This document shows positions 1 through 64,000 of a stretch of DNA of 64,000 nt, one piece after another. Numbering within the stretch: position 1 is the first letter of the stretch; every line of letters starts with the position of its first letter. This DNA is from a virus. A model generated the notes under the pieces. That model was given only the letters and a program-made list of their open reading frames with translations. It did no database searches and was not told where the DNA came from. The position numbers were made by a program, and so were the translations under genes. The stretch covers positions 1 through 64,000 of the IMG/VR virus record IMGVR_UViG_3300009169_000020. One strand, 5' to 3'.

Positions 1-332
1 CGTTTCAACAGGATAAGAATAGTATAGATTTTTTCTATTCTAATGGAGTTGATACTTCCCCATGTTCTATGGCAAGTGGACATGAACAAAAAATACTTGC
101 TATGTCATTTCGGATAGCACTAACATCATTAAATAATATTGGTTTAATGTTATTAGATGAAATAGATGATGCAGGTTCATCAGAAAGAGGATTACAACTT
201 TTTGAATCTTTACTAAGTAATGTAAAAGATACACAACTTTTTGTTATTACTCATAATGATGAAGTAAAAGAATTTTTAACTCAACAAAGAGGTAGTAACA
301 CTTTTAAAATAATAGAAGGAAAATTAGAATAA
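1..332 (+). CDS. SbcC/Rad50-like recombination ATPase, C-terminal end (partial)
   Basis: The reading frame is open from the left edge, so only about the last 109 residues are present. They carry the C-terminal half of an SMC/Rad50-type ABC ATPase: a signature-like motif (CSMASGHEQ), a Walker B strand ending LMLLDEID with the catalytic Glu, and the H-switch VITHNDE. In T4-type phages this is gp46, which with nuclease gp47 resects DNA ends for recombination-dependent replication. A gp47 partner would be expected to the left, outside the window. The family call is firm; the gp46 equivalence is inferred from context. Confidence 0.8.
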   Translation, partial: FQQDKNSIDFFYSNGVDTSPCSMASGHEQKILAMSFRIALTSLNNIGLMLLDEIDDAGSSERGLQLFESLLSNVKDTQLFVITHNDEVKEFLTQQRGSNTFKIIEGKLE

Positions 333-344
333 GGAGAAGTTAGC

Positions 345-512
345 ATGCAAGAAGAACACAGGTATTTTATAAGTTACTATATGGATAAGTCTTTTCACAA
401 TAAAGAAATAATTCATAAAACTATAGAAACAATAGAAGATATTAAACAAATAGAATTATCATTAAGTGAAAATAGTTGTAATGCAAAAATAGTATATTAT
501 AGAATGTTTTAA
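345..512 (+). CDS. small hypothetical protein (55 aa)
   Basis: ATG follows a good AAGGAG ribosome site, 12 nt after the preceding stop. The product is charged, begins MQEEHRYFISYYMDK and has no recognisable domain. Its spacing and orientation suggest co-transcription with the recombination gene before it. Confidence 0.55.
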   Translation: MQEEHRYFISYYMDKSFHNKEIIHKTIETIEDIKQIELSLSENSCNAKIVYYRMF

Positions 513-538
513 TATTAAAATACAAAAAAGAGGGGGTA

Positions 539-904
539 ATGGTGATATTAATTTATAATATTATATTTGATTGTTTTTTATATTTAAGTATATCTTTAGG
601 TTTTTTTAAACCTGAATATAGTTTTTTTTGTAATTTTATTATATATACTATAGTAATATTATCTTTTATCGGAATGATAACTATTTCCTTTGAGGATAAA
701 CAAAAAAATAATTATATAGAACATCTTGATATTAGAATATTTTTTTTATTATATGATTTTATTACTGATATACTATTTCTAAGCGGATTACTTTTGTTAC
801 AACTAAAATTTTGTTTTGCATTATATTTTATAATTTTTTTATTAAAAATTATAATTAAATATGAATATATTTCAAAAATAGAAAAAATAAAAAAGGAGAA
901 TTAA
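539..904 (+). CDS. integral membrane protein (121 aa)
   Basis: The protein is very rich in Phe, Ile and Leu, with about four hydrophobic segments (roughly residues 2-22, 29-50, 66-86 and 87-106) and a basic tail ending KIEKIKKEN. The run of Gs just before ATG serves as ribosome site. No family is recognised. A small phage membrane protein at this position could act in superinfection exclusion or membrane attachment, but nothing in the sequence decides this. Confidence 0.6.
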   Translation: MVILIYNIIFDCFLYLSISLGFFKPEYSFFCNFIIYTIVILSFIGMITISFEDKQKNNYIEHLDIRIFFLLYDFITDILFLSGLLLLQLKFCFALYFIIFLLKIIIKYEYISKIEKIKKEN

Positions 905-905
905 A

Positions 906-1958
906 GTGGTAAAACTTAAAAAACAACAATTAGCATTTATGGATGTATATCAATTATGGTCTAATAGAGATCAGGCTTTTCTATTTGAAGGTAATAAGGA
1001 GACTTGTAAAATTATAGTTTCTCAATCATCAGATAAAGGGATGTTAATAACTGAAATTGATTATATTGGAGTAGAAGAATTTAAATTTAATTTTGATACA
1101 GATACATTTGTAGCTCTAATTAAATCTTTAAAAGATGATACTGAAATTACAATTACAGAAAAGGGTATTGAATTTAGTGGTAGTAAATATGATATAAAAA
1201 ATTATGATATATTATTTGAAGATATAACTAATTTTCTTAATCAAGTAAAGGTAGAATCTGGTAATAAAATTAAATTAGCTGATATTGATAAATTTAATTA
1301 TGTAAAGAATAGTATTGGTGGAGAAGGTCTTAATACAGTATGTTATCAGAGTAAACATTTTGTAACTTCTGATAGAATCAATTATACATCTTTTGTAAAA
1401 ACTTCGTTTGATTATGAAAAAGATTTCTATTTTTCATCAGATTTATTTATATTATTTAATATCATGGGAATAAAAGATAAAGAAATAAATGTATATGATA
1501 ATTTCTATTCATGTAAAGTTAATAATACTTTCATACTTATAATGAATAAAAAATATATATTACCTAATATGTTTGATGAAAATGTAATTGGTATGTATAG
1601 TCATCCTTTTACATTTGAAGTAAGTAAACAAGAAATTCAAACAATTCTTAATCGTATGTCAATAGTAGCAAAAAATAATAAAGAATCAAGAATATACCTT
1701 GAACTTAAAGAAGGAAAATTGATCATACAGAATATAGATAGTCAATTTGCTTCTGAAAATATATCAGCAACATTTACACCTGAGATAGAAAATGTTAAAA
1801 TACCAATTTCAGTAAATTATCTTTTAAAAATAATAAGTCAATTCACAGGTAATTTAATTAGATTTTCTTGTACAAATAATTCAGATGATTTTGTAGCAAT
1901 GAAAATAGAAGATGAAACAAGTTTTAATTATTATGCTCTAAATCTATTGGAGGGATAA
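906..1958 (+). CDS. DNA polymerase sliding clamp, DnaN-like (350 aa)
   Basis: GTG start right after the preceding stop, with an AAAAGGAG ribosome site. Length matches a three-domain bacterial beta clamp (~366 aa) rather than T4 gp45 (228 aa). The last ~120 residues follow the DnaN domain-3 pattern: an EIQTILNRMSIVAKN helix, LELKEGKLIIQN strands, then a VNYLLKIISQF helix. The middle and N-terminal thirds repeat the same strand-helix style. It would tether the family A polymerase encoded at 20.3-24.6 kb. In T4 the clamp also activates late transcription, which may matter given the late promoters seen here. Confidence 0.75.
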   Translation: MVKLKKQQLAFMDVYQLWSNRDQAFLFEGNKETCKIIVSQSSDKGMLITEIDYIGVEEFKFNFDTDTFVALIKSLKDDTEITITEKGIEFSGSKYDIKNYDILFEDITNFLNQVKVESGNKIKLADIDKFNYVKNSIGGEGLNTVCYQSKHFVTSDRINYTSFVKTSFDYEKDFYFSSDLFILFNIMGIKDKEINVYDNFYSCKVNNTFILIMNKKYILPNMFDENVIGMYSHPFTFEVSKQEIQTILNRMSIVAKNNKESRIYLELKEGKLIIQNIDSQFASENISATFTPEIENVKIPISVNYLLKIISQFTGNLIRFSCTNNSDDFVAMKIEDETSFNYYALNLLEG

Positions 1959-1985
1959 TAATATTAAAAATAAGGAGAAAGTAAT

Positions 1986-2831
1986 ATGAAAGTTAATAAG
2001 TGGTTAGAAAATCCTGAGTTTATAGATAAAATAGCATTTAGGGATAAATACTACCTAGAAACGCTATTATTTAAAATATCAGCATTTATAAAAAATGCAC
2101 CTGTTCCTATTCTAAGTAGTTTTGATAATTCTCATGGATCAATTTATCTTACAATAGGAGATCATAAACAATTTTTTCAATTAAATACTGATATAGCATA
2201 TTATGATATGATTACACTTATGAAACATTGGTGTATACAATTCTTTCCTCAATATGAAATAGAAGTAGAAAAACAAGTGGAATATACCGACGAAGAAATT
2301 CTAAAAGATCTTGTTGGTATTCAAAAAATGAATCTCAATGATGCTATACTTGAAAGAAAAACTGTTAAATATCTTGAAAAAGGTATTATTGAAAAAGTAT
2401 TCTTTGGAGATAATGAAAATAGAGATAAATTTGTACTTGATATAAATGGAGAAAAACAATTACGTTTAACAGGTGATATTGTTAAAGGTATTATAATGCC
2501 TATCTCAGAATTTATGGGAGGGATTAGAAAATTCTCAGAAGAAAAAGATAAATATACTCAACAAGATGTTAAAGATTATATTGAACTTAATTCCAAATTT
2601 ATAAAAAATCTAAAAGAAGAAAATGAAATCCTTATAAATTATAGTGGAAGACAAATGATGAATTTTCTTCATATAAATTTCCAAGATCTATATCCTAAAG
2701 GAGAAGAAATTATTCAATTAGAGGATTTTGTTTTTACTTGGGGTAAATTTAAACTTCTCTTCAATAGCAAAATACTTATTCAAGATTTTATGAATGGATA
2801 TCATAAACTAATTGCTAAAAAATATTTATAA
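1986..2831 (+). CDS. hypothetical protein (281 aa) downstream of the clamp
   Basis: Clear AAGGAG ribosome site 6 nt before ATG. It is a soluble mixed alpha/beta protein without a motif I can name: an N-terminal half with SSFDNSHGSIYL, then a helical section (residues ~110-230) rich in Glu and Lys. Its place between clamp and helicase genes suggests a replication or recombination role, possibly clamp handling, but there is no sequence proof and no Walker motif. Confidence 0.6.
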   Translation: MKVNKWLENPEFIDKIAFRDKYYLETLLFKISAFIKNAPVPILSSFDNSHGSIYLTIGDHKQFFQLNTDIAYYDMITLMKHWCIQFFPQYEIEVEKQVEYTDEEILKDLVGIQKMNLNDAILERKTVKYLEKGIIEKVFFGDNENRDKFVLDINGEKQLRLTGDIVKGIIMPISEFMGGIRKFSEEKDKYTQQDVKDYIELNSKFIKNLKEENEILINYSGRQMMNFLHINFQDLYPKGEEIIQLEDFVFTWGKFKLLFNSKILIQDFMNGYHKLIAKKYL

Positions 2832-2843
2832 GGGGTAGTCTTC

Positions 2844-3143
2844 ATGAAATTGAATGTAGAAGATCTTCCTATATGTGAAGAGGTAATTACTGGACATTTC
2901 TACTATAATAAAGAGGGTGATAAAATTGAAAAAGGGGATGTAATACAAATTATTGCCCCTAAATCAAAATTCCATAAATGGATATGTATATTTGACTATA
3001 TTAATGATAATTCTATACATTTTATGTATAATTCAGGTGGGATAGGTCTATTTCGTAATTATATATGGCCAGGATATGAATATTTAACTTGGGATGATTT
3101 TAGAATCGTTAAATTAAATTCTTTAGAAGAAGCTGAAAAATAG
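2844..3143 (+). CDS. hypothetical protein (99 aa)
   Basis: Preceded by GGGGTAG, 12 nt after the previous stop. A small beta-rich protein with aromatic clusters (IWPGYEYLTWDDF) and a stretch reading KIEKGDVIQIIAPK, suggestive of a KOW/SH3-like barrel. No function assigned. It lies in the same operon as the clamp and helicase. Confidence 0.55.
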   Translation: MKLNVEDLPICEEVITGHFYYNKEGDKIEKGDVIQIIAPKSKFHKWICIFDYINDNSIHFMYNSGGIGLFRNYIWPGYEYLTWDDFRIVKLNSLEEAEK

Positions 3144-3166
3144 AAAATATTCACAAGGATAAATAA

Positions 3167-5014
3167 TTGTATATAATATCATTTGAAGATAATCAATTTC
3201 TTATTGAACTAAAATTCTCAGAAATGGTGGATAGAGAAGAGTATACATCTGAAACTGATTATCTAAAATTTCATTATATTAGTTTTAATCATGAAAAAAA
3301 GAAATGGGTTGTTCCATCTAATAGAATACAAGAAATAATTCTTTGGATGGAAAAAAATTTTAAAGAATATGAGATAAATGATGCATGTGCTAATCAGTTT
3401 CTTATATTACAAAATCAATATACTAGAGAAGTTGAATTTTTTAGAAATAGAAAATTTGATAATAGTATTTTAAACGAAGACATAAAACTTAAAAATTTTC
3501 AAGAAATTGGAATAAATTGGAGACTTCAAAGATCAAAATACCTAGATGCGTTTGATACAGGTACTGGTAAAACAATTTCTAATATTTGTGTATTTTCTTA
3601 TCTCTATAAAAATGATTTAATAGATGGTATTATTATTTTAGTTCCAATAGGTCTTTCTTATAATTGGCAAGAAGAAATACTTGATAAAGTAAATGTATTT
3701 ACCAAGGATGATATACAAATAATTGATAATGAACTAAAAATTCAATTATTTGGAAAATTTAAAGATAAAAAAATACTTATAATAAGACATGATCTATATG
3801 CAGATTGTATAGCTTCTTATAGAAAAGATTATAAATCAAGAAAATCACTTAAAGATCTAAAATGGAAAACTGCTGATTATGCAGATATAAAAAAAGGATG
3901 GGATAAGAAAAGTCTTTTTCTTTGTATAGACGAATGTGATACAATTAAGCATACTGATTCTATAAAAACTAAAGCTGTATTTTCTACAAAAAAATATTTT
4001 GATTATTTAGCTTTACTTAGTGCAACACCTTGGATTAATGGTATTGAAGATAGTTATTCACCCTTAACTCTTATAGATCATTCAATAATTCCAATGGAAG
4101 AAAATGCTTTTAAACTTTGGATATCTACCTCTATAGGAAATAAATGGGATAGATATGCTATAAATAATTATAATACAGAAAATGTACAAAAGTTAATGCA
4201 ATCTTATCAACATGTATTTATTCAAGTATTAAAAGAAAATTTAGAAGAAATAAAAACTATAAAAATATATAAAGATATTAAATGTCAAGTACTTCCAGAA
4301 CAAATGATTCTATATCAAAAAATTACAGAACAAGTTATACATATATTACAAGAAGAATATGATCAAATAAGTTGGAAGTTATTAAATGAGAAACTTCATC
4401 TAATTTTAGAATGTTTTGATAATCCCCTCTTATTAAAGAAAAGAAAATATAGTGATCCTACTATACATAATATACTTGATAATTGGAAAATAGAAAACGA
4501 TTCAAAATTTATTTATACTAAAAACAGACTCGAATATTTAATAGATACTTGTGGAAAGAAAGTGGTCTTGTATGACATACATCCTCAGACGATTGAATTA
4601 CTTGCGGATAAATTTAAAAAATATAAGCCCTTAGTTATTCATGGACAGTTAAAAATTTCTGATAAAGAAAAAGATAGAAAAGAAAAAGAAGACTTATTTA
4701 ATCATGGAAAAGAAAATAAACTTATGATACTATCCGCTTTTACAAGTAGTAGAGGAATAAATCTTCAATATGGATCAAGTAATATTATATGCTATACTAT
4801 TCCATTTGATGCAACAGTAGTCAAACAGCTTTCAGAAAGAACCGATAGGGTAAATTCAGTTAATAATAGTACTATTGAATATCTATACTATCCTCATACG
4901 ATAGATGGATATCGTTATAATAAAGTTATAAGAAGAATGGAATTCAATAGGAATATGGACACAGTACTTTCTCAAACTGATCTAAACAAATTACTTAACG
5001 GAGAAAATTATTGA
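3167..5014 (+). CDS. SNF2-type superfamily 2 helicase/translocase (615 aa)
   Basis: TTG start after AAGGAT. Helicase motifs appear in order: Q/I region near residue 118, Walker A TGTGKT (131-136), motif II DECD, motif III LSATPW, then the second RecA fold with VVLYDIHPQT, VIHGQLK, a motif V region with SSRGINLQYGS and motif VI QLSERTDRVN. The QxxxRxxR motif VI and the spacing resemble SNF2/UvsW-type DNA translocases, which remodel forks or recombination intermediates using ATP. DECD instead of DEAH is tolerated in this superfamily. The stop overlaps the TTG of the next small gene. Confidence 0.85.
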   Translation: MYIISFEDNQFLIELKFSEMVDREEYTSETDYLKFHYISFNHEKKKWVVPSNRIQEIILWMEKNFKEYEINDACANQFLILQNQYTREVEFFRNRKFDNSILNEDIKLKNFQEIGINWRLQRSKYLDAFDTGTGKTISNICVFSYLYKNDLIDGIIILVPIGLSYNWQEEILDKVNVFTKDDIQIIDNELKIQLFGKFKDKKILIIRHDLYADCIASYRKDYKSRKSLKDLKWKTADYADIKKGWDKKSLFLCIDECDTIKHTDSIKTKAVFSTKKYFDYLALLSATPWINGIEDSYSPLTLIDHSIIPMEENAFKLWISTSIGNKWDRYAINNYNTENVQKLMQSYQHVFIQVLKENLEEIKTIKIYKDIKCQVLPEQMILYQKITEQVIHILQEEYDQISWKLLNEKLHLILECFDNPLLLKKRKYSDPTIHNILDNWKIENDSKFIYTKNRLEYLIDTCGKKVVLYDIHPQTIELLADKFKKYKPLVIHGQLKISDKEKDRKEKEDLFNHGKENKLMILSAFTSSRGINLQYGSSNIICYTIPFDATVVKQLSERTDRVNSVNNSTIEYLYYPHTIDGYRYNKVIRRMEFNRNMDTVLSQTDLNKLLNGENY

Positions 5015-5100
5015 AAATGAATAAAGATATATTTTATATAATTTTGATTTATTTACTTTTAGCTCTTATAAGTAATATTCTCATTTATAATATACTTTAA
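5011..5100 (+). CDS. single-span membrane micropeptide (29 aa)
   Basis: TTG overlaps the helicase stop (TTGA) with GGAG 7 nt upstream; an in-frame ATG at 5017 is the alternative start. After KMNKD the product is a single hydrophobic helix (about residues 8-29). Spacing suggests translational coupling to the helicase. Too short for any family assignment. Confidence 0.45.
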   Translation: MKMNKDIFYIILIYLLLALISNILIYNIL

Positions 5101-5132
5101 AAAAAAATAATAGAAAAGGTCAGGTAAACAAC

Positions 5133-5384
5133 ATGAAAATTTTTTATATGAATTTTAAGAACAGTGACTTTTATTATTATGTAAAAGTTTCTTTTCTATG
5201 CACTATTAGTCTTTTAAGTAGTGTCTTTCTTATTGTTCTATTTATTAAATATATTATTCCTTATATAGGAAAATTTTTAAATTTATGTCTATATAATCAT
5301 CCTTTAATCACTATGGGAATATTAACATTTTTTATTGTATGGTTAGTATTTTTTGTACTTATATTCGCAATTAGTAAGTCATGA
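5133..5384 (+). CDS. two-span membrane protein (83 aa)
   Basis: An AGGTCAGGT ribosome region precedes ATG. Two strong hydrophobic helices lie at about residues 17-42 and 56-80, with a short polar N-terminus. No family recognised. It sits with the preceding micropeptide between helicase and ATPase genes. Confidence 0.5.
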   Translation: MKIFYMNFKNSDFYYYVKVSFLCTISLLSSVFLIVLFIKYIIPYIGKFLNLCLYNHPLITMGILTFFIVWLVFFVLIFAISKS

Positions 5385-5410
5385 ATTATTTTTATTTCTT
5401 CTTTTTGGAA

Positions 5411-5422
5411 TACTAATATAAT
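5411..5422 (+). promoter_or_regulatory. possible promoter, TACTAATATAAT
   Basis: This matches the first ten bases of the late-promoter repeat found before structural genes, and runs into TATAATATTATA, which also resembles the other promoter class. It lies 45 nt upstream of the AAA+ ATPase start. Assignment to one class is uncertain. Confidence 0.35.
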
Positions 5423-5466
5423 ATTATACAACCTATCATTTTACAACTAAGAGGATAAATCATTAT

Positions 5467-6885
5467 ATGGCATTATATGAATCAGTATTTATACAAGAAG
5501 CAGCTTTTGCTAATAATCAAATATTAAGAGCTGTTAAATTAACAAATAAATTAGTTTCAAGAAGAATAGGTGTAAAATTATATTCATCAGATATACCAGT
5601 TGAATTTATAACCTCTAATGGAAAATTCGCTGGATTAGATGTTCTTATACCTGGATTTAAAAGATTAAGATATAATTGGAGATTAGGTAAATCTTCTGAA
5701 ATAGTTAGTATAGATTTCTGGTTGAAAAAGAAAAAGGGATTAGTTTCTCCTGATTATACAATTGATGTAGAAGGAATTTCTGCACCTAAATTAGTTGATA
5801 TTATTGCTAAAATACTTAAAGGTAATATTCAACCAGAATTTCAAATTATAGAAGAATCTATTAAAGATAAACAACAAGAAGATATTACCCCTCAGGCTGG
5901 AAAACGAGTTACTGATGCAATAGGTGCGTGGGCAAGAACACAGGATATATCAGATGAAAGATTAGAGAATACAAGAATTTCTGTTTTATGGCGGGATTTT
6001 CAATTCTGGTTTAATGAAACTGCCTCAGAAGAATTTAGTAATATGTCTGAATTAACCTTTAGAAATTATATATTAAAATTTTTACAAGAAAAAGGATTAA
6101 ATAATAAATTTGTACGTTCTATAAAAGTACGAAATGGTAACAAAGAAAAAATTATAAATACTGATGATGCTTCAGAAGCATCTTATCAAAGCATTGAACA
6201 TTTAAAGTTGAGTTTAAATGATAAAATAGATTTTATGAAACAAAATATAATTTCTGTTTTAAGAGGCTACACTAATGCTACGGTAATTTGCGGAAAAAGT
6301 GGTATAGGGAAAACCACAATTACAAATCAATTAGCTAAAGAAGAAGGTGTTAAGGTTGTAAATATAAATGGAGCTATTAGAAATCTAAAAGTTTTATATG
6401 GATTATTTTATAATAATAATGACCCAAAAACAGTTATAATTTTTGACGATGTCGAAGATCTATTCAAACCAAATTTTATGCCAGTAATAAATGCTGCACT
6501 TGATGATCACAATCCAAGAATAATAAGCTTTCCTATGGAAGTTGGAAAAGAAGTTAAGAAGTTTAAACCTGAAATTGCTTTTACGGGGAAAATAATAATT
6601 TTGACCAACCTACCAAAAGTAAAACTTCCTAGGGCTATGTTTTCAAGGACAGTACCTGTTGAAGTTACTTCTTCAGAAAAAGAAATGCTAGATCAATTAA
6701 GAGTAACCTTAAATGGAATTATGCCCGAAATTGATTTGAAATATAAAGAGGAAGTTTTAGAGTTTCTTGAAAAACTTGGTAAAAATTTAGCTAATATAGA
6801 TTATAGGGTTTTTAAACGAGCATTAATTTTCCGGATGACTTTTTCACCATCGTGGAAAAAATATGTTTATGCAATGGTATCTTAA
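5467..6885 (+). CDS. AAA+ ATPase (472 aa)
   Basis: The N-terminal ~200 residues are an unrecognised region (MALYESVFIQEAAFANNQ). A P-loop ATPase domain follows: Walker A GKSGIGKTT near residue 278, Walker B VIIFDDVED, sensor-1 IILTNLP, and a possible sensor-2/arginine-finger region FSRTVPV. The phage AAA+ families nearby act in helicase loading, DNA partition or virion assembly; the sequence does not tell which. A stem-loop with a T-rich tail follows the stop. Confidence 0.7.
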   Translation: MALYESVFIQEAAFANNQILRAVKLTNKLVSRRIGVKLYSSDIPVEFITSNGKFAGLDVLIPGFKRLRYNWRLGKSSEIVSIDFWLKKKKGLVSPDYTIDVEGISAPKLVDIIAKILKGNIQPEFQIIEESIKDKQQEDITPQAGKRVTDAIGAWARTQDISDERLENTRISVLWRDFQFWFNETASEEFSNMSELTFRNYILKFLQEKGLNNKFVRSIKVRNGNKEKIINTDDASEASYQSIEHLKLSLNDKIDFMKQNIISVLRGYTNATVICGKSGIGKTTITNQLAKEEGVKVVNINGAIRNLKVLYGLFYNNNDPKTVIIFDDVEDLFKPNFMPVINAALDDHNPRIISFPMEVGKEVKKFKPEIAFTGKIIILTNLPKVKLPRAMFSRTVPVEVTSSEKEMLDQLRVTLNGIMPEIDLKYKEEVLEFLEKLGKNLANIDYRVFKRALIFRMTFSPSWKKYVYAMVS

Positions 6886-6900
6886 ATAGATAAGTTACTA

Positions 6901-6945
6901 ATTAAATAGTTGAGAAGATAACGCTTTTCAACTATTAAATATTTT
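6901..6945 (+). terminator. rho-independent-type terminator
   Basis: Two 17-nt arms (6901-6917 and 6924-6940) pair with one mismatch and one G-U around the loop ATAACG, followed by ATTTTT. It lies between the ATPase stop and the ribosome site of the DHH gene. Confidence 0.65.
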
Positions 6946-6959
6946 TAGGAGTATCATGT

Positions 6960-7937
6960 TTGAGTTTATTAGAAAGCTTCAAAGATAAAAATGTATTACA
7001 AATAAGTCACCAAGATCTGGATGGTATTGGGAGTATAATAATTGGTAAATATTATATAGAGCCCATAGTAAAAGAATTTAATTTATTTTCAGGGGATTAT
7101 ACTGATATAGAATCTTTTGATTTAGATTTAGTAAACGAAATAGATGTAATTTGTTTCACTGATATTACCCCTACAGTTAATCTTTATAATATACTTATAA
7201 AAATGAATAAGATAGTAAAAGTATTTGATCATCATCAATCTGCATATACAACTTTAATGAATATAATTCCTAAAGAAGATTATTATTATAGTACTGAAAA
7301 ATGTGGAACTAAAATATTTTTTGATGAATTAACTAGGGGTATTAGAGCTTCTAAATGTGTATGGCAATTTGTAGAACTTTGTAATACTTATGATCTTTGG
7401 ATGGAGTCATCAGCTTTATGGAAAGATGGTAAAGCTCTTCATAATATTTTATGGGGAAGTATGGATTGGGGATCCACTAATAATTTAATAAAATATGATA
7501 AATTTATTCAAAATCAAATGGAAAAATTTCAAAAAGGAAAAAATTATTATTTTACTCAATATGAAGACAGATTAGCAAAATCTGCTTTAGAAAAAGAAAA
7601 AGAAAATCTTTTATTCGCTAAAAAAAATATACAATTTAGAAAAGATAATGAAGGGAATGAATATGCATATTTTGAGTGTACATCTAAAATATCTATTATA
7701 GCAAATTTACTTCTTAAAGAATACCCTAAACTAGATTATATTTGTGCTCACTCAACTTATAAAGATAAATTAGGTATATTTGAACCATCATTATCTTTAC
7801 GCTCATTAGGAGGAACTGATGTTTCTATTATAGCTAGTCTATATGATTCTGGAGGACATAAACAAGCAGCGGGAATATCATTTAAAGACTATGATTTATT
7901 CTTAAAATTTCGTAATGGGGAATGTCATTTAATATAA
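6960..7937 (+). CDS. DHH-family phosphoesterase (325 aa)
   Basis: TTG start with AGGAG 8 nt upstream; a nearby ATG at 6956 opens only an 11-codon frame. Metal-binding motifs of the DHH superfamily are present: HQDLDGIGS near residue 17, FTDITP, the DHH triad in VFDHHQS, and a C-terminal DHHA1-type GGHKQAAGISF. The family includes RecJ exonuclease and NrnA oligoribonucleases/phosphatases; at 325 residues with DHHA1 it is closer to NrnA. A likely role is clearing short oligonucleotides during host nucleic-acid turnover. Confidence 0.85.
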   Translation: MSLLESFKDKNVLQISHQDLDGIGSIIIGKYYIEPIVKEFNLFSGDYTDIESFDLDLVNEIDVICFTDITPTVNLYNILIKMNKIVKVFDHHQSAYTTLMNIIPKEDYYYSTEKCGTKIFFDELTRGIRASKCVWQFVELCNTYDLWMESSALWKDGKALHNILWGSMDWGSTNNLIKYDKFIQNQMEKFQKGKNYYFTQYEDRLAKSALEKEKENLLFAKKNIQFRKDNEGNEYAYFECTSKISIIANLLLKEYPKLDYICAHSTYKDKLGIFEPSLSLRSLGGTDVSIIASLYDSGGHKQAAGISFKDYDLFLKFRNGECHLI

Positions 7938-7944
7938 AAAAAGA

Positions 7945-7977
7945 TTGCACTTTTTAAGATTTTTTAATTATATTATA
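7945..7977 (+). promoter_or_regulatory. promoter, TTGCAC-N20-TATTATA class
   Basis: TTGCAC (7945-7950), a 20-nt T-rich spacer ending TTTAATTA, then TATTATA (7971-7977). The same layout recurs at six other gene starts in the window. It precedes the YopX gene. Confidence 0.7.
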
Positions 7978-7993
7978 CATAAGGAGAAATACA

Positions 7994-8434
7994 ATGGTAA
8001 AGGATATAGAATTTATTGCCTGGATTGATGATAAAAATTGTTTTGCAGATAAAATTATGATAACTGAAACTGGTTCATGGATTGCCGAAATTAAAAACAT
8101 GGGTGGTTTTAGCGAAAAAGACAATGGTATATTACTTCAATATACTATGGAAAAGGATATAGAAGATAATAAAATTTATGATGGTGATTTATTAGAAATT
8201 ATTTATTATGAAAGAAAGGGTAATGAGAATCGTGATATACGTATTGTAACAAATATTGTTACAGTATATTGGGGAGAATATAGTGATGGGGAATATGTTG
8301 ATCGTATAAAATGTTGGATGGTAAGATATGAAAATTCAATTATGACGTATCCATTAAGTGAATTGTGTGTAATTCCTACATTTGATAAATATTTTTATGT
8401 TGTAAAAAGATTAAAATCATCATATGAAAAATAA
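7994..8434 (+). CDS. YopX family protein (146 aa)
   Basis: Follows the conserved promoter and an AAGGAG site. It shows the YopX pattern: an N-terminal FIAWIDDKN strand, then ILLQYTMEKDIEDNKIYDGD, close to the family hallmark QYTGLKDKNGKEIYEGD, then beta strands. YopX proteins are common in phages and their function is unknown. Confidence 0.75.
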   Translation: MVKDIEFIAWIDDKNCFADKIMITETGSWIAEIKNMGGFSEKDNGILLQYTMEKDIEDNKIYDGDLLEIIYYERKGNENRDIRIVTNIVTVYWGEYSDGEYVDRIKCWMVRYENSIMTYPLSELCVIPTFDKYFYVVKRLKSSYEK

Positions 8435-8449
8435 ATTAAGGAAAAATAA

Positions 8450-8887
8450 ATGGAAGAAAGATTTTTAGGTAGGATTATTAAGTATGATCCTATTACTCAA
8501 ATACTTGTATTAAAATGTGATTTTATTGATCCTGATAAACAAAAAATACTAGAAAATATACAACAAGATAAAAATTCATTTTCTTTTTGTTTTAAAAAAC
8601 CTTATAGAAAAGAAAAAACATATGAACAATTAAAAAAATATTATAAAACATTAAGTACAATACTAATTAAATTAGAGATATTTCCAGAAAGTGATGTAGT
8701 AAAATCCTTTGATGAATCCATAAAACAAACAGCACTTTCTTGTGCAGAAATGGTAATATATGATAAAACTATTCCATTAGTTCCATCCAAAGCAAATATG
8801 TCTATTGATGAGCTTAGCTACTTGATTCAATTTTTATATAATACGTATGGAGAATTACTTAATGAAGAAGAAAATAATTATGCTTGA
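8450..8887 (+). CDS. possible NinB-like recombination protein (145 aa)
   Basis: The C-terminal segment, VPSKANMSIDELSYLIQFL preceded by a helical EQLKKYYKTLSTI region, resembles the layout of lambda NinB/Orf, where a PSTxxLxxxEM motif precedes a last helix. NinB binds single-stranded DNA and helps load recombinases. The match is by eye and only over the second half, so a generic hypothetical remains possible. Confidence 0.35.
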   Translation: MEERFLGRIIKYDPITQILVLKCDFIDPDKQKILENIQQDKNSFSFCFKKPYRKEKTYEQLKKYYKTLSTILIKLEIFPESDVVKSFDESIKQTALSCAEMVIYDKTIPLVPSKANMSIDELSYLIQFLYNTYGELLNEEENNYA

Positions 8888-9464
8888 AGATGAAGATGAA
8901 GATGAAGATATTGAAGATGATATAATAGAAAATAATAAAATAGTAATGAAAAAATCTATAGTTTTAAATGAATATCACATAAACTTGGATCAAGATATAT
9001 CTTCCCCCGAAATATATAGAAATGTTTTTAATACATTAAGAAATGCTATAGAAGGCGAGGTGATATATTTAAATATAAATTCCTTTGGTGGGTACATTCA
9101 CAGCATGATCCATTTTGTGGATTGTCTTTTAACTACAAAGGCTAAAACTGTTGCAAATATTTATACAGCCTACTCAGCAGCAGCAGTAATTGCTTTAAGT
9201 TGTGATATTTTAATATTTAAACCCTTTAGTAGTTTGATGGTACATTCACTCAGTACTTCAACATTCGGAAAAATTGGGGATGTTCATGGGTATACCACGT
9301 TTGCAAGTAAACAAGATAAAGAAATAGCTAATATAGTTTATACCGGATTTCTAACAAAAGAAGAAATAAAAGCTGTTGCAAAAGGAAAGGATATGTGGAT
9401 GGATAGGGAGGAGTGTATTAGAAGACTAAAAAATTGGAAAAGTTTAAAAAGTAGGTGTTTATAA
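8880..9464 (+). CDS. ClpP/S49-type serine protease (about 194 aa)
   Basis: Features of the ClpP/crotonase fold: NINSFGGYIHSM (oxyanion strand, NSPGG-like), the nucleophile region TAYSAAAVIALSCD, LMVHS with the likely catalytic His, and a C-terminal KDMWMDREECIRR matching the Asp-bearing helix. I place the start at ATG 8880, overlapping the upstream stop and preceded by GAAGAAG; ATGs at 8847 and 8862 are alternatives. The N-terminus is an acidic tract coded by GATGAA repeats. A phage ClpP-like protease could process virion proteins or act on host proteins; its distance from head genes leaves this open. Confidence 0.7.
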   Translation: MLEDEDEDEDIEDDIIENNKIVMKKSIVLNEYHINLDQDISSPEIYRNVFNTLRNAIEGEVIYLNINSFGGYIHSMIHFVDCLLTTKAKTVANIYTAYSAAAVIALSCDILIFKPFSSLMVHSLSTSTFGKIGDVHGYTTFASKQDKEIANIVYTGFLTKEEIKAVAKGKDMWMDREECIRRLKNWKSLKSRCL

Positions 9465-9465
9465 T

Positions 9466-9729
9466 ATGAAAAAATCAGATTCTATTTCACATTTAAATAA
9501 ATTAAATTCTATTATCAATGGAAGTAAAAATATTATTGATAGTATAGATCAAGGTAAAACTATCAATATAGAAAAATCAATTAAAGCTTCTATGTTAAAT
9601 AGTATAAAATTAGCAGAGGAATTAAAATATATTATTACACAATTAACAGTAGATGATTATAAATCTAATCCTAATTCTAATGATGATGATGCAGTTGCTA
9701 ATTTGATGCATATGTTTGGTATGAAATAA
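9466..9729 (+). CDS. hypothetical protein (87 aa)
   Basis: Starts 1 nt after the protease stop. A helical, Ser/Asn/Lys-rich small protein with no motif recognised, ending in AVANLMHMFGMK. Position implies operon membership with the protease and the loader ATPase. Confidence 0.5.
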   Translation: MKKSDSISHLNKLNSIINGSKNIIDSIDQGKTINIEKSIKASMLNSIKLAEELKYIITQLTVDDYKSNPNSNDDDAVANLMHMFGMK

Positions 9730-9738
9730 GGAGAAAAA

Positions 9739-10476
9739 ATGTCATCTTATAAGTATATTGAAAAAGATGGGGAAATAGTAGCAATACCAGATCCAATTAA
9801 AGTACAAGAAGCAAGACAAAAAAAATATCAATTATTTTTAGAAAAAAGTAATTTACCTGAATTTTATTGGAATATAAATTTCGAAGATTATAAAGGTAAT
9901 ATAGAATTAGAACCCTTTAAAAAAATAAAATATTATGCAGATAATATAGATAATGATGATTTTAAATTTGTAAATATATATTTATGGGGTTCTCAAGGAG
10001 TACAAAAAACTGCATTAGAATGTAATATACTTAAAGCAGCAATGAAAAAAGGATTAAGAGCTAAATTTATATTAGCTGGAGATTTAATAGATACTCTAAT
10101 GAAATTACAAGGTTTTTCTTATAAAGAAGATTTATATAATCAGATAGAAGATTTAAAACATAATTATGATATAATAGCTATAGATGATATAGGGGATATA
10201 CAAAAAAGTATGATGTGGTCTTCTGAAAGTAAAAATTTAATAATAACAGAATGGGATAGATTTTTAAGAAAAGTATTATATAATGGTACTAAAGTAATAA
10301 TGACTTCAAACTTTGATGTAACTATTTTTAAACAATATTTTGGTGAATCAATTTATTCTCTTATGGAAAGAAATTTTGAAACTATACATTTAACTGATTC
10401 AATAAAAGAAATAAGAAAATTAAATGTCTCTGCTGTATTTGATAACATGTACAGAAGATCTACTGCCATTAAATAA
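9739..10476 (+). CDS. DnaC-like helicase-loader ATPase (245 aa)
   Basis: AAGGAG ribosome site. Compact AAA+ protein: Walker A variant WGSQGVQKTA near residue 85, Walker B IIAIDDIGD near residue 150, sensor-1 VIMTSNFD, and an arginine-rich end. Order and length match DnaC/DnaI/IstB-type ATPases that load the replicative helicase. The P-loop has Gln where many loaders have Gly or Thr before the Lys, but GxxGxxKT is kept. No replicative helicase is seen in the window. Confidence 0.7.
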   Translation: MSSYKYIEKDGEIVAIPDPIKVQEARQKKYQLFLEKSNLPEFYWNINFEDYKGNIELEPFKKIKYYADNIDNDDFKFVNIYLWGSQGVQKTALECNILKAAMKKGLRAKFILAGDLIDTLMKLQGFSYKEDLYNQIEDLKHNYDIIAIDDIGDIQKSMMWSSESKNLIITEWDRFLRKVLYNGTKVIMTSNFDVTIFKQYFGESIYSLMERNFETIHLTDSIKEIRKLNVSAVFDNMYRRSTAIK

Positions 10477-10504
10477 AAAAAATATAAATATAGGTTAAAC
10501 TTAA

Positions 10505-11026
10505 ATGAATGAAACAACTAAAATTATTGATCCCTTTGGAATTACTTGGCTAGACTATCCAGATAATGAATCTCTCGCTGTTATTGTATATTTTCTTGGA
10601 TGTGAGAATAATTGTGTAAATTGTCATAATCCTACTTTTAAATATCCCGATAATCCTAAAGCTAGAAATGTAACTATTAAACAATTATATAATGATCTAT
10701 TTGAATTCTGTAAAAAGCACCAAACGTATAAGATTATTTTTACGGGAGGTGATCCCTGTTCTTCTTATAATATTGATTTTGTAAGACGATTTGTAAGTAG
10801 TTATGGTAATATATTTAATATATGTATTTATACTGGTTATGATATAGCTGAAGTAAAGAAAAAAGAAATAAAAGGATTTACATATATTAAAACCGGTCCA
10901 TATAAAGAAGAACTAAAACAAGAATCATTGAAGACTGATGATTATATTCAACTAGCTTCAACTAATCAAGAATTCTATAATAAAAATTATAGCTTAAAAT
11001 CCCGTAATGGTAGAATGAATTTCTAA
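10505..11026 (+). CDS. nrdG: anaerobic ribonucleotide reductase activating enzyme
   Basis: Radical-SAM protein of 173 aa. The [4Fe-4S]-binding motif reads GCENNCVNCHNP (CxxxCxxC) near residue 37, followed by the GGDP motif (FTGGDPC). It installs the glycyl radical on NrdD, encoded 26 nt downstream, the usual nrdG-nrdD pairing though here in reverse of the common order. Length is close to T4 NrdG (156 aa). Presence of the anaerobic system suggests a host that replicates phage DNA under low oxygen. Confidence 0.9.
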   Translation: MNETTKIIDPFGITWLDYPDNESLAVIVYFLGCENNCVNCHNPTFKYPDNPKARNVTIKQLYNDLFEFCKKHQTYKIIFTGGDPCSSYNIDFVRRFVSSYGNIFNICIYTGYDIAEVKKKEIKGFTYIKTGPYKEELKQESLKTDDYIQLASTNQEFYNKNYSLKSRNGRMNF

Positions 11027-11051
11027 AAAAATAAAAAAGAGGAAGTAAAAA

Positions 11052-14000
11052 ATGTATATTCGCCAGTCATATGATGAAAATTTTGAACATCTTATGTTAG
11101 ATATGAAAGATAAATATCCAAAATCTATTTTTGAATTAAATGGTATAAGTGATGATGATTTAGATCATACTAAATTTGCAAAAAAATATTTTACAAAGAA
11201 AAATGTGGCTAGTATATCATCTGATGCTAATGCTAATGTGCAAATAAAAAATATTGCTGCTTTTAATGTAGAAAGGCATAAGGGTTCAGATAAATTAGAC
11301 TCACTTTTTTTATTTTGGAAAACAGCAAAAAAACAATATGGATTAAGAGAAGCAAATAAATTAGTAGAAAAAGAGTTAAGTAAAGATCTTAATATACAAG
11401 ATAGTAGTAATTTTTACCTCCCTTATTCATATTATAGTCAAACACCAGTATTACTTAAAATAAATGAAAAAATAGTATATTGGACTATGAAACAATTGTA
11501 TGATAATTTTTCTTATCTACAAGTATATGATGAAAAATATAATATGCATAAAATAATTATTGATAATCTATATTCTAAATATGATTATGAAGGTTCTTTT
11601 ATGACAGAAAAAGGAAAGGACAGATTCACGGGTAATAAAAAAAATCTTTGTCCCTATATAGAGGATGTAAAAGAAAAAATAGATATAAAAATTTGGGATA
11701 AGGGGAATTGGGTAGGGTTAAAAAAAATTATAAAACACCAACATGAAGAGGATAAAAATTTTATTATTTATCAAACTAATGAGGGTGATTTTGCTTTTGT
11801 AACAGAAGATCATCCAGTTATTCTTAATGATAATTCTGAAAAATTAGCTGGGGATTTAGTTAATGGTGATGAAATTTTAAAAAATGATATTTTACCTACT
11901 TATAATCCTACAGTCCATATTCCAGATAACTTAGCCTATATTACCGGATTTATTTTAGGTGATGGAAATGTTGATGGTTACGCTAAAAATTGGGATTATA
12001 TAAAAAAATTTGAATTAGGATCTATTACCCCTAATTTAAGATTATGTAGAGGAGGTAATACTATTATGATATATCAGAATAATGTGAATACCTCTGATAT
12101 AAAGAAAAAAATAGATCAAGCATTTCCACAAGCTAATTTTTATACTTTAGGTTCGGATAGTGATAGAAAACTAGCTTTTACATCACAAGCATATTCTTTA
12201 TTATATGGGGATTATTTTAACTGTGGTTTAAAATCCAATTCTTTTTCTAAAAGACTACCAGAAAATATTTTAAATTGGGAAGAAGATTCTTTTATATCTC
12301 TATTATCAGGTTTAATTGATAGTGATGGTACAGTTTCTAATGGTAGGGTAGACATATCACTTTGTTCATATGCCATAATAAATGAATTATATGATTTATT
12401 ACGAATTCACAAGTTTATAAATGTTAGGAAAAAACTTCATGCTGGTAAAGGAAATAAATTGGGTAATAATTTTATTTTTTCTATTTCTTTTAGACCTGAT
12501 AAAAGATTATTAAATTATTCAGAAAAAATTAAAAATATGGATGTCAAATTTTTTAATTATAATCAAAATATGGATACTACTTTAAGAAATAATAAAATTT
12601 GTAAAATACATAAATTTAAGAAATCAGATATTTCAAAAAATAGTTTTTTATTTCAAGAAATTGAAAATGTATATGATGTAACAACTGAAACAGGAACATT
12701 TAATGCTAATGGAATGGTCCAACATAATTGTTTTGCGTTTGATACATATGATTTAATTACTATGGGATTACCTTTTGTTACTAATTATCCTAGTAAACCA
12801 GCTAATCATTCAGATGTATTTTGGCAACATACAATACAATTGCTACAGTACGCTGCTCCTCAGATGATGGGCGCTACTGCTATACCTAATTTTATCGTTA
12901 TATATTCAGGATTATTGAAATATGATTCTAAAGATATAAATTATCCAATACCTGATTATCAAGATAATAAAAAGTTATTTGAAAGATATACTAAACAAAG
13001 ATTTCAGGAAATGATTTTTGCATTAAATCAACCGTTAAGACAAGTTCAAAGTACATTTAGTAATATTACTATTTTTGATAGTATATTCATGAAAGAAATA
13101 TGCAGTAAATATATTATTAAAGATAACATTATAGATTCAGATTTTGCTATGTATATTCAAAGATTATTTCTTGAAACTGTTAATGAATTAAATAATTCTA
13201 AAATAGCTACATTTCCAATACTAACCGCGCAATTTAAAAAGAATGAAAATTTTGAAATAGAGGATGAAGAATTTTTAAACTTAATTTCACATATAAATTT
13301 ACCAACAGGACATTTAAATATTTTTAGTGATACAAGTCTTAATGCATTATCAAGTTGTTGTAGACTTATAAATTCTATAGAAGATCTATTAGAAGCAACT
13401 AAAGATGAATATATGAATCTTATTGGTGGATCATCAATTAAAGTTGGTTCATTAGGAGTATGTACTTTACCTCTTGTAAGAATGGCTTTAAAATCTAAGA
13501 AAAATGAGGAAGAATTTTTTAATTTACTGGAAGAAAATGCTATTGATGCTTATAAAATAAATCATTGTAGAAGAATTTTAATAAGTGAAAAAATAGATCA
13601 AGGAGAGATGCCACTCTATAACTATGGATTTATAGATTTAAAAAATCAATATTCAACTCTTGGAATAAATGGATTTTATGAATGTTTACATTTTATGGGG
13701 TATAATATACATACAGATAAAGGTATAGAATTTGGTAAAAAGATTTTAATCAAATTAAGTGAAATTTCTCAGATGAAAATGAAAAAATATGGTTATCGAA
13801 CAAATTTGGAACAAACTCCCGCTGAACAAACAAGTTCTAAACTAGCAAAAGCTGATTTAATATTATATAATCAGAATGAATTTTCTATTTATGGTAATCA
13901 ATTTATACCTTTAACAATAGATGCTTCTATTTATCAAAGAATAGATATACAAGCTGAGCTTGAAAAATATTTTTCTGGTGGAACGATTTTACATTGTAAT

Positions 14001-14279
14001 TTTAATGAAAAAATACCCTCATCTATTATGATGAAATCTTTTATAAAACATGTTGTTAAATCAGGTGTTAAATATTTTGCAATAAATTATTTTTTTAATA
14101 TTTGTAAAAATAATCATTATACAGTAAATATTAAAGAAATTTGTGAAATATGTAATGAACCTATTATAGATAGAATGACTAGAATAGTTGGATTTTTCGT
14201 TCCTATATCCTCATGGTCAAAAGAAAGGGGAATAGAATTTCATGATAGAAAAAAATATGATATAAAGAGTATTAGTTAA
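11052..14279 (+). CDS. nrdD: anaerobic ribonucleoside-triphosphate reductase with intein
   Basis: The 1,075-residue frame splits into N-extein (1-125, ending NFYLPY), a 434-residue intein (126-559) and C-extein (560-1075, starting CFAFDTYDL). The spliced enzyme would be 641 aa, near T4 NrdD (605 aa). The C-terminus carries a Cys pair (ICEIC) fitting the zinc site and RIVGFFV matching the glycyl-radical motif RVxGY. It reduces NTPs to dNTPs with formate after activation by NrdG. The insertion lies at a conserved PYxFxFD-type site, typical of mobile inteins. Ribosome site AGAGGAAG. Confidence 0.9.
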   Translation: MYIRQSYDENFEHLMLDMKDKYPKSIFELNGISDDDLDHTKFAKKYFTKKNVASISSDANANVQIKNIAAFNVERHKGSDKLDSLFLFWKTAKKQYGLREANKLVEKELSKDLNIQDSSNFYLPYSYYSQTPVLLKINEKIVYWTMKQLYDNFSYLQVYDEKYNMHKIIIDNLYSKYDYEGSFMTEKGKDRFTGNKKNLCPYIEDVKEKIDIKIWDKGNWVGLKKIIKHQHEEDKNFIIYQTNEGDFAFVTEDHPVILNDNSEKLAGDLVNGDEILKNDILPTYNPTVHIPDNLAYITGFILGDGNVDGYAKNWDYIKKFELGSITPNLRLCRGGNTIMIYQNNVNTSDIKKKIDQAFPQANFYTLGSDSDRKLAFTSQAYSLLYGDYFNCGLKSNSFSKRLPENILNWEEDSFISLLSGLIDSDGTVSNGRVDISLCSYAIINELYDLLRIHKFINVRKKLHAGKGNKLGNNFIFSISFRPDKRLLNYSEKIKNMDVKFFNYNQNMDTTLRNNKICKIHKFKKSDISKNSFLFQEIENVYDVTTETGTFNANGMVQHNCFAFDTYDLITMGLPFVTNYPSKPANHSDVFWQHTIQLLQYAAPQMMGATAIPNFIVIYSGLLKYDSKDINYPIPDYQDNKKLFERYTKQRFQEMIFALNQPLRQVQSTFSNITIFDSIFMKEICSKYIIKDNIIDSDFAMYIQRLFLETVNELNNSKIATFPILTAQFKKNENFEIEDEEFLNLISHINLPTGHLNIFSDTSLNALSSCCRLINSIEDLLEATKDEYMNLIGGSSIKVGSLGVCTLPLVRMALKSKKNEEEFFNLLEENAIDAYKINHCRRILISEKIDQGEMPLYNYGFIDLKNQYSTLGINGFYECLHFMGYNIHTDKGIEFGKKILIKLSEISQMKMKKYGYRTNLEQTPAEQTSSKLAKADLILYNQNEFSIYGNQFIPLTIDASIYQRIDIQAELEKYFSGGTILHCNFNEKIPSSIMMKSFIKHVVKSGVKYFAINYFFNICKNNHYTVNIKEICEICNEPIIDRMTRIVGFFVPISSWSKERGIEFHDRKKYDIKSIS
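11427..12728 (+). mobile_element. LAGLIDADG-type intein in nrdD
   Basis: Intein of 434 residues. It starts with Ser (SYYSQTPVLL, block A), has block B with TEDHPV, two dodecapeptide motifs of the homing endonuclease (ITGFILGDGNV and LLSGLIDSDGTV, each with its acidic metal ligand), then block F (VYDVTTETGTFNANG) and block G (MVQHN). The +1 extein residue is Cys. All splicing and endonuclease residues look present, so it should be active. Boundaries rest on restoring the NrdD sequence PY|CFAFD. Confidence 0.85.
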
Positions 14280-14293
14280 TGGAGATTTTGAAT

Positions 14294-14383
14294 ATGAGAA
14301 TATTTAGAAAGTTTAGAGATATAAAATTTCAAGATATTATAATTATGATACAAGGATTGTTAAACAAATGCAAAAAGAATTAA
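14294..14383 (+). CDS. possible micropeptide (29 aa)
   Basis: ATG with GGAG 9 nt upstream, basic, starting MRIFRKFRD, overlapping the next gene's start by 16 nt. Only spacing and ribosome site support it. Confidence 0.3.
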   Translation: MRIFRKFRDIKFQDIIIMIQGLLNKCKKN

Positions 14384-14556
14384 AAGGAAAGATTGTCAAA
14401 GTGTATAAAAATGTAAGAACAAAGTATGGTTATGAAGGTGATGGAAGAATAGAAAAAGTAATTAGACAAATATCAGATGATCTATACAGTTGTGAGATAA
14501 GTTTTTTTGATGATTTCTTTTCAGCTACTATTGATATAAATGATGTTCTCTACTAA
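14368..14556 (+). CDS. hypothetical protein (62 aa)
   Basis: Small beta-rich protein starting MQKELKGKIVKVYKN and containing DGRIEKVIRQ; the pattern is suggestive of a small barrel. No family recognised. An AAGGA lies 11 nt upstream of ATG. It ends just before the ribosome site of the phospholipase gene. Confidence 0.45.
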   Translation: MQKELKGKIVKVYKNVRTKYGYEGDGRIEKVIRQISDDLYSCEISFFDDFFSATIDINDVLY

Positions 14557-14578
14557 GTATAATAAAGAGGTGATAATA

Positions 14579-15361
14579 ATGATTAAAAAAATAATGTTTA
14601 TTATAGTAATAGTTTTTTGTTTTTCTATAATATATGCTGAAGATGTTGAAAAAGAAAAAACGTATGAATCTCCAATGAGTTTATATAATCAAAATTATAT
14701 AATTGCCGGGAACTCTCAAGATCAAGTTAAGATACAATTCTCTGCAAAATATAGTTTATTATATCCAGGTAATACTGGATTATATCTAGGGTATACTCAA
14801 TTATCTAATTGGTTCGTTTATAAAAGTAGAGATACATTTATAACTATGTATGCTCCAGAAGCAATATTTAGATTTGATTCAGGTGATAATCAATTTGATA
14901 ATTATAAAATACCCTATGTAGATTATATTCAAATATCACCTATATGTCATAATTCAACTGGAGTAGAAGGTGATATTCATAGAAGTATAAATGTATATTA
15001 TGCTCAAGCTCAAGTTAGTGTTGGAGAAGTTATTAACATAGGAGCTAATGGAAAATACTTTAGATATTATGATGTAAATTATCGTAATCCAGATATTAAC
15101 GATTATAAGAAAAACTATTCAGCAGGAATATTTTTGAAGATAAAATCTAAAACCGTTAATTATTTAGATAAAGAAGAACTACATTTCAAATTTGGTGGTA
15201 ATCCTAGAGGAAAAGGCTTTTATTGCATAGAAGCTCAGTTTAGAATACTTACATCAAGAATTCAACCAAAATTCTTTTGTTCATACTATAATGGATATGA
15301 TGAATTTATGATGTATTATAATAAACATACTAAAAGTTTTAGAGCTGGATTAACATTTTAA
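14579..15361 (+). CDS. pldA: outer-membrane phospholipase A (OMPLA/PldA-like)
   Basis: Start set at ATG 14579 because GAGGTG lies 7 nt upstream and a signal peptide follows (KK, a 16-residue hydrophobic core, likely cut after YA at residue 20). An in-frame ATG at 14540 would add 13 residues. Mature protein is ~240 aa, like E. coli OMPLA. The catalytic block fits: YTQLSNW and APEAIFRF strands, then HNS with His124 and Ser126, and Asn138 twelve residues on (IHRSIN), the same His-x-Ser...Asn spacing as E. coli H142/S144/N156. OMPLA is a calcium-dependent dimeric beta-barrel that hydrolyses phospholipids in the outer leaflet. Role in the phage is inferred: outer-membrane disruption at lysis or envelope remodelling. 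Confidence 0.8.
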   Translation: MIKKIMFIIVIVFCFSIIYAEDVEKEKTYESPMSLYNQNYIIAGNSQDQVKIQFSAKYSLLYPGNTGLYLGYTQLSNWFVYKSRDTFITMYAPEAIFRFDSGDNQFDNYKIPYVDYIQISPICHNSTGVEGDIHRSINVYYAQAQVSVGEVINIGANGKYFRYYDVNYRNPDINDYKKNYSAGIFLKIKSKTVNYLDKEELHFKFGGNPRGKGFYCIEAQFRILTSRIQPKFFCSYYNGYDEFMMYYNKHTKSFRAGLTF

Positions 15362-15382
15362 AAAAATTAAGAGGTACTATAA

Positions 15383-15946
15383 ATGAATATAATAGAATTG
15401 AATAAAAATATTAAATGTAGGAATCAATTCGTATTTGATAAGCAAAATATATTATTGGGTGAAGTTAAAAATGCTTTTGGATGTGATGATGTACAAGCTA
15501 AAAGATTTATAGCATCTATATGTAAATTTCTAGCTTTTTATCTTGAAGCTCAAGCAAAAGGTTTAATTACATATGATGTAGTTACTTATCTTAGAAAATG
15601 TATAGCAGATAAACTTGTACGAAAAGATGATGCTTATGTATTAGAAAGTTATGGATTTTATGATGGAGTATTTCAACATACATTTGCAGATTATTTTGGA
15701 ATAAAATCTATTGCTTTTGATAAATATGATAAATTCATTGAATGGACTAAAACACAAACTGAATATATAGCTACTATAAGAATAGTAAATAGAAAGAAAA
15801 CAGGAAAACATTCTCTTATATCATATAAACAAAATGATAAACTCTTTATATCTGATACATCTAATAGAGGTATTGCAACACCTTTTGAAAAAGAAATAAA
15901 TGCTCAAAATTTTATATATGCTACTATAATGATTCAAAACGCCTGA
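15383..15946 (+). CDS. hypothetical protein, possible cysteine-peptidase-like fold (187 aa)
   Basis: GAGGTAC ribosome region; starts 21 nt after the phospholipase. It has a Cys in FGCDDVQAKR (near residue 31), a His in GKHSLISYKQNDKLFISDTS near residue 143 and an Asp after it. That His-strand-Asp layout recalls C39/DUF261-type proteins. If right, it could pair with the phospholipase in host lysis. Evidence is weak. A terminator follows. Confidence 0.4.
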   Translation: MNIIELNKNIKCRNQFVFDKQNILLGEVKNAFGCDDVQAKRFIASICKFLAFYLEAQAKGLITYDVVTYLRKCIADKLVRKDDAYVLESYGFYDGVFQHTFADYFGIKSIAFDKYDKFIEWTKTQTEYIATIRIVNRKKTGKHSLISYKQNDKLFISDTSNRGIATPFEKEINAQNFIYATIMIQNA

Positions 15947-15956
15947 ATGACTATTC

Positions 15957-16007
15957 TTAGGGATCAAATTATCACTTTTTTCACTAATTTTATCCCTAAA
16001 TTTTTTT
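15957..16007 (+). terminator. rho-independent terminator
   Basis: TTAGGGAT pairs with ATCCCTAA, one mismatch, then AAATTA pairs with TAATTT around a T-rich loop; a run of seven Ts follows. Ends the phospholipase operon. Confidence 0.75.
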
Positions 16008-16041
16008 CTAAAATTTAAATTTTTTATGTATTTTTTAATAA

Positions 16042-16058
16042 TTTTTAATTATATTATA
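16042..16058 (+). promoter_or_regulatory. promoter, TATTATA class
   Basis: TTTTTAATTA followed by TATTATA (16052-16058), identical to the downstream half of the repeated promoter; the TTRCAC box is degenerate here (ATGTAT at 16026). It serves the gene at 16090. Confidence 0.5.
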
Positions 16059-16089
16059 AATATAGAAAAATAAGAAAGGAGAATAATAG

Positions 16090-16425
16090 ATGAATAAAGA
16101 GAAAAGTGGTTTTTCAATTGAATTATTTACTAAGGAGACTATTGAGGACTATGTAGTATATTGGGAAATTAAACATGAAAAAATAGTATTCTGCTATATA
16201 CAAGATAGTTTTCTTGAAACAACTTTTAGAGCTAAATCTATTTGTCATAAAGATGATATATTCGATAAACAAATAGGAATGAGCATAGCATTTGATAGAT
16301 GTTTAGAAAAAAGAGAACATGCTTATAATAAACTAATGGATAAAATAGTTATTGATTTAACAGTTGTTAGAAATCATAATAGAAATTTAGAACATAAATT
16401 CTATAAGGAATTAAATAAGATTTAA
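16090..16425 (+). CDS. hypothetical protein (111 aa)
   Basis: AAAGGAG ribosome site 5 nt before ATG, downstream of the promoter at 16042. Mixed alpha/beta product with no recognisable domain. Stop lies a few bases before the tRNA-like element, so the gene may share its transcript with the RNA block. Confidence 0.55.
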   Translation: MNKEKSGFSIELFTKETIEDYVVYWEIKHEKIVFCYIQDSFLETTFRAKSICHKDDIFDKQIGMSIAFDRCLEKREHAYNKLMDKIVIDLTVVRNHNRNLEHKFYKELNKI

Positions 16426-16431
16426 AAATGA

Positions 16432-16505
16432 GCAAGAGTGCTGGAAGGAAGACAGCGCCTTATACAACGGGTGGTTTATTGGTGATTCAAGTTCACCCTC
16501 TTGCA
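16432..16505 (+). tRNA. tRNA-like element, anticodon unclear
   Basis: Acceptor arms GCAAGAG and CTCTTGC pair fully. The T arm is perfect (GGTGA, loop TTCAAGT, TCACC). The D arm CTG/CAG with a GG-containing loop is present. The anticodon arm, however, does not form a normal 5-bp stem with a 7-nt loop; the best folding has two wobbles and an 8-nt loop TATACAAC. It may be a degenerate tRNA or an unusual one. Confidence 0.5.
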
Positions 16506-16524
16506 AAATCTAAAGGAGACTAGT

Positions 16525-16626
16525 ATGATAAATAAAAATTGGTATAAGATAGAAAATAAATGGTATCATTGTTTAACTCTTATAGATGGAAGAAGATTCA
16601 TAAATGGTGTTCAACAAGAAGACTAA
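16525..16626 (+). CDS. small hypothetical protein (33 aa)
   Basis: Strong AAAGGAG site before ATG. Product is Trp/Asn-rich (MINKNWYKIENKWYHC), with no match I recognise. It lies among RNA genes, where short frames are less reliable. Confidence 0.4.
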   Translation: MINKNWYKIENKWYHCLTLIDGRRFINGVQQED

Positions 16627-16643
16627 TTAAAAAGGGGTAGTAG

Positions 16644-16856
16644 ATGTCAATAGAAAACAAAAAAGGTGAAAAGATTTCAGCTCAAATGTACGCTAAAGAA
16701 ATTCTTAAGGATTGTTTAGATAGTTTTAAACTTGAAAATACCGAAAGATTTAAAGATTTAAAACGTACGGAACCAATTAAAATTCAAGCGTTTGTAGATA
16801 AACTTAGATTAAGAATTGATAAGATTCTTGTTGAGAAAGTTAAAGAAGTTAAATAA
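16644..16856 (+). CDS. hypothetical helical protein (70 aa)
   Basis: AAGGGGTAG before ATG. Lys/Glu-rich, predicted all-helical, beginning MSIENKKGEKISAQMYAKE. No family recognised. It ends 10 nt before the initiator tRNA. Confidence 0.5.
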   Translation: MSIENKKGEKISAQMYAKEILKDCLDSFKLENTERFKDLKRTEPIKIQAFVDKLRLRIDKILVEKVKEVK

Positions 16857-16866
16857 TTGGTTAAAT

Positions 16867-16939
16867 AGCGTGATAGAGTAATTGGTAACTTGTTGGGTTC
16901 ATATCCCAAAGATTGTAGGTTCAAGTCCTACTCACGCAA
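16867..16939 (+). tRNA. tRNA-Met (CAU), initiator type
   Basis: Complete cloverleaf. Position 1 A faces A72, unpaired; six acceptor pairs GCGTGA/TCACGC follow; D stem GAGT/ACTT; anticodon stem TTGGG/CCCAA with loop TTCATAT (CAU); T stem GTAGG/CCTAC with loop TTCAAGT. It has three bacterial initiator hallmarks: a 1-72 mismatch, an A11-T24 pair, and three consecutive G-C pairs (GGG/CCC) in the anticodon stem. The segment GTTGGGTTCATATCCCAAAG parallels the E. coli tRNA-fMet core. Confidence 0.85.
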
Positions 16940-16940
16940 A

Positions 16941-17080
16941 GAGAAATCCTACCGTTGCTGGTCATTGCGGAAAAGGTGTTAAGTAGCACTGTTGATAGCA
17001 GTCTATCATACTTAACTTTAAGCCAGTTTCTTAAAGGGATGACAGCCTAAAAAGAGTCTCACTTTTTCTCGATTGATTTA
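16941..17080 (+). ncRNA. unassigned structured RNA between tRNAs
   Basis: No open frame of note. Nested complementary arms can be read: GAGAAA (16941) with TTTCTC (17075); GCTGGTCAT (16957-16965) with ATGACAGC (17039-17046), one bulge; GTTAAGTA (16978-16985) with TACTTAAC (17009-17016); and TGATAG with CTATCA closing a CAGT tetraloop. The nesting looks deliberate, but no T-loop or D-loop is present and no known family is recognised. Confidence 0.4.
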
Positions 17081-17114
17081 AGTGATAAAAGAAAATCGAA
17101 AATTATGTTAAAGT

Positions 17115-17221
17115 TATTCAGTGGCGGAATTGGTAGACGCATATTGGCGAGAGTGTATTCATCCGGAGAAGGTAACCACCAATAATTGACGAATGTGCAG
17201 GTTCGAGTCCTGTCTGAATAA
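17115..17221 (+). tRNA. tRNA-Leu-type gene with oversized anticodon loop
   Basis: Acceptor TATTCAG/CTGAATA, D arm GCG-GAATTGGTAGA-CGC and T arm GCAGG-TTCGAGT-CCTGT are class II (leucine) in style, with a short variable arm ATTGACGAAT. The anticodon stem TATTG (17142-17146) pairs with CAATA (17180-17184), but 33 nt lie between them instead of 7. The extra ~26 nt includes GGTAACC. The anticodon cannot be named. Either a processed insertion or a broken gene. Confidence 0.55.
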
Positions 17222-17228
17222 ATAGTTT

Positions 17229-17413
17229 AATAAGATGACGGAAGAGTATAGACGTTATGGCTTTAGATAAATAGTGTCGTGAAGTAGGGCGTTGCTAGAT
17301 TATGGGTAGAGAGACTTCAAGTTATCGAGATAATGCTAGATACACCTAGGAAGGTATTCAAATTCTAACCTACTATAAAATTATCATATGGGTATCAAAT
17401 CCCATTCTTATTT
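17229..17413 (+). tRNA. tRNA-Leu-like gene with ~105-nt insertion in the anticodon loop
   Basis: Acceptor AATAAGA/TCTTATT and D arm ACG/CGT are intact. Anticodon stem TATGG (17256-17260) pairs with CTATA (17373-17377) with one wobble, separated by 112 nt. The 5' side reads CTTTAGA, compatible with a UAG anticodon. The T arm ATGGG/CCCAT has an 8-nt loop. Leader AAATAGTTT (17220-17228) and trailer AAACTATTT (17414-17422) extend the acceptor by 9 bp. The insert is itself foldable (TTATCGAGATAA hairpin). A minimal intron or a decayed gene are both possible. Confidence 0.4.
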
Positions 17414-17445
17414 AAACTATTTAAAAATAAAATAAGGAGAATTAA

Positions 17446-17901
17446 ATGATTTGTTTTGAAATAGTTGAAGAACAATTTAGAAAGAACAAAGACAAAAATA
17501 TTATAATACCTATAAGAGCTACAGAAGGATCTGCTGGATATGATTTTTATTTAATAGACGATATTATGTTAGAACCTAAACAAAGTTTATTGATATGGAC
17601 AGATGTTAAAGTTAAAATGCCTAAAGACTTAGTTTTTGAAATTATTATGAGAAGCTCTTATGGAATAAAAAAAGATATAATGCTTAAAAATATTATAGGT
17701 AAAATAGATTCAGACTATTATAATAATGAAACTAATAATGGAAATATTGGAATCTGTTTATATAACTATGGAGAAACTATTCAAACACTTAAAAAATATG
17801 AAGCTTTTTGTCAAGGTACTTTCTTTAAATACTATATAACTGATAATGACATTGTTATTTCCAAAGAAAGAACTGGCGGAATAGGTAGTACTACAAAATA
17901 A
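17446..17901 (+). CDS. dut: dUTP diphosphatase
   Basis: Trimeric dUTPase of 151 aa with its motifs in order: motif 1 ATEGSAGYDF, motif 2 MRSSYGIKK, motif 3 GKIDSDY, and the P-loop-like C-terminal motif 5 RTGGIGSTTK. It hydrolyses dUTP to dUMP, keeping uracil out of DNA and feeding dUMP to the ThyX encoded 1.4 kb downstream. AAGGAG ribosome site. First gene after the RNA block. Confidence 0.92.
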   Translation: MICFEIVEEQFRKNKDKNIIIPIRATEGSAGYDFYLIDDIMLEPKQSLLIWTDVKVKMPKDLVFEIIMRSSYGIKKDIMLKNIIGKIDSDYYNNETNNGNIGICLYNYGETIQTLKKYEAFCQGTFFKYYITDNDIVISKERTGGIGSTTK

Positions 17902-17930
17902 TTATTAACTACATATAAGGACACTAAATA

Positions 17931-18086
17931 ATGGAAAGGGATATAACAACTATGACAGATAAAGAGTATAATAAATATTATTGGTCAGATTATTATGATC
18001 TATGTAAGAAGTGTAAAGAGAGATGTAAACAGTCACATGTAGTAAAACAAGTAGTTTGTAAAAAATATAATAAAATAGAGGATTAG
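17931..18086 (+). CDS. small Cys-rich protein (51 aa)
   Basis: AAGGAC lies upstream of ATG. Contains CKKCKERC and two further Cys/His, suggesting a single metal-binding knuckle, and is strongly basic at the C-terminus. No family recognised. Confidence 0.45.
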   Translation: MERDITTMTDKEYNKYYWSDYYDLCKKCKERCKQSHVVKQVVCKKYNKIED

Positions 18087-18089
18087 AAA

Positions 18090-18518
18090 TTGCAAGAACA
18101 TAAAATAATTAAATCCATACTTACAGATTACTTTGATGAAGAAAATATTTTTTATGATGTAGAAGAAAATAGTTTTCAATGTCCTATGGGAATAATAGCA
18201 GAATTTGATGATGTATGGTGTATATCATTTGATCTTACTTATGTTACTGATCCTAGAGATACAGTATTATTTTCAACTATAATTTTAGATATGGCAAATC
18301 ATCAAATCATGTGTTCTATGGATTGTCCATTCTATACAGTATTCAATGAAAATGATATTTGTGTTGATATATTATGGGACACAGATATAATGAAAAAAAT
18401 GTTAGATGATAAAATAAATTATTCCGAAGCTAAAGACTTTCTTATAAAAGAAATGTTAGCTAAAGATGTAACTGAAAATAAAGAAGTACAAACTCCAGAA
18501 GTATCAAATCTAAATTAA
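18090..18518 (+). CDS. hypothetical protein (142 aa)
   Basis: TTG start 3 nt after the previous stop. Acidic alpha/beta protein with strands around FDDVWCISFDLTY and scattered Cys; an Asn/Glu-rich tail. No domain recognised. It is in line with dut and the DUF1599-like gene. Confidence 0.5.
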   Translation: MQEHKIIKSILTDYFDEENIFYDVEENSFQCPMGIIAEFDDVWCISFDLTYVTDPRDTVLFSTIILDMANHQIMCSMDCPFYTVFNENDICVDILWDTDIMKKMLDDKINYSEAKDFLIKEMLAKDVTENKEVQTPEVSNLN

Positions 18519-18528
18519 GGATTATTTT

Positions 18529-19014
18529 ATGAAAGTTGGTGATAAAGTAAAAATTTTAAAGGATTATTATTCTTATAATAATATAAGAGATGAACACTAT
18601 CTTGCTTTTTGTGCTGGGAGTATAGCTACTATCACACATATAGAGAATGGTTTTGTATCTCTTAATGATAATTTTGACTTACAAGTTAATTATAATCTTT
18701 TTGTTAGGGATGGTTATTTTAAATCGGTGGAAGAACATATTATGACACAACAAAAAATTGATAGACTAATGTTTAACTTTGGAGAATTTCTTAAAGAGAA
18801 AAATAAACGCTATGGAGATTCTGCTATATCCCCTATGCAATTATTTTCTAAATTAGATGCAAGTAATTCTATATGTATTAGAATTGATGACAAATTAAAC
18901 AGAATAAAGAATAACAATAAATTAAAAAAGAATGATGTTACTGATCTTATAGGATATTTATTATTATATATGATAGATCAAAATTGGTTAACTTTTGAGG
19001 AAATGTTAGATTAA
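18529..19014 (+). CDS. DUF1599-like nucleotide-modification-associated protein (161 aa)
   Basis: N-terminal ~60 residues look like an SH3/KOW barrel (MKVGDKVKILKDYY). The C-terminal ~90 residues match the nucleotide modification associated domain 1 (DUF1599): EKNKRYGDSAISPM, RIDDKLNRIKNN, KKNDVTDLIGYLLLYM. The family recurs beside enzymes making modified deoxynucleotides in phages; its chemistry is not established to my knowledge. The neighbours dut, thyX and a base-type glycosyltransferase fit that setting. Confidence 0.7.
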   Translation: MKVGDKVKILKDYYSYNNIRDEHYLAFCAGSIATITHIENGFVSLNDNFDLQVNYNLFVRDGYFKSVEEHIMTQQKIDRLMFNFGEFLKEKNKRYGDSAISPMQLFSKLDASNSICIRIDDKLNRIKNNNKLKKNDVTDLIGYLLLYMIDQNWLTFEEMLD

Positions 19015-19295
19015 TGAATAAATATTTTTTATTTAGAGATTTAGATAATAGTAGTAATTTATGTAGTGGATTATCTTATCATGCTGCTGGATTAGTTATT
19101 AAAGATCACAGAGAAAATTTAATAGGTAGTGTAAGTGGTAAAGATTTGGCAGTTAAATTTTTTGATCCTTTTGAAGCTATAATTTATTATACTTGGAGAG
19201 CAATAGAAGATGTAGAACTATTTGAAATAAGTGGGGTAGAATATTTAATATTATTAGATAGATATAATCAGATAGATAAAGTACAATTTAGATAA
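19014..19295 (+). CDS. hypothetical protein (93 aa)
   Basis: Overlaps the preceding stop by 1 nt (TAATG), implying coupling. Single small alpha/beta domain with FFDPFEAIIYYTWRA; no family recognised. Confidence 0.5.
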   Translation: MNKYFLFRDLDNSSNLCSGLSYHAAGLVIKDHRENLIGSVSGKDLAVKFFDPFEAIIYYTWRAIEDVELFEISGVEYLILLDRYNQIDKVQFR

Positions 19296-19321
19296 AATAA
19301 ATATTATATAAGGTGTTTTAA

Positions 19322-19984
19322 ATGATTAAAATTATTGATATAACTTCTAATCCTCTTCAAAGAATAGGCGAAGTAGCTTCTGCTTGTTGGAACAGTGATC
19401 CTAAAATAATAGAACAGAAGAAACAAATTGCACTAGATTGTTTTAATTCTGGTCATGGTAGAGTTCTTGAATATGTAGATATGACTATTTCTATAGAAGG
19501 ATATAGTGCAAGAATGGTTAGGGAATTATATACACATCATATAGGTGTATCACGATTACAAGAAAGTACTAGATATGTGGATTGTAAAAACTTTTCATAC
19601 TATATACCTGAATCTATAAAGAACAATAGTGAAGCTTTACAAATTTATAAAGATTGTATGTCTACTATTAGAACATGTTATGGAGCATTACAATATAATA
19701 ATATTTCAAAACAAGATATTGCTAATATACTACCTCTTGGAATGCACACAAAAGTAATACTAAAAATTAACTTGCGAGCATTACTTCATATGGCAGAACT
19801 TAGACTATGTAATAGAGCATTAAAAGAGTATAGGGATTTTATGATAGAAGTATATCAGAAATTAGTTGTAGTAGATGAAGAATGGAATTACATAATGGAA
19901 CATTATTATAAAGCTAAATGTGAAATATTAGGTTTTTGTAACGAAAAAAATAGTTGCGGAATGACACCAAATAATATAATTTAA
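19322..19984 (+). CDS. thyX: flavin-dependent thymidylate synthase
   Basis: ThyX of 220 aa, methylating dUMP to dTMP with FAD, NADPH and methylene-tetrahydrofolate. N-terminal CWNSDPK and HGRVLEYVDMTISIEG strands, the SRLQESTRYVD substrate loop, then LPLGMHTKVILKINLRALLHMAELRL. The motif written RHRxxSxxxxSxR in most ThyX reads HHIxxSxxxxSxR here; both Ser and the last Arg are kept. It receives dUMP from Dut. Confidence 0.85.
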   Translation: MIKIIDITSNPLQRIGEVASACWNSDPKIIEQKKQIALDCFNSGHGRVLEYVDMTISIEGYSARMVRELYTHHIGVSRLQESTRYVDCKNFSYYIPESIKNNSEALQIYKDCMSTIRTCYGALQYNNISKQDIANILPLGMHTKVILKINLRALLHMAELRLCNRALKEYRDFMIEVYQKLVVVDEEWNYIMEHYYKAKCEILGFCNEKNSCGMTPNNII

Positions 19985-19992
19985 AAAAATAA

Positions 19993-20025
19993 TTACACTT
20001 TTTATATATTTTTAATTATATTATC
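19993..20025 (+). promoter_or_regulatory. promoter, TTACAC-N20-TATTATC
   Basis: TTACAC (19993-19998), a 20-nt spacer ending TTTAATTA, then TATTATC. Same class as 7945. It would drive the polymerase operon. Confidence 0.7.
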
Positions 20026-20055
20026 TATAAGAAATTAAATAAGGATGGTTCAGAT

Positions 20056-20343
20056 TTGAAAAGTAATGATATATATTCAGGAGCAGATATTGTAAATAGT
20101 TTAAAGTTTTATTTTATGCTAAGTACTTATCTTATGTCAAGAGATCATTCAGAATATGAATCTACACAGAGTCTTAAATAATTTATAAGAGAAGGTTCTG
20201 GTGTTTGGCATAATATAGGTAATAAAACTCTTAGTGCTTATTATGAACAAGCTTATAATTCATTACCAGCAGAATTTTTATCTTTTATGGAAATATCAAC
20301 TAAAGGTGATGCAGATCAAGTTAGATTCATGGAAGTTAGATAA
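20056..20343 (+). pseudogene. 95-codon gene broken by a single in-frame TAA
   Basis: TTG start with AAGGATGG upstream. The frame runs 41 codons, meets TAA at 20179-20181, then stays open for 53 more codons to a TAA at 20341-20343, 2 nt before the polymerase start. The part after the stop (FIREGSGVWHNIGNK) reads like real protein and has no start of its own. One nonsense change or stop readthrough would explain it. Confidence 0.6.
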
Positions 20344-20345
20344 AA

Positions 20346-22289
20346 ATGACAGGAGCATTTCTTCAGAAAAAAAGTCATTGTGATAAATGTCCCTTAGAAT
20401 TATGTATTAAAGATGGTTCTTTAACTAGAGCCTCTTTAAAAAAAGAAATTCAAATTAAAAGTGACATACAAGATTATTCTAATGTAGATTATTTATTTCT
20501 TACTGATACAGTTGAAAGACCAGAAGATTTAAATAAACTATTTAATCTTATAAAAAATAAAGGTATAGTTAATTTTGCTATTACATCAGCAATAGGTTGC
20601 AGAACTCTTAACTATGAATTACCTACACCATTATATTCAACTTATAATTATTGTAATAGTTTTGATATTAAAAAATTTAATCCTAAATGTGTAATTACTA
20701 CTGGAAAAGGGTTAACTCATTTTACTAAGGGTTCAGTATTTTCTTCTTGGAGAGAATTCAGAGAATGTGTATTCAATGAAACATATTTTTATCCACATAT
20801 AAAATCAGAATGGAAAGGTAGAATATATCCCTCAGGATTTATTCAAGATATATTTCATTTTGATACATTTGAACATTATCATTTTTGTGAACAATTAAAA
20901 TTTGCTAAACAACATATTGAGAATTATGAATCAGAAAAATTTATAATGCCACAATATAAAATAGAAAAAATATTAGATTTAGATAAATTTATAGAGGAAC
21001 ATAAAGATGAAAAGAAGGGGGCTTTTGATACTGAAACAAATAGTCTTAATGTATTTATAGATAATTTTAAAATGGGTAGTCTACAATGTTCTTTTGATGG
21101 TATAACAGGGTATTATATACCTTCATTAGCAATAACCAATAAAAGAAAATTATCAATATGGTTAAAAGATATTTATCAGATTTGGGCTAATGGAAAATAT
21201 GATTGCAAAGTATTAAATAGAGAACATATATCAGGTTATCATGTAGATGAAGATATTCCTTTAATATTTCATCTTCTAAATACAGAACGAGATAGTAATA
21301 GTATAAAAGTACTTTCATGGTTTATTGGATTTGGTGGATATGAGGATGATCTTGATGATTATAAAAAGAAATATAAAATAAAAAATTATCTTGATATTCC
21401 TGAACATATTATGATACCTTATGCAGGTCTTGATGGTATAGTTACATATAGACTTGAAGAATATTTACATAAATATTTAGTTTATAGACAACAAGAAACA
21501 TATAATCTTTATAGAGATGTAGTATTACCTGTTATACCTGTATTTCAAGCAATAGAAGAAAATGGTATAATGGTTGATAAAGATTATATAAAAAATTATC
21601 ATAATGAACTTATGGTTAAGAAGAGTATTATTGAAAAAGAGATTTATAGAATAGCGGATAAACAATTTAATATAGATTCAAATGATGAATTAGGATTAGT
21701 ATTAAAAGAAGCTGGATTACCCAATTATGGAACAACTAAGAAAGGTTTATATCAGACTAACGAAGAAATTTTATTAAAGTGGAAAAAAGATGGATTTGAA
21801 ATAGTAGAAAAAATATTAGAATATAGAAAAATAGCAAAATTAGATTCTACATATATCGGTAATCAAAAAGATATAGAAGAAATTGATTTTTTTGATAATT
21901 CTAAAAAAGAAAAAGAAAGTATAGGATTATATCAATATATAATGTCAGATAATAGAGTGCATGGAAATATTATGCCAGCATTAACAGATAGTGGTCGTAG
22001 CCTATGTGTAACTGGAGATACGCTTGTGTTACTTGATAATTTAGAAACTATTAGAATAGATGATCTCATAGATAGACTAAGTTATAGGGAGTTTTTTGTT
22101 AAAACACATACGGATAATAATAGGAAAGTTCTTAATGGTTGGAAAAAATCTTTGGAGACCGTTTTTGAGTTAGAATTATTAAATGGTAGTAAAATTAGAT
22201 TAACTGAAAATCATCGAGTATATACTGATAGAGGATTTATAAAACTAAAAGATTTAGATATAGACAATGATAAAATACTTAGTATCTAA
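20346..22289 (+). CDS. polA: family A DNA polymerase, N-terminal part fused to N-half of a split intein
   Basis: Residues 1-553 are extein. A Cys-bearing N-terminal region (SHCDKCPLELC) and a domain of uracil-glycosylase-like layout precede a 3'-5' exonuclease with FDTETNS near residue 229 and the start of the polymerase fingers/thumb (VFQAIEENGIMVD). The extein ends LTDSGRSL, inside the TxxGR motif of PolA. Residues 554-647 are the intein N-half, starting CVTGDTLVLL with block B LTENHRV, then the frame stops. The partner half is at 23520. Two precursors must trans-splice to give an 870-residue polymerase. Confidence 0.88.
   Translation: MTGAFLQKKSHCDKCPLELCIKDGSLTRASLKKEIQIKSDIQDYSNVDYLFLTDTVERPEDLNKLFNLIKNKGIVNFAITSAIGCRTLNYELPTPLYSTYNYCNSFDIKKFNPKCVITTGKGLTHFTKGSVFSSWREFRECVFNETYFYPHIKSEWKGRIYPSGFIQDIFHFDTFEHYHFCEQLKFAKQHIENYESEKFIMPQYKIEKILDLDKFIEEHKDEKKGAFDTETNSLNVFIDNFKMGSLQCSFDGITGYYIPSLAITNKRKLSIWLKDIYQIWANGKYDCKVLNREHISGYHVDEDIPLIFHLLNTERDSNSIKVLSWFIGFGGYEDDLDDYKKKYKIKNYLDIPEHIMIPYAGLDGIVTYRLEEYLHKYLVYRQQETYNLYRDVVLPVIPVFQAIEENGIMVDKDYIKNYHNELMVKKSIIEKEIYRIADKQFNIDSNDELGLVLKEAGLPNYGTTKKGLYQTNEEILLKWKKDGFEIVEKILEYRKIAKLDSTYIGNQKDIEEIDFFDNSKKEKESIGLYQYIMSDNRVHGNIMPALTDSGRSLCVTGDTLVLLDNLETIRIDDLIDRLSYREFFVKTHTDNNRKVLNGWKKSLETVFELELLNGSKIRLTENHRVYTDRGFIKLKDLDIDNDKILSI
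22005..22286 (+). other. split intein, N-half (94 codons)
   Basis: Begins at Cys554 of the polymerase frame: CVTGDT is block A, and GSKIRLTENHRVYT is block B with the TxxH pair. The frame ends ISI-stop with no endonuclease domain. This is the usual length for the larger half of a natural split intein. Confidence 0.88.
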
Positions 22290-22305
22290 TATATATACTA
22301 ATAGA

Positions 22306-22372
22306 AATCTTGGATAGGCTTTGCGGGCTAATAAAATATACAAATCCTGTTATTTGTATATTTTCCAAGATT
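22306..22372 (+). repeat. nested inverted repeat downstream of the intein N-half
   Basis: AATCTTGGA (22306-22314) pairs with TCCAAGATT (22364-22372). Inside lies a perfect 13-bp stem (22333-22345 with 22352-22364, A+T-rich) around CCTGTT. It could end transcription or protect the 3' end of the N-half mRNA. Confidence 0.55.
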
Positions 22373-22404
22373 CATTTTAAAAATAAAAATTATTATTCAA
22401 AACA

Positions 22405-22472
22405 GTTTCTACTAATAAATAATTAGAAATCCGCAAAATTTCTAAAAATAAAAATAACAGGGTTAGTAGAAA
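22405..22472 (+). promoter_or_regulatory. late promoter inside a start-blocking hairpin
   Basis: TTTCTACTAA (22406-22415) is complementary to TTAGTAGAAA (22463-22472), which covers the bases just before and into the endonuclease ATG. The late-promoter motif TACTAATAAATA (22410-22421) overlaps the left arm. Transcripts from upstream would hide the start; transcripts from this promoter would lack the left arm. An inner 8-bp stem lies at 22423-22445. Confidence 0.7.
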
Positions 22473-23533
22473 TGAAATACTCAATTCAAGAAACAGATTA
22501 TTACGGTTATATTTATGTAACTTTAGACCAAAAAACAAATAAAATTTATGTTGGTCAAAAGAAAGGAAAAATTGAAAAGTCTGAAAATTATTATGGATCT
22601 GGAACAATAATTAGCAATATACTGAAAGATAGAGGTAATTATTTTCTAAAGAAAACTGTTTTAGGGGTGTGTTATTCAAGAGAAGAGTTGAAATTTTGGG
22701 AAACTGAATGCAAATATTTCTTTAATGTTTTCGATAGGAATTACGGATATAATATAGCTATAGTTGATTATGGAGGAGATAATTTAACTCATCATCCAGA
22801 CAAGGAGAGAATAATTTTACAAACAAGTTTAACTATTAGATTACAACGTAGCGATCTTTCTAACGAAGAAAGATTAGTTCTACAAAACTGTTTATATAAT
22901 TTTAAACAAGGCAATGATCCACAATTACTTAACTATAAAAAATGGTGGTTAGCTAAAATTGAACAAGATGCTCAAAATAAAATAGACTCTCTTTTAACTA
23001 CCGAAGAAAGATCATTATTATCTAAAAATATATGGAAAAATAAATCTCGAGAGGAGAAAGAAATTTTTATTAACAAGATGATAGAGGTTAATAATTCAGA
23101 GGAACATGTTTATAGATCAAAAGAGAGTAGAAAAAGACCTGAATATAAAGAATTAATGTCTAATAAACTAACAGAGCATTATACTAAACCCGGTAGTATG
23201 GAAGTTCTTATAGAGGCAGTAACTAAACAGTGGGAAGCTCCTGGAAGAAAAGAAGACTACTCTTTAAAAATGACTGATTGGCATTCTAGGGAAGAAAATA
23301 AGAAGAAGCATAGTGATGCAACAAGAACACCTATTTCATTTATTGTTGAAGATTATATTAACACTCTGAATGAAGATTTCACTATATATGATATTATGGA
23401 AAAATGTGAATGTACTTATAATATAGTATGCTATCATTTAGAGAAGGAATTTGCTAAAGGTACTATTACTAAAACTAAAAGAAGAGGGAATATTCCCATA
23501 AAATATAGGAGAATTACTGATGAAGTTTGTTAA
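22472..23533 (+). CDS. GIY-YIG homing endonuclease within the split intein locus (353 aa)
   Basis: Free-standing endonuclease between the two intein halves. N-terminal GIY-YIG core: YGYIYVTLDQ, KIYVGQKKGK, YYGSGTIISN, the catalytic Glu region EELKFWETECKYF, and YGYNIA. The remainder is a long basic DNA-binding tail. Its last 14 nt overlap the start of the polymerase C-terminal gene. It presumably cuts intein-free polymerase alleles to spread the whole cassette. Confidence 0.88.
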   Translation: MKYSIQETDYYGYIYVTLDQKTNKIYVGQKKGKIEKSENYYGSGTIISNILKDRGNYFLKKTVLGVCYSREELKFWETECKYFFNVFDRNYGYNIAIVDYGGDNLTHHPDKERIILQTSLTIRLQRSDLSNEERLVLQNCLYNFKQGNDPQLLNYKKWWLAKIEQDAQNKIDSLLTTEERSLLSKNIWKNKSREEKEIFINKMIEVNNSEEHVYRSKESRKRPEYKELMSNKLTEHYTKPGSMEVLIEAVTKQWEAPGRKEDYSLKMTDWHSREENKKKHSDATRTPISFIVEDYINTLNEDFTIYDIMEKCECTYNIVCYHLEKEFAKGTITKTKRRGNIPIKYRRITDEVC

Positions 23534-23633
23534 TATTAAAAGTATCACAAAATTAGAAGAAAAGGAAATTGTATATGATATTGAAACTGATATAGATCAT
23601 TCATTTTTTGGTAATAATATATGTATCCATAAT
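23520..23633 (+). other. split intein, C-half (38 codons)
   Basis: MKFVNIKS start, block F VYDIETDIDHSFF, terminal His-Asn (CIHN) and a +1 Ser. Length of 38 residues matches natural split-intein C-halves. Confidence 0.88.
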
Positions 23634-24587
23634 TCCTTTTCTCCCAACTTACAAAATTTCCCGAAAAGGGGTGATGAGGGTAAAGCTTTTAGAAAAGTGT
23701 TTATAGCACCCGAGAATTATTATTTTTGTGAAGCAGACTATGCTGGATTTCAGTTAAGACTTATGGGTATATATTCTAAAGATGAAACTATGATAGATGC
23801 TTTTGTAAATCAGGGAGGAGATTTACATTCGGTGACGGGATGCGAGGTGTTTTCTCAAGGTACTGAATTATCTTATTTTATGGAGCATAAAAAAGAGGAT
23901 CCATATAAGACAGCAAGATTTAATGGTAAAGTTGTAAATCTATCTTTTGTTTTTATGGTTAGTCCTTTCTCTTTTCAAAATTCTATCAGAGAAGAATGGA
24001 CACCTGAACAAATAGATGATTATATTAAAAAAAATAAATTAGAAATAATTAAGGATTCTAAAACTAATTTTGAAAATAAAAATCTTACTATAGCTACGGA
24101 TATACATAAAAAGTTTTTTATTAAATATCCTAAATTACCTGATTATGCAAATTCAATGCAGAAATTTGCTAGAGAGAATGGTTATGTAGATTGTTCTATA
24201 TTTCCAGGATTAAGAAGGCATCTTCCCGAGCTAATTAAACAAGGTAGTAATCTCAATAAAGAAAAAATGTCACATTATTCAAATCTTAATAATATAGCGG
24301 TTAATACGGGTGCTCAAGGTGGTGAAGCTTATATTATTTATAAAGCATTAGTTAAAATATATAATAAAATAAAAGAACTAAACTTAAAAAGTATGTTGGT
24401 TGGTTCAGTTCATGATAGTATCGTATTGTACATATACAAACCTGAAGCAGAGCAAATGTATTATATATTAAAAGAAAGTATGGAAGTATTTGATTATTCT
24501 ATCCCTATCTTAGCTGATATAGAGTATGGAGACATTTGGGGATTTGGTACAGAAGTAGATAAAAATAATATTAAGGAGTTTATATAA
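23520..24587 (+). CDS. polA: C-half of split intein fused to DNA polymerase C-terminal part
   Basis: Residues 1-38 are the intein C-half with block F (VYDIETDIDHSFFGNN) and block G (ICIHN); the +1 extein residue is Ser39. The extein resumes SFSPNLQNFPKRG, exactly the PolA SxxPNLQNIP motif. Motif A reads DYAGFQLR (usual DYSQIELR), motif B KVVNLSFVF, motif C VHDS (usual HDE). The catalytic Asp residues of A and C are kept. Needs trans-splicing with the 20346-22289 product. Confidence 0.88.
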   Translation: MKFVNIKSITKLEEKEIVYDIETDIDHSFFGNNICIHNSFSPNLQNFPKRGDEGKAFRKVFIAPENYYFCEADYAGFQLRLMGIYSKDETMIDAFVNQGGDLHSVTGCEVFSQGTELSYFMEHKKEDPYKTARFNGKVVNLSFVFMVSPFSFQNSIREEWTPEQIDDYIKKNKLEIIKDSKTNFENKNLTIATDIHKKFFIKYPKLPDYANSMQKFARENGYVDCSIFPGLRRHLPELIKQGSNLNKEKMSHYSNLNNIAVNTGAQGGEAYIIYKALVKIYNKIKELNLKSMLVGSVHDSIVLYIYKPEAEQMYYILKESMEVFDYSIPILADIEYGDIWGFGTEVDKNNIKEFI

Positions 24588-24838
24588 TGGATGATTTTTT
24601 TAAGAAAAAACAATTAGTTGTAGCTAAAGACTGGGAACAACATTGGAAAGATATGCCAGAATTTATATGTAATGACTTAACCCCTAAATATCAAATTATA
24701 ATGTCATTCAGAGATGATAAGGCAAGAAAAGAATTTTCTAAACTTATAAATCAACCTATAACAAACAGTACAAAATCTTTATGGTATCCAAAAGAAGAAA
24801 TTGATGTAGTAAAGGATTTAAGATATGTTAACGAATAA
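24587..24838 (+). CDS. small hypothetical protein (83 aa)
   Basis: Start overlaps the polymerase stop (TAATG). Charged alpha/beta protein with WKDMPEFICNDLTPKY and TKSLWYPKEE. It overlaps the glycosyltransferase start by 14 nt. I recall similar short proteins next to phage DNA-modification genes but cannot name the family. Confidence 0.5.
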   Translation: MDDFFKKKQLVVAKDWEQHWKDMPEFICNDLTPKYQIIMSFRDDKARKEFSKLINQPITNSTKSLWYPKEEIDVVKDLRYVNE

Positions 24839-25712
24839 TCCACAATTCCCAATATATCTCCCATCTAAGGGTAGACATGATATAAAAGGATATACTAGCG
24901 ATAATCTTACTGTTATGGAAATACCTCATTATATAATTGTAGAAAAACAACAATATGATTTATATTATGAAGCTCATAAAGATAATAAATTTGTAACACT
25001 TCTTATACTTGATCCTAAATATCAAGATGAATATTTAACATTTGATGATCTTGGAAATACAAAAAGTAAAGGTCCAGGAGCAGCTAGAAATTTTGCATGG
25101 GATCATTCTATTCAAAATGGATTTACTTGGCATTGGGTTATGGATGATAATATAATGTCATTTAAAATATTTAATGATAATAGACAAATAAAAACAACTT
25201 CCGGAGCTATGTTTAAAGCTATGGAAGATTTTTGTTTAAGATATTCAAATGTATCTATGGCTGGACCTAATTATTATATGTTTGTACCTCGTAAGGAAAA
25301 ATTACCTCCTTATGTAATAAATACCAGAATATATTCATGTAATCTTATAAGAAACGATACACCTTATAGATGGAGAGGACGTTATAATGAAGATACTGAT
25401 CTATCCTTATGTATGTTAAAAGATGGATGGTGTACAGTTCAATTTAATGCATTTCTTCAAGAAAAACTAACTACGCAAGTATTACATGGTGGAAATAATG
25501 CTGATTTTTATTCTCAAGAAGGTACATTACCTAAATCAAAAATGCTAAAAGATATGCACCCAGATGTAACAGAAGTAGTTTGGAAATTTAGTAGATGGCA
25601 TCATCATGTAAATTATCTACCCTTTAAACAAAATAAACTTCTATTAAAAGATGATTATATAGTTAAAGAAGGTGTAAATAATTATGGAATGATATTAAAA
25701 CGCGTAAAATAA
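24825..25712 (+). CDS. TET-associated-type DNA glycosyltransferase (TAGT-like, 295 aa)
   Basis: GT-A-style glycosyltransferase. Landmarks: IYLPSKGRHD at the N-terminus, GPGAARNFAWDHS, a metal-binding WVMDDNIMSF (DDN as the DxD equivalent), WRGRYNEDTDLSLCMLKDGW, and LHGGNN. This order matches the phage TAGT family found next to TET/JBP dioxygenases and thought to glycosylate hydroxymethylated bases in DNA. No TET gene is in the window, so the acceptor base is unknown. It supports modified phage DNA. Confidence 0.7.
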   Translation: MLTNNPQFPIYLPSKGRHDIKGYTSDNLTVMEIPHYIIVEKQQYDLYYEAHKDNKFVTLLILDPKYQDEYLTFDDLGNTKSKGPGAARNFAWDHSIQNGFTWHWVMDDNIMSFKIFNDNRQIKTTSGAMFKAMEDFCLRYSNVSMAGPNYYMFVPRKEKLPPYVINTRIYSCNLIRNDTPYRWRGRYNEDTDLSLCMLKDGWCTVQFNAFLQEKLTTQVLHGGNNADFYSQEGTLPKSKMLKDMHPDVTEVVWKFSRWHHHVNYLPFKQNKLLLKDDYIVKEGVNNYGMILKRVK

Positions 25713-25722
25713 TAAAAAATAA

Positions 25723-25754
25723 TTACACTTTTAAAGATTTTTAATTATATTATA
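25723..25754 (+). promoter_or_regulatory. promoter, TTACAC-N19-TATTATA
   Basis: TTACAC (25723-25728), a 19-nt spacer ending TTTAATTA, TATTATA (25748-25754). Same repeated class, upstream of the glycosylase-like gene. Confidence 0.7.
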
Positions 25755-25785
25755 AATAAGAATTTAAATAAGGACTCTATTTAAA

Positions 25786-26280
25786 ATGAATATTTTTGTA
25801 TTAAATGAAAATCCAATAGATAACTCTGTTATGCTCTGTAATAAACATACTCTAAAAATGCTATTGGAAGGCGTCCAAATTTTATGTAATTGTTTTGATC
25901 AATCAGAAGTACCCTATAGAAGGACACATTATAATCATCCTTGTTGTGTATGGACAAGGGAAAGCTTGGATAATTTTGAATGGCTTAAAACATATACATT
26001 AGGACTTTGTAAAGAATATACTCATAGATATGGTAGGATTCATAAAAGTGAACAAGTAATTCATAATCTTAATCAACCAAAATTAAAATCAATTGGTATA
26101 ACTAAATTTAAATTAGCTATGCCGGAACAATACAAATGTATAGATGCTGTAAAATCTTATAGACAGTATTATTTAGGAGAAAAACTAGGTTTTTGTAAAT
26201 GGCCAGCTCATAGAGTACCCGAATTTATCGTGAATTACTGTAATGAAAATGGAATAGATATAAAAATATTTTATAGCTAA
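25786..26280 (+). CDS. pyrimidine-dimer DNA glycosylase-like protein (164 aa)
   Basis: Pattern NIFVLNENPIDNS, CNKHTLKMLLEGVQIL, NHPCCVWTRES, LCKEYTHRYGRIHKS and VKSYRQYYLGEK follows a phage protein family annotated as pyrimidine dimer DNA glycosylase. Such enzymes excise UV-damaged bases. The glycosylase activity is by annotation lineage only; conserved His and Cys residues could also bind a metal. Confidence 0.6.
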   Translation: MNIFVLNENPIDNSVMLCNKHTLKMLLEGVQILCNCFDQSEVPYRRTHYNHPCCVWTRESLDNFEWLKTYTLGLCKEYTHRYGRIHKSEQVIHNLNQPKLKSIGITKFKLAMPEQYKCIDAVKSYRQYYLGEKLGFCKWPAHRVPEFIVNYCNENGIDIKIFYS

Positions 26281-26286
26281 TTTTTA

Positions 26287-26298
26287 TACTAATAATTA
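26287..26298 (+). promoter_or_regulatory. late promoter TACTAATAATTA
   Basis: Matches the repeat before structural genes, 24 nt upstream of an MKRYK-tagged gene. Confidence 0.6.
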
Positions 26299-26321
26299 AA
26301 AATAAAAAAACAGGTAAAAAA

Positions 26322-26705
26322 ATGAAAAGATATAAACCATACAAATTTGAAGAAAAAAATAAAAAAGATTTAAATGAACTTATAGGTGAATTTAAAGCTA
26401 AATATGGATCATTTAAACTTCTAAAAAAGGATTCAGATTTTAAAAAACTTTCTGATGGAGATCAGGAATATGTTCTTGATGAATTGAAAGCTAATGGTGG
26501 ATTTAAAGAGGGTAGAATTAGTATTGGACCTAATCAACAAGCTAAATTAAAACAATTAGTTTTAAAAGCTATGAAAAAATTGAATAGTAAAATACCTTCA
26601 GGAGAAGTATTCGCTGAAGTTTTAGATGCTATAAATTCTGGGGAACTTCAGTGGAATGAAGACTCAGATATTTTGTGGTACATAGAATATTCTATAGATG
26701 ATTAA
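26322..26705 (+). CDS. MKRYK-tagged putative internal head protein (127 aa)
   Basis: Begins MKRYKPYKFEEKNKKD, the shared tag of the head-proximal gene clusters, with its own late promoter. The rest is helical and charged with no recognised domain; the C-terminus is acidic (EDSDILWYIEYSIDD). Away from the main tagged clusters but with the same control signals. An IS-derived tnpB fragment starts within its last codons. Confidence 0.55.
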   Translation: MKRYKPYKFEEKNKKDLNELIGEFKAKYGSFKLLKKDSDFKKLSDGDQEYVLDELKANGGFKEGRISIGPNQQAKLKQLVLKAMKKLNSKIPSGEVFAEVLDAINSGELQWNEDSDILWYIEYSIDD

Positions 26706-26859
26706 AAATATTTTAAATCAGGGCTTAAAAATTTCTAAAGAACTTAGAAATTCAATGCTTGTGGAGAAGATGTCAGACTTAGAAAAAACCTTTGTTTTTG
26801 ATAAGCAATTTTCAATGAAACAAGAATCTACAAGTCTAAAGACTTGTAGTAGTTCACAA
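26698..26859 (+). pseudogene. tnpB C-terminal remnant with IS200/IS605-type right end
   Basis: The frame reads IKNILNQGL, VEKMS and SMKQES, the order seen after the last catalytic motif of TnpB (KNIL...PVE...). It is followed by hairpin ACAAGTC-TAAA-GACTTGT (26830-26847) and TAGTTCACAA. The intact element at 29 kb ends with ACAACTC-TTTA-GAGTTGT and the same TAGTTCACAA, so the stems have changed together. Everything upstream of KNIL is gone. Confidence 0.65.
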
Positions 26860-26879
26860 GCTAAGGATGGATTTAAAGA

Positions 26880-27077
26880 TTGAAAGCAATTAAGAGTGAA
26901 AAAAGTCTTTCTATAAATACTGAAGAGAAAGAAATAGTTCAAGAAAATAGATTATCAAGAATATTTATTTGTAAATGTGGTTGTGAGGTAAAATTACAGG
27001 GTAATATAGATATAACACTTACAAAATGTAGTGTATGTCAGAAAGGAAAAGATTACGAAAAAATGACTCTTTTCTAA
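26880..27077 (+). CDS. small zinc-ribbon-like protein (65 aa)
   Basis: TTG start, weak ribosome site. Cys pairs CKCGC and CSVC 25 residues apart suggest a zinc ribbon. It may be the surviving end of a longer gene interrupted by the adjacent IS remnant. Confidence 0.4.
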   Translation: MKAIKSEKSLSINTEEKEIVQENRLSRIFICKCGCEVKLQGNIDITLTKCSVCQKGKDYEKMTLF

Positions 27078-27105
27078 AAAAATTTTTAATATAAAAAGGT
27101 ATAGA

Positions 27106-27327
27106 ATGAAAACTTACAAAAAAAAATTAGAAGAATTAGAAAATTTATTTATTAAGTATGAGGATACTGATTTAAATGGACCTTCTTGTGAAGATGCTAT
27201 AAATAATTTAATTGATGAATTTTCAGGGTTAATAAAAAAATATATTCCAAAACAAGATGAAAATCTTATGAGACAAACTATAAAAAAATTATGGCTTGAA
27301 AAGTTAAAAAATTGGAATAAATTATAA
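27106..27327 (+). CDS. hypothetical helical protein (73 aa)
   Basis: Starts MKTYKKKLEELENLF; Lys/Glu-rich and helical. The N-terminus loosely resembles the tag family (Lys, Tyr, Lys, then Glu), but no late promoter precedes it. No function assigned. Confidence 0.45.
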   Translation: MKTYKKKLEELENLFIKYEDTDLNGPSCEDAINNLIDEFSGLIKKYIPKQDENLMRQTIKKLWLEKLKNWNKL

Positions 27328-27331
27328 TTAG

Positions 27332-27364
27332 TTACACTTTTATATCTATTTTAATTATATTATA
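27332..27364 (+). promoter_or_regulatory. promoter, TTACAC-N20-TATTATA
   Basis: TTACAC (27332-27337), spacer ending TTTAATTA, TATTATA (27358-27364), in front of the DUF932 fragment. Confidence 0.7.
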
Positions 27365-27405
27365 GATATAAAAGTATTTTTATAAATTAAATAAGGAGTT
27401 CTAAA

Positions 27406-27687
27406 ATGAACAATCAAATTCAAACATTAACAAAAGAAGAAATAAAAAAATCAGCACCAGCAGTATATGCAACTACACCTAAAGCTACAATGACAGATAG
27501 ATATTCATTTGTAGCAACGGATAAAATAATTACAGGATTTAATCAAGCTGGCTGGGAAGTTACAAAAGCATTTCAAAGTAAAACTAAAAAAGACGATGTT
27601 TCAGAAAGAAAACATATTGTAAGATTATCTAATCCAGAATTTCAACCAATGATGAAAGAAGTTGGATCACTTACACCAGAAAGGTGA
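27406..27687 (+). pseudogene. DUF932 family protein, N-terminal fragment
   Basis: AAGGAG before ATG. The 93 residues match the start of DUF932 phage/plasmid proteins: LTKEEIKKSAPAVYATTP, MTDRYSFVATDKII, KAFQSKTKKDD, KHIVRLSNPEF. Family members are ~250-330 aa. The frame stops at TGA where the tnpB element begins; the C-terminal end is found beyond it at 29014. About 150 middle residues are missing. Confidence 0.65.
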
Positions 27688-27689
27688 AC

Positions 27690-29011
27690 AGTTTACTTTT
27701 ATATATCAAAAAGATGGAAATTATGGAAATTATGGAATATATAAAATCACAAGAAAATTATGATAACTAAAAACCAACAAATAAAGGATTCTCTTTCAAT
27801 TACAAGGGAAAAACGTAAAACACAAACCTGTAAAGTTTATGAGTTGAAGTTGTCTGAAAATAAGTTCAATTTAAAACAAATTGATTTTTTGCATAGAATT
27901 TTCCTTGAAGCAAAATGGGTATATAATGATATTTTAAATTTTAATGATTTAAAAAACTATGATTGCAAAAAGAAAGAAGTAGAAATTCTAAATAAAGAGA
28001 AAGAAAAGGAAATAAGAGAATTAAAAGTTTTAGGTAGTCAGATTAAACAAGAAATATTACAAAGAACATGGGGTTCTATTAAGTCGTTATCTACTAAAAA
28101 GAAAAAAGGTAAAACAAAACAAGTGGGTAGACTTAAATTTAAAAGTCAAATAAACTCTATCCCATTAAAACAATATGGAATAACTTATAAGTTTCAAGAT
28201 GGTGGTTTAAAAATACAAAATTGTAAATTCTTATTTCAAATTAAAGGATTAAAACAAATTCCAAAAGAAGCTGAATTTGCAAATGCTAATTTGATTAGAA
28301 AATCTTCTGGATATTATCTCAAGGTTACCTGTTTTCTTCCTAAAGAAAATAAAAACATAAGTAAAGAAATATTAGGTATTGATTTTGGAATTAAAGATGA
28401 TTTAGTTTTGAGCAATGGAATTAAATTTCAAACTAAATTTCCAACATCTTTTAAAATTAAAAGAGAGCAGAGAAAATTAGCTAAAAAGAAAAAAGGCAGT
28501 CATAATTATTGGAAACAAAAAAATAAAGTTGCCTTAGTTTACGAGAAACAAAATAATAAAAAACAAGATTGCAAAAATAAAATTGTAAGTTATTTAAAAA
28601 ATAATTATTCTCATATAGCAATTCAAAATGAAAATATAAAAGGATGGCATGCAGGATTATTTGGAAAACAAGTACAGCAATCAATTTTAGGTGGAATAAT
28701 TTCGGAATTAAAACAACTTCCGCAGACACATATTGTTGATAGATTTTTTCCAAGTACAAAACTTTGTCCTGAATGTGGCTGTCTTAATAAAATTGGTTTA
28801 GACGAAAGAATATACTTTTGTGACTGTGGGTATTCTCAGGACAGAGATATTCATTCTGCAAAAAATATTCTTTTAGAAACAATACCTATGGAATGTAGGA
28901 AATTTAAGCCTGTGGAGTTTAATACCTCTGCAATAGATTATTTAAAATCTTTTGTAAGTGTGAACTATGAAGCAGGAAGATACAACTCTTTAGAGTTGTG
29001 TTAGTTCACAA
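27690..29011 (+). mobile_element. IS200/IS605-type tnpB-only element
   Basis: Carries tnpB but no tnpA. The right end is taken at TAGTTCACAA (to 29011) because that is where the two copies in the window stop matching. A hairpin ACAACTC-TTTA-GAGTTGT (28982-28999) precedes it. The left edge is approximate, set by the end of DUF932 similarity. By analogy with other TnpB elements, the tnpB 3' end and right end should yield the guide RNA, whose guide would be the flank starting CAATGAATG. Confidence 0.65.
27760..29004 (+). CDS. tnpB: TnpB RNA-guided nuclease
   Basis: 414 aa with all RuvC residues visible: Asp in GIDFG (208), Glu in IQNEN (291), Asp in DRDIHSAKNIL (361-363), plus the zinc knuckle CPEC...CDC (336-356). 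The N-terminal helical part is basic. Ancestor-type of Cas12, guided by an RNA from its own 3' end and cutting at sites that lost the element. There is no clear ribosome site at 27760; an upstream start is not available in frame. Confidence 0.85.
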   Translation: MITKNQQIKDSLSITREKRKTQTCKVYELKLSENKFNLKQIDFLHRIFLEAKWVYNDILNFNDLKNYDCKKKEVEILNKEKEKEIRELKVLGSQIKQEILQRTWGSIKSLSTKKKKGKTKQVGRLKFKSQINSIPLKQYGITYKFQDGGLKIQNCKFLFQIKGLKQIPKEAEFANANLIRKSSGYYLKVTCFLPKENKNISKEILGIDFGIKDDLVLSNGIKFQTKFPTSFKIKREQRKLAKKKKGSHNYWKQKNKVALVYEKQNNKKQDCKNKIVSYLKNNYSHIAIQNENIKGWHAGLFGKQVQQSILGGIISELKQLPQTHIVDRFFPSTKLCPECGCLNKIGLDERIYFCDCGYSQDRDIHSAKNILLETIPMECRKFKPVEFNTSAIDYLKSFVSVNYEAGRYNSLELC

Positions 29012-29013
29012 CA

Positions 29014-29184
29014 ATGAATGTTGTTCAGGAATATATAATTAAGGGTGGTGTTGAATATTTGCATCCACATAGACAAACTATAAGAAGAACAAAAGCAATT
29101 AAAAATGCTGATAGAGATATTAAACTTAATATGTTTCTATGGCAGATGATGGAGACCTTCAGATCAACTAAAAGATTTATATAA
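29014..29184 (+). pseudogene. DUF932 family protein, C-terminal fragment
   Basis: Right after the IS right end the frame reads MNVVQEYIIKGG, RRTKAIKNADRDIKLN and LWQMMETF, the usual C-terminal pattern of DUF932 (NVxQE...RxRAI...DxxLN..LW). Together with 27406-27687 it shows the host gene was split and lost its middle. Confidence 0.6.
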
Positions 29185-29249
29185 TCAATGGTCAATATTA
29201 GGTATCTTTAGTTAGATATCTTCTATTATAAAATAATAAGGAGCTTCAA

Positions 29250-29429
29250 ATGGCAAAACTAACATCAGTAAATCTTTCAAAAAAAGAACAAGCATCTATT
29301 CTAAAATCTTGGAAGACTTGTAAAAATGCAAGAACAATTTCAGAGCATCTAAGTCTTCCTAATAGACAAGTAATGTTTTTTATTGAATCACAAGGACTCT
29401 CAAGATATTCTGAAGGATCTTACAGATAG
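29250..29429 (+). CDS. small helix-turn-helix-like protein (59 aa)
   Basis: AAGGAG before ATG. LSKKEQASILKSWKTC followed by ARTISEHLSLPNRQVMFFIES fits a helix-turn-helix fold. Could be a small DNA-binding regulator; no closer family seen. A strong terminator follows. Confidence 0.5.
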   Translation: MAKLTSVNLSKKEQASILKSWKTCKNARTISEHLSLPNRQVMFFIESQGLSRYSEGSYR

Positions 29430-29449
29430 TTTAATTTTTTAAAGATATG

Positions 29450-29490
29450 GATCATTCTTGAAATATAGAATGATCTTTTTTTATTTTTTT
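29450..29490 (+). terminator. rho-independent terminator
   Basis: GATCATTCT pairs perfectly with AGAATGATC across TGAAATAT, followed by seven Ts and a second T run. Confidence 0.85.
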
Positions 29491-29505
29491 CAAAAAGAGG
29501 TTGTA

Positions 29506-30426
29506 ATGCAAGTAGAAGAAGTTGTTATATTAGAAGACGATATTTTATTAGAGGAGGAGTTTGATAAAATTGAAACTAGGGGCAAGCCTATTACTTGTAA
29601 GTATTGTCATGTAAATTTTAAAATTGCAAATAAAAAAGAAAAAGAAGAATGGAAAATAGATAATTATATTTGTCCTATATGTTTAGAACATTTTTGTATT
29701 CTACCCCCTACAGAAAGAGAATTAAGATATTTACAAGATAAATATTTATTAACAAGAACAGAAGAAGATTTTATTCCATTACTTAGATTGATGTATAAAT
29801 ATACACAATCATTGATAAAGAAAAATTATAGTAAAGCTTTAAAATTTTATGGATCACTAGATTATTATAGTAATGAAACAATTACAATTATGGTTGAAGA
29901 ATATTTAAGTAAACCTGGATTTGCAATTGGTCTATCATTTGGTGGATTTTTAATACATAAAATAAGACAAGCAATTTATAATCCAAAACAATTTGTTGGA
30001 CAACATACATCATTTGATTTTCAATTTGAAGATGGTAATAATCTTCATGAACTAATAGCCGATAGAAGAAAAGATGTCATACAAAAAATAGAAGAAAGTG
30101 AAGATGAAATATTTTTACATAAAAAAATAATAGAACTAATAGAAGGTGTTGAAGAATATTGTGAAGATCCTTATGAGGATTATATAAGAACAATAAGTTT
30201 ATATGCTTATTTTAATAAAGGAGAAATTGCTTTCGATAAAATCTTTCAAGCCTTTGGTAGAAAAGGAAAAGAAATTTCTATGAAAACTTTAGAAATACTA
30301 AGAAAAGAATTATGTAAAGAAATGATTATATATTCATCTGAAAATAAAAAAGAAGAAATAAAAGTAGATACTAAAAATAATATGATTTTAAATATAAATA
30401 ACTTACAAGGAATAAATTGGGAATAA
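29506..30426 (+). CDS. putative late-transcription sigma factor (306 aa)
   Basis: Start at ATG 29506 after AAAGAGG; an in-frame upstream TTG lies inside the terminator. After an acidic N-terminus comes a zinc-binding pair (CKYC at 31-34, CPIC at 56-59). A helical region follows that resembles sigma region 2: LLRLMYKYTQSLIKKNYS, then FAIGLSFGGFLIHKIRQAIYN. The last part could be a second helical domain. No region-4 motif is obvious, as in T4 gp55. Late promoter repeats elsewhere in the window make a phage sigma likely. Moderate confidence. Confidence 0.5.
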   Translation: MQVEEVVILEDDILLEEEFDKIETRGKPITCKYCHVNFKIANKKEKEEWKIDNYICPICLEHFCILPPTERELRYLQDKYLLTRTEEDFIPLLRLMYKYTQSLIKKNYSKALKFYGSLDYYSNETITIMVEEYLSKPGFAIGLSFGGFLIHKIRQAIYNPKQFVGQHTSFDFQFEDGNNLHELIADRRKDVIQKIEESEDEIFLHKKIIELIEGVEEYCEDPYEDYIRTISLYAYFNKGEIAFDKIFQAFGRKGKEISMKTLEILRKELCKEMIIYSSENKKEEIKVDTKNNMILNINNLQGINWE

Positions 30427-30437
30427 GGAGAGTATTA

Positions 30438-30653
30438 ATGTTCTTCAAAAGAAAAGCAAAGAAAAATATTGATGAGTATACTAAGGAAATATCATTAGAA
30501 TATCTAGCAGAGATATTCTATAAATATAGAAAAGATTACATAGGTTATAATAATAAAAATATCTATGATAAACATCTGCTACTGATTTTTTCAACAGATA
30601 CTTTTAATGATTTTGTATTGAAGTTTAAATCTAAAAATTATAGGATAATATAA
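30438..30653 (+). CDS. hypothetical protein (71 aa)
   Basis: ATG 30438 is preceded by AAGGAG, so it is preferred over an in-frame TTG at 30417 inside the sigma-like gene. Basic start MFFKRKAKKN, then a helical/aromatic body. No family. Its stop abuts the next ATG. Confidence 0.5.
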   Translation: MFFKRKAKKNIDEYTKEISLEYLAEIFYKYRKDYIGYNNKNIYDKHLLLIFSTDTFNDFVLKFKSKNYRII

Positions 30654-31784
30654 ATGGCTAGAGTATTATACATTTCACCCTATGCAGAAAATACAGCAGC
30701 AACTAATGGTGGTTATGGAGTTATAGCAGAATCATTTAAAAGAATGTTTGATATAATAGATGATGTTCAAGTAGACTATGTAAATATAAATGTATTAGGT
30801 ACTAATCCAGTTACTGAAAAACTAAATCGTTATGATATATGTATATTACTTACTCATCCAATAAGTTTTGAAACTCCTATGTTTAAAAGAAATATTGAAT
30901 ATTTATTTTCTTTTTGTAATAAAAGATATTTAGAAATATTTTGGGAAACATCAATATTCCCTATTACATGGAAATGGTTATGGAAATCTGATCTATTTAC
31001 TGGATTTATTTCTCCATCTAAATTTATACAAGATATAATCAATTCAGAAATTAAAAATTCTAATAAAGAAAATCATTTAGTATATTCTCCAACATTTAAA
31101 AATGATTTTACAGACTATAAAATAATAACTGAAAATAAAATAGATGAATCTTTTTTTACTGTTCTATATATGGGACAATATACTAAACGTAAAGGTATGG
31201 AAGATGCTATAATTGCATTTACTCATGCATTATCACAATATGATGATTGTAGACTTATATTAAAATATCATAAATTATCAGAAGTTGAAATAGATGTTTC
31301 AAAACTTATAGAAACAATAGTTAAAACAAATACAAAAGAAATGAAAAGTCAAATATTTGAAGTGGTAAATGATCTTACAAAAGATGATATATATTCTCTG
31401 TATAAAGAATCTTCTGTATTACTTTTTCCTTCAAGAGGAGAAGGCTATGGATTACCTTGTATAGAAGCTGGAATGATTGGATTACCTATTATATATACAG
31501 ATTGGTCTGCTACTACTGAAACAGCAAAATTTAAAGGTAATAAAGCCATAGGATGTGTACTTGATACTGCACAAGGTATGGCTCATTATGCATATGAATC
31601 AAACTCTCTATACGCTGTTCCATATATTAAAGAAATGATTAAAGCTCTTAAAGATAATTATGAACTATGGAAAAAAGATAAACAAGAATATTATAGTATT
31701 GTAGCAAAAAATAATAATGAAATAATTAGAAAATTTGGACAAGAAGTTTTTATAGAACAAATAAAAAAATTATACAATTCTTGA
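30654..31784 (+). CDS. GT-B glycosyltransferase, family 4 type (376 aa)
   Basis: N-terminal Rossmann part starts MARVLYISPYAEN; the C-terminal nucleotide-sugar-binding part has YMGQYTKRKGMED and the E-x7-E type motif within FPSRGEGYGLPCIEAG. These are retaining GT4-like enzymes. In phages they may glycosylate DNA bases, virion proteins or host surface sugars. The TAGT-type enzyme at 24.8 kb is a separate family, so the phage has two glycosyltransferases. Confidence 0.8.
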   Translation: MARVLYISPYAENTAATNGGYGVIAESFKRMFDIIDDVQVDYVNINVLGTNPVTEKLNRYDICILLTHPISFETPMFKRNIEYLFSFCNKRYLEIFWETSIFPITWKWLWKSDLFTGFISPSKFIQDIINSEIKNSNKENHLVYSPTFKNDFTDYKIITENKIDESFFTVLYMGQYTKRKGMEDAIIAFTHALSQYDDCRLILKYHKLSEVEIDVSKLIETIVKTNTKEMKSQIFEVVNDLTKDDIYSLYKESSVLLFPSRGEGYGLPCIEAGMIGLPIIYTDWSATTETAKFKGNKAIGCVLDTAQGMAHYAYESNSLYAVPYIKEMIKALKDNYELWKKDKQEYYSIVAKNNNEIIRKFGQEVFIEQIKKLYNS

Positions 31785-31804
31785 GATTTTTTAATTATAT
31801 TATA
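31771..31804 (+). promoter_or_regulatory. promoter, TATTATA class
   Basis: GATTTTTTAATTA then TATTATA (31798-31804); upstream box TATACA at 31771 is a weak match to TTRCAC. It overlaps the end of the glycosyltransferase gene. Confidence 0.55.
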
Positions 31805-31831
31805 AATAAGAAATTAAAGGAGAAATTAAAA

Positions 31832-31957
31832 ATGAAATATAAGATTATTATTAAAATAGAAAAGATATCTGTATGTACAAAGTGTAAAAAAAAGATTATT
31901 GGTGATAGATATACTATATTTAATAAAGATGAAATTTATCATAATAATTGTTGTTAG
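31832..31957 (+). CDS. small LIM-like Cys-rich protein (41 aa)
   Basis: AAAGGAG before ATG. Contains CTKCKKKIIGD and HNNCC at the end, a pattern like half a LIM/zinc finger. Directly under a promoter, which supports it being real. Confidence 0.5.
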   Translation: MKYKIIIKIEKISVCTKCKKKIIGDRYTIFNKDEIYHNNCC

Positions 31958-32000
31958 ACTATATGTATATAAAATTTTTGGGATATAAAGGAGAATAGTA

Positions 32001-33332
32001 ATGTCTATTAAACTATCTGTTGAAGGTAATAAAAATTATTGTGCATCTATAGTAGAAATTCAAAATATAATTGAATTAGAAAGTTGTCAAAATATACAAG
32101 GAACTACTATACAAGGTAATCATGTAATTATATCTAAAGATATTAAAGTTGGGGATACGGGTGTATTTTTTCCTGTTGAATGCTCAATAAAAGATAATTT
32201 TTTAAAAGTTAATAATCTTTATAGAGAAAAAACTCTAAATGTAGATCAAACTAAAGCGGGGTTTTTTGAGATAAATGGTCGAGTTCGCTGCATGAAATTA
32301 AGAGGATTTAAATCTGAGGGATTATTTTTACCTTTACAATGTTTAATTTCTTTTTGTAATAAAATTGGGGATATACATACAATACAAGTTGGTACAGACT
32401 TTGATCATATAGATGGACAAATGATATGTGAAAAATATATTGTTAAATCTAAACAAGTTCAAAATGTATCTAAAAAAGATAAAAAAAGTAATATTAAAAA
32501 AATATCAAAACTACTTGACGGTTATTTCAGACTACATATTGATACTGAGCAATTTGGCAAGAATCTTAATAAGTTTAAACTTGGTGATTTAATCTCCATA
32601 ACTACAAAGATACACGGTTGTAGTTTTATTTCATCTAATATTTTATGTAAAAGAAAATTGACTATAAAGGATAAGATTGCAAAATTTCTTGGTGTCAATG
32701 TTATTGAAACTGAATATGATAATATATATTCCTCAAGACGAGTCATTAAAAATGAATTTGAAGACAATAAACCTACTCATTATTATAATGAAGATATTTG
32801 GGGAGTAGTTAATTCAGAACTTAAAGATTTATTAAATAATGGTATGACTATTTATGGAGAAGTCTGCGGATATCTTAAAGATGGTAGATTTATTCAAAAA
32901 CCATATGATTATGGATGCAATATTGGACAGCATGATATATATGTATACAGAATAACTTATACTGATTTTTCGGGGAAAGTGTTTGAGTGGTCTATGAAAC
33001 AAGTTCAAGATTGGTGCTTAGAAAAAGGGATAAAAGCAGTACCTCTTCTATATTATGGAACAGTTAAAAATTTTATTCTATCTTCAGGAGATAATGGTAG
33101 TTTTATAGATAATGAAAATTATCAAAATCAATTTTTAGATATTATAAAAAATAATTATTTAGAAAAAGAATGTAATATTTGTAAATCAAAAGTACCTTCT
33201 GAAGGAGTATGTATTAGAAGAGAAGTAAATGATATTGATGTATATAAAGCAAAATCATTTGCTTTTAGAAATTTTGAAAGTTTACAAATGGACAAAGGAG
33301 AAGTTGATATAGAAGAACAAACTATTGGATAA
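32001..33332 (+). CDS. RNA ligase, Rnl5/DRB0094-like (443 aa)
   Basis: N-terminal OB-like domain (to ~150), then the ligase core: nucleotidyl-Lys motif TTKIHGCSF (Lys203; KxHG instead of KxDG, as in this family), motif III YGEVCGY, motif IV SEGVCIR, motif V YKAKSF. It would seal RNA through ligase-AMP and RNA-adenylate. With a phage tRNA block, repair of tRNAs cut by host anticodon nucleases is a sensible role. AAAGGAG ribosome site. Confidence 0.8.
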   Translation: MSIKLSVEGNKNYCASIVEIQNIIELESCQNIQGTTIQGNHVIISKDIKVGDTGVFFPVECSIKDNFLKVNNLYREKTLNVDQTKAGFFEINGRVRCMKLRGFKSEGLFLPLQCLISFCNKIGDIHTIQVGTDFDHIDGQMICEKYIVKSKQVQNVSKKDKKSNIKKISKLLDGYFRLHIDTEQFGKNLNKFKLGDLISITTKIHGCSFISSNILCKRKLTIKDKIAKFLGVNVIETEYDNIYSSRRVIKNEFEDNKPTHYYNEDIWGVVNSELKDLLNNGMTIYGEVCGYLKDGRFIQKPYDYGCNIGQHDIYVYRITYTDFSGKVFEWSMKQVQDWCLEKGIKAVPLLYYGTVKNFILSSGDNGSFIDNENYQNQFLDIIKNNYLEKECNICKSKVPSEGVCIRREVNDIDVYKAKSFAFRNFESLQMDKGEVDIEEQTIG

Positions 33333-33344
33333 ATTAAAAAAAGA

Positions 33345-33377
33345 TTGCACTTTCTAAGATTTTTTAATTATATTATA
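33345..33377 (+). promoter_or_regulatory. promoter, TTGCAC-N20-TATTATA
   Basis: TTGCAC (33345-33350), spacer ending TTTAATTA, TATTATA (33371-33377). Nearly identical over its whole length to the copy at 7945. Confidence 0.72.
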
Positions 33378-33412
33378 AATAAGAAAACAAACTTCATAGG
33401 AGAATAATAAAT

Positions 33413-33649
33413 ATGTTATTGAATTTAATTATTGCAAATGTAGCTGTAGAAGAAGTTAATAATAATCTTGAAAAAATAAAATCAGAATATGAAGTTAAAT
33501 TTGTTTCAACAGGTAAAAAACAATATATAACATATGGAGATTCCTGTCTATGGGATTCTGATAGTGATTTAGAGTTTCGTAATGAATGGAAATTAGCAGA
33601 ATACATTATGAATGAATTGTTCATTAGAATGCAGATTACTTTCTATTAG
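33413..33649 (+). CDS. hypothetical protein (78 aa)
   Basis: GGAG lies upstream of ATG, under the promoter at 33345. Small alpha/beta protein with FVSTGKKQYITYGDS; no family recognised. Confidence 0.5.
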   Translation: MLLNLIIANVAVEEVNNNLEKIKSEYEVKFVSTGKKQYITYGDSCLWDSDSDLEFRNEWKLAEYIMNELFIRMQITFY

Positions 33650-33658
33650 GAGAAAGCT

Positions 33659-34054
33659 ATGATAACGGAAAAAGAATTAAAAGAAAGATGTACTCCAGAG
33701 TTTATAAAATGGATGTGTAATCTTGCAGAAGGGTTTGAATTTATAGATAATGGGATTAGCTCTAATAATTGGTTTACAGTAAAATTTAATAGTATTACAA
33801 TAGGACATTGTATCTCAAATATTTATGAAAATACTCTTGCGTTTTCAACCTTCATTCATCGGGCCATTGAAGAATTGAATAAAAAGACATGTTCATTTTT
33901 GAGACTCATTATGCCTTATGAGGACGGTATAGCAGCAGGAAATGGTAAAACATTTTATGAATTTAAAAATTATCAATTACATTTATTAACATCTACTGAA
34001 TGCTGTTATTTAAATTGTTTGCTAGATATTTATACGGGAGAAATAGATGTTTGA
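33659..34054 (+). CDS. hypothetical protein (131 aa)
   Basis: AGGAG 6 nt before ATG. Looks like a phage protein of the type starting LKERCTPEFIKWMCNLAEGF; no function known to me. Overlaps the primase start by 8 nt. Confidence 0.5.
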   Translation: MITEKELKERCTPEFIKWMCNLAEGFEFIDNGISSNNWFTVKFNSITIGHCISNIYENTLAFSTFIHRAIEELNKKTCSFLRLIMPYEDGIAAGNGKTFYEFKNYQLHLLTSTECCYLNCLLDIYTGEIDV

Positions 34055-35006
34055 TAATATTCAAACAGAATTTAATATCTACGATGCTCTTAATAGATTA
34101 AATATAAAATATAAAGGTAAACCAAATCATAAAAGTTGGTTAAGTATTTTATGTCCTACACATAATGATAAACATTATGGTTCATGCTCTATAAATATAA
34201 ATACAGGAATAATAAATTGTTGGGTATGTGGATCAAATCATATAAATAATCTATTAGACAGTAAAACCAATCTTAACTTTACTTATACGGAAGAACGAAA
34301 ATCTGAAGAAGTTAAAAAAGTAAATCCAAAACTTTCAGAACAAATGAAATACAATTTTGTTAATATGAAAATAAATCCTGATGATTATTATTATACAAGA
34401 ACAAGGGGGTTTACACAAGAATTTATAGATTACTTTAATATAGTTAGGTGCTTTAGTTTTCCATATAAAGATTATATGGCAATTTCTATAATAGATACTT
34501 CAAAAGATATTAGAGAATGTGAATTTAGAAAACTTATGGTACATGAATACAAACAATTATTACCTACTTATGAAACAGAAATATATCTCAATGATAAAAA
34601 AGTTAAATACGAAATAAATTCAAGATTAAAACAAACTATTTTTAATATAGATAATCTTAATAGAAATGATATATTATATCTATGCGAAGGAGTAGGATCT
34701 ATACCTAAAATATGGCATAATATATCTAAGAATGTATCTTGTACATTTGGTTCTCAAATAATAGATCCACAACTTATATATTTAAAACAATTTAAACAAA
34801 TTATAATAATACCTGATCCAGATGAAGCTGGATTTAATTGTGTAAATAAACTAAGAGAATCTATTCCTAATTTACAAGTTATTGATATAGAATCAGAAGA
34901 TACAGATGAACAATATATTTTTGATATTCAAAATACTAATATATTAACAGCTTCCGAATATATAGGGAAGAACTTAATAAAATATAATATCAAAAGTTTG
35001 TTTTAG
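34047..35006 (+). CDS. DnaG-type DNA primase (319 aa)
   Basis: Zinc-binding domain CPTH...CWVC (Cys36, His39, Cys58, Cys61) in the CHC2 pattern, then a TOPRIM domain with the Glu motif LCEGVGS (212-217) and the DxD motif PDPDEAG (255-261). It lays RNA primers for lagging-strand synthesis. Shorter than bacterial DnaG and without a helicase-binding tail, as is common in phages. Confidence 0.82.
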   Translation: MFDNIQTEFNIYDALNRLNIKYKGKPNHKSWLSILCPTHNDKHYGSCSININTGIINCWVCGSNHINNLLDSKTNLNFTYTEERKSEEVKKVNPKLSEQMKYNFVNMKINPDDYYYTRTRGFTQEFIDYFNIVRCFSFPYKDYMAISIIDTSKDIRECEFRKLMVHEYKQLLPTYETEIYLNDKKVKYEINSRLKQTIFNIDNLNRNDILYLCEGVGSIPKIWHNISKNVSCTFGSQIIDPQLIYLKQFKQIIIIPDPDEAGFNCVNKLRESIPNLQVIDIESEDTDEQYIFDIQNTNILTASEYIGKNLIKYNIKSLF

Positions 35007-35015
35007 AGAGGTAGT

Positions 35016-35849
35016 TTGAAAAGGTATAAATCTTATTTTTTAGAAAGAACTTTTGATATAGATGATGATGTTAATTATATATATTCTTTTATTTTTAAGT
35101 CTTATATGGAGCAATTAAAAGATAAAACTTTCAATGAAGATTTAAATAAAAGATGGCCAGTGATAAATGAAAGAGGTTGTGTTTTTGAATATTTAGATTC
35201 TAATAAATTAAAGTGTATGGAATCTAAATTAGCAAATGAATTAAAACCTATTTATATCTTTGGAGGAGTATTTACTACTGAATCTAAAATAATTTTTGAT
35301 AAAAAAATAAAAGATAGAAACTATATTATTATATCTTTAAATAAAGAACTAATTGAAATATATATTAAAAGTGATTTTGATTTTAGAAAAATGAAAAATT
35401 TTATATCTGAAAAAGAAATTCAGATAGCTAAGAATATGTTAAAAGAAAGTTATGTAAAATCAATGATTTATCATGAATTATCTCATTGGTTAAATAATAC
35501 ATTACATAATGATCATATTGAAAAAGTTGTTTACCTTGCTAAAAAATATGATAACCCGGAACTTTTGAAATTAAAAACAAAAGATATAAATTTAACTCAT
35601 TTTGAAATAGATGCTCAGATTCATGGATTAAAACAAGTATACAAAGATAATAAATTAAAATGGGATAAAATAAATATACCACAACTATTTACTATTTATC
35701 CTTCACTATATTCTGTATATACAGATGTTAAAGATTATGGAAAAGCTATTGTAGACATATGGTTACAAACACTAATTAAAAGAATGAACAGAGAAAATTT
35801 ATTAGGTAAAAGTATGAAAATACCTTTTAAAGATTCTTACGAGGTATAA
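35016..35849 (+). CDS. MKRYK-tagged zinc metalloprotease, putative head cargo (277 aa)
   Basis: TTG start; N-terminus MKRYKSYFLERTF is the shared tag. The body carries HELSH (153-157) with a downstream EIDA (Glu197), a gluzincin-type arrangement of two His and a Glu zinc ligand around catalytic Glu154. If the tag sends it into the capsid, the protease could be injected with the DNA and act on host proteins, or process head proteins. This is inference; the protease motif itself is clear. Confidence 0.65.
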   Translation: MKRYKSYFLERTFDIDDDVNYIYSFIFKSYMEQLKDKTFNEDLNKRWPVINERGCVFEYLDSNKLKCMESKLANELKPIYIFGGVFTTESKIIFDKKIKDRNYIIISLNKELIEIYIKSDFDFRKMKNFISEKEIQIAKNMLKESYVKSMIYHELSHWLNNTLHNDHIEKVVYLAKKYDNPELLKLKTKDINLTHFEIDAQIHGLKQVYKDNKLKWDKINIPQLFTIYPSLYSVYTDVKDYGKAIVDIWLQTLIKRMNRENLLGKSMKIPFKDSYEV

Positions 35850-36026
35850 ATGAGTCAAATTAAAGAATTAAAGGAATTAGAAAAACTTGAAAAATCAATA
35901 AAGAAAAAAGAAAATGAAGCCTTAGATGCAAAAAATAAAGGTCTTATAACTGCTTATGGAAATATTCTTTTAGAAATAAATCTACTCAAAAATAAAATTA
36001 AAAAATTTCAAATGGGTGGAAAATGA
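35850..36026 (+). CDS. coiled-coil small protein (58 aa)
   Basis: ATG touches the upstream stop; GAGGT lies just before. Heptad-like Leu/Lys/Glu pattern (IKELKELEKLEKSIKKK). ATGA overlap with the next gene. No function assigned. Confidence 0.5.
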   Translation: MSQIKELKELEKLEKSIKKKENEALDAKNKGLITAYGNILLEINLLKNKIKKFQMGGK

Positions 36027-36475
36027 AACTCATAGAAACCGAACCAGAATTCTCATTCAATCCGATTCACGACTACACTACGGATGAATTTTTAATGTCG
36101 GCAGGTCGGCAGTTGCAGGCAGACCTTGGGCTAAGTCGCTTTGGAAGGAATGTTACTATACAGAAAGTAATTGGAATTGGATTGCCGATTTATCTAATTA
36201 CTTTCAACAGTAAATATCCTAATGTAAATTTAAGTGCTGTTAGAGTAAAAAATATAAAATCTACTTGGTTTGGAAAAGTAAAAAGAAAAGCAGTACATAC
36301 ACATTTAAAACCTATGAAATTAACCCCTCCTTTACAACTTAGTACAGCTATGATGAGACCTGTAAGTGGTAGTCTGCTATTATTACGTGATATAGCTGGC
36401 GAAATTCTTAGAAATCCAAAAGTATTTGAATGTGTAGAAGTTAATAATAAACTTGCATTCAAGGAGTCGAAATGA
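36023..36475 (+). CDS. hypothetical protein (150 aa), atypical base composition at the 5' end
   Basis: Overlaps the previous stop (ATGA), GGTGGA upstream. The first ~55 codons use CGG, TCG, GGG, CTT and CAG freely, unlike neighbours, then composition returns to AT-rich. No domain recognised. It may be a chimera of a transferred 5' segment. Confidence 0.5.
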   Translation: MKLIETEPEFSFNPIHDYTTDEFLMSAGRQLQADLGLSRFGRNVTIQKVIGIGLPIYLITFNSKYPNVNLSAVRVKNIKSTWFGKVKRKAVHTHLKPMKLTPPLQLSTAMMRPVSGSLLLLRDIAGEILRNPKVFECVEVNNKLAFKESK

Positions 36476-36630
36476 GTTACATATGTAAATGTGGTGAAAA
36501 TTTAATTTTCAAAAGTGGCTATGTAATTGCTTCCATGAAAGTTGAATCATATGAATGTTATAAATGTAAGAGAATCTTTGAAAAAGTTGAAAGTTATAAA
36601 CTTAAAGAAATTAAAAATACTAATAAATAA
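36472..36630 (+). CDS. zinc-ribbon-like small protein (52 aa)
   Basis: AAGGAG before ATG. Two Cys pairs, ICKCGE and CYKC, 24 residues apart, fit a zinc ribbon. Lys-rich tail. It overlaps the upstream gene by 4 nt. Confidence 0.5.
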   Translation: MSYICKCGENLIFKSGYVIASMKVESYECYKCKRIFEKVESYKLKEIKNTNK

Positions 36631-36704
36631 ATGTTGCATCTAATACCTAAAGGGGTTAGAAATATAATTTACAGTGACCTTTAATGGCACTAAAGAGGTA
36701 CAAA

Positions 36705-37238
36705 ATGTCTAAACACAATTATTCTCAAAATTCAGTAAGTCTCTCCAGTATTTTCAATGATGTAGTAGATTCAATCTATACTATCACATCACCTTCATCT
36801 ACTTCAGGAACATCGGTATGTGATTTTACTTATTACAGTTTCCCAAAAGTAAAAGATAATTTTTGGCAACTTGTAGAAGAATTTACTTATCCTACCATTT
36901 ACACACCAACTTACCCTGTAAGTAATTATTATGTAGATGAAGATATGAATTCAATAATAGAAATTGCTGTCTCAGGATTTTCTGAAGAAGAAATTTCTGT
37001 AAAAAGAGATGATCTTAAACTAATTGTAGAAGGGAAACAAAACAAAGATAAAGAATGCAAGAGAAAATATTTCTATAGAAATATTGCTGAAAGAGATTTC
37101 TCGGTATCTTATCAAGGCAGCACTAAATGGGATTTTGATAAACTAGAAGCTAAAATAAGCAGGGGTATATTGTCAATTTTTATACCAATGAAAGAAGAAT
37201 GTAAACCTATAAAACAAGAATTCAAAATTAACAAATAA
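36705..37238 (+). CDS. small heat-shock protein HSP20 (177 aa)
   Basis: The alpha-crystallin domain spans about residues 90-175: IIEIAVSGFSEEEISVKRDD, EGKQN, NIAERDFSVSY, then ISRGILSIFIP. HSP20 holds unfolding proteins; phage versions may assist virion assembly. ATG 36705 follows AAAGAGGT, so it is preferred to the in-frame ATG 36684. The longer start would add MALKRYK, which mimics the tag, but it lacks a ribosome site. Ends with a strong terminator. Confidence 0.82.
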   Translation: MSKHNYSQNSVSLSSIFNDVVDSIYTITSPSSTSGTSVCDFTYYSFPKVKDNFWQLVEEFTYPTIYTPTYPVSNYYVDEDMNSIIEIAVSGFSEEEISVKRDDLKLIVEGKQNKDKECKRKYFYRNIAERDFSVSYQGSTKWDFDKLEAKISRGILSIFIPMKEECKPIKQEFKINK

Positions 37239-37270
37239 TATCTCATCTACCATGTGTAAAATGAGTTCTT

Positions 37271-37303
37271 AAATCCCTAGAAAAAAATCTAGGGATTTTT
37301 GTT
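37271..37303 (+). terminator. rho-independent terminator
   Basis: AAATCCCTAG pairs perfectly with CTAGGGATTT around AAAAAAAT, followed by a T run. It separates the HSP20 gene from the next late promoter. Confidence 0.85.
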
Positions 37304-37315
37304 TACTAATAATTA
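37304..37315 (+). promoter_or_regulatory. late promoter TACTAATAATTA
   Basis: Exact copy of the class, directly after a terminator and 21 nt before a tagged gene. Confidence 0.7.
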
Positions 37316-37335
37316 AAATTATTTGAGGTAATTAT

Positions 37336-37557
37336 ATGACAAAACGATATAAATCATTTTTTAAAGAGGATGAAAAAGAAACAATACAATCTCAAATAAA
37401 AGATTTTCAAGATCAAATAACAAAACTAAGAGATAAATCATCTAATACAGAAAATATGTCATTAGAAGATAAACAAAAAATAAAAAATCAAATCAATAGT
37501 ATAGAAAATAAAATAGTTAAAAAGAAACTTCAACTAGACGCTATAAAAGGTCAATAA
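37336..37557 (+). CDS. MKRYK-tagged coiled-coil protein (73 aa)
   Basis: Begins MTKRYKSFFKEDEKE, the tag with one extra residue. The rest is a Gln/Lys-rich coiled coil (QIKDFQDQITKLRDK). Small tagged helical proteins resemble T4 internal proteins in size and style. Late promoter immediately upstream. Confidence 0.6.
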   Translation: MTKRYKSFFKEDEKETIQSQIKDFQDQITKLRDKSSNTENMSLEDKQKIKNQINSIENKIVKKKLQLDAIKGQ

Positions 37558-37559
37558 TT

Positions 37560-37733
37560 ATGCCATCATCAAGCAGACAGCAGCAGAAATTTATTTTTGC
37601 TAAAAGAGGGCAATATAATACCAAAGCGGATACCCCTGAAAAATTCAAATGGGTATGGGATAAAGATTGGGAAACTGTAGAAGAAAAAGTTATATCTGAG
37701 AGATATAAGCCATTTAATTTTTCAGAGGAATAA
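37560..37733 (+). CDS. small basic protein with the tag-like sequence at its C-terminus (57 aa)
   Basis: Begins MPSSSRQQQKFIFAKRGQY, a start I associate with conserved small T4-type phage proteins. Its last residues read ERYKPFNFSEE, close to the N-terminal tag of neighbouring genes but at the end of the chain. Starts 2 nt after the upstream stop. Confidence 0.55.
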   Translation: MPSSSRQQQKFIFAKRGQYNTKADTPEKFKWVWDKDWETVEEKVISERYKPFNFSEE

Positions 37734-37942
37734 TGTATATAACCAGTGAAACTCAGAAAATTATACAAAAATATATTAAATGTAAAAAGTATAAAATTCA
37801 TTTAGGAAGACTTGAAATGTCATTACAAGATCTTACTATGGTTATACTCATTTTACAAGACAGATATCATGCAACTAAAAATGAAGAACTTAAACATGCT
37901 ATAAATGAACTTAGTGAGTGTAGATATAATGCAACGATATGA
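37733..37942 (+). CDS. hypothetical helical protein (69 aa)
   Basis: TAATG overlap with the preceding stop. Helical, basic N-terminus (MYITSETQKIIQKYIKCKKYK). No family. It overlaps the start of the next tagged gene by 14 nt. Confidence 0.45.
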   Translation: MYITSETQKIIQKYIKCKKYKIHLGRLEMSLQDLTMVILILQDRYHATKNEELKHAINELSECRYNATI

Positions 37943-38186
37943 ACCATTCTTTGAAGATAATAAAATAATAAAAAATAAAAAAGATATTGTTGATTTTATT
38001 AAAGATCAGTTAAATGTAGAATTAGTTAATAATCCTACCGATAGATTAAATCAAAAAAGAAATATTCTATATACATATATTCCGGATTCAAGTAGAAATA
38101 CTTACAGGGTATTATCTTTATTAAAACAGAAAGGGCTACGAGTTGAGAAACATATAGATGATTATTATTGGATATGGGTTAAATAA
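37929..38186 (+). CDS. tagged small protein (85 aa)
   Basis: Start at ATG 37929 gives MQRYEPFFEDNKI, matching the tag; an in-frame ATG at 37905 would add eight residues and hide it. The body is a small alpha/beta unit (FIKDQLNVELV, LKQKGLRVEKHID). Abuts the next tagged gene. Confidence 0.55.
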   Translation: MQRYEPFFEDNKIIKNKKDIVDFIKDQLNVELVNNPTDRLNQKRNILYTYIPDSSRNTYRVLSLLKQKGLRVEKHIDDYYWIWVK

Positions 38187-39389
38187 ATGGAAAGATATAA
38201 ACCATTCTTTGAAGATATAGATATTGATAAAATAAAGAGCATAATAAAAGATTTATCAGTATCTCAAATAGTTAATTATGATTGGGATAAAATAGCCTTT
38301 GGATTTAGTCAAGATGATATTATATCTATACCTTTAAAAAATATTAAAATAAAGTATAAAGGTGATATGGATAATGTTACTGGATTTAGTATGAAGGATT
38401 ATTTTAAAAATAAACCTTTTAGTAAACTACCCCCAATTGAAGTATCATATAATAAAGGTAAATTTTATATAGAAGATGGACATCATAGATACGGTTATGC
38501 TAAAGAATTAAAATTAAAAAATATAGATGTAAAAATAGAAGACATAAAAGATAATCCCATACTAGCACTAGGATTTAAAAGTATAGATGATATCATCAAA
38601 CTTAAAAAACAAATGAATGAAGATATAGTAATACCACTAGAAAAAGGAATGCCTTTTAAATATGGAAAATTTAAAAATAAACAAGCTATATATGATCATT
38701 CGTATGTTAATGAAAAAGGGGATTTGATATTAGTAACAGATACCGGTAAAGAAATTAGTGGTACAAAATTTAGACTTATACAAGAATCTAAGTTTAGTGA
38801 AAATCTTAGATTTACTGATTTAATGAAGAAGGCTTCTATGTCAGATTTTACTAAAGGATTTGCAAAAGAAACAAATAAACTTATGGGTGCTCCTACTACA
38901 CATACAAAATTAAAAAGTATGAAAGTAAATAAAAAACAAGACTATATAATTTTTGTATGGAAAACAAAAAGAACACCTAAATATGATAAAGGAACTCCAA
39001 TGAAAGTAGTTGATCCTAAAGCAGATTTTTCTTTAAAATCTGCTAGAGTGTACACTATTGAAATTAAAATTTTAGATTTTTTTAAATTACTACACACTAA
39101 ACCGAACGGTGACTTTACAAATAAAGATATAGAAGATGTCTTTAATGTTTGTGATATTCAAATATGGTCTAATGTACCCGCATTTCATTGGATGGGGATG
39201 AATTATAATATGGGTATGTTCGATGCTTCTTTATACCCTACAGACATAGAACCTAAACATTGGAATGACTACCATAATTCAGACCAATTTCTTGACAAGC
39301 ATACTGCTGGAGTTGTAAATTCAATAAAGTTCTATATACCTCAAATGAGGCAAATGATTAAGAAATATATGGGTTTAACTAAAAAATGA
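38187..39389 (+). CDS. tagged ParB-like protein with unknown C-terminal domain (400 aa)
   Basis: Begins MERYKPFFEDIDID (tag). Residues ~45-110 form a ParB/Srx-type N-terminal domain: ISIPLKNIKI, PPIEVSYNKGKFYIEDGHHR (DGHHR at 97-101) and YAKELK. Some phage proteins with this fold have nuclease or ATPase activity. The C-terminal half (~205-400) is a separate domain with aromatic motifs (HWMGMNYNMGMFDASLYP). I recall this in phage proteins without known function. Tag plus DNA-binding-type domain suggests a protein that travels with the DNA. Confidence 0.6.
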   Translation: MERYKPFFEDIDIDKIKSIIKDLSVSQIVNYDWDKIAFGFSQDDIISIPLKNIKIKYKGDMDNVTGFSMKDYFKNKPFSKLPPIEVSYNKGKFYIEDGHHRYGYAKELKLKNIDVKIEDIKDNPILALGFKSIDDIIKLKKQMNEDIVIPLEKGMPFKYGKFKNKQAIYDHSYVNEKGDLILVTDTGKEISGTKFRLIQESKFSENLRFTDLMKKASMSDFTKGFAKETNKLMGAPTTHTKLKSMKVNKKQDYIIFVWKTKRTPKYDKGTPMKVVDPKADFSLKSARVYTIEIKILDFFKLLHTKPNGDFTNKDIEDVFNVCDIQIWSNVPAFHWMGMNYNMGMFDASLYPTDIEPKHWNDYHNSDQFLDKHTAGVVNSIKFYIPQMRQMIKKYMGLTKK

Positions 39390-39532
39390 AAGAACAATTA
39401 AACAAAGAATATGAGAAGTTAAAACATATTACTAAAGATTATGCTATTCATATAGATCAACTAGAAGAATATCATGAGACTATTGCAAGAATAAAAGAAT
39501 TAAATAGAAAAATTGATTTTGATCAAAATTAA
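39386..39532 (+). CDS. small coiled-coil protein (48 aa)
   Basis: ATGA overlap with the ParB-like gene's stop. All-helical, with heptads (YEKLKHITKDYAIHIDQLEEY). No family. Confidence 0.5.
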   Translation: MKEQLNKEYEKLKHITKDYAIHIDQLEEYHETIARIKELNRKIDFDQN

Positions 39533-39548
39533 CTTTTATATTAAAAAA

Positions 39549-39560
39549 TACTAATATATA
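39549..39560 (+). promoter_or_regulatory. late promoter TACTAATATATA
   Basis: One-base variant of the class, 31 nt upstream of a predicted virion protein with an AGAGGA ribosome site. Confidence 0.6.
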
Positions 39561-39591
39561 ATTATTAAGTATAAAGAGGACTATATAAAAA

Positions 39592-39972
39592 ATGAAAAAT
39601 AAAAAATTTACTGTATCAACTACAAATCTTGATACTCATGCAATACAAATAATAGATACATATTTAGATCTACAAAGTTCTACATCAGGCACAGTAGAAA
39701 CTAGAAGAAATTATCCTAATAAAGTTCAATTTATAAATAAAACAGGTCAAGATATTCTTGCTAATATATTTAGTTCACAAGGAGAATATGATGATTATGT
39801 TTTAGATTCAACTAATTATGATATGTTTACTATTCTAAATAATACAGCAGTATCATTAACTACACAAAGTCTTTTACCTACAGCATATAAAATAGCAGTT
39901 GTATCACCTTCAGGAACTTGTTCCGTTGCTCTTACTATAGATTGTATTGGTTATCAGCCAAAAGGATTTTAA
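39592..39972 (+). CDS. predicted virion beta-sandwich protein, paralogue A (126 aa)
   Basis: Thr/Ser-rich beta protein with late promoter. It shares its layout with the gene at 40550: KFTVSTT start, R-x-x-YP near residue 42, INKTGQDI, SSQGEYDDYVLD, YKIAVVSPSG and a final GYQPKGF. A duplicated small surface or decoration protein is likely. No named family. Confidence 0.55.
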   Translation: MKNKKFTVSTTNLDTHAIQIIDTYLDLQSSTSGTVETRRNYPNKVQFINKTGQDILANIFSSQGEYDDYVLDSTNYDMFTILNNTAVSLTTQSLLPTAYKIAVVSPSGTCSVALTIDCIGYQPKGF

Positions 39973-39977
39973 TTGAA

Positions 39978-40553
39978 ATGGATGAATTATTTAAAGTAAT
40001 ACCTATTTATGAAGATGAATTTAAAAACTTATATTCTAAAATTGATAATATAGGCATAGATGTAAAAACAAAAACTATATCTCAAGTAGATGATATTTGT
40101 CTTGAAAAATTTATTCCTATAGAAGTATCTTTAAAAGATCTTTCATTTAGAATAGATTTTCTAAATGAATTCTTTTTAAATAATTATAGAGATATGAATG
40201 ATGATTATGGAAAAAGATTACAAGAAATGTCAACCTTTCTTCAACTTGATATAATAGATCTTTCTACAGCATTAGAAGATATTAAATGTAATATAATTGC
40301 TATAGAATATAGAATATTAGAACAAATTAAAGAAGTAACTCAACAACAAAAAATACTAGAAACTAGTAATTTTATGACTGTATGTGATTTAGATTCTAAT
40401 GTAAATTTAGAAAAAATATTCAATAAAATTACAGAATTAGAAAATGAAATAATAGAACTAAAAAAACCAAAAATAGAAGTTAATGAAAATTTAGAAATTA
40501 AAGAAATTAAAGAAACTAAAAAAGGATTCTTTAGAAGGTTATTTCATAAATGA
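39978..40553 (+). CDS. helical protein between the two paralogues (191 aa)
   Basis: Start at ATG 39978 (MDELFKVIPIYEDEF), with AAAGGA 11 nt upstream; the longer frame from 39918 would overlap the upstream gene. Acidic, coiled-coil-rich (LEDIKCNIIAIEYRILEQIKE), ending in a basic FFRRLFHK tail. Probably a virion-associated fibrous or linker protein; unproven. Confidence 0.5.
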   Translation: MDELFKVIPIYEDEFKNLYSKIDNIGIDVKTKTISQVDDICLEKFIPIEVSLKDLSFRIDFLNEFFLNNYRDMNDDYGKRLQEMSTFLQLDIIDLSTALEDIKCNIIAIEYRILEQIKEVTQQQKILETSNFMTVCDLDSNVNLEKIFNKITELENEIIELKKPKIEVNENLEIKEIKETKKGFFRRLFHK

Positions 40554-40930
40554 TAAATAAAAGGTTTATTATAACATCTGCTCAAATAAATGCTATGACA
40601 GCAGTTGTATTAGATGTTGAATTAACTAAAACTATTACTTCTCCTATAGGAAATACTGATGTAAGATATTTATATCCTATAGAAATTCAAATAATAAATG
40701 ATTGTGCAGCAGGGGTAGAATGGCAACTTGTTTCTTCAGCAGAAGAATATGCAGAATATGTAGCAGATCCCTCTTTATTTACTTTTGTAAGACTTCCAAA
40801 TAATAATGTATTACAAGATAATTTTACATCTTTAGGTAGATGTTATAAATTTATTGTAAAAGGATACGAAGCTACATCAACATCAGATTTAATTGTAGAA
40901 TTTATTTCTTATCGTCCCAGTTTAAGATAA
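40550..40930 (+). CDS. predicted virion beta-sandwich protein, paralogue B (126 aa)
   Basis: ATGA overlap with the preceding gene. Same length and pattern as the 39592 product: KRFIITSAQ, RYLYPIEIQIIND, SSAEEYAEYVAD, LPNNN, YKFIVKG, ISYRPSLR. Duplication with divergence. Likely structural. Confidence 0.55.
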   Translation: MINKRFIITSAQINAMTAVVLDVELTKTITSPIGNTDVRYLYPIEIQIINDCAAGVEWQLVSSAEEYAEYVADPSLFTFVRLPNNNVLQDNFTSLGRCYKFIVKGYEATSTSDLIVEFISYRPSLR

Positions 40931-41008
40931 GACTTCACCGAGGTCTATATCTATATATTGCACCGAAAGTGCAGGTTAAATGAAATACCCGACAAGGTTA
41001 TTCACTAC

Positions 41009-41042
41009 AAAACTACCAAGTAAAATCTGGTAGTTTTTTATT
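41009..41042 (+). terminator. rho-independent terminator
   Basis: AAAACTACCA pairs with TGGTAGTTTT around AGTAAAATC, followed by Ts. The stretch before it (40931-41008) has no gene but shows two short hairpins, AGACTT/AGGTCT and TGCAC/GTGCA, each holding CACCGA. Confidence 0.8.
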
Positions 41043-41057
41043 TTCCAGCATTTTGAT

Positions 41058-41069
41058 TACTAATAATAT
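41058..41069 (+). promoter_or_regulatory. late promoter TACTAATAATAT
   Basis: Follows the terminator and precedes the tagged gene at 41100 by 30 nt; AGAGGAAA is the ribosome site. Confidence 0.6.
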
Positions 41070-41099
41070 AATAAACTTTTAATTAAGAGGAAATCATAA

Positions 41100-41411
41100 A
41101 TGAAAAGATACAAATCTCAAATACAGAAAGAAGAAATTATAGTTAAAACAAAAGAAAAAATAAATGAAGCTTCATTTACAGTTAATAATATTGGTTCAGC
41201 TCAAAATAATCTAATAGGTATAATTGAACTTATATCTAAAATTAAACCACAACCATATTTAAGTGGAAATATTATAGGAGAATCTTTGATTACAGGATTA
41301 GATTCTATGTTTGAAAATATAGAGGATGAAAATCTAAAGAATAAGAAAAAACAAATAGTTGTTAAAACCATATTACGTTCACTTCTCTCATATAGAAAAT
41401 CTTTAGTATAA
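41100..41411 (+). CDS. MKRYK-tagged protein upstream of the tail genes (103 aa)
   Basis: Begins MKRYKSQIQKEEIIVK, with the tag core but no aromatic pair after it. Helical body, basic end (KKKQIVVKTILRSLLSYRKS). Own late promoter. Function unknown; an internal head protein by analogy. Confidence 0.55.
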   Translation: MKRYKSQIQKEEIIVKTKEKINEASFTVNNIGSAQNNLIGIIELISKIKPQPYLSGNIIGESLITGLDSMFENIEDENLKNKKKQIVVKTILRSLLSYRKSLV

Positions 41412-41424
41412 TATAAGGAATTAA

Positions 41425-43080
41425 ATGAGTACTAAAATATCATCATTATCTAGTGGGGGTATTCCAGAAGCCCCTATTGATGGATTTACTTATGGTAGAA
41501 AGAATGCTACATGGGTATCTTTTTCAGGTGTATCAGGAGTTAATGGTGGTGCATTTATAACGGATATAATTCCTACAAGTACTGGAAATGTTGGAACTAA
41601 AGTATATGATAGCGATGGAATAGTACTTCAATCTTGTGTAAGTGATACTCAATTAGTTACTGTTTCAACATTAGGAATTACAGGAAATACTCATTATAAA
41701 CCAATTATGTCATTACGATGGGGAACACATAGTCAAGTAGTTACTCTTACAGCTCAAGCAGATAAACCTCTATTTATAGGATCAACTGCAATAAACTTAG
41801 CAGGAGAAACTAACCTATCAATAGAACATGAAGATGGAGCAATTACTTCTTGTACTATAGCATTAGATTCCCCTCCTGTTATATCTTCTGCAAACTTTAC
41901 TGGTGGATATCCTGGAACTCAAACAGAATTAAAATTAGCAGATACTTTCTCTTTAAATATAGTATCTGATATACCAATTATAGCTGTACAACTTGATGAT
42001 TATGGTGCTTATTCTGCTCAATCATTTTCAGTAGTATCTGGAACTAATCATACTGTTATAGGTGTAATAGCAAATAGAGGTACAACGGTTCAAAGTTTAG
42101 GTGCTAAAGTAAGAGTACAAAAATCAACTGGCTCATGGTCTACCTATTATTTAACTGAAGATGATGGTAGTGTAGATGGTACAAATTTAGTTAAATTAAA
42201 TAATCTATATCCTACTGTTTCTACAGGAACTAAAACATATCCAGCATCTCAAGGAGCTTTAAAAGACAGTGAAACAGCTACAATAGTAAATACAGTTACA
42301 AATTATGATACAGTCTTATATGATTCTCCTAATGGAGATTTAACAATAACAAATGCTACGACTGTTGAAACACCAAAAACAGTTACAAGACTTTCAGGTA
42401 ATTATAATATATCCACAAATAATTTTAGAATAACCGCTACAAGAACTGCTAATAATGCAATATCTACAACACAAACAGTTATCTATATAGCTCATGTAGC
42501 TTGTACTCTTACAGTAACAGAACCTGCTTCAAGATTAAGAAGTGGTGGAAATGATAGTACTTCTGCACAAAATCATGTTATAACTATTACAGCAAATCAA
42601 AACTTATATTCAGCTCCAACTTTAGTTGCTGGAGCAGAGGGTGTATTTCAAGGAGCAGGATTTGCAGGTTCTGGAACAACTTGGACAAGATCATTACAAG
42701 TTACCGATACAATGGTCAAACAAGTTTGTAGTTGGGGGAGTATTTCTGGAACTAATTTAGCTGGAATACAAACTGTAGTTATTACAGGTGACTCTACTTA
42801 TACAATAGGTGGTTTTGTTTCAAGAACTATAACACTCCCTGCATATACGAATACTATTGTTTTTAATACAGAAGTTATTGATTATGCTAAACTAACTTTT
42901 ACTTGGTCAGTTAAAGCATTACCTAATAAGAGAGTAGTTGGAACAAGTACTGTACCGGATGCAAATTCTTGGAGTATTGATGCACTTTCAATAAATCCAA
43001 CAACTGCTATTATTTTGGATACAGCAGCAACCAATTCTAGTAGTGTTCCCACAACAGTTATAATAGAGGAGTTAGTATAA
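41425..43080 (+). CDS. tail/virion protein with Ig-like beta repeats (551 aa)
   Basis: Thr/Ser/Val-rich beta protein. N-terminus (SSLSSGGIPEAPIDGFTYGRKNATWVS) resembles the start of baseplate or fibre-attachment proteins; repeated ~90-residue segments look like Ig-like folds. Length and context before the giant fibre suggest a tail-fibre-connector or baseplate wedge component. Followed without a gap by a GIY-YIG gene. Confidence 0.6.
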   Translation: MSTKISSLSSGGIPEAPIDGFTYGRKNATWVSFSGVSGVNGGAFITDIIPTSTGNVGTKVYDSDGIVLQSCVSDTQLVTVSTLGITGNTHYKPIMSLRWGTHSQVVTLTAQADKPLFIGSTAINLAGETNLSIEHEDGAITSCTIALDSPPVISSANFTGGYPGTQTELKLADTFSLNIVSDIPIIAVQLDDYGAYSAQSFSVVSGTNHTVIGVIANRGTTVQSLGAKVRVQKSTGSWSTYYLTEDDGSVDGTNLVKLNNLYPTVSTGTKTYPASQGALKDSETATIVNTVTNYDTVLYDSPNGDLTITNATTVETPKTVTRLSGNYNISTNNFRITATRTANNAISTTQTVIYIAHVACTLTVTEPASRLRSGGNDSTSAQNHVITITANQNLYSAPTLVAGAEGVFQGAGFAGSGTTWTRSLQVTDTMVKQVCSWGSISGTNLAGIQTVVITGDSTYTIGGFVSRTITLPAYTNTIVFNTEVIDYAKLTFTWSVKALPNKRVVGTSTVPDANSWSIDALSINPTTAIILDTAATNSSSVPTTVIIEELV

Positions 43081-43767
43081 ATGAAAAAGAAGATTTGTGG
43101 AATATATAAAATAGAAAACATTATAAATGGTAAAATTTATATTGGTCAAAGTACAAATATTCCTACAAGATGGGCCAGACACAAAAAGGAAGCTTCAAAT
43201 ATACATTTAAAAAATTCCATAGAAAAACATGGAATTGAAAATTTTAATTTTACAATATTAGAGGAATGTCCATACGAAAGATTAGATGAGAGAGAAATTT
43301 TTTATATTTCTAAATATGATTCTTATAATAAAGGATACAATAAAACAACTGGTGGAGGACAATTTAGAAATAGAAAATACATTGCTCCTTGGAATAAGGG
43401 GTTAACTAAAGAGACAGATGAAAGAGTGGCTTTATTCTATGAAAAGAGAAAGAAAACTATACCTTGGAGCAAAGGATTAACTAAAGAAACCGATGAAAGA
43501 TTGAAAACTAGTGGGTTAAATACGTCTAAATTAAGGAAAGGTATTAGCACTGGTCCGAGAAAAGGAAGATCAGTTATAAATTTAACAACAGGTAAAATAT
43601 TTAAATCAATATCAGAAGCTAGTAGATATTATGATATAGGGATTAGTGATATTTTTGCAGTGTGTGCAAAAAAACAAAATAGAAAGATTGCTGGAGGATA
43701 TAGTTGGTCTTATTATTCTGATAAGAACTCAAATGTATTTAAAGAGGTAACCAATGTCTCTAAATAA
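43081..43767 (+). CDS. GIY-YIG homing endonuclease between tail genes (228 aa)
   Basis: GIY-YIG core CGIYKIENIINGKIYIGQ, Arg in RWARHKKE, Glu in DEREIFYISKY. NUMOD3-like repeats follow (two copies of PWxKGLTKETDER), then a NUMOD1 helix-turn-helix (INLTTGKIFKSISEASRYY). It starts right after the upstream stop and its end overlaps the next gene by 14 nt, so it fits without breaking tail genes. Confidence 0.88.
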   Translation: MKKKICGIYKIENIINGKIYIGQSTNIPTRWARHKKEASNIHLKNSIEKHGIENFNFTILEECPYERLDEREIFYISKYDSYNKGYNKTTGGGQFRNRKYIAPWNKGLTKETDERVALFYEKRKKTIPWSKGLTKETDERLKTSGLNTSKLRKGISTGPRKGRSVINLTTGKIFKSISEASRYYDIGISDIFAVCAKKQNRKIAGGYSWSYYSDKNSNVFKEVTNVSK

Positions 43768-44086
43768 TGATCAATTATATTTTGAAATTCAACGGAGAGG
43801 ATTTCAATGGTCCAAAAACTCTACATTGGATGATACAATTTCTTCAATGCTTTTTGATGCAGATCCTAATACAGCAGTACCATCACACTCAGATGGGGAA
43901 GATAAACTAATTAGTATGTTAATCGGAAGTACATTTATGCAAAGTGCTGGTGTATTATGGCTTAAAACTATTATGCCAAATACTTGGATAAGTATAAGTG
44001 GTGGAAGTAGTTTAACTCAACTAGATGGTGGAGCAGCAGCAAGTATATATTTAATCTCACAAGTTTTAGATGGAGGAGGAGCATAA
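43754..44086 (+). CDS. small virion protein (110 aa)
   Basis: AAAGAGG upstream. Starts MSLNNDQLYFEIQRRG, ends in a Gly-rich beta part (ISGGSSLTQLDGG). Position between the 551-aa protein and the fibre suggests a baseplate or fibre-base role. Unrecognised family. Confidence 0.5.
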   Translation: MSLNNDQLYFEIQRRGFQWSKNSTLDDTISSMLFDADPNTAVPSHSDGEDKLISMLIGSTFMQSAGVLWLKTIMPNTWISISGGSSLTQLDGGAAASIYLISQVLDGGGA

Positions 44087-44087
44087 T

Positions 44088-47000
44088 ATGGCAGTTCAGT
44101 TTCAAATAAGAAGAGACACTTCTGTTAACTGGGGATTAACTAATCCTACCTTAGCACAAGGGGAAATGGGATATGAAACAAATACATATAAAATGAAAAT
44201 AGGAAATGGAACTAGTGATTGGAATACATTAGTTTATTTTCCTACAGCAGCTCTAACATTAGACGCTATAACAGATCCAGCAGTTAATGCAGCTGTAACC
44301 ACTTTAAAAATAGATGCTTATTCAGGTACAGTAATAACATTAACTACTACAGGAAATTCACAAACATTACAAAATCCAACTTCTTCTTTATCAGGTAAAT
44401 CTTTTTTAGTTATAAATAATGATACTTCTTCTAATAGTATTACAGTCAATACAATAGTAATTGCTCCAGGTAGTGCTATAAATTTTGTATGGGATGGAAA
44501 TGTTTGGATTGGTATAGGAGGTGGAACATTAGATCACGCAACACTTAATAACTTATCTTATGCAACTTCTGGTCATACTGGATTTCAAGCTTCATTAGGT
44601 TACACTCCTGAAGATATAGTAAATAAAAGTATAAATATTATTACTGATGCATCTTCAGATATAAAATACCCTAGTGTGAAAGCAGTTAAAACTTATGCTG
44701 ATAGCTTGGTTGGGGGATTGCTAGATTATAGGGGTGCTTATGATGCTTCTAGTAATTTATATCCTTCAGCAGGAGGTTCTGGAGCATCAGGAACTATTTT
44801 AGTTGGGGATACTTGGGCTATATCTGTACAAGGAATTCTTGGAAGTGGTGTAGTTCATGTAGGTGATTATATAATATCTAAAGTAGATACTCCTGGACAA
44901 ACCGCTTCTAATTGGGATTCATTAAATACAAATATTTCATATGTACCAGAAGATTCAGCAAATAAAGTAACTTCTATTTCAGGGGCTTCAACTGATATAC
45001 AATATCCTTCAGCAAAACTATTATATGATCAAATAAATTTAAAACAAAATACTTTAACTTTTGGAATAGAAGATACGAATGCTGTAAAAATTACAGTGTC
45101 AGGAGTTGCTGATCATGATTATGCTAAATTCACTGCTACAGGATTAGAGGGGAGATCTTATTCAGAGGTACTTTCTGATATAGGTGCTCAAGTCAATTTA
45201 GGATATACTCCTGAGAATATAGCTAATCTTAGAACCACTTTTCAAGTAGTACCAGATGATACACATTATATTTCAGAAAAATTAGCAAAAGATTCATTAG
45301 ATAATAAAGAAAATTCATTAGGTAATCCAGATGTAACAGGTAAAATATTATCTTCTACTACAGGAGGAGTTAGATCTTGGATTCTCCCTAGTGGTGGTGT
45401 AACTGTTCATAGTGCTTTAACTGGACTTGATTATGCTTCAGCAGGTCATACTGGATTTGAACCAACTATAGGATATACTCCAGAAAATATAATAAATAAA
45501 ATAACATCCTTTCAAATAACTCCTGATGATACACATTATATAAGTGAAAAACTAGCATATGATCAATTAGCATTAAAAGAAAATTCAGGTGTTGCTACAA
45601 GTTATATGGCAACTCATAATAGTACTTATACTCATTCAGATATAGCACTTAATACTGCTTCAAGACATGATGCAGTAACTTTAGGAACAGCTAATGGATT
45701 AAGTCTTTTAACTCAACAATTATCTTTAGGTCTATCTGCTTCAGGAGTTCCTGGTGCATTATCTGGAGATGATTGGAATACTTTTAATAATAAACAAGAA
45801 AAGATATGGTCTAAAACTGGAACAGAGATATCTCCTTATATATCAGGAGATACTTTAAAAATAAATTCTATAAGTGAAGAAACTCTTGGTGATGGGGTTT
45901 ATGTAGAAAATGTTTTTATACATCAAGGGGAAATACAATTAGATTTTGATAAAAGAATTGTATTAGGTACACAAAATACTGTATTACCTTATGCATGGTA
46001 TCATTTAAATGAGGGAACAGGTACTATTGCATATAATATATCTGGTGGAGGAAGAAATCTAAATCTTGTAAATTCTCCAGTATGGGATACTTTAACTCCA
46101 AAATTAGGAACAAGTGCTATTTTAATAAACGCTTCTCCAATAGGTGAGAGATTAGAAAATTCTAATAATACCGAATTCGGTTTTAATTTTGATACACCTT
46201 TTTCAGTAGAATGTTGGATAAAACCAACTGTATTAGTAGCAGCACAAAAAGTTGTATTTTCTAAGGCTACTGCATTAACTGCTGGTTATTATGTATCAAT
46301 AATACCCTCTGCAACAGGTAATATTGATTTTATGATGAGAGATCCTGTAACATTACGATACATTCGAAAAACAATTGGAAGTTTAAATTGGACTTCTTTA
46401 ATTGATGTATATTCTCATATTGCAGTAACATATGATGGTAGTAGAAATCTTGCTGGTATGAATATATATCTTAATAATGTACTTCAAACTCCAACTGTTT
46501 CCACAAATACATTAACTGGAGGAGAAACTTTAATTACTGCTACACCATTTCAAATATCAGGTTTAAATGGATCAAGTACTGCAATGACTACTGTAGAGGT
46601 AGACGAATTTGTAGTATATGATACAGAAATATCTGTGGCTGATATAAATAATAGATATAATGGTGGTGCAGGTTCTGAGACATTTGGAAATACTGGAGAT
46701 ATAGCTTTAATAAGAAATAATGACTTATCTAAAAAAGTTGAACTTCAATTTGGATCTGGACCAGCAACTCAAAAATTTTCTAAAGATGGAACAAATGAAT
46801 CTCTACAAGTTGTATTAAGTAATATAGCAACATCAGGAACACATGCTATAAGAAAAAATGAATATGACATTGATCTATTCCTTAAAGCTGATAAATCAAA
46901 TGTACTTGAATTAAATAATACAACCGCTTTTACTCCAGATGCAGATTATGAACCAGCTACAAAAAAATATGTTGATGATTCAGTAGGAGCTGAGAATTTA

Positions 47001-50000
47001 TGGGATAGAGTGTCTACAACATTATATCCTCATACTATTACTGATAGTGTTACATTAAGTGGTATATTAACTGTAAATGAACCAATTCAATTAGGATTAA
47101 CTCCAACAGTAGGAACTCATGGAACTGGTGGGAAAATGTTCTGGGATGCAGCTTGGAAAACTCCAGCTTGTGAACTTGAAGATGATGTCACTTTACAAAT
47201 AGGTCAAGAAACAATGGCCTATGTATATAATGGAACCGGTTCTCAACTAGTACAGGGTAATGTAGTTTATATCTCAGGAACTCAGGATGGTATTCCCTCG
47301 GTATCTTTGGCAAAAGGGGATACTGAAACTACTTCAAAAGTTTTAGGTGTTATTACCTCTCTTACAATAGATGATACAAGATATGGCTATTGTACAGTTA
47401 GGGGTCATGTAAATAAAATAGATACTTCAGCTTGGAATCTTAATGATGAACTATATCTTGATGCCTCTATTGCAGGGGCGTTAACAAATATAAAACCTAA
47501 TACTGGTTCATATGATACAAGAGTTGCAAGAGTAATGTTGAAAGATGCAGTTAACGGAAGAATCTTTGTAAATATGGTTAGGGAGTATTCTTTCTCAAGT
47601 GCATCAGCGGGATCAGCAGTAACAATGTTTCCTGATGATACAACAATTATAGCATCTGGAACACAATCAACTTATCCTATTAAAACACTTTCAAAAACAC
47701 CTGTAACTACAACAGAGGATGTTGATTCAATTATATGTACAGCGGCTACTTCCCCGGTTCTTTATGGTACATACCTGAATACTGCTGCAATAGGTAAAAC
47801 TCTTATTGATGGTGGTATATGGAGTTTTGAAATATGGGCAGGAGTATCTTCTGCGGTAAATGTAACATCTATTACTCAAGGTGTTTATAGGGTAAGACCT
47901 GAAATAGGTACAATTACAACTACAGGTACATTAACAACAAGAACAGCAACTGCTTCTACTGGAACACCTTTTGCAACTGCTAAAATAGATGTAGGAGGAA
48001 CGAGTGACTCAGATTCTTATCTACAAACAACAACAGGATTTTTCAGAATACTATCTAGAGTTTCTGATACAGAAATTACTATAGAAACTCCTACAACATA
48101 TACTAACCAATCAGATGTAGCCTATTCAGTACATAAAAAATTATTTAGTGTTAATACAGGGGAGATAAACAATACAGCAACTTCTCCTCTATTCGCAGGA
48201 TTACAACTTTATACTGTAACTTCAGCTCAACCTTCATTTACAGTAGAAACAACGGATACATTAGCTTCTGCTTTTTTTGGAGTATCTGATGGTAGTAGAA
48301 CTGTTTATTTTGCACATAATGGTACTGCAAGATATTCTCATTTTACTACCCCTCTTATAGCTCTTCATAATGATTTAGCAGGTTTACAAGGTGGAACAAC
48401 AAATGAGTATTACCATATAACTTCTGCACAAGCCACAGTGGTTGCTAATACGAGTGGTACAAATACAGGTGATAATACTTTTTGGAGTGGTGTAACAAAA
48501 ATAGGAAATGCCGTATCCAATGATCTTATTACAGGTAAAGCAGGTGGTCAGACTATTTATGGAGGTACTCTTACAACCGAGAATCTAACTATACAGCCTA
48601 ATAAAGCTGATACAACAACAGGATCAGTGATAATAGATGCTGGTACACAATGTATGAATACAGTTACTGGGGCTTTACAAGTAGCTGGTGGTGTTGGAGT
48701 TGGTGGGGATTTATATGCTGGTCATATTGTAGCACAAGGAGCGGGGACTCCAGCCGGTCTTTCAAATGTAATGCTTCAGTCATGGGATTCAACTGATAGT
48801 TGGGTTCAAAATAATATACAAAATTTAAGTAATGGAAATTCAGCCTCAAGTGATTGGATTGCTACTGCTGATAATGGTTCTGATACTACAAGATTTATAG
48901 ATATGGGAATAAATAGTTCAGGATTTTCAGGGGTTCCTTGGACTATCAATGGACCTAATGATGGTTATCTTTATACAAATTCAGGAGTATTGTCTATAGG
49001 TACAGCTACTGCTGGAAAAGATTTAACATTCTTTACAGGTGGAACACTTGCAGCTAATGAACGTGCAAGGATTACTTCAGCAGGAAAATTTAGTATAGGT
49101 ACATCGTCTCCAACAGGTAAGTTTGAAGTATTTAAAGCTGAAAGTTCTGAGCTTATAATAAATCAAGTTGATAGGGATTTTTCAGGTGCTAATAACTGGA
49201 CAGGGACTAATTGGACTACTTCTGGAGGTACACTTGTCCACACCGTAGGCTCAACAGCCAATGCAATTCTTGCAAATGTAAATTTGACTTCTGGATCAAT
49301 TAAAGCCGGTAAGAGATACAAAATTTATTTTACAGTAGCTGGAAATACTGCAGGAACTATTATACCTAAGATCGGCTCAGTAAACGGAGCTACTGTGAGC
49401 GTTACTATGGGTGCTGGAAATTATATGTCAGCCATAACTGCTGCTGTGGACGATACTTATATAGCATTTCAACCAACCTCAACTTTTGATGGATCAATAA
49501 CAAATATTAGTGTTATAGAGCAGGGAGTAAAATTTCAGATAAATGAAGCTGGAGACTTGTTGCTCGGATCTTCGGCGTTCGTCACCGGAAATATTGATTT
49601 TGTAAAAGAGGGAAATGCTCAAGTATTTGAAATGTCTGACTATTATGATAACAATACATCAAATGTAATTAGGTCTATAAAATACAGAGGGACTATCGCA
49701 AGCCCAAAGGCGGTTCTTGACTCTGATACTCTCTTCAACTTTCAAATGGGTGCTTATGATGGAACAGCTAGAGCTGCAAACCAAGCTGGCTTCGGATCAT
49801 ACTCAAGTGGTGCATGGACTCCAACAAATCATGGAACATATATTAGATTTACAGCAACACCATTAAACACAATAACATCTGCAACAGTAGCCGAATATCA
49901 TGGGGACAAGATTTACTTAGCAAAACCAGTGGGTATTGGAGCAGGAAAATCATCACCAACTAGCCAGATAGATGCAACAACAACTGTAAATGATTCAACT

Positions 50001-52871
50001 ATTGCTTCAAAAGGTTATGCACTTATATCTACTTTTGGAGCAACTACAGGTGCTGTTACAGTAGCAGAAGATGGGGTAAACTTTGTATCTTATGCATCTA
50101 CAAATACACCAACAGCAGAAGTAATTAGAATTGTTGCAACTGTAGTTCCAACAAGTGCTGGTAATATTACATTTTCTATTAGAGGTGTTTCTTCAGTTGT
50201 AGCGGTAAGTAATTTGACAGAGACTACGGTTGACCTTCTTGCAACAGCTATCAATACAGCTCTTAATCTTGATACAACTATAACTACAAATTGGACTGTT
50301 ACGGTTGCTTCTGCTACGGTTACATTAACAGCAAAAGTTGCAGAGGCAAAGACAGGAACTAATTCATTTATAGATACAGGTTCTACTGGATGTGTTACGA
50401 CTGTTACCGTAACTACTACAGGGTTATCTGCATATGATCATGCAAATATTCGAGCAATGACTGGCTCTGCTTATAATAACGGATCAGGTCTTATAACCAA
50501 TATGTCAGGTCTTGTATTTACTGGTGGAATACTAGGAACAGGAAATGTGACAAACTACTATGGTGCTGATATAGGTATCTTCGGAACTGGTGGTGGTAAA
50601 TTTGGAACAATAGCTGGTTTGGCTGTCCGTAGCATGAACGGATATCATTCAGATGCGAGTACAGTGTCATATGGAATACAACTATTCGCAAACACCAATG
50701 CAACTGGAGCAAGTAAATATGGTATTTATATTGGAGGAATATCTGGAGCTAGTACAAACAATTATTCTATTTATTCAGTAAGCGGGACAAATTATTTCGG
50801 TGGGAATGTTGGTATTGGTATTACTTCCCCTGTACAAAAACTTGCTATAAATGATGCCAATACTATTACAAATTCATTTGGTAATGTTTTTATTGGAACT
50901 ACTGATTCTCAAGCAATTGATAAAGGTGGACATTTAGCACTAGGTGGTGTTTATACTAGTACAACTCAAGTACCTTTTGCAAGTATAGCAGGAAGAAAAT
51001 CAGACGCTACAGATACCTCAACTAAAGGATATCTATCATTATCAACTCTAACTTCAGGGACATTAACTGAGAAAATGAGAATAGATAATTTAGGAAATAT
51101 AGGTATAGGCACTTCAACCCCATTAACATTTGGATCATCTATAGGATTACATTTATCTGGAATGACAGAGGGTACTTATCCAACAATAACATTACAAAGA
51201 AATGACACCATAGTAGCTTCAACTAATGTCTATGGAACGATACAATGGTATTCAAACGATTCTGACCATGTCACAGGAAATATTTGCTCTAGTATTGAAT
51301 CGGTAGCAAATGGAACTCAGTCCGGCGTTTATCCTAAAGCAGACATAAAAATATCCACAGCAGATGGAACAACAGATATATCAGAGAAATTTCGTTTTTA
51401 TAGTGATGGAAGAATTGCGCAAGGTACTAGTGCTTCTACTGCAGTTAGTGCAACATTTGCAAGAGCAATGACCGGAGCTACAACACAATATGGACTTTAC
51501 CAAGGTGCAACAATTAAATCAGATGTTACTGCAAGTGCTTATTCTTTTATATCAGCACCGTTAACAGAAGCTGCATCATTTGCTTTAAATCTTATGTATC
51601 ATTATTCGTTATTAAATCCAACAATTGGTTCAGGCTCATCTATTACTAACCAAATAGGATATCATGTTCCATCTACTATGACTGGAGCAACAAGTAATTA
51701 TGGTTTTTATGGGTCTTTAGCATCTGCAACAAATAGATGGAATATCTATATGGCAGGGACAGCCGATAATTATCTTGCTGGAAAGTTAGGTATTGGTAGT
51801 GCAACTATACCAGCAATGGCATTAGATATAGAAGGAACAGCCTCTACAACGGGTGTTCAGGCAACACGATATACAGCAGCATCCGCAGGTGCATCACCAT
51901 ACTTTAATTTTAGAAGGTCTAGGGGAAGCTCAGCATCTCCAGTAGTAGTTAATCAAGGTGACAATTTAGGATTATTTTATTTCTACGGTTGGAAAGATGA
52001 AAAACCAGATCCTTCTGGAAGAGCTGCAGAGTGGGTTCCTGCTGCTGGATTTGGTGGTGGTGTTGAAAATGATGCAGCAACAGAACATTTAGTTAAAGGA
52101 TTTATATACTTTAAGACTAATACAGTAGGAGACTTTACTTCAGATGGTGCAGAAAGAATGCGTATTTCTAATGCAGGTTATCTAGGGGTAAATGTAACAG
52201 CTCCAACAGCTTTGGTTCATATAGGAGCAAGTTCTACAGTAAGAGCATCCTTATGTTTAGCTTCAGGAACAGCTCCAACAGCACCAGTTGCTGGAGATAT
52301 ATGGAATGATTCAACACAAGCTTGTATAAGATCACAATCTTCAGGAATAACTAAAAGTTTATCGGGTGTTATCTTTACACAAACAGCAAGTGCTACAGTT
52401 GGTAATACAACTACAGAAACAACTATGGTTGGAACAGGTGTAGGAGTTACTTTATTACCAGCGAATTTCTGGGTTGCTGGTAAGACTATACGTTTAAAAA
52501 TGTACGGGCATATTTCGTGTACTGCTTTAGATACAGCTTCTATAAGAGTGAAAGTTGGAAGTGTTACTGTAGCAAGTTCTATTGGTGATGCATTTCCAGT
52601 AACTCTTACAAATAGTCTATTTATAGGAGAACTTATAATGACTTGTAGAACTACAGGTGCTACGGGTACTATATTTGTACAAGGTTCAACTACTATATAT
52701 GCGGCTTCTTCAGCAGATATGACAGTCTATGGAAGACAAATAGTAACTACTTCTGCTGTAACAATAGATACTACAGCAACAGGGCAATTAAATGTAACTT
52801 ATCAATGGAGTGATGCAAGAGCAGGAAATACAATTACAAGTACAAATTCAGTTATAGAGGTATTAAACTAA
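44088..52871 (+). CDS. giant modular tail fibre (about 2,927 aa)
   Basis: ATG 44088 follows GGAGGAG; an in-frame ATG 44070 would overlap more. Residues 1-45 form a common fibre N-terminus (FQIRRDTSVNW, GEMGYETNTYKMKIGNG). Four collar-like repeats follow (GYTPEDI or GYTPENI, then YPSAK or YISEKLA). A LamG/concanavalin-like domain lies at ~630-860 (AWYHLNEGTG, FSVECWIKP, HIAVTYDG, VDEFVVYD). After that come long shaft repeats with VGIG-type segments, and a beta C-terminal tip (NTTTETTMVGTG). Likely the receptor-binding fibre. Composition shifts inside suggest mosaic origin. Confidence 0.85.
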   Translation: MAVQFQIRRDTSVNWGLTNPTLAQGEMGYETNTYKMKIGNGTSDWNTLVYFPTAALTLDAITDPAVNAAVTTLKIDAYSGTVITLTTTGNSQTLQNPTSSLSGKSFLVINNDTSSNSITVNTIVIAPGSAINFVWDGNVWIGIGGGTLDHATLNNLSYATSGHTGFQASLGYTPEDIVNKSINIITDASSDIKYPSVKAVKTYADSLVGGLLDYRGAYDASSNLYPSAGGSGASGTILVGDTWAISVQGILGSGVVHVGDYIISKVDTPGQTASNWDSLNTNISYVPEDSANKVTSISGASTDIQYPSAKLLYDQINLKQNTLTFGIEDTNAVKITVSGVADHDYAKFTATGLEGRSYSEVLSDIGAQVNLGYTPENIANLRTTFQVVPDDTHYISEKLAKDSLDNKENSLGNPDVTGKILSSTTGGVRSWILPSGGVTVHSALTGLDYASAGHTGFEPTIGYTPENIINKITSFQITPDDTHYISEKLAYDQLALKENSGVATSYMATHNSTYTHSDIALNTASRHDAVTLGTANGLSLLTQQLSLGLSASGVPGALSGDDWNTFNNKQEKIWSKTGTEISPYISGDTLKINSISEETLGDGVYVENVFIHQGEIQLDFDKRIVLGTQNTVLPYAWYHLNEGTGTIAYNISGGGRNLNLVNSPVWDTLTPKLGTSAILINASPIGERLENSNNTEFGFNFDTPFSVECWIKPTVLVAAQKVVFSKATALTAGYYVSIIPSATGNIDFMMRDPVTLRYIRKTIGSLNWTSLIDVYSHIAVTYDGSRNLAGMNIYLNNVLQTPTVSTNTLTGGETLITATPFQISGLNGSSTAMTTVEVDEFVVYDTEISVADINNRYNGGAGSETFGNTGDIALIRNNDLSKKVELQFGSGPATQKFSKDGTNESLQVVLSNIATSGTHAIRKNEYDIDLFLKADKSNVLELNNTTAFTPDADYEPATKKYVDDSVGAENLWDRVSTTLYPHTITDSVTLSGILTVNEPIQLGLTPTVGTHGTGGKMFWDAAWKTPACELEDDVTLQIGQETMAYVYNGTGSQLVQGNVVYISGTQDGIPSVSLAKGDTETTSKVLGVITSLTIDDTRYGYCTVRGHVNKIDTSAWNLNDELYLDASIAGALTNIKPNTGSYDTRVARVMLKDAVNGRIFVNMVREYSFSSASAGSAVTMFPDDTTIIASGTQSTYPIKTLSKTPVTTTEDVDSIICTAATSPVLYGTYLNTAAIGKTLIDGGIWSFEIWAGVSSAVNVTSITQGVYRVRPEIGTITTTGTLTTRTATASTGTPFATAKIDVGGTSDSDSYLQTTTGFFRILSRVSDTEITIETPTTYTNQSDVAYSVHKKLFSVNTGEINNTATSPLFAGLQLYTVTSAQPSFTVETTDTLASAFFGVSDGSRTVYFAHNGTARYSHFTTPLIALHNDLAGLQGGTTNEYYHITSAQATVVANTSGTNTGDNTFWSGVTKIGNAVSNDLITGKAGGQTIYGGTLTTENLTIQPNKADTTTGSVIIDAGTQCMNTVTGALQVAGGVGVGGDLYAGHIVAQGAGTPAGLSNVMLQSWDSTDSWVQNNIQNLSNGNSASSDWIATADNGSDTTRFIDMGINSSGFSGVPWTINGPNDGYLYTNSGVLSIGTATAGKDLTFFTGGTLAANERARITSAGKFSIGTSSPTGKFEVFKAESSELIINQVDRDFSGANNWTGTNWTTSGGTLVHTVGSTANAILANVNLTSGSIKAGKRYKIYFTVAGNTAGTIIPKIGSVNGATVSVTMGAGNYMSAITAAVDDTYIAFQPTSTFDGSITNISVIEQGVKFQINEAGDLLLGSSAFVTGNIDFVKEGNAQVFEMSDYYDNNTSNVIRSIKYRGTIASPKAVLDSDTLFNFQMGAYDGTARAANQAGFGSYSSGAWTPTNHGTYIRFTATPLNTITSATVAEYHGDKIYLAKPVGIGAGKSSPTSQIDATTTVNDSTIASKGYALISTFGATTGAVTVAEDGVNFVSYASTNTPTAEVIRIVATVVPTSAGNITFSIRGVSSVVAVSNLTETTVDLLATAINTALNLDTTITTNWTVTVASATVTLTAKVAEAKTGTNSFIDTGSTGCVTTVTVTTTGLSAYDHANIRAMTGSAYNNGSGLITNMSGLVFTGGILGTGNVTNYYGADIGIFGTGGGKFGTIAGLAVRSMNGYHSDASTVSYGIQLFANTNATGASKYGIYIGGISGASTNNYSIYSVSGTNYFGGNVGIGITSPVQKLAINDANTITNSFGNVFIGTTDSQAIDKGGHLALGGVYTSTTQVPFASIAGRKSDATDTSTKGYLSLSTLTSGTLTEKMRIDNLGNIGIGTSTPLTFGSSIGLHLSGMTEGTYPTITLQRNDTIVASTNVYGTIQWYSNDSDHVTGNICSSIESVANGTQSGVYPKADIKISTADGTTDISEKFRFYSDGRIAQGTSASTAVSATFARAMTGATTQYGLYQGATIKSDVTASAYSFISAPLTEAASFALNLMYHYSLLNPTIGSGSSITNQIGYHVPSTMTGATSNYGFYGSLASATNRWNIYMAGTADNYLAGKLGIGSATIPAMALDIEGTASTTGVQATRYTAASAGASPYFNFRRSRGSSASPVVVNQGDNLGLFYFYGWKDEKPDPSGRAAEWVPAAGFGGGVENDAATEHLVKGFIYFKTNTVGDFTSDGAERMRISNAGYLGVNVTAPTALVHIGASSTVRASLCLASGTAPTAPVAGDIWNDSTQACIRSQSSGITKSLSGVIFTQTASATVGNTTTETTMVGTGVGVTLLPANFWVAGKTIRLKMYGHISCTALDTASIRVKVGSVTVASSIGDAFPVTLTNSLFIGELIMTCRTTGATGTIFVQGSTTIYAASSADMTVYGRQIVTTSAVTIDTTATGQLNVTYQWSDARAGNTITSTNSVIEVLN

Positions 52872-53116
52872 TGGCTAAACTAAAAATAGATATAAAGAAC
52901 AAAGATTTACAAAGATTTAAGAATGTCATATTATCACAGTATGAGATAGGTGAAGAAAATCAGATTATACTTGATACTAATGAACAAATAATAGACCATT
53001 TAACTATTATGGTGAAAGGTTATCTAAAAAGTTTTGTAGGTAATCAAGAGAGGCATATAAAACAGCAGCAAGCAATCAGTAGTATAACTATTGACGATAT
53101 TGATTTAGAAGAGTAG
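52871..53116 (+). CDS. hypothetical protein after the fibre (81 aa)
   Basis: TAATG overlap with the fibre stop. Helical, charged (MAKLKIDIKNKDLQRFKN). A fibre-assembly chaperone would fit the place, but nothing in the sequence proves it. Confidence 0.5.
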   Translation: MAKLKIDIKNKDLQRFKNVILSQYEIGEENQIILDTNEQIIDHLTIMVKGYLKSFVGNQERHIKQQQAISSITIDDIDLEE

Positions 53117-53124
53117 AGGATGAT

Positions 53125-53370
53125 ATGTCAAATCAAACAGATTTACTAGATATAAAAACAAAAGTAACTCCTCAAGGTGTTTTAAGAATTGATAGAGATA
53201 CTGTTAAAGATAGTTTAAGAACTACTGATTTATTAAATCCTGATAATAGTGCTATATTAGCTACAATAGTTGAAATGATTATTAAACATAATAGTAAAGT
53301 AGTATATGGAACATCAGAACCTCCAGCAACTAATACGTATGAAGAAGGGACGATTTATTTTCAAATATAA
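53125..53370 (+). CDS. hypothetical protein (81 aa)
   Basis: AGAGGATG site. N-terminal part TKVTPQGVLRIDRDTVKDS, C-terminal YGTSEPPATNTYEEGTIYFQI, the latter a form often seen at the ends of small tail proteins. Structural role likely, unproven. Confidence 0.5.
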   Translation: MSNQTDLLDIKTKVTPQGVLRIDRDTVKDSLRTTDLLNPDNSAILATIVEMIIKHNSKVVYGTSEPPATNTYEEGTIYFQI

Positions 53371-53379
53371 AGAGGTAGT

Positions 53380-53532
53380 ATGCAAATAGGACAAAAAGTA
53401 AAAATAAAAGAACCATTCAATATAGAATTTGATTTGGAATATACCATTAAAGAAGTAGATGAGAATAATACTTTTGTATTATTAGAAGAGTTAGAATCAG
53501 CTTTTGATTTTAAATATATACAGGAGATATAG
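53380..53532 (+). CDS. small hypothetical protein (50 aa)
   Basis: AGAGGTAGT before ATG. Beta-rich (MQIGQKVKIKEPFNIEFD), possibly a small SH3-like unit. Overlap-free, tight spacing on both sides. Confidence 0.5.
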   Translation: MQIGQKVKIKEPFNIEFDLEYTIKEVDENNTFVLLEELESAFDFKYIQEI

Positions 53533-53534
53533 TC

Positions 53535-54338
53535 ATGGCAATCACAAATAGAGATACTTTAGTAAATGCATTGGCAGCATCAGTAAATTATAAAATATTT
53601 AAAGCTTCAAATGCATCATTAACAGCAGGTGTTATTTCTTCTTTATGGAGAACATTAGGTAATCCTACTCAAGGAGCAATACCAACTACTTCAGCAGTAT
53701 GTACAAATGGCTTATTAGGAAGCTTTATATTACCTTCTATTACTACCGAAAAATTATATATAGGTAAAGCTTCTTTATCTTTAGGAGTTGCGGGTAACAT
53801 ATTTATAATGGACAGACTTGCGCATAGGGGTGGATTAGTTGGAAACATAGCAACTGCTCAAACTGTAAATTTAGATATAGCTACACCAGTATCACAAAAT
53901 AGATGTTTAGCTAATGGTAGTAATGTTCAATGGTATTTAGAATGGTATGCAGCTACAGGAGCTACGGCAGTTACCGCTACTATAAATTATACAAATTATA
54001 ATGATGTAACTGGAAGAACAACTACAGTTGCTCTAGCAGCAACAAGACCTATAAGCTGTATGTTACCAATATTACCTGCTTCTGGAGATTTAGGGATTAA
54101 GTCTATTCAAACAGTTACTCTTTCAGCTACTACAGGAACAGCAGGAAATTTTGGAGTAACAGCAATAAAACAAATAGCAGAAGTTCCTATTATACTTGCT
54201 AATACAGGGAGTATAGTTGATTATGCTGGATTAGGTTTACCTGAAATTTCTTCTGATAGTTGTATAATGTTTTCAGTATTAACTTCCACAACTTCATCAG
54301 GATTACTTATGGGATCAATTGATATATTAAAAGCATGA
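53535..54338 (+). CDS. virion structural protein (267 aa)
   Basis: AGGAG site. Ala/Thr-rich beta protein starting MAITNRDTLVNALAASV, a form common among phage structural proteins. No catalytic motif. It overlaps the next gene by 4 nt. Probably a tail or head decoration protein. Confidence 0.6.
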   Translation: MAITNRDTLVNALAASVNYKIFKASNASLTAGVISSLWRTLGNPTQGAIPTTSAVCTNGLLGSFILPSITTEKLYIGKASLSLGVAGNIFIMDRLAHRGGLVGNIATAQTVNLDIATPVSQNRCLANGSNVQWYLEWYAATGATAVTATINYTNYNDVTGRTTTVALAATRPISCMLPILPASGDLGIKSIQTVTLSATTGTAGNFGVTAIKQIAEVPIILANTGSIVDYAGLGLPEISSDSCIMFSVLTSTTSSGLLMGSIDILKA

Positions 54339-54547
54339 GAAACATAAATTACAATCCAATTGAGGTGAGTTCAAATAATTTTGATAATGATACTATATTT
54401 GAACTTATAAAAGAATCAATTTTTGAAAATATTGTATCTACTATAAAATGTTGGATTAAACAAGGTACTAATTGGGTAGTAGTTAAAAACATCTTTGTGA
54501 AAAAAGATAATGTATGGAATATAGTAAAACAAATTAAAATCTATTAA
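54335..54547 (+). CDS. small tail-type protein (70 aa)
   Basis: ATGA overlap with the upstream stop. C-terminal repeats CWIKQGTNWVVVKNIF and VKKDNVWNIVKQI resemble Trp-containing repeats of tail proteins. Confidence 0.5.
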   Translation: MRNINYNPIEVSSNNFDNDTIFELIKESIFENIVSTIKCWIKQGTNWVVVKNIFVKKDNVWNIVKQIKIY

Positions 54548-54559
54548 GAGGGTATTTAT

Positions 54560-54856
54560 ATGGCAAAACCACTAGGAAATAAGACATTACAATTAACAGG
54601 AGAAGAACGATGTACAAAAATTTGTTTGTATATAGATGTCAATGGACAAATTACAATGGAATGGGAAAGACATAATGTATGGAAGAATGAAGTAGGTCAA
54701 GTACAGAATATGGATATCTCAAGAAGAATAACAAGACATCATGCGTATCTTTCCACTCAACCTAAATTTGGAAGTTTGATGACAGATATCCTTAAAATTA
54801 CGGATGATGTAGCAGATGAAGATACTTTAGAAAGAGCAAATCAACCAATAGAATAA
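54560..54856 (+). CDS. hypothetical protein (98 aa)
   Basis: AAGAGGG site. Alpha/beta with EWERHNVWKNEVGQV. No family recognised. Last gene before a new late promoter. Confidence 0.5.
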   Translation: MAKPLGNKTLQLTGEERCTKICLYIDVNGQITMEWERHNVWKNEVGQVQNMDISRRITRHHAYLSTQPKFGSLMTDILKITDDVADEDTLERANQPIE

Positions 54857-54861
54857 AAATT

Positions 54862-54873
54862 TACTAATAATTA
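54862..54873 (+). promoter_or_regulatory. late promoter TACTAATAATTA
   Basis: Exact class match, 28 nt before the gene at 54902. Confidence 0.65.
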
Positions 54874-54901
54874 TTAAAAACTAAAAAGGAGTTTTCAACA
54901 T

Positions 54902-55369
54902 ATGAAGAGAAAAGATATCAATGTATTTAAAACAGATTTAACTAAACTTGGTACACAACCGGGATTAAAATTTAGATATGCTTATAGTAAAAATATGAAA
55001 TTACTAGATAATGAAATAGAAGCTATTAAGGATATAATTAAACCTTCTGAAGAGTTTGTATTGTTTCAACAGAAATTGAATGAACTACAAATATCTAATG
55101 CTAAAAGAGATGATGCAGGAGAACCTATTATTATAGATAATAATTATATTATGAATGATATGAATAAATTTACATCTGAATATGATCTTCTTATAAGTGA
55201 ATCAAAGGAATTAGTACAAGAGAGAGAAAAACAAATAAAAGAATTTGAAATATTTATGGAAGAAGATATAAATATTGATTTTATAAAATTAAATAATTCC
55301 GATATACCTGAAAATGTTACTGCCAATGAATTTATAAGTATATCGTTTATGATAAATGAAGAGGAATAA
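54902..55369 (+). CDS. hypothetical helical protein (155 aa)
   Basis: AAGGAG site. Starts MKRKDINVFKTDL; helical, Glu-rich, with no recognised domain. The first residues resemble the tag only in MKR. Phage genes with this layout next to membrane proteins are common, of unknown role. Confidence 0.5.
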   Translation: MKRKDINVFKTDLTKLGTQPGLKFRYAYSKNMKLLDNEIEAIKDIIKPSEEFVLFQQKLNELQISNAKRDDAGEPIIIDNNYIMNDMNKFTSEYDLLISESKELVQEREKQIKEFEIFMEEDINIDFIKLNNSDIPENVTANEFISISFMINEEE

Positions 55370-55370
55370 T

Positions 55371-55844
55371 ATGTTTAATTTATTGTGGCAATTTACTAAA
55401 TCACAAACAATATCAATAGCTTCAAAAATAAATATAAAGGATATTTTAAATATGACTAAAAAAACCGTAGATAAAGTAAGTGCTCCTGTAAAACAAATTA
55501 AGAAAATAAAAGAAGAATTACAACCCGTTAAAACTAAAAAAGAACCTAAATGGCAATCATGGTTCCCTTTTTCTTTTTGCTATGGAGGCGGTAAATTTCA
55601 ACCATTATATTTTATGGTTACTTTATTTTGTTTTCTCGCTGCTTCTATGCTATATACAAAAATACATGCAGCTTCAGTAGCTATTAAAACTAATACCTTT
55701 ACACCAGAAATGATTAGTACTGCTGATCTTGGTGTTGTTTTAGGATTTATATCATCTTTAATTCTATTATATAATAACAATAAGAAAAATTATATTAAAG
55801 AATTTAATGATGATTCTAAAAAAGACTCTAATAATCAGGTATAA
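55371..55844 (+). CDS. membrane protein, possible holin-class (157 aa)
   Basis: ATG 55371 follows GAGGAATA; an in-frame ATG 55356 lies inside the previous gene. Amphipathic Lys-rich N-terminal half, then two transmembrane segments (about 78-96 and 118-138) and a charged tail. Size and two spans allow a holin, but similar proteins also occur as virion-associated membrane proteins. Confidence 0.5.
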   Translation: MFNLLWQFTKSQTISIASKINIKDILNMTKKTVDKVSAPVKQIKKIKEELQPVKTKKEPKWQSWFPFSFCYGGGKFQPLYFMVTLFCFLAASMLYTKIHAASVAIKTNTFTPEMISTADLGVVLGFISSLILLYNNNKKNYIKEFNDDSKKDSNNQV

Positions 55845-55849
55845 GAATA

Positions 55850-56257
55850 ATGATTTTTTCATTAGAGAGAATATTAGATTATGTTAATTTAGGCTGTATT
55901 AGCCTAAATATTTTTTTTGTTATATATTTAAGATTTTCTAATTATTTATTTTTTAAACAATATGGTGCTCAAATAATTTCAAAGAAAACAATAAGATTTT
56001 TAGATGGTGTACTTATTATTGAATCTCTATTCCTCGCTGCTCTTTATAGTTGGATAAAAAACAATATATTATTTGGAGCAGAAGAACTTAGTTTGACGTT
56101 ATATAATATTGCAGAACACGGTAAAAGTTTATATTTTCTTAGTGCTTGTTTTTTAATTTGGAAAGAAGCAAGATATGATAAAATAAAAATATTATCTAAG
56201 ATAAATCAAGCTAAAAATATAATAAATTCAATACGAGGTACGATCAATGAGTTATGA
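55850..56257 (+). CDS. membrane protein (135 aa)
   Basis: About three hydrophobic spans (10-30, 50-70, 88-108) and a basic C-terminus. Second of three adjacent genes with membrane-related features. It overlaps the next gene by 11 nt. Confidence 0.5.
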   Translation: MIFSLERILDYVNLGCISLNIFFVIYLRFSNYLFFKQYGAQIISKKTIRFLDGVLIIESLFLAALYSWIKNNILFGAEELSLTLYNIAEHGKSLYFLSACFLIWKEARYDKIKILSKINQAKNIINSIRGTINEL

Positions 56258-57008
56258 TGCAAAACAAATAGGGGAGTATGCTGCTTATGGTATTGCAGTA
56301 GCATATTCCTTTTTTAAAATTATACAAAATATATATACTGCTTTAAAAGACTTAATAACTAAAAAAGTAGAAAAACAAAAAGAAAATTCTGTTGTTGTAA
56401 ATGTTGGTAATACCCCTACCATTAAAAATGAAGATGATTTTATATTTAGATTTATGGCATTATTCTTTGAACAAGGGAAAGTACTTAAAGCAATGTATGA
56501 TATGAAATCAGATATTTTACGGGATCAAATGGAATACTATTTTAAACATGTACAGGCAATAAAAATAAGTACATCAAATGTAATTGTAGGATTATTAAAA
56601 GATGCAGACTTAGATGATGTTCATTTTGGAACTTATTTTAATAATTTTGAAAATTTTATGGAAATAGTAGAATCACAAAGTTTAACTATTTTTAGAAGAA
56701 TGTGTAAAGAAAACCATTTTTCTAAATATACTAATTCTGAATATAAAGAATTAGTTAATAGAAATATATCTATTATAGAAGGTAATATTAACGAATTATT
56801 TAGAAAACGATATATACAAAGGTTATATATAAAAAACTTTAGTAGAATGGAAGCAATAAATCCTCTTATTAGATCTGCATTACATGATTGTTTTGATACT
56901 GCTAGAACAATATCAATAGAAAAAGAAACCAAAGTCAAAATTATGCAAGAAGATTTTGAAAATGAAGTCTCTAAACTAATCGGAAAAAAATATACCCTCA
57001 ATAATTAA
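56247..57008 (+). CDS. membrane-anchored helical protein (253 aa)
   Basis: One possible hydrophobic segment near the N-terminus (GEYAAYGIAVAYSFFKIIQN), then a soluble helical domain with Cys/His scattered. With the two preceding membrane proteins it could form a complex. No family recognised. Confidence 0.5.
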   Translation: MSYDAKQIGEYAAYGIAVAYSFFKIIQNIYTALKDLITKKVEKQKENSVVVNVGNTPTIKNEDDFIFRFMALFFEQGKVLKAMYDMKSDILRDQMEYYFKHVQAIKISTSNVIVGLLKDADLDDVHFGTYFNNFENFMEIVESQSLTIFRRMCKENHFSKYTNSEYKELVNRNISIIEGNINELFRKRYIQRLYIKNFSRMEAINPLIRSALHDCFDTARTISIEKETKVKIMQEDFENEVSKLIGKKYTLNN

Positions 57009-57029
57009 ATATATTTTAAATTTTTATAT

Positions 57030-57041
57030 TACTAATAAATA
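57030..57041 (+). promoter_or_regulatory. late promoter TACTAATAAATA
   Basis: Exact class match at the head of the second tagged cluster. Confidence 0.7.
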
Positions 57042-57054
57042 ATAGGTAAAAAGA

Positions 57055-57336
57055 TTGAAAAAATATGAACGCAAATTTGAAGAATCTCTTAATATAGATA
57101 ATTTAATTGAAACCATTGAATTAAAAGAATCTTGTTCTAATATTGCTGCAACATCATTTGAATCTTTTTATAATATAATAAATATGTATAAAGAATTAGA
57201 AAAAGAACAATGTGAAGATAAAAAAAAGATACTCAGAAAATTAAAATGTCTTCTTACAGATTTTGTAACCATAGATTCATTAATTTCAAAAAATTTTGAT
57301 TATAAAGGCATAGCTGGTTCTCATTATAGAATATAA
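57055..57336 (+). CDS. tagged helical protein (93 aa)
   Basis: TTG start after TAGGTAAA; begins MKKYERKFEESLN, a tag variant with FEE. All-helical Lys/Glu-rich body. First gene of the head-proximal tagged cluster, under a late promoter. Confidence 0.55.
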   Translation: MKKYERKFEESLNIDNLIETIELKESCSNIAATSFESFYNIINMYKELEKEQCEDKKKILRKLKCLLTDFVTIDSLISKNFDYKGIAGSHYRI

Positions 57337-57345
57337 CGAGGTGAT

Positions 57346-57441
57346 ATGAAAAGATATAAACCATATAAATTTAAAGAAGCGGATTCTTTATCAGATTTAA
57401 CTGATGTTGATCTTGTAGATAAATTTGTACAATTAGGTTAA
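57346..57441 (+). pseudogene. orphan 5' fragment of a tagged gene (31 codons)
   Basis: GAGGTG site, begins MKRYKPYKFKEADS and then SDLTDVDLVDKFVQLG-stop. The gene after the neighbouring endonuclease starts MKRYKRYFEEENS and continues NLTDIKLTENLINF, similar in order. I read this as the original 5' end cut off by the endonuclease insertion; it could still be translated as a tagged micropeptide. Confidence 0.55.
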
Positions 57442-57444
57442 CAT

Positions 57445-58188
57445 ATGTTCGGTATTATTTATAAAGCAACAAATATTATTAATAATAAATGTTATATAGG
57501 ACAAACTATAAAATCAATAGATGCAAGAATTTCTGAACATTATAAAAATGTATCCCGTAACAATATAACATATTTTTATAATGCTATTCGTTTATATAAA
57601 GAAGAAAATTTTATTTGGGAAATTATTGATGAAGCTTCTTCTAAAAAAGAGCTAAATGAAAAAGAAAAAGAATGGGTTTGGCTGTATAAATCAAATGATG
57701 CTTTATATGGGTATAATATGACTGAGGGGGGTAATGGGGGAGCTACAAGAATAGGCAGACCTCATACAATAGAAACTAAGCAAAAAATTAGTCAAATACA
57801 TAAAGGTAAAAAAAGATCACCATTATCTGAAGAAACAAAACAAAAAATTAGTGATTCAGAAAAAGGTAGAATACCTTGGAATAAAGGAATGGAATATTCA
57901 GAAGAACAAAAACAAAAATTATGTCATGGACCATTTTCAGAAGAACGTAAAGCTAATATGAAAAATAAGAGTGGAGTTAATAATCCTTTTTATGGAAAAA
58001 CTCATTCAGATGAATGGAAGCTTAATAAAAGTAAAAATCATCATAATAGGAGAGATGATATAACTATAGATAAAATATTAGACTTTATAAATAATGGATT
58101 ATCGATAAAAGATATTATGAAAGAATTAAATTGTAGCTATAAAGTAATATATACTAGAATGAAGGTATTTAAAAATGAAGCGATATAA
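57445..58188 (+). CDS. GIY-YIG homing endonuclease in the tagged cluster (247 aa)
   Basis: Core FGIIYKATNIINNKCYIGQ, Arg in ISEHYKN, Glu in ELNEKEKEW, YGYNMTEGG; then NUMOD3-like repeats (SEETKQKIS, PWNKGMEYS, PFSEERKANM) and a C-terminal helix-turn-helix. Its 3' end overlaps the start of the tagged gene at 58175 by 14 nt. Confidence 0.88.
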   Translation: MFGIIYKATNIINNKCYIGQTIKSIDARISEHYKNVSRNNITYFYNAIRLYKEENFIWEIIDEASSKKELNEKEKEWVWLYKSNDALYGYNMTEGGNGGATRIGRPHTIETKQKISQIHKGKKRSPLSEETKQKISDSEKGRIPWNKGMEYSEEQKQKLCHGPFSEERKANMKNKSGVNNPFYGKTHSDEWKLNKSKNHHNRRDDITIDKILDFINNGLSIKDIMKELNCSYKVIYTRMKVFKNEAI

Positions 58189-58606
58189 AAGATATTTTGA
58201 AGAAGAAAATTCTACTAATAATTTAACAGATATTAAATTAACAGAAAATTTAATTAATTTTATTAAAGAAAACCCCTTTCCAAAAGATGAAATTTTGCAT
58301 AAGTTCGCAGAAGATAATGGTTATGAGCCGGATCTTGTAGAACAATATGCTTATGCCTTTCTTACGGTTATAATCACAGGAGGAAAATCTAAAGGGAATA
58401 CCTCTAAAATAACCGAAGATCAACTTAAAATAGGATTACAAATAGAAAAAGAACATGTAGAACTTGATAAAAAATATGAAGATAATAAAGTCATAAAAGC
58501 TATTCAAGAAATATATGAAACAAAAATATCATCTGATCATTATGCTGAAAATAAAACGTATTATGATCAACAATTATTTAAGGACGAATTAAAAAAAGAG
58601 GCTTAA
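58175..58606 (+). CDS. MKRYK-tagged protein with DUF5661-like end (143 aa)
   Basis: Begins MKRYKRYFEEEN. C-terminal half has LKIGLQIEKEHVELDKK and SSDHYAENKTYYDQQ, matching a small family (DUF5661-like) whose conserved EH and DH...YY I have seen in phages. Function unknown. It starts within the endonuclease gene. Confidence 0.55.
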   Translation: MKRYKRYFEEENSTNNLTDIKLTENLINFIKENPFPKDEILHKFAEDNGYEPDLVEQYAYAFLTVIITGGKSKGNTSKITEDQLKIGLQIEKEHVELDKKYEDNKVIKAIQEIYETKISSDHYAENKTYYDQQLFKDELKKEA

Positions 58607-58612
58607 ATAATT

Positions 58613-58891
58613 ATGAAAAGATATAAAAGACAATTTATAGAATCTAATATAGAGGTAACTCTTTGTTATGATACAACCAAAAGACTATTTTATATATGTA
58701 CAAGTTGTGGTAACACTTATTTTCATAATGATTTTAAAGGTATGGCTAAAGTACTTAATTATATGGAAGTAAACTGTCTTCATACGGATTCAAATGATCC
58801 TAAAGAAATACTAGCTAAAGTATTAGAAATGCCGCATAAATTAGATATACATATTGATCCAGTTAATTTTAGAAAAAATGCACAACTATAA
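58613..58891 (+). CDS. MKRYK-tagged small protein with Cys pair (92 aa)
   Basis: Begins MKRYKRQFIESNIEV. Contains CTSCGN, possibly binding a metal with later Cys/His. A likely cut site after the tag is FIE. No further function. Confidence 0.55.
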   Translation: MKRYKRQFIESNIEVTLCYDTTKRLFYICTSCGNTYFHNDFKGMAKVLNYMEVNCLHTDSNDPKEILAKVLEMPHKLDIHIDPVNFRKNAQL

Positions 58892-58913
58892 TATATAATA
58901 AAGGTGAATAATT

Positions 58914-59144
58914 ATGAAAAGATACAAACCAGTCTATAAAATAAAAGAAGATGCGGAAGAGGATAAATCTTTAAAAGCTATAAAAGATTTAATAGATATG
59001 AAATCTATTGATACAGAAGAAGAACAAGGTAAATTTATGGCTCTTATTAAAGGTCTTATATTTGCAGATAATAAACATGGAGATGAATTTCTTAAACAGA
59101 TTAATGATTTTACATCAAGTCTTAAAATAGAAGATTTTAAATAG
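58914..59144 (+). CDS. MKRYK-tagged small helical protein (76 aa)
   Basis: AAAGGTG site, begins MKRYKPVYKIKEDAEED. Acidic, helical; IKE is a possible maturation site. No family. Confidence 0.55.
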   Translation: MKRYKPVYKIKEDAEEDKSLKAIKDLIDMKSIDTEEEQGKFMALIKGLIFADNKHGDEFLKQINDFTSSLKIEDFK

Positions 59145-59151
59145 GTATTTT

Positions 59152-59418
59152 ATGAAAAGATACAAAAGACATTTTATAGAAGATGATCTAAATAGTACTC
59201 CAGAATGGTATGACAAAAAGATTAATGGTCTTATAAGAGTACTTAGAGACGAATCATTTGCCTCAGAAGATCAAAGAAAAAAAATGATTGATATACTTTC
59301 ATCATTATTAAATTCATCCGATAAAAGAGCTAGATTATTATTTAAAAAAATTGGTGAACATCTTACAGAAATTGGTGATGAAATTCTAAAATATGGACAA
59401 GAAGCAAAAGAGGGCTAA
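59152..59418 (+). CDS. MKRYK-tagged small helical protein (88 aa)
   Basis: Begins MKRYKRHFIEDDL. Helical and charged. Same tag and FIE as the 58613 product. Overlaps the next ATG by 1 nt. Confidence 0.55.
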   Translation: MKRYKRHFIEDDLNSTPEWYDKKINGLIRVLRDESFASEDQRKKMIDILSSLLNSSDKRARLLFKKIGEHLTEIGDEILKYGQEAKEG

Positions 59419-59474
59419 TGAATAGATATAGAACATTACAGGAACAAGCTAAAGCAAAGGGGAAATTACTTTAA
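59418..59474 (+). pseudogene. orphan 5' fragment of the prohead protease gene (18 codons)
   Basis: MNRYRTLQEQAKAKGKLL-stop closely matches the start of the protease at 60340 (MSRYRYLEDKAKLKGKILL). The endonuclease gene starts on its stop codon. It is the displaced original start, or a short tagged peptide. Confidence 0.65.
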
Positions 59475-60343
59475 TGAATACTGAATTTATATCTGGTCTT
59501 TATGTAAAGTTTGACGATGTAGTGAAAACTAATATTCATGGTATCATTTATATTGCTTTAAATACATTAAACAATAAATGTTACATAGGCCAAACTAAGC
59601 TTGATTTAAACACAAGAAAATCTCAACACATGAGACCACAGTGCAAAACATATTTTAGTTATGCATTAAAAAAATATAATGATAATTTTATATGGTCAAT
59701 TTGTGATATAGGATATTCAAAAGAGGAACTAGATATCAAAGAAAAGTATCTAATTAACCATTACCAAAGTAACAATAAAGATTTTGGTTATAATTTAACT
59801 TCTGGTGGTGATGGTAGATGTGATTTTAAACATAGAAAATCCTCTAATGACCAAAGAGCTTTATCTAATAAAAAATATTATACTGATTTATTCTATAAAG
59901 AGTATAATGTTAAATCTATACTAGATTATATGGAAAATAATGAGGTTACCTTTGTTGATTGTGCTATACAATTCAATTTAAAACCCAATAAATTAAAAAA
60001 TTTTTTCAGAAAAGAATTTCTTGATTTATATAATTTTTACTTGCAAAGAAGTGAAAAATTGAGATGCAAAAGAACTCAAAAGGGATTATTAGCTAGAGAG
60101 TTTGTTCCTAAAAAAATAAATGTGGATATAAATGTAATACTAAAATTATTATATGTATGTAATTCCTTTATAGAAATAGCTAATAAATTAAATGTAACCT
60201 CAGGAATTATTAAGAATAGATTGCAAGAATATAATATGGAACTTTATAATGATATAGTTAAAAAATATATTAAAATAAGAAATATAAATATTACTAATAA
60301 AAGGTACGGAAAAGATTTAATTGGTATATCAGAGGTATTATGA
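59474..60343 (+). CDS. GIY-YIG homing endonuclease before the prohead protease (289 aa)
   Basis: Core HGIIYIALNTLNNKCYIGQ, Arg in RKSQHMRPQ, Glu in DIKEKYLINHY, FGYNLTSGGDG. C-terminal part is basic with two helix-turn-helix-like stretches (SILDYMENNEVTFVDCAIQF, NSFIEIANKLNVTSG). It overlaps the protease ATG by 4 nt and contains a late-promoter-like TACTAATAAAAG near its end. Confidence 0.88.
   Translation: MNTEFISGLYVKFDDVVKTNIHGIIYIALNTLNNKCYIGQTKLDLNTRKSQHMRPQCKTYFSYALKKYNDNFIWSICDIGYSKEELDIKEKYLINHYQSNNKDFGYNLTSGGDGRCDFKHRKSSNDQRALSNKKYYTDLFYKEYNVKSILDYMENNEVTFVDCAIQFNLKPNKLKNFFRKEFLDLYNFYLQRSEKLRCKRTQKGLLAREFVPKKINVDINVILKLLYVCNSFIEIANKLNVTSGIIKNRLQEYNMELYNDIVKKYIKIRNINITNKRYGKDLIGISEVL
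60292..60303 (+). promoter_or_regulatory. possible late promoter TACTAATAAAAG
   Basis: Matches ten of twelve bases of the class, inside the end of the endonuclease gene and 36 nt before the protease start. Confidence 0.45.
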
Positions 60344-62304
60344 GTAGATATAGATATTTAGAGGATAAAGCAAAACTTAAAGGGAAAATTCTTCTTATAG
60401 AGAATGTATCTTTGCATATAGATTCAAAAAATATAGAAATATTTGATAAACCTCGGATAATAGAATCAGTAGATAATGGATCATATACTGCAAGAGCTAT
60501 AATAAAGAATGTTCCTGTAAGCAAATTTACTGAGAATTTAAACGGTAGAATTTATAATAAGCAGTTAGATGAACGTATTATAAATAATGGATTAGCAGAA
60601 GGTAATTTATCATTAGCTGATCATCCAGAAGATGATGGATCTATAACTAGAATTTGTGGTGTATGGCATAATCCTAGAATGGATGATAAATATTCTTATG
60701 GAGATTGGTATTTAGTTGGAGATCATGGGCAACTCATATTAGAAACAATTAAAGCCGGAGGAAAAATAGGTGTAAGTCGAGTTGGGTTTGGAGAAATTTT
60801 AGAAGATGGTAAAACAGTTGATCCAGATTCATATGAACTTCAAAGATATGGGGATGCTGTAGTAAACCCCTCCCAAGAAGTTTTTGCTACTTATGAAAAT
60901 CTTACTGAGAATATATCTGAATCTATACAAAAAGATATAATAAAAGAAATTATTATAAATGAAAAAAATATAATTGAAAATAAAACTACTAATATATTAA
61001 CAAATGTATTAGAACAAAATGAGGTAAAAAACGATATGTCAGAAAAATTTATTGAAGCTTCTTTAAGAATGCAGGTAAAACAATTAATTAAAGAAGCTGA
61101 GAACAGCACTATGCCTGTTGATTCTATAAAGGATCTTCAGGAAGTTTTGAAGACTGTTCCAGCTACTATGGTAGAAGATATAGTTAAACTAGAAAATACT
61201 ATATCTAAACTTCAAGAAAAAATTGAAGTTGAAAAAGTTCTTGCTCAAAAAGAACTTAAAGAAAGTAAAGAAACACTCGAATCACTTTCTAAAAAATACG
61301 AAGTTGCTAATCAAACCATAGAAGGTATGAAAAAACAACTCGAAAAAGCTAATACTCTAGTTGAAAAAGCTGTTAATCCAGACCTAGAAAAAAGTATCAA
61401 AATGATGGAAGCTGATCTAAGTCAATTTACCAAAGACAGACCTCTTATGGAAAATGATATCAAATGCCTTACAGAAAAAATAGCTATCAAAGAAGCTGAA
61501 CTCAAAGCTTTTGAAGAAGATACTATTCTTAGAGATAAAGACATTGCTAAATTCAAAGAAGAAAGAAAAGCCCTTAGAAAAAAAGTATCTGTATCAGATA
61601 AAGCTCTTAAAGAAGCTGAAAAACATATTTCAGATCTTGAAAAAACTCTTAAAGAAGATTTTGGGTATGACTTCGATGATGAAATGATAGATGACTCTAT
61701 GGAAGATGAAGATGAAATCTATTCAGATGAAGATCTAGCCGATTATGATTATATGGAAGATGAAGGTGGTCTTACTGGTAATGGAGATATAGATGACTAT
61801 ATGTTCGTTGAAGAAGATGATGAAGACAAAGATGAAGAAGACGATAAAGTAGAAGAAGCAGATGATTCAGAAGATGATGATAAAGAAGAAATCGAAGAAT
61901 CTGACGACGAAGACGACAAAGAAGAAGTAAAAGAAGATGACGAAGATGATGATAAAATGGCAGCTCTAAGAGCTAAAAAAGAACAAGCTCTTCGTAGAAA
62001 AAGAATAGAACTTAAAAAACAAGAAGATGCTAAGAAAAAAGAAGTTAAACCAGAAATCAAAAAAGAATCTAAATCTAAAGTTGTAGAAGCTGTTCAACAA
62101 TATTATATGGAGTCTATTAGAAAAACTCCTGCAATCAAAGATATCAGAAGTTCTATTATGAGTTCAACTTCACTCTCTGAAGCAATAGAAAAAGTACAAA
62201 GATTCAAATCAAAAAGATTCGGAAATGATATGCTAAAACTAGACGAATCATCTAAGAAAAAAGATCAATACGTAGATTACAAATTTGATATAAACGAAGA
62301 CTAA
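60340..62304 (+). CDS. prohead protease fused to head scaffold (654 aa)
   Basis: Residues ~1-195 match T4 gp21-type maturation proteases: FTENLNGRIYNKQ, a His in LADHPEDDG, the nucleophile in KIGVSRVGFGEI, and YGDAVVNPS. Then comes a long coiled-coil and acidic scaffold-like part (to ~450), a very acidic Asp/Glu run, and a basic C-terminus ending YVDYKFDINED. T4 encodes protease (gp21) and scaffold (gp22) separately; here they are one chain, which would free itself by self-cleavage. N-terminus MSRYRYLEDKA is itself a tag variant. Confidence 0.82.
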   Translation: MSRYRYLEDKAKLKGKILLIENVSLHIDSKNIEIFDKPRIIESVDNGSYTARAIIKNVPVSKFTENLNGRIYNKQLDERIINNGLAEGNLSLADHPEDDGSITRICGVWHNPRMDDKYSYGDWYLVGDHGQLILETIKAGGKIGVSRVGFGEILEDGKTVDPDSYELQRYGDAVVNPSQEVFATYENLTENISESIQKDIIKEIIINEKNIIENKTTNILTNVLEQNEVKNDMSEKFIEASLRMQVKQLIKEAENSTMPVDSIKDLQEVLKTVPATMVEDIVKLENTISKLQEKIEVEKVLAQKELKESKETLESLSKKYEVANQTIEGMKKQLEKANTLVEKAVNPDLEKSIKMMEADLSQFTKDRPLMENDIKCLTEKIAIKEAELKAFEEDTILRDKDIAKFKEERKALRKKVSVSDKALKEAEKHISDLEKTLKEDFGYDFDDEMIDDSMEDEDEIYSDEDLADYDYMEDEGGLTGNGDIDDYMFVEEDDEDKDEEDDKVEEADDSEDDDKEEIEESDDEDDKEEVKEDDEDDDKMAALRAKKEQALRRKRIELKKQEDAKKKEVKPEIKKESKSKVVEAVQQYYMESIRKTPAIKDIRSSIMSSTSLSEAIEKVQRFKSKRFGNDMLKLDESSKKKDQYVDYKFDINED

Positions 62305-62311
62305 TACAAAC

Positions 62312-62354
62312 AATATTTCTTTCCTCTTTATATTAGAAGAGGAAAGAAAATATT
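62312..62354 (+). repeat. long hairpin between scaffold and capsid genes
   Basis: Left arm 62312-62328 and right arm 62337-62354 pair over 17 bp with one bulge around TATATTAG. The following tract is A+T-rich without a clean T run, so it may end transcription or stabilise mRNA 3' ends. Confidence 0.55.
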
Positions 62355-62368
62355 TTAAAAATTTATTT

Positions 62369-62380
62369 TACTAATAAATA
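62369..62380 (+). promoter_or_regulatory. late promoter TACTAATAAATA (capsid, distal)
   Basis: Exact class match after the hairpin, first of a pair before the capsid gene. The 62381-62511 stretch between the two has no credible gene. Confidence 0.7.
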
Positions 62381-62511
62381 AGTTTTTAAAATGTTATTTA
62401 AGGAATCTCAAAGATAGGCAGTTAAATTAAATAAGGATCAATCCCTCTAAATTCCACGTAAGGTCAGACCATTAAGTCATTAAATATTAATAAAAATTTA
62501 TGAATTTTTAT

Positions 62512-62523
62512 TACTAATAAATA
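62512..62523 (+). promoter_or_regulatory. late promoter TACTAATAAATA (capsid, proximal)
   Basis: Exact class match, 33 nt before the capsid ATG; ACGAGG is the ribosome site. Confidence 0.72.
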
Positions 62524-62556
62524 AATTTAAACAAATAACGAGGTTATTAAAATACT

Positions 62557-64000
62557 ATGAAACACGGAAGACAAACTCAGTCTCCAGAAAAAATGCAAGA
62601 AGAAGTTATGAGACTTTATTCCGATAAGTCCAGACTCGGAGAAGCACTTGCAAGTAAATGGGGCAAAACAAAACTAGTTGGACCAGAACTCGCTAAAATA
62701 GCAGAATCTAATCCTAAAAAAGCTGGAAGAGCTTCTATCGCTCTTAACAACCAAGAAAAAGTTCTTAAAGCAATAATCAAAGAAAATGTATATTCTACAA
62801 CTTTTGGTTCTTCTGTAAAACCAGAACATATGCTCAAAGCAGTATTCCTTGGTGCAGCTAATTCTCATAGAGGTGATATCTTTACTGAATATCCTCTTAC
62901 ATCTACAGATGATGCACTTTTCTATATCCAAGCTACTTATGAGCAATCCTTAAGAGGAGCTACAGCAGGAGCAAGATCATACGAAAGTGTTAAACCATAC
63001 TACTCTGGAGAAGAATATTATGGTTCAGTTGGTACAGGTACAGGAGCACAAACAGCTTTCACTTCTGCTGCAATGTCACCTCTTCCTCTTATTCCTTGGT
63101 CAGTTAGAATCACTGTTGCTGGAGCTATTGTTGCTCAAGATAATGGTTCAGGTACTCTTGTAGGTACTCTGCTTAATTCAGCTCTTACAAATACCATAGT
63201 ATATGCAACTGGTGTTGTTACTCTTAACTTTACTGCTGCTCCTGCACTTAATGCAGCTATAGCAGTTTCTTATCAGTGGAACTCAGAGGACGCTTCAAAC
63301 TATAGTTCTTATGGTACTATGGCACTTGAACTTACTAAAACCCGTTTTAATGCACGTCCTATGCCTCTTGGATATAGAATCTCTGATATGACTCAAATCA
63401 TGTTTGAAACAACTGGTCTTGGAGATGCTAAAGATTATCTTGCACAAGCAATTGCACAAGAACATTCAAGAGCAAGAGACTATAGAGCTATTGCAAGAGC
63501 AAGACAAGTTGCACTTTCTAATGCTACAGCTACATTTGATACAGACTTTGCTGCTGCTGGTGAGATCAGTTATAAATCCCATGCACAGAGACTTTTAAAT
63601 GAAATTGAAAGAGTTGGTGCTGTAATTTATGATGATATTAAAAGAGGCGGGATTACTCAAGTTGTTGCTGGTGCTAAAGCCACTACTTATGCAAAAAATC
63701 ACGATCTTTGGGTAGATGATAATTCAGAAGGTATTACTAAGAATGGTCTTTATAAATCAGGCAGACTTTCTAATATTGATGTGTATACTTGCCCAGCAGA
63801 TAGTTCACTTGTTGCAACTAACGAAATGATGATTGTATATAAGAATCCTACAGAAGGACTTGATACAAGTATAGTATTCGGAAATTTGGCGGAGATCGAC
63901 AGTTCTCTAAGATATCCTAACTTTGTAACGGAAGGTAATAGCGCAACTATTGAGGATGCGAAAGTAACGAATGCAAAATTTGTAAGACTCCTTACATTAT
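62557..64000 (+). CDS. major capsid protein, gp23-like (partial, first 481 aa)
   Basis: Frame open to the right edge. N-terminal ~50 residues are helical and charged, ending LAKIAE, which fits the (I/L)xE cut site of T4-type proteases, so mature protein may start after Glu50. The body contains ARSYESVKPYYSGEE, LPLIPWSVRI, LELTKTRFNARPMPLGYRIS and HSRARDYRAIARAR, in line with HK97-fold capsid proteins of T4-type phages. Codon use is richer in C-ending codons than neighbours, as expected for the most abundant protein. Position after protease-scaffold and double late promoter support the call. Confidence 0.78.
   Translation, partial: MKHGRQTQSPEKMQEEVMRLYSDKSRLGEALASKWGKTKLVGPELAKIAESNPKKAGRASIALNNQEKVLKAIIKENVYSTTFGSSVKPEHMLKAVFLGAANSHRGDIFTEYPLTSTDDALFYIQATYEQSLRGATAGARSYESVKPYYSGEEYYGSVGTGTGAQTAFTSAAMSPLPLIPWSVRITVAGAIVAQDNGSGTLVGTLLNSALTNTIVYATGVVTLNFTAAPALNAAIAVSYQWNSEDASNYSSYGTMALELTKTRFNARPMPLGYRISDMTQIMFETTGLGDAKDYLAQAIAQEHSRARDYRAIARARQVALSNATATFDTDFAAAGEISYKSHAQRLLNEIERVGAVIYDDIKRGGITQVVAGAKATTYAKNHDLWVDDNSEGITKNGLYKSGRLSNIDVYTCPADSSLVATNEMMIVYKNPTEGLDTSIVFGNLAEIDSSLRYPNFVTEGNSATIEDAKVTNAKFVRLLTL

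Follow-up and report, generated by a model that had tools for sequence, protein, structure and literature searches.

A phage-borne lineage of OMPLA-type outer-membrane phospholipase with a probable role in phage release

The outer-membrane phospholipase A of Escherichia coli (OMPLA or PldA; PF02253; PDB 1QD5, 1QD6 and 1FW3) is a 12-strand barrel with the catalytic triad H142/S144/N156 (PMC5043575). Bacterial OMPLA, whose physiological role is a long-standing puzzle, lies idle until envelope damage, its known trigger, moves phospholipids into the outer leaflet (PMC5469174, PMC5043575 and PMC10153742). Its dimerisation in vivo is triggered by the bacteriocin release protein, according to a reference quoted in PMC4353708, and calcium is perhaps less important for its regulation than once thought (PMC10153742). 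Bacteriocin release from colicin plasmids, which combines a lysis lipoprotein with the OMPLA of the host, is likewise an OMPLA-linked egress of a mobile element through the outer membrane. The role that we propose below, breakage of the outer membrane as the final step of lysis, is also that proposed for spanins and disruptins; the former are fusion proteins that span the envelope, the latter small cationic peptides, and neither is an enzyme. Patatin-like phospholipases have been reported in viral contigs (PMC9469726); they too are virus-encoded, but their fold and location are unrelated to those of the protein described here. A 'phospholipase' is also named in Klebsiella phage KP1 (PMC9902359), and probably belongs to another family, since tblastn with three PLA1 proteins as queries matched no Klebsiella phage. 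We found no report of a phage OMPLA in the open-access literature, and no genuine deposited phage genome, PHROG family or BFVD structure among those examined contained one. Several candidates look like pieces of bacterial chromosome: the phage-collection matches H34/L096 and one Acinetobacter record by their neighbouring genes, a second Acinetobacter record by its like annotation, and two Salmonella draft contigs as judged from size and annotation alone. Enzymes of this kind are known; what seems to be new is the viral lineage with its altered site.

The window (the whole stretch of DNA analysed, 64,000 bases) comprises bases 1-64000 of a 71,016-base IMG/VR virus record. A preliminary description of the open reading frame (ORF) at 14579 had claimed a phage-encoded OMPLA with a signal peptide, barrel-like strands and the triad spacing of the E. 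coli enzyme, followed by a possible peptidase gene and a terminator closing the pair, and had suggested breakage of the outer membrane at lysis or a change of lipids against superinfection. The features of the locus are as follows.

14368..14556, + strand: left syntenic anchor, a 62-aa ORF, 73% identical in a 155-kb phage at 66398-66586
14579..15361, + strand: pldA-like gene for an outer-membrane phospholipase of the PLA1 family (OMPLA-type), 260 aa, from PF02253 and the fold
14579..14638, + strand: predicted Sec signal peptide (MIKKIMFIIVIVFCFSIIYA), from a hydrophobic segment; cleavage site by inspection
14828..14839, + strand: R84-D85-T86-F87 in place of the cellular S106-S107-P-F motif, from the alignment
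14948..14956, + strand: codons of catalytic His124 and Ser126 (H-N-S-T-G), aligned with E. coli H142/S144
14978..14980, + strand: His134 in place of E. coli Ser152, from the alignment
14990..14992, + strand: codon of catalytic Asn138, aligned with E. coli N156
15383..15946, + strand: companion ORF, 187 aa, a candidate papain-like cysteine peptidase
15957..16007, + strand: probable intrinsic terminator with a 14-bp interrupted stem, a 13-nt loop and a U-run, from folding energy
16090..16425, + strand: right syntenic anchor, a 111-aa ORF, 46% identical in the 155-kb phage at 68942-69295

The mechanical ORF call begins at 14540, upstream of the ATG at 14579, which is preceded by AAAGAGGTGATAATA and is the correct start, as given before; the ORF ends at 15361, with Phe as the last residue by inspection. 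The protein matches the Pfam phospholipase A1 family PF02253 at 65.1 bits (cut-off 27, E=9e-18), as do members of all four phage types in which we found the gene. A PHROG search and a single-sequence search of the PDB with the same protein gave no match, marking it as a remote member of the family; nor did it match the enterobacterial PldA equivalog NF008031 (cut-off 369 bits), on which its relatives score 34-52 bits. An AlphaFold2 model built from an alignment of 38 sequences (A5) contains 12 strands (pLDDT 85.9, pTM 0.78), and a Foldseek search of the PDB with this predicted fold placed OMPLA at ranks 1-8 of nine significant matches (E about 1e-10, TM 0.67-0.73), followed by a porin (6e-4). 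Taken together, the PF02253 score, the predicted barrel and the Foldseek ranks are far beyond chance, and the protein almost certainly belongs to the PLA1/OMPLA family. The N-terminus is hydrophobic at residues 5-23 (Kyte-Doolittle 2.4), in agreement with the putative signal peptide proposed earlier, which would be a trait in common with the E. coli enzyme. Identity to the latter is about 23-25%, and the two proteins have in common the motifs YTQxSxW and NPDI and a C-terminal GY.

The catalytic site is that of OMPLA. The codons of H124 (CAT, 14948), S126 (TCA, 14954) and N138 (AAT, 14990) place the triad at His +0, Ser +2 and Asn +14, a spacing identical to that in E. coli, and H124, S126, G128, R135, S136 and D172 are kept in 38/38 aligned sequences. 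The triad is retained in all phage relatives except for an Asn-to-Asp change at the third position in the most divergent copy (L015). Both checks that the preliminary description had named, a 12-strand barrel in the structure prediction and retention of catalytic residues in close relatives, thus came out in its favour, the second with this one substitution.

Around this conserved centre the viral proteins depart from cellular OMPLA. All 11 cellular sequences in the comparison have S106, P108, N145 and S152, whereas the window clade has R84, T86, T127 and H134 at these positions, and the equivalent of R147 is V129 in the window protein; the E. coli residues S106/S107-P, N145, R147, S152 and D184 are all unconserved there. 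Across the four viral types, the S106 equivalent is Arg in three, and the S152 equivalent is His, His, His and Asn (Ser in 11/11 cellular proteins). The L015 copy keeps S106, P108 and N145 and has V, N and D at 147, 152 and 156. We take S106, R147 and S152 to be the residues that bind calcium where the subunits meet in the OMPLA dimer structures; the E. coli-type Ca2+ site presumed on this basis is absent from the window protein, which has R84, V129 and H134 in its place. If this is indeed the calcium site, the site behind calcium-dependent activation of the dimer has been remodelled in the viral lineage, and regulation of the viral enzyme may differ, as far as the alignment indicates, from that of bacterial OMPLA. 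A bolder version, in which a distinct viral lineage has lost the calcium and dimer-interface latch to become a self-sufficient lytic effector, strikes us as unlikely, if conceivable. The same replacements at the S106, R147 and S152 equivalents (S106 being kept in L015), together with the Asn-to-Asp change in one phage copy, could signify a descendant of the fold whose enzyme activity has been lost or changed, for example a structural outer-membrane protein. However, the Ser, His and Gly of H-x-S-x-G and the R-S pair are invariant in viral and cellular proteins alike, and two bacterial homologues (L071 and L111) likewise have Asp at the third triad position, making such repurposing very improbable in our judgement.

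The gene is truly phage-borne, as had been claimed. In the record, L002:2558-4015 is a major capsid gene, which tblastn matches to a phage protein annotated as the major head protein. Its relatives (71-74%) point to six IMG/VR contigs, one of which, the 155-kb phage of the feature list (G006; 155,573 bases), is collinear with the window over large blocks. Single-sequence searches of the viral_contigs and phages collections with pldA returned no relatives; these were reached through the capsid gene first and then by alignment-based searches. The pldA of the 155-kb phage, of which L012 holds a near-copy, is 57% identical to that of the window, as is that of a phage with a P22-type portal (L014), and the copy in L015, another phage, is 36% identical. 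All five phage copies form one clade with support of 100/99 against 35 cellular PldAs and against 55, in trees that include viral sequences of unusual composition and some long branches. In four phylum samples, about 730 genomes in all, profile searches scored no higher than 95 bits. The dN/dS ratio is about 0.4 between the window and the 155-kb phage, and 0.08 for L012 against L013, a pair with only 8 differences; pldA is under purifying selection.

A bacterial gene misbinned as viral, or misassembled onto a phage contig, is not without precedent: one 'Acinetobacter phage' record and a 4.3-kb scaffold of the phage collection carry a bacterial pldA amid chromosomal genes. Yet both flanks of the window gene are syntenic with another phage, four other viral contigs hold copies of the same clade, the GC content of pldA agrees with that of each contig, and full-length cellular homologues in a scan of species genomes reach at most 28% identity among the matches listed, against 54-57% for the phage copies. 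When viral_contigs was scanned with an alignment made up of cellular PldAs alone (two patterns), nothing was found, indicating that, within the reach of those two patterns, bacterial-type pldA is no common contaminant there. Misbinning or misassembly is effectively refuted.

Genomic context offers hints as to function. Between the two anchors that flank pldA and its companion in the window, the 155-kb phage holds other ORFs, the first of which is endolysin-like (phrog_33083, 1e-11), so that pldA and its companion fill the slot of this ORF, which has no homologue in the window record. The pldA of the 155-kb phage lies 25 kb from the endolysin-like ORF, is flanked on both sides by small ORFs with hydrophobic segments and is followed after about 1.5 kb by a lipoprotein-like SLT-domain protein (21.0 bits, cut-off 21.3). 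In the P22-portal phage the order is pldA, an 81-aa ORF with one transmembrane segment, the large terminase (phrog_38, 4e-45) and the portal, and in L015 an endolysin-like ORF (phrog_33083, 2e-10) lies 1.7 kb downstream of pldA. These differing contexts suggest that pldA is mobile among phages. In each of them a gene of lysis type, or one for a membrane protein, is either close by or displaced, and we regard the three relatives and the slot replacement in the window as suggestive of a lysis role. That the neighbours differ in all four phages is also what one would expect of an accessory gene that moves about and lacks a constant partner. The earlier proposal of outer-membrane breakage has genomic context in its favour, but no recognisable holin or spanin lies beside the window pldA, which sits amid nucleotide-metabolism genes, and no holin or spanin model match was recognised near pldA in the window or its relatives, some neighbours labelled 'lysis' being weak matches. 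No late promoter was identified for the window gene, T4-type late promoters (TATAAATA) occurring near chance level. The window record probably covers 71 kb of a genome of 150 kb, so that genes for a holin, an endolysin and spanins of this phage may be located in the remainder.

Two other uses can be weighed against these contexts. A barrel or its lipolysis might alter the host surface and so block adsorption or injection by other phages, a superinfection exclusion or receptor change with which the expected outer-membrane location, a genomic position that is not conserved, as is typical of accessory (moron-like) genes, and the setting amid DNA-metabolism genes in the window agree; but blocking needs no conserved catalytic triad, and one copy, in the P22-portal phage, is close to the terminase gene. 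We consider this distinctly improbable. Alternatively, PldA could be a metabolic gene that, in the course of infection, frees fatty acids and glycerophosphodiesters from the membranes of the host for energy, phosphate or membrane remodelling. Its position among nucleotide-metabolism genes would suit this, as would a stand-alone glycerophosphodiester phosphodiesterase (GDPD; L015:3999-4682, PF03009, 140 bits) about 3.3 kb upstream of pldA in L015, which would act on fully deacylated phospholipids. An outer-leaflet enzyme, however, would free its products outside the cell, phage tail proteins also contain GDPD domains, and GDPD is present in just one of nine records, leading us to reject it as a constant partner of pldA (for a GDPD-like ORF of the 155-kb phage, Pfam gave no significant match). 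Lipid harvest thus seems quite unlikely, and weakening of the host outer membrane at phage release is, in our assessment, the probable function of the pldA product.

The companion ORF begins 21 nt past the pldA stop. Its description as a possible peptidase stays tentative: family searches gave no significant match, its single-sequence fold is uninformative (pLDDT 38), and one weak relative was found in the P22-portal phage (E=4e-4), about 9 kb from pldA there. By inspection, the two share an early Gly-Cys and later His and Ser-Asp segments, a pattern that might fit a papain-like peptidase. As for the terminator, a hairpin (15957-15999) with a U-run after the companion ORF (-11.6 kcal/mol, z=-3.9) makes it plausible, but a strict terminator scan found none. 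With this hairpin 3' of the companion, the two genes may form one transcription unit.

Several further features of the record and its relatives were observed. About 16 ORFs have an N-terminal MKRYKxxFxE-like motif (window 26322, 35016, 38187, 41100, 58175, 58613, 58914, 59152 and 60340, among others; also L002 9774-10767, - strand), including a likely prohead protease/scaffold at 60340. Many ORFs of the capsid-related phages have this motif too, as do many in the L015 phage, and it looks like a capsid-targeting sequence with a role comparable to that in T4 internal proteins. An Hsp20 small heat-shock protein (window 36684-37238) bears an N-terminal MALKRYK motif and is thus possibly packaged in the head. 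The anaerobic ribonucleotide reductase NrdD (window 11052-14279) is broken by an intein with a LAGLIDADG-like domain, the NrdD of the 155-kb phage being shorter and seemingly intein-free. An intein splits a family A DNA polymerase (window 20346-24587) and contains, in its middle, an ORF for a GIY-YIG-like homing endonuclease (22472-23533); both halves of the polymerase match a single uninterrupted ORF of the 155-kb phage. By inspection, three further GIY-YIG-like homing endonuclease ORFs lie amid structural genes (window 43081-43767, 57445-58188 and 59474-60343), and an IS605-type TnpB-like ORF (window 27760-29004) has a 91% identical counterpart in the 155-kb phage. A glucosyltransferase-like ORF (window 24825-25712; phrog_842, beta-glucosyl-HMC-alpha-glucosyltransferase, 9e-47) hints at modified phage DNA. 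In L015, a protein at 12787-13725 has many W-[EK]-x-G-x-W repeats (GTWEDGIWETGIWEYG...).

In the lysis model that we favour, PldA would be exported via Sec and fold as a 12-strand barrel in the host outer membrane, where the Ser-His-Asn triad on the outer face of the barrel would cleave acyl chains off phospholipids. At the end of infection, collapse of the envelope by holin and endolysin would bring phospholipids into the outer leaflet, and their hydrolysis by PldA would help to break the outer membrane and let the progeny escape, supplementing or replacing spanins. Whereas colicin plasmids activate the OMPLA of the host, this phage would supply its own enzyme. That at least four phage types carry pldA, under purifying selection, indicates that its activity has a use favoured by selection, and the gene offers a testable lipid-hydrolysing route to outer-membrane disruption. 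The altered site residues provide natural variants for testing how OMPLA activity gets switched on and, should the unlikely notion of a latch-free viral OMPLA prove true, it would constitute a third, enzymatic route through the outer membrane, beside spanins and disruptins.
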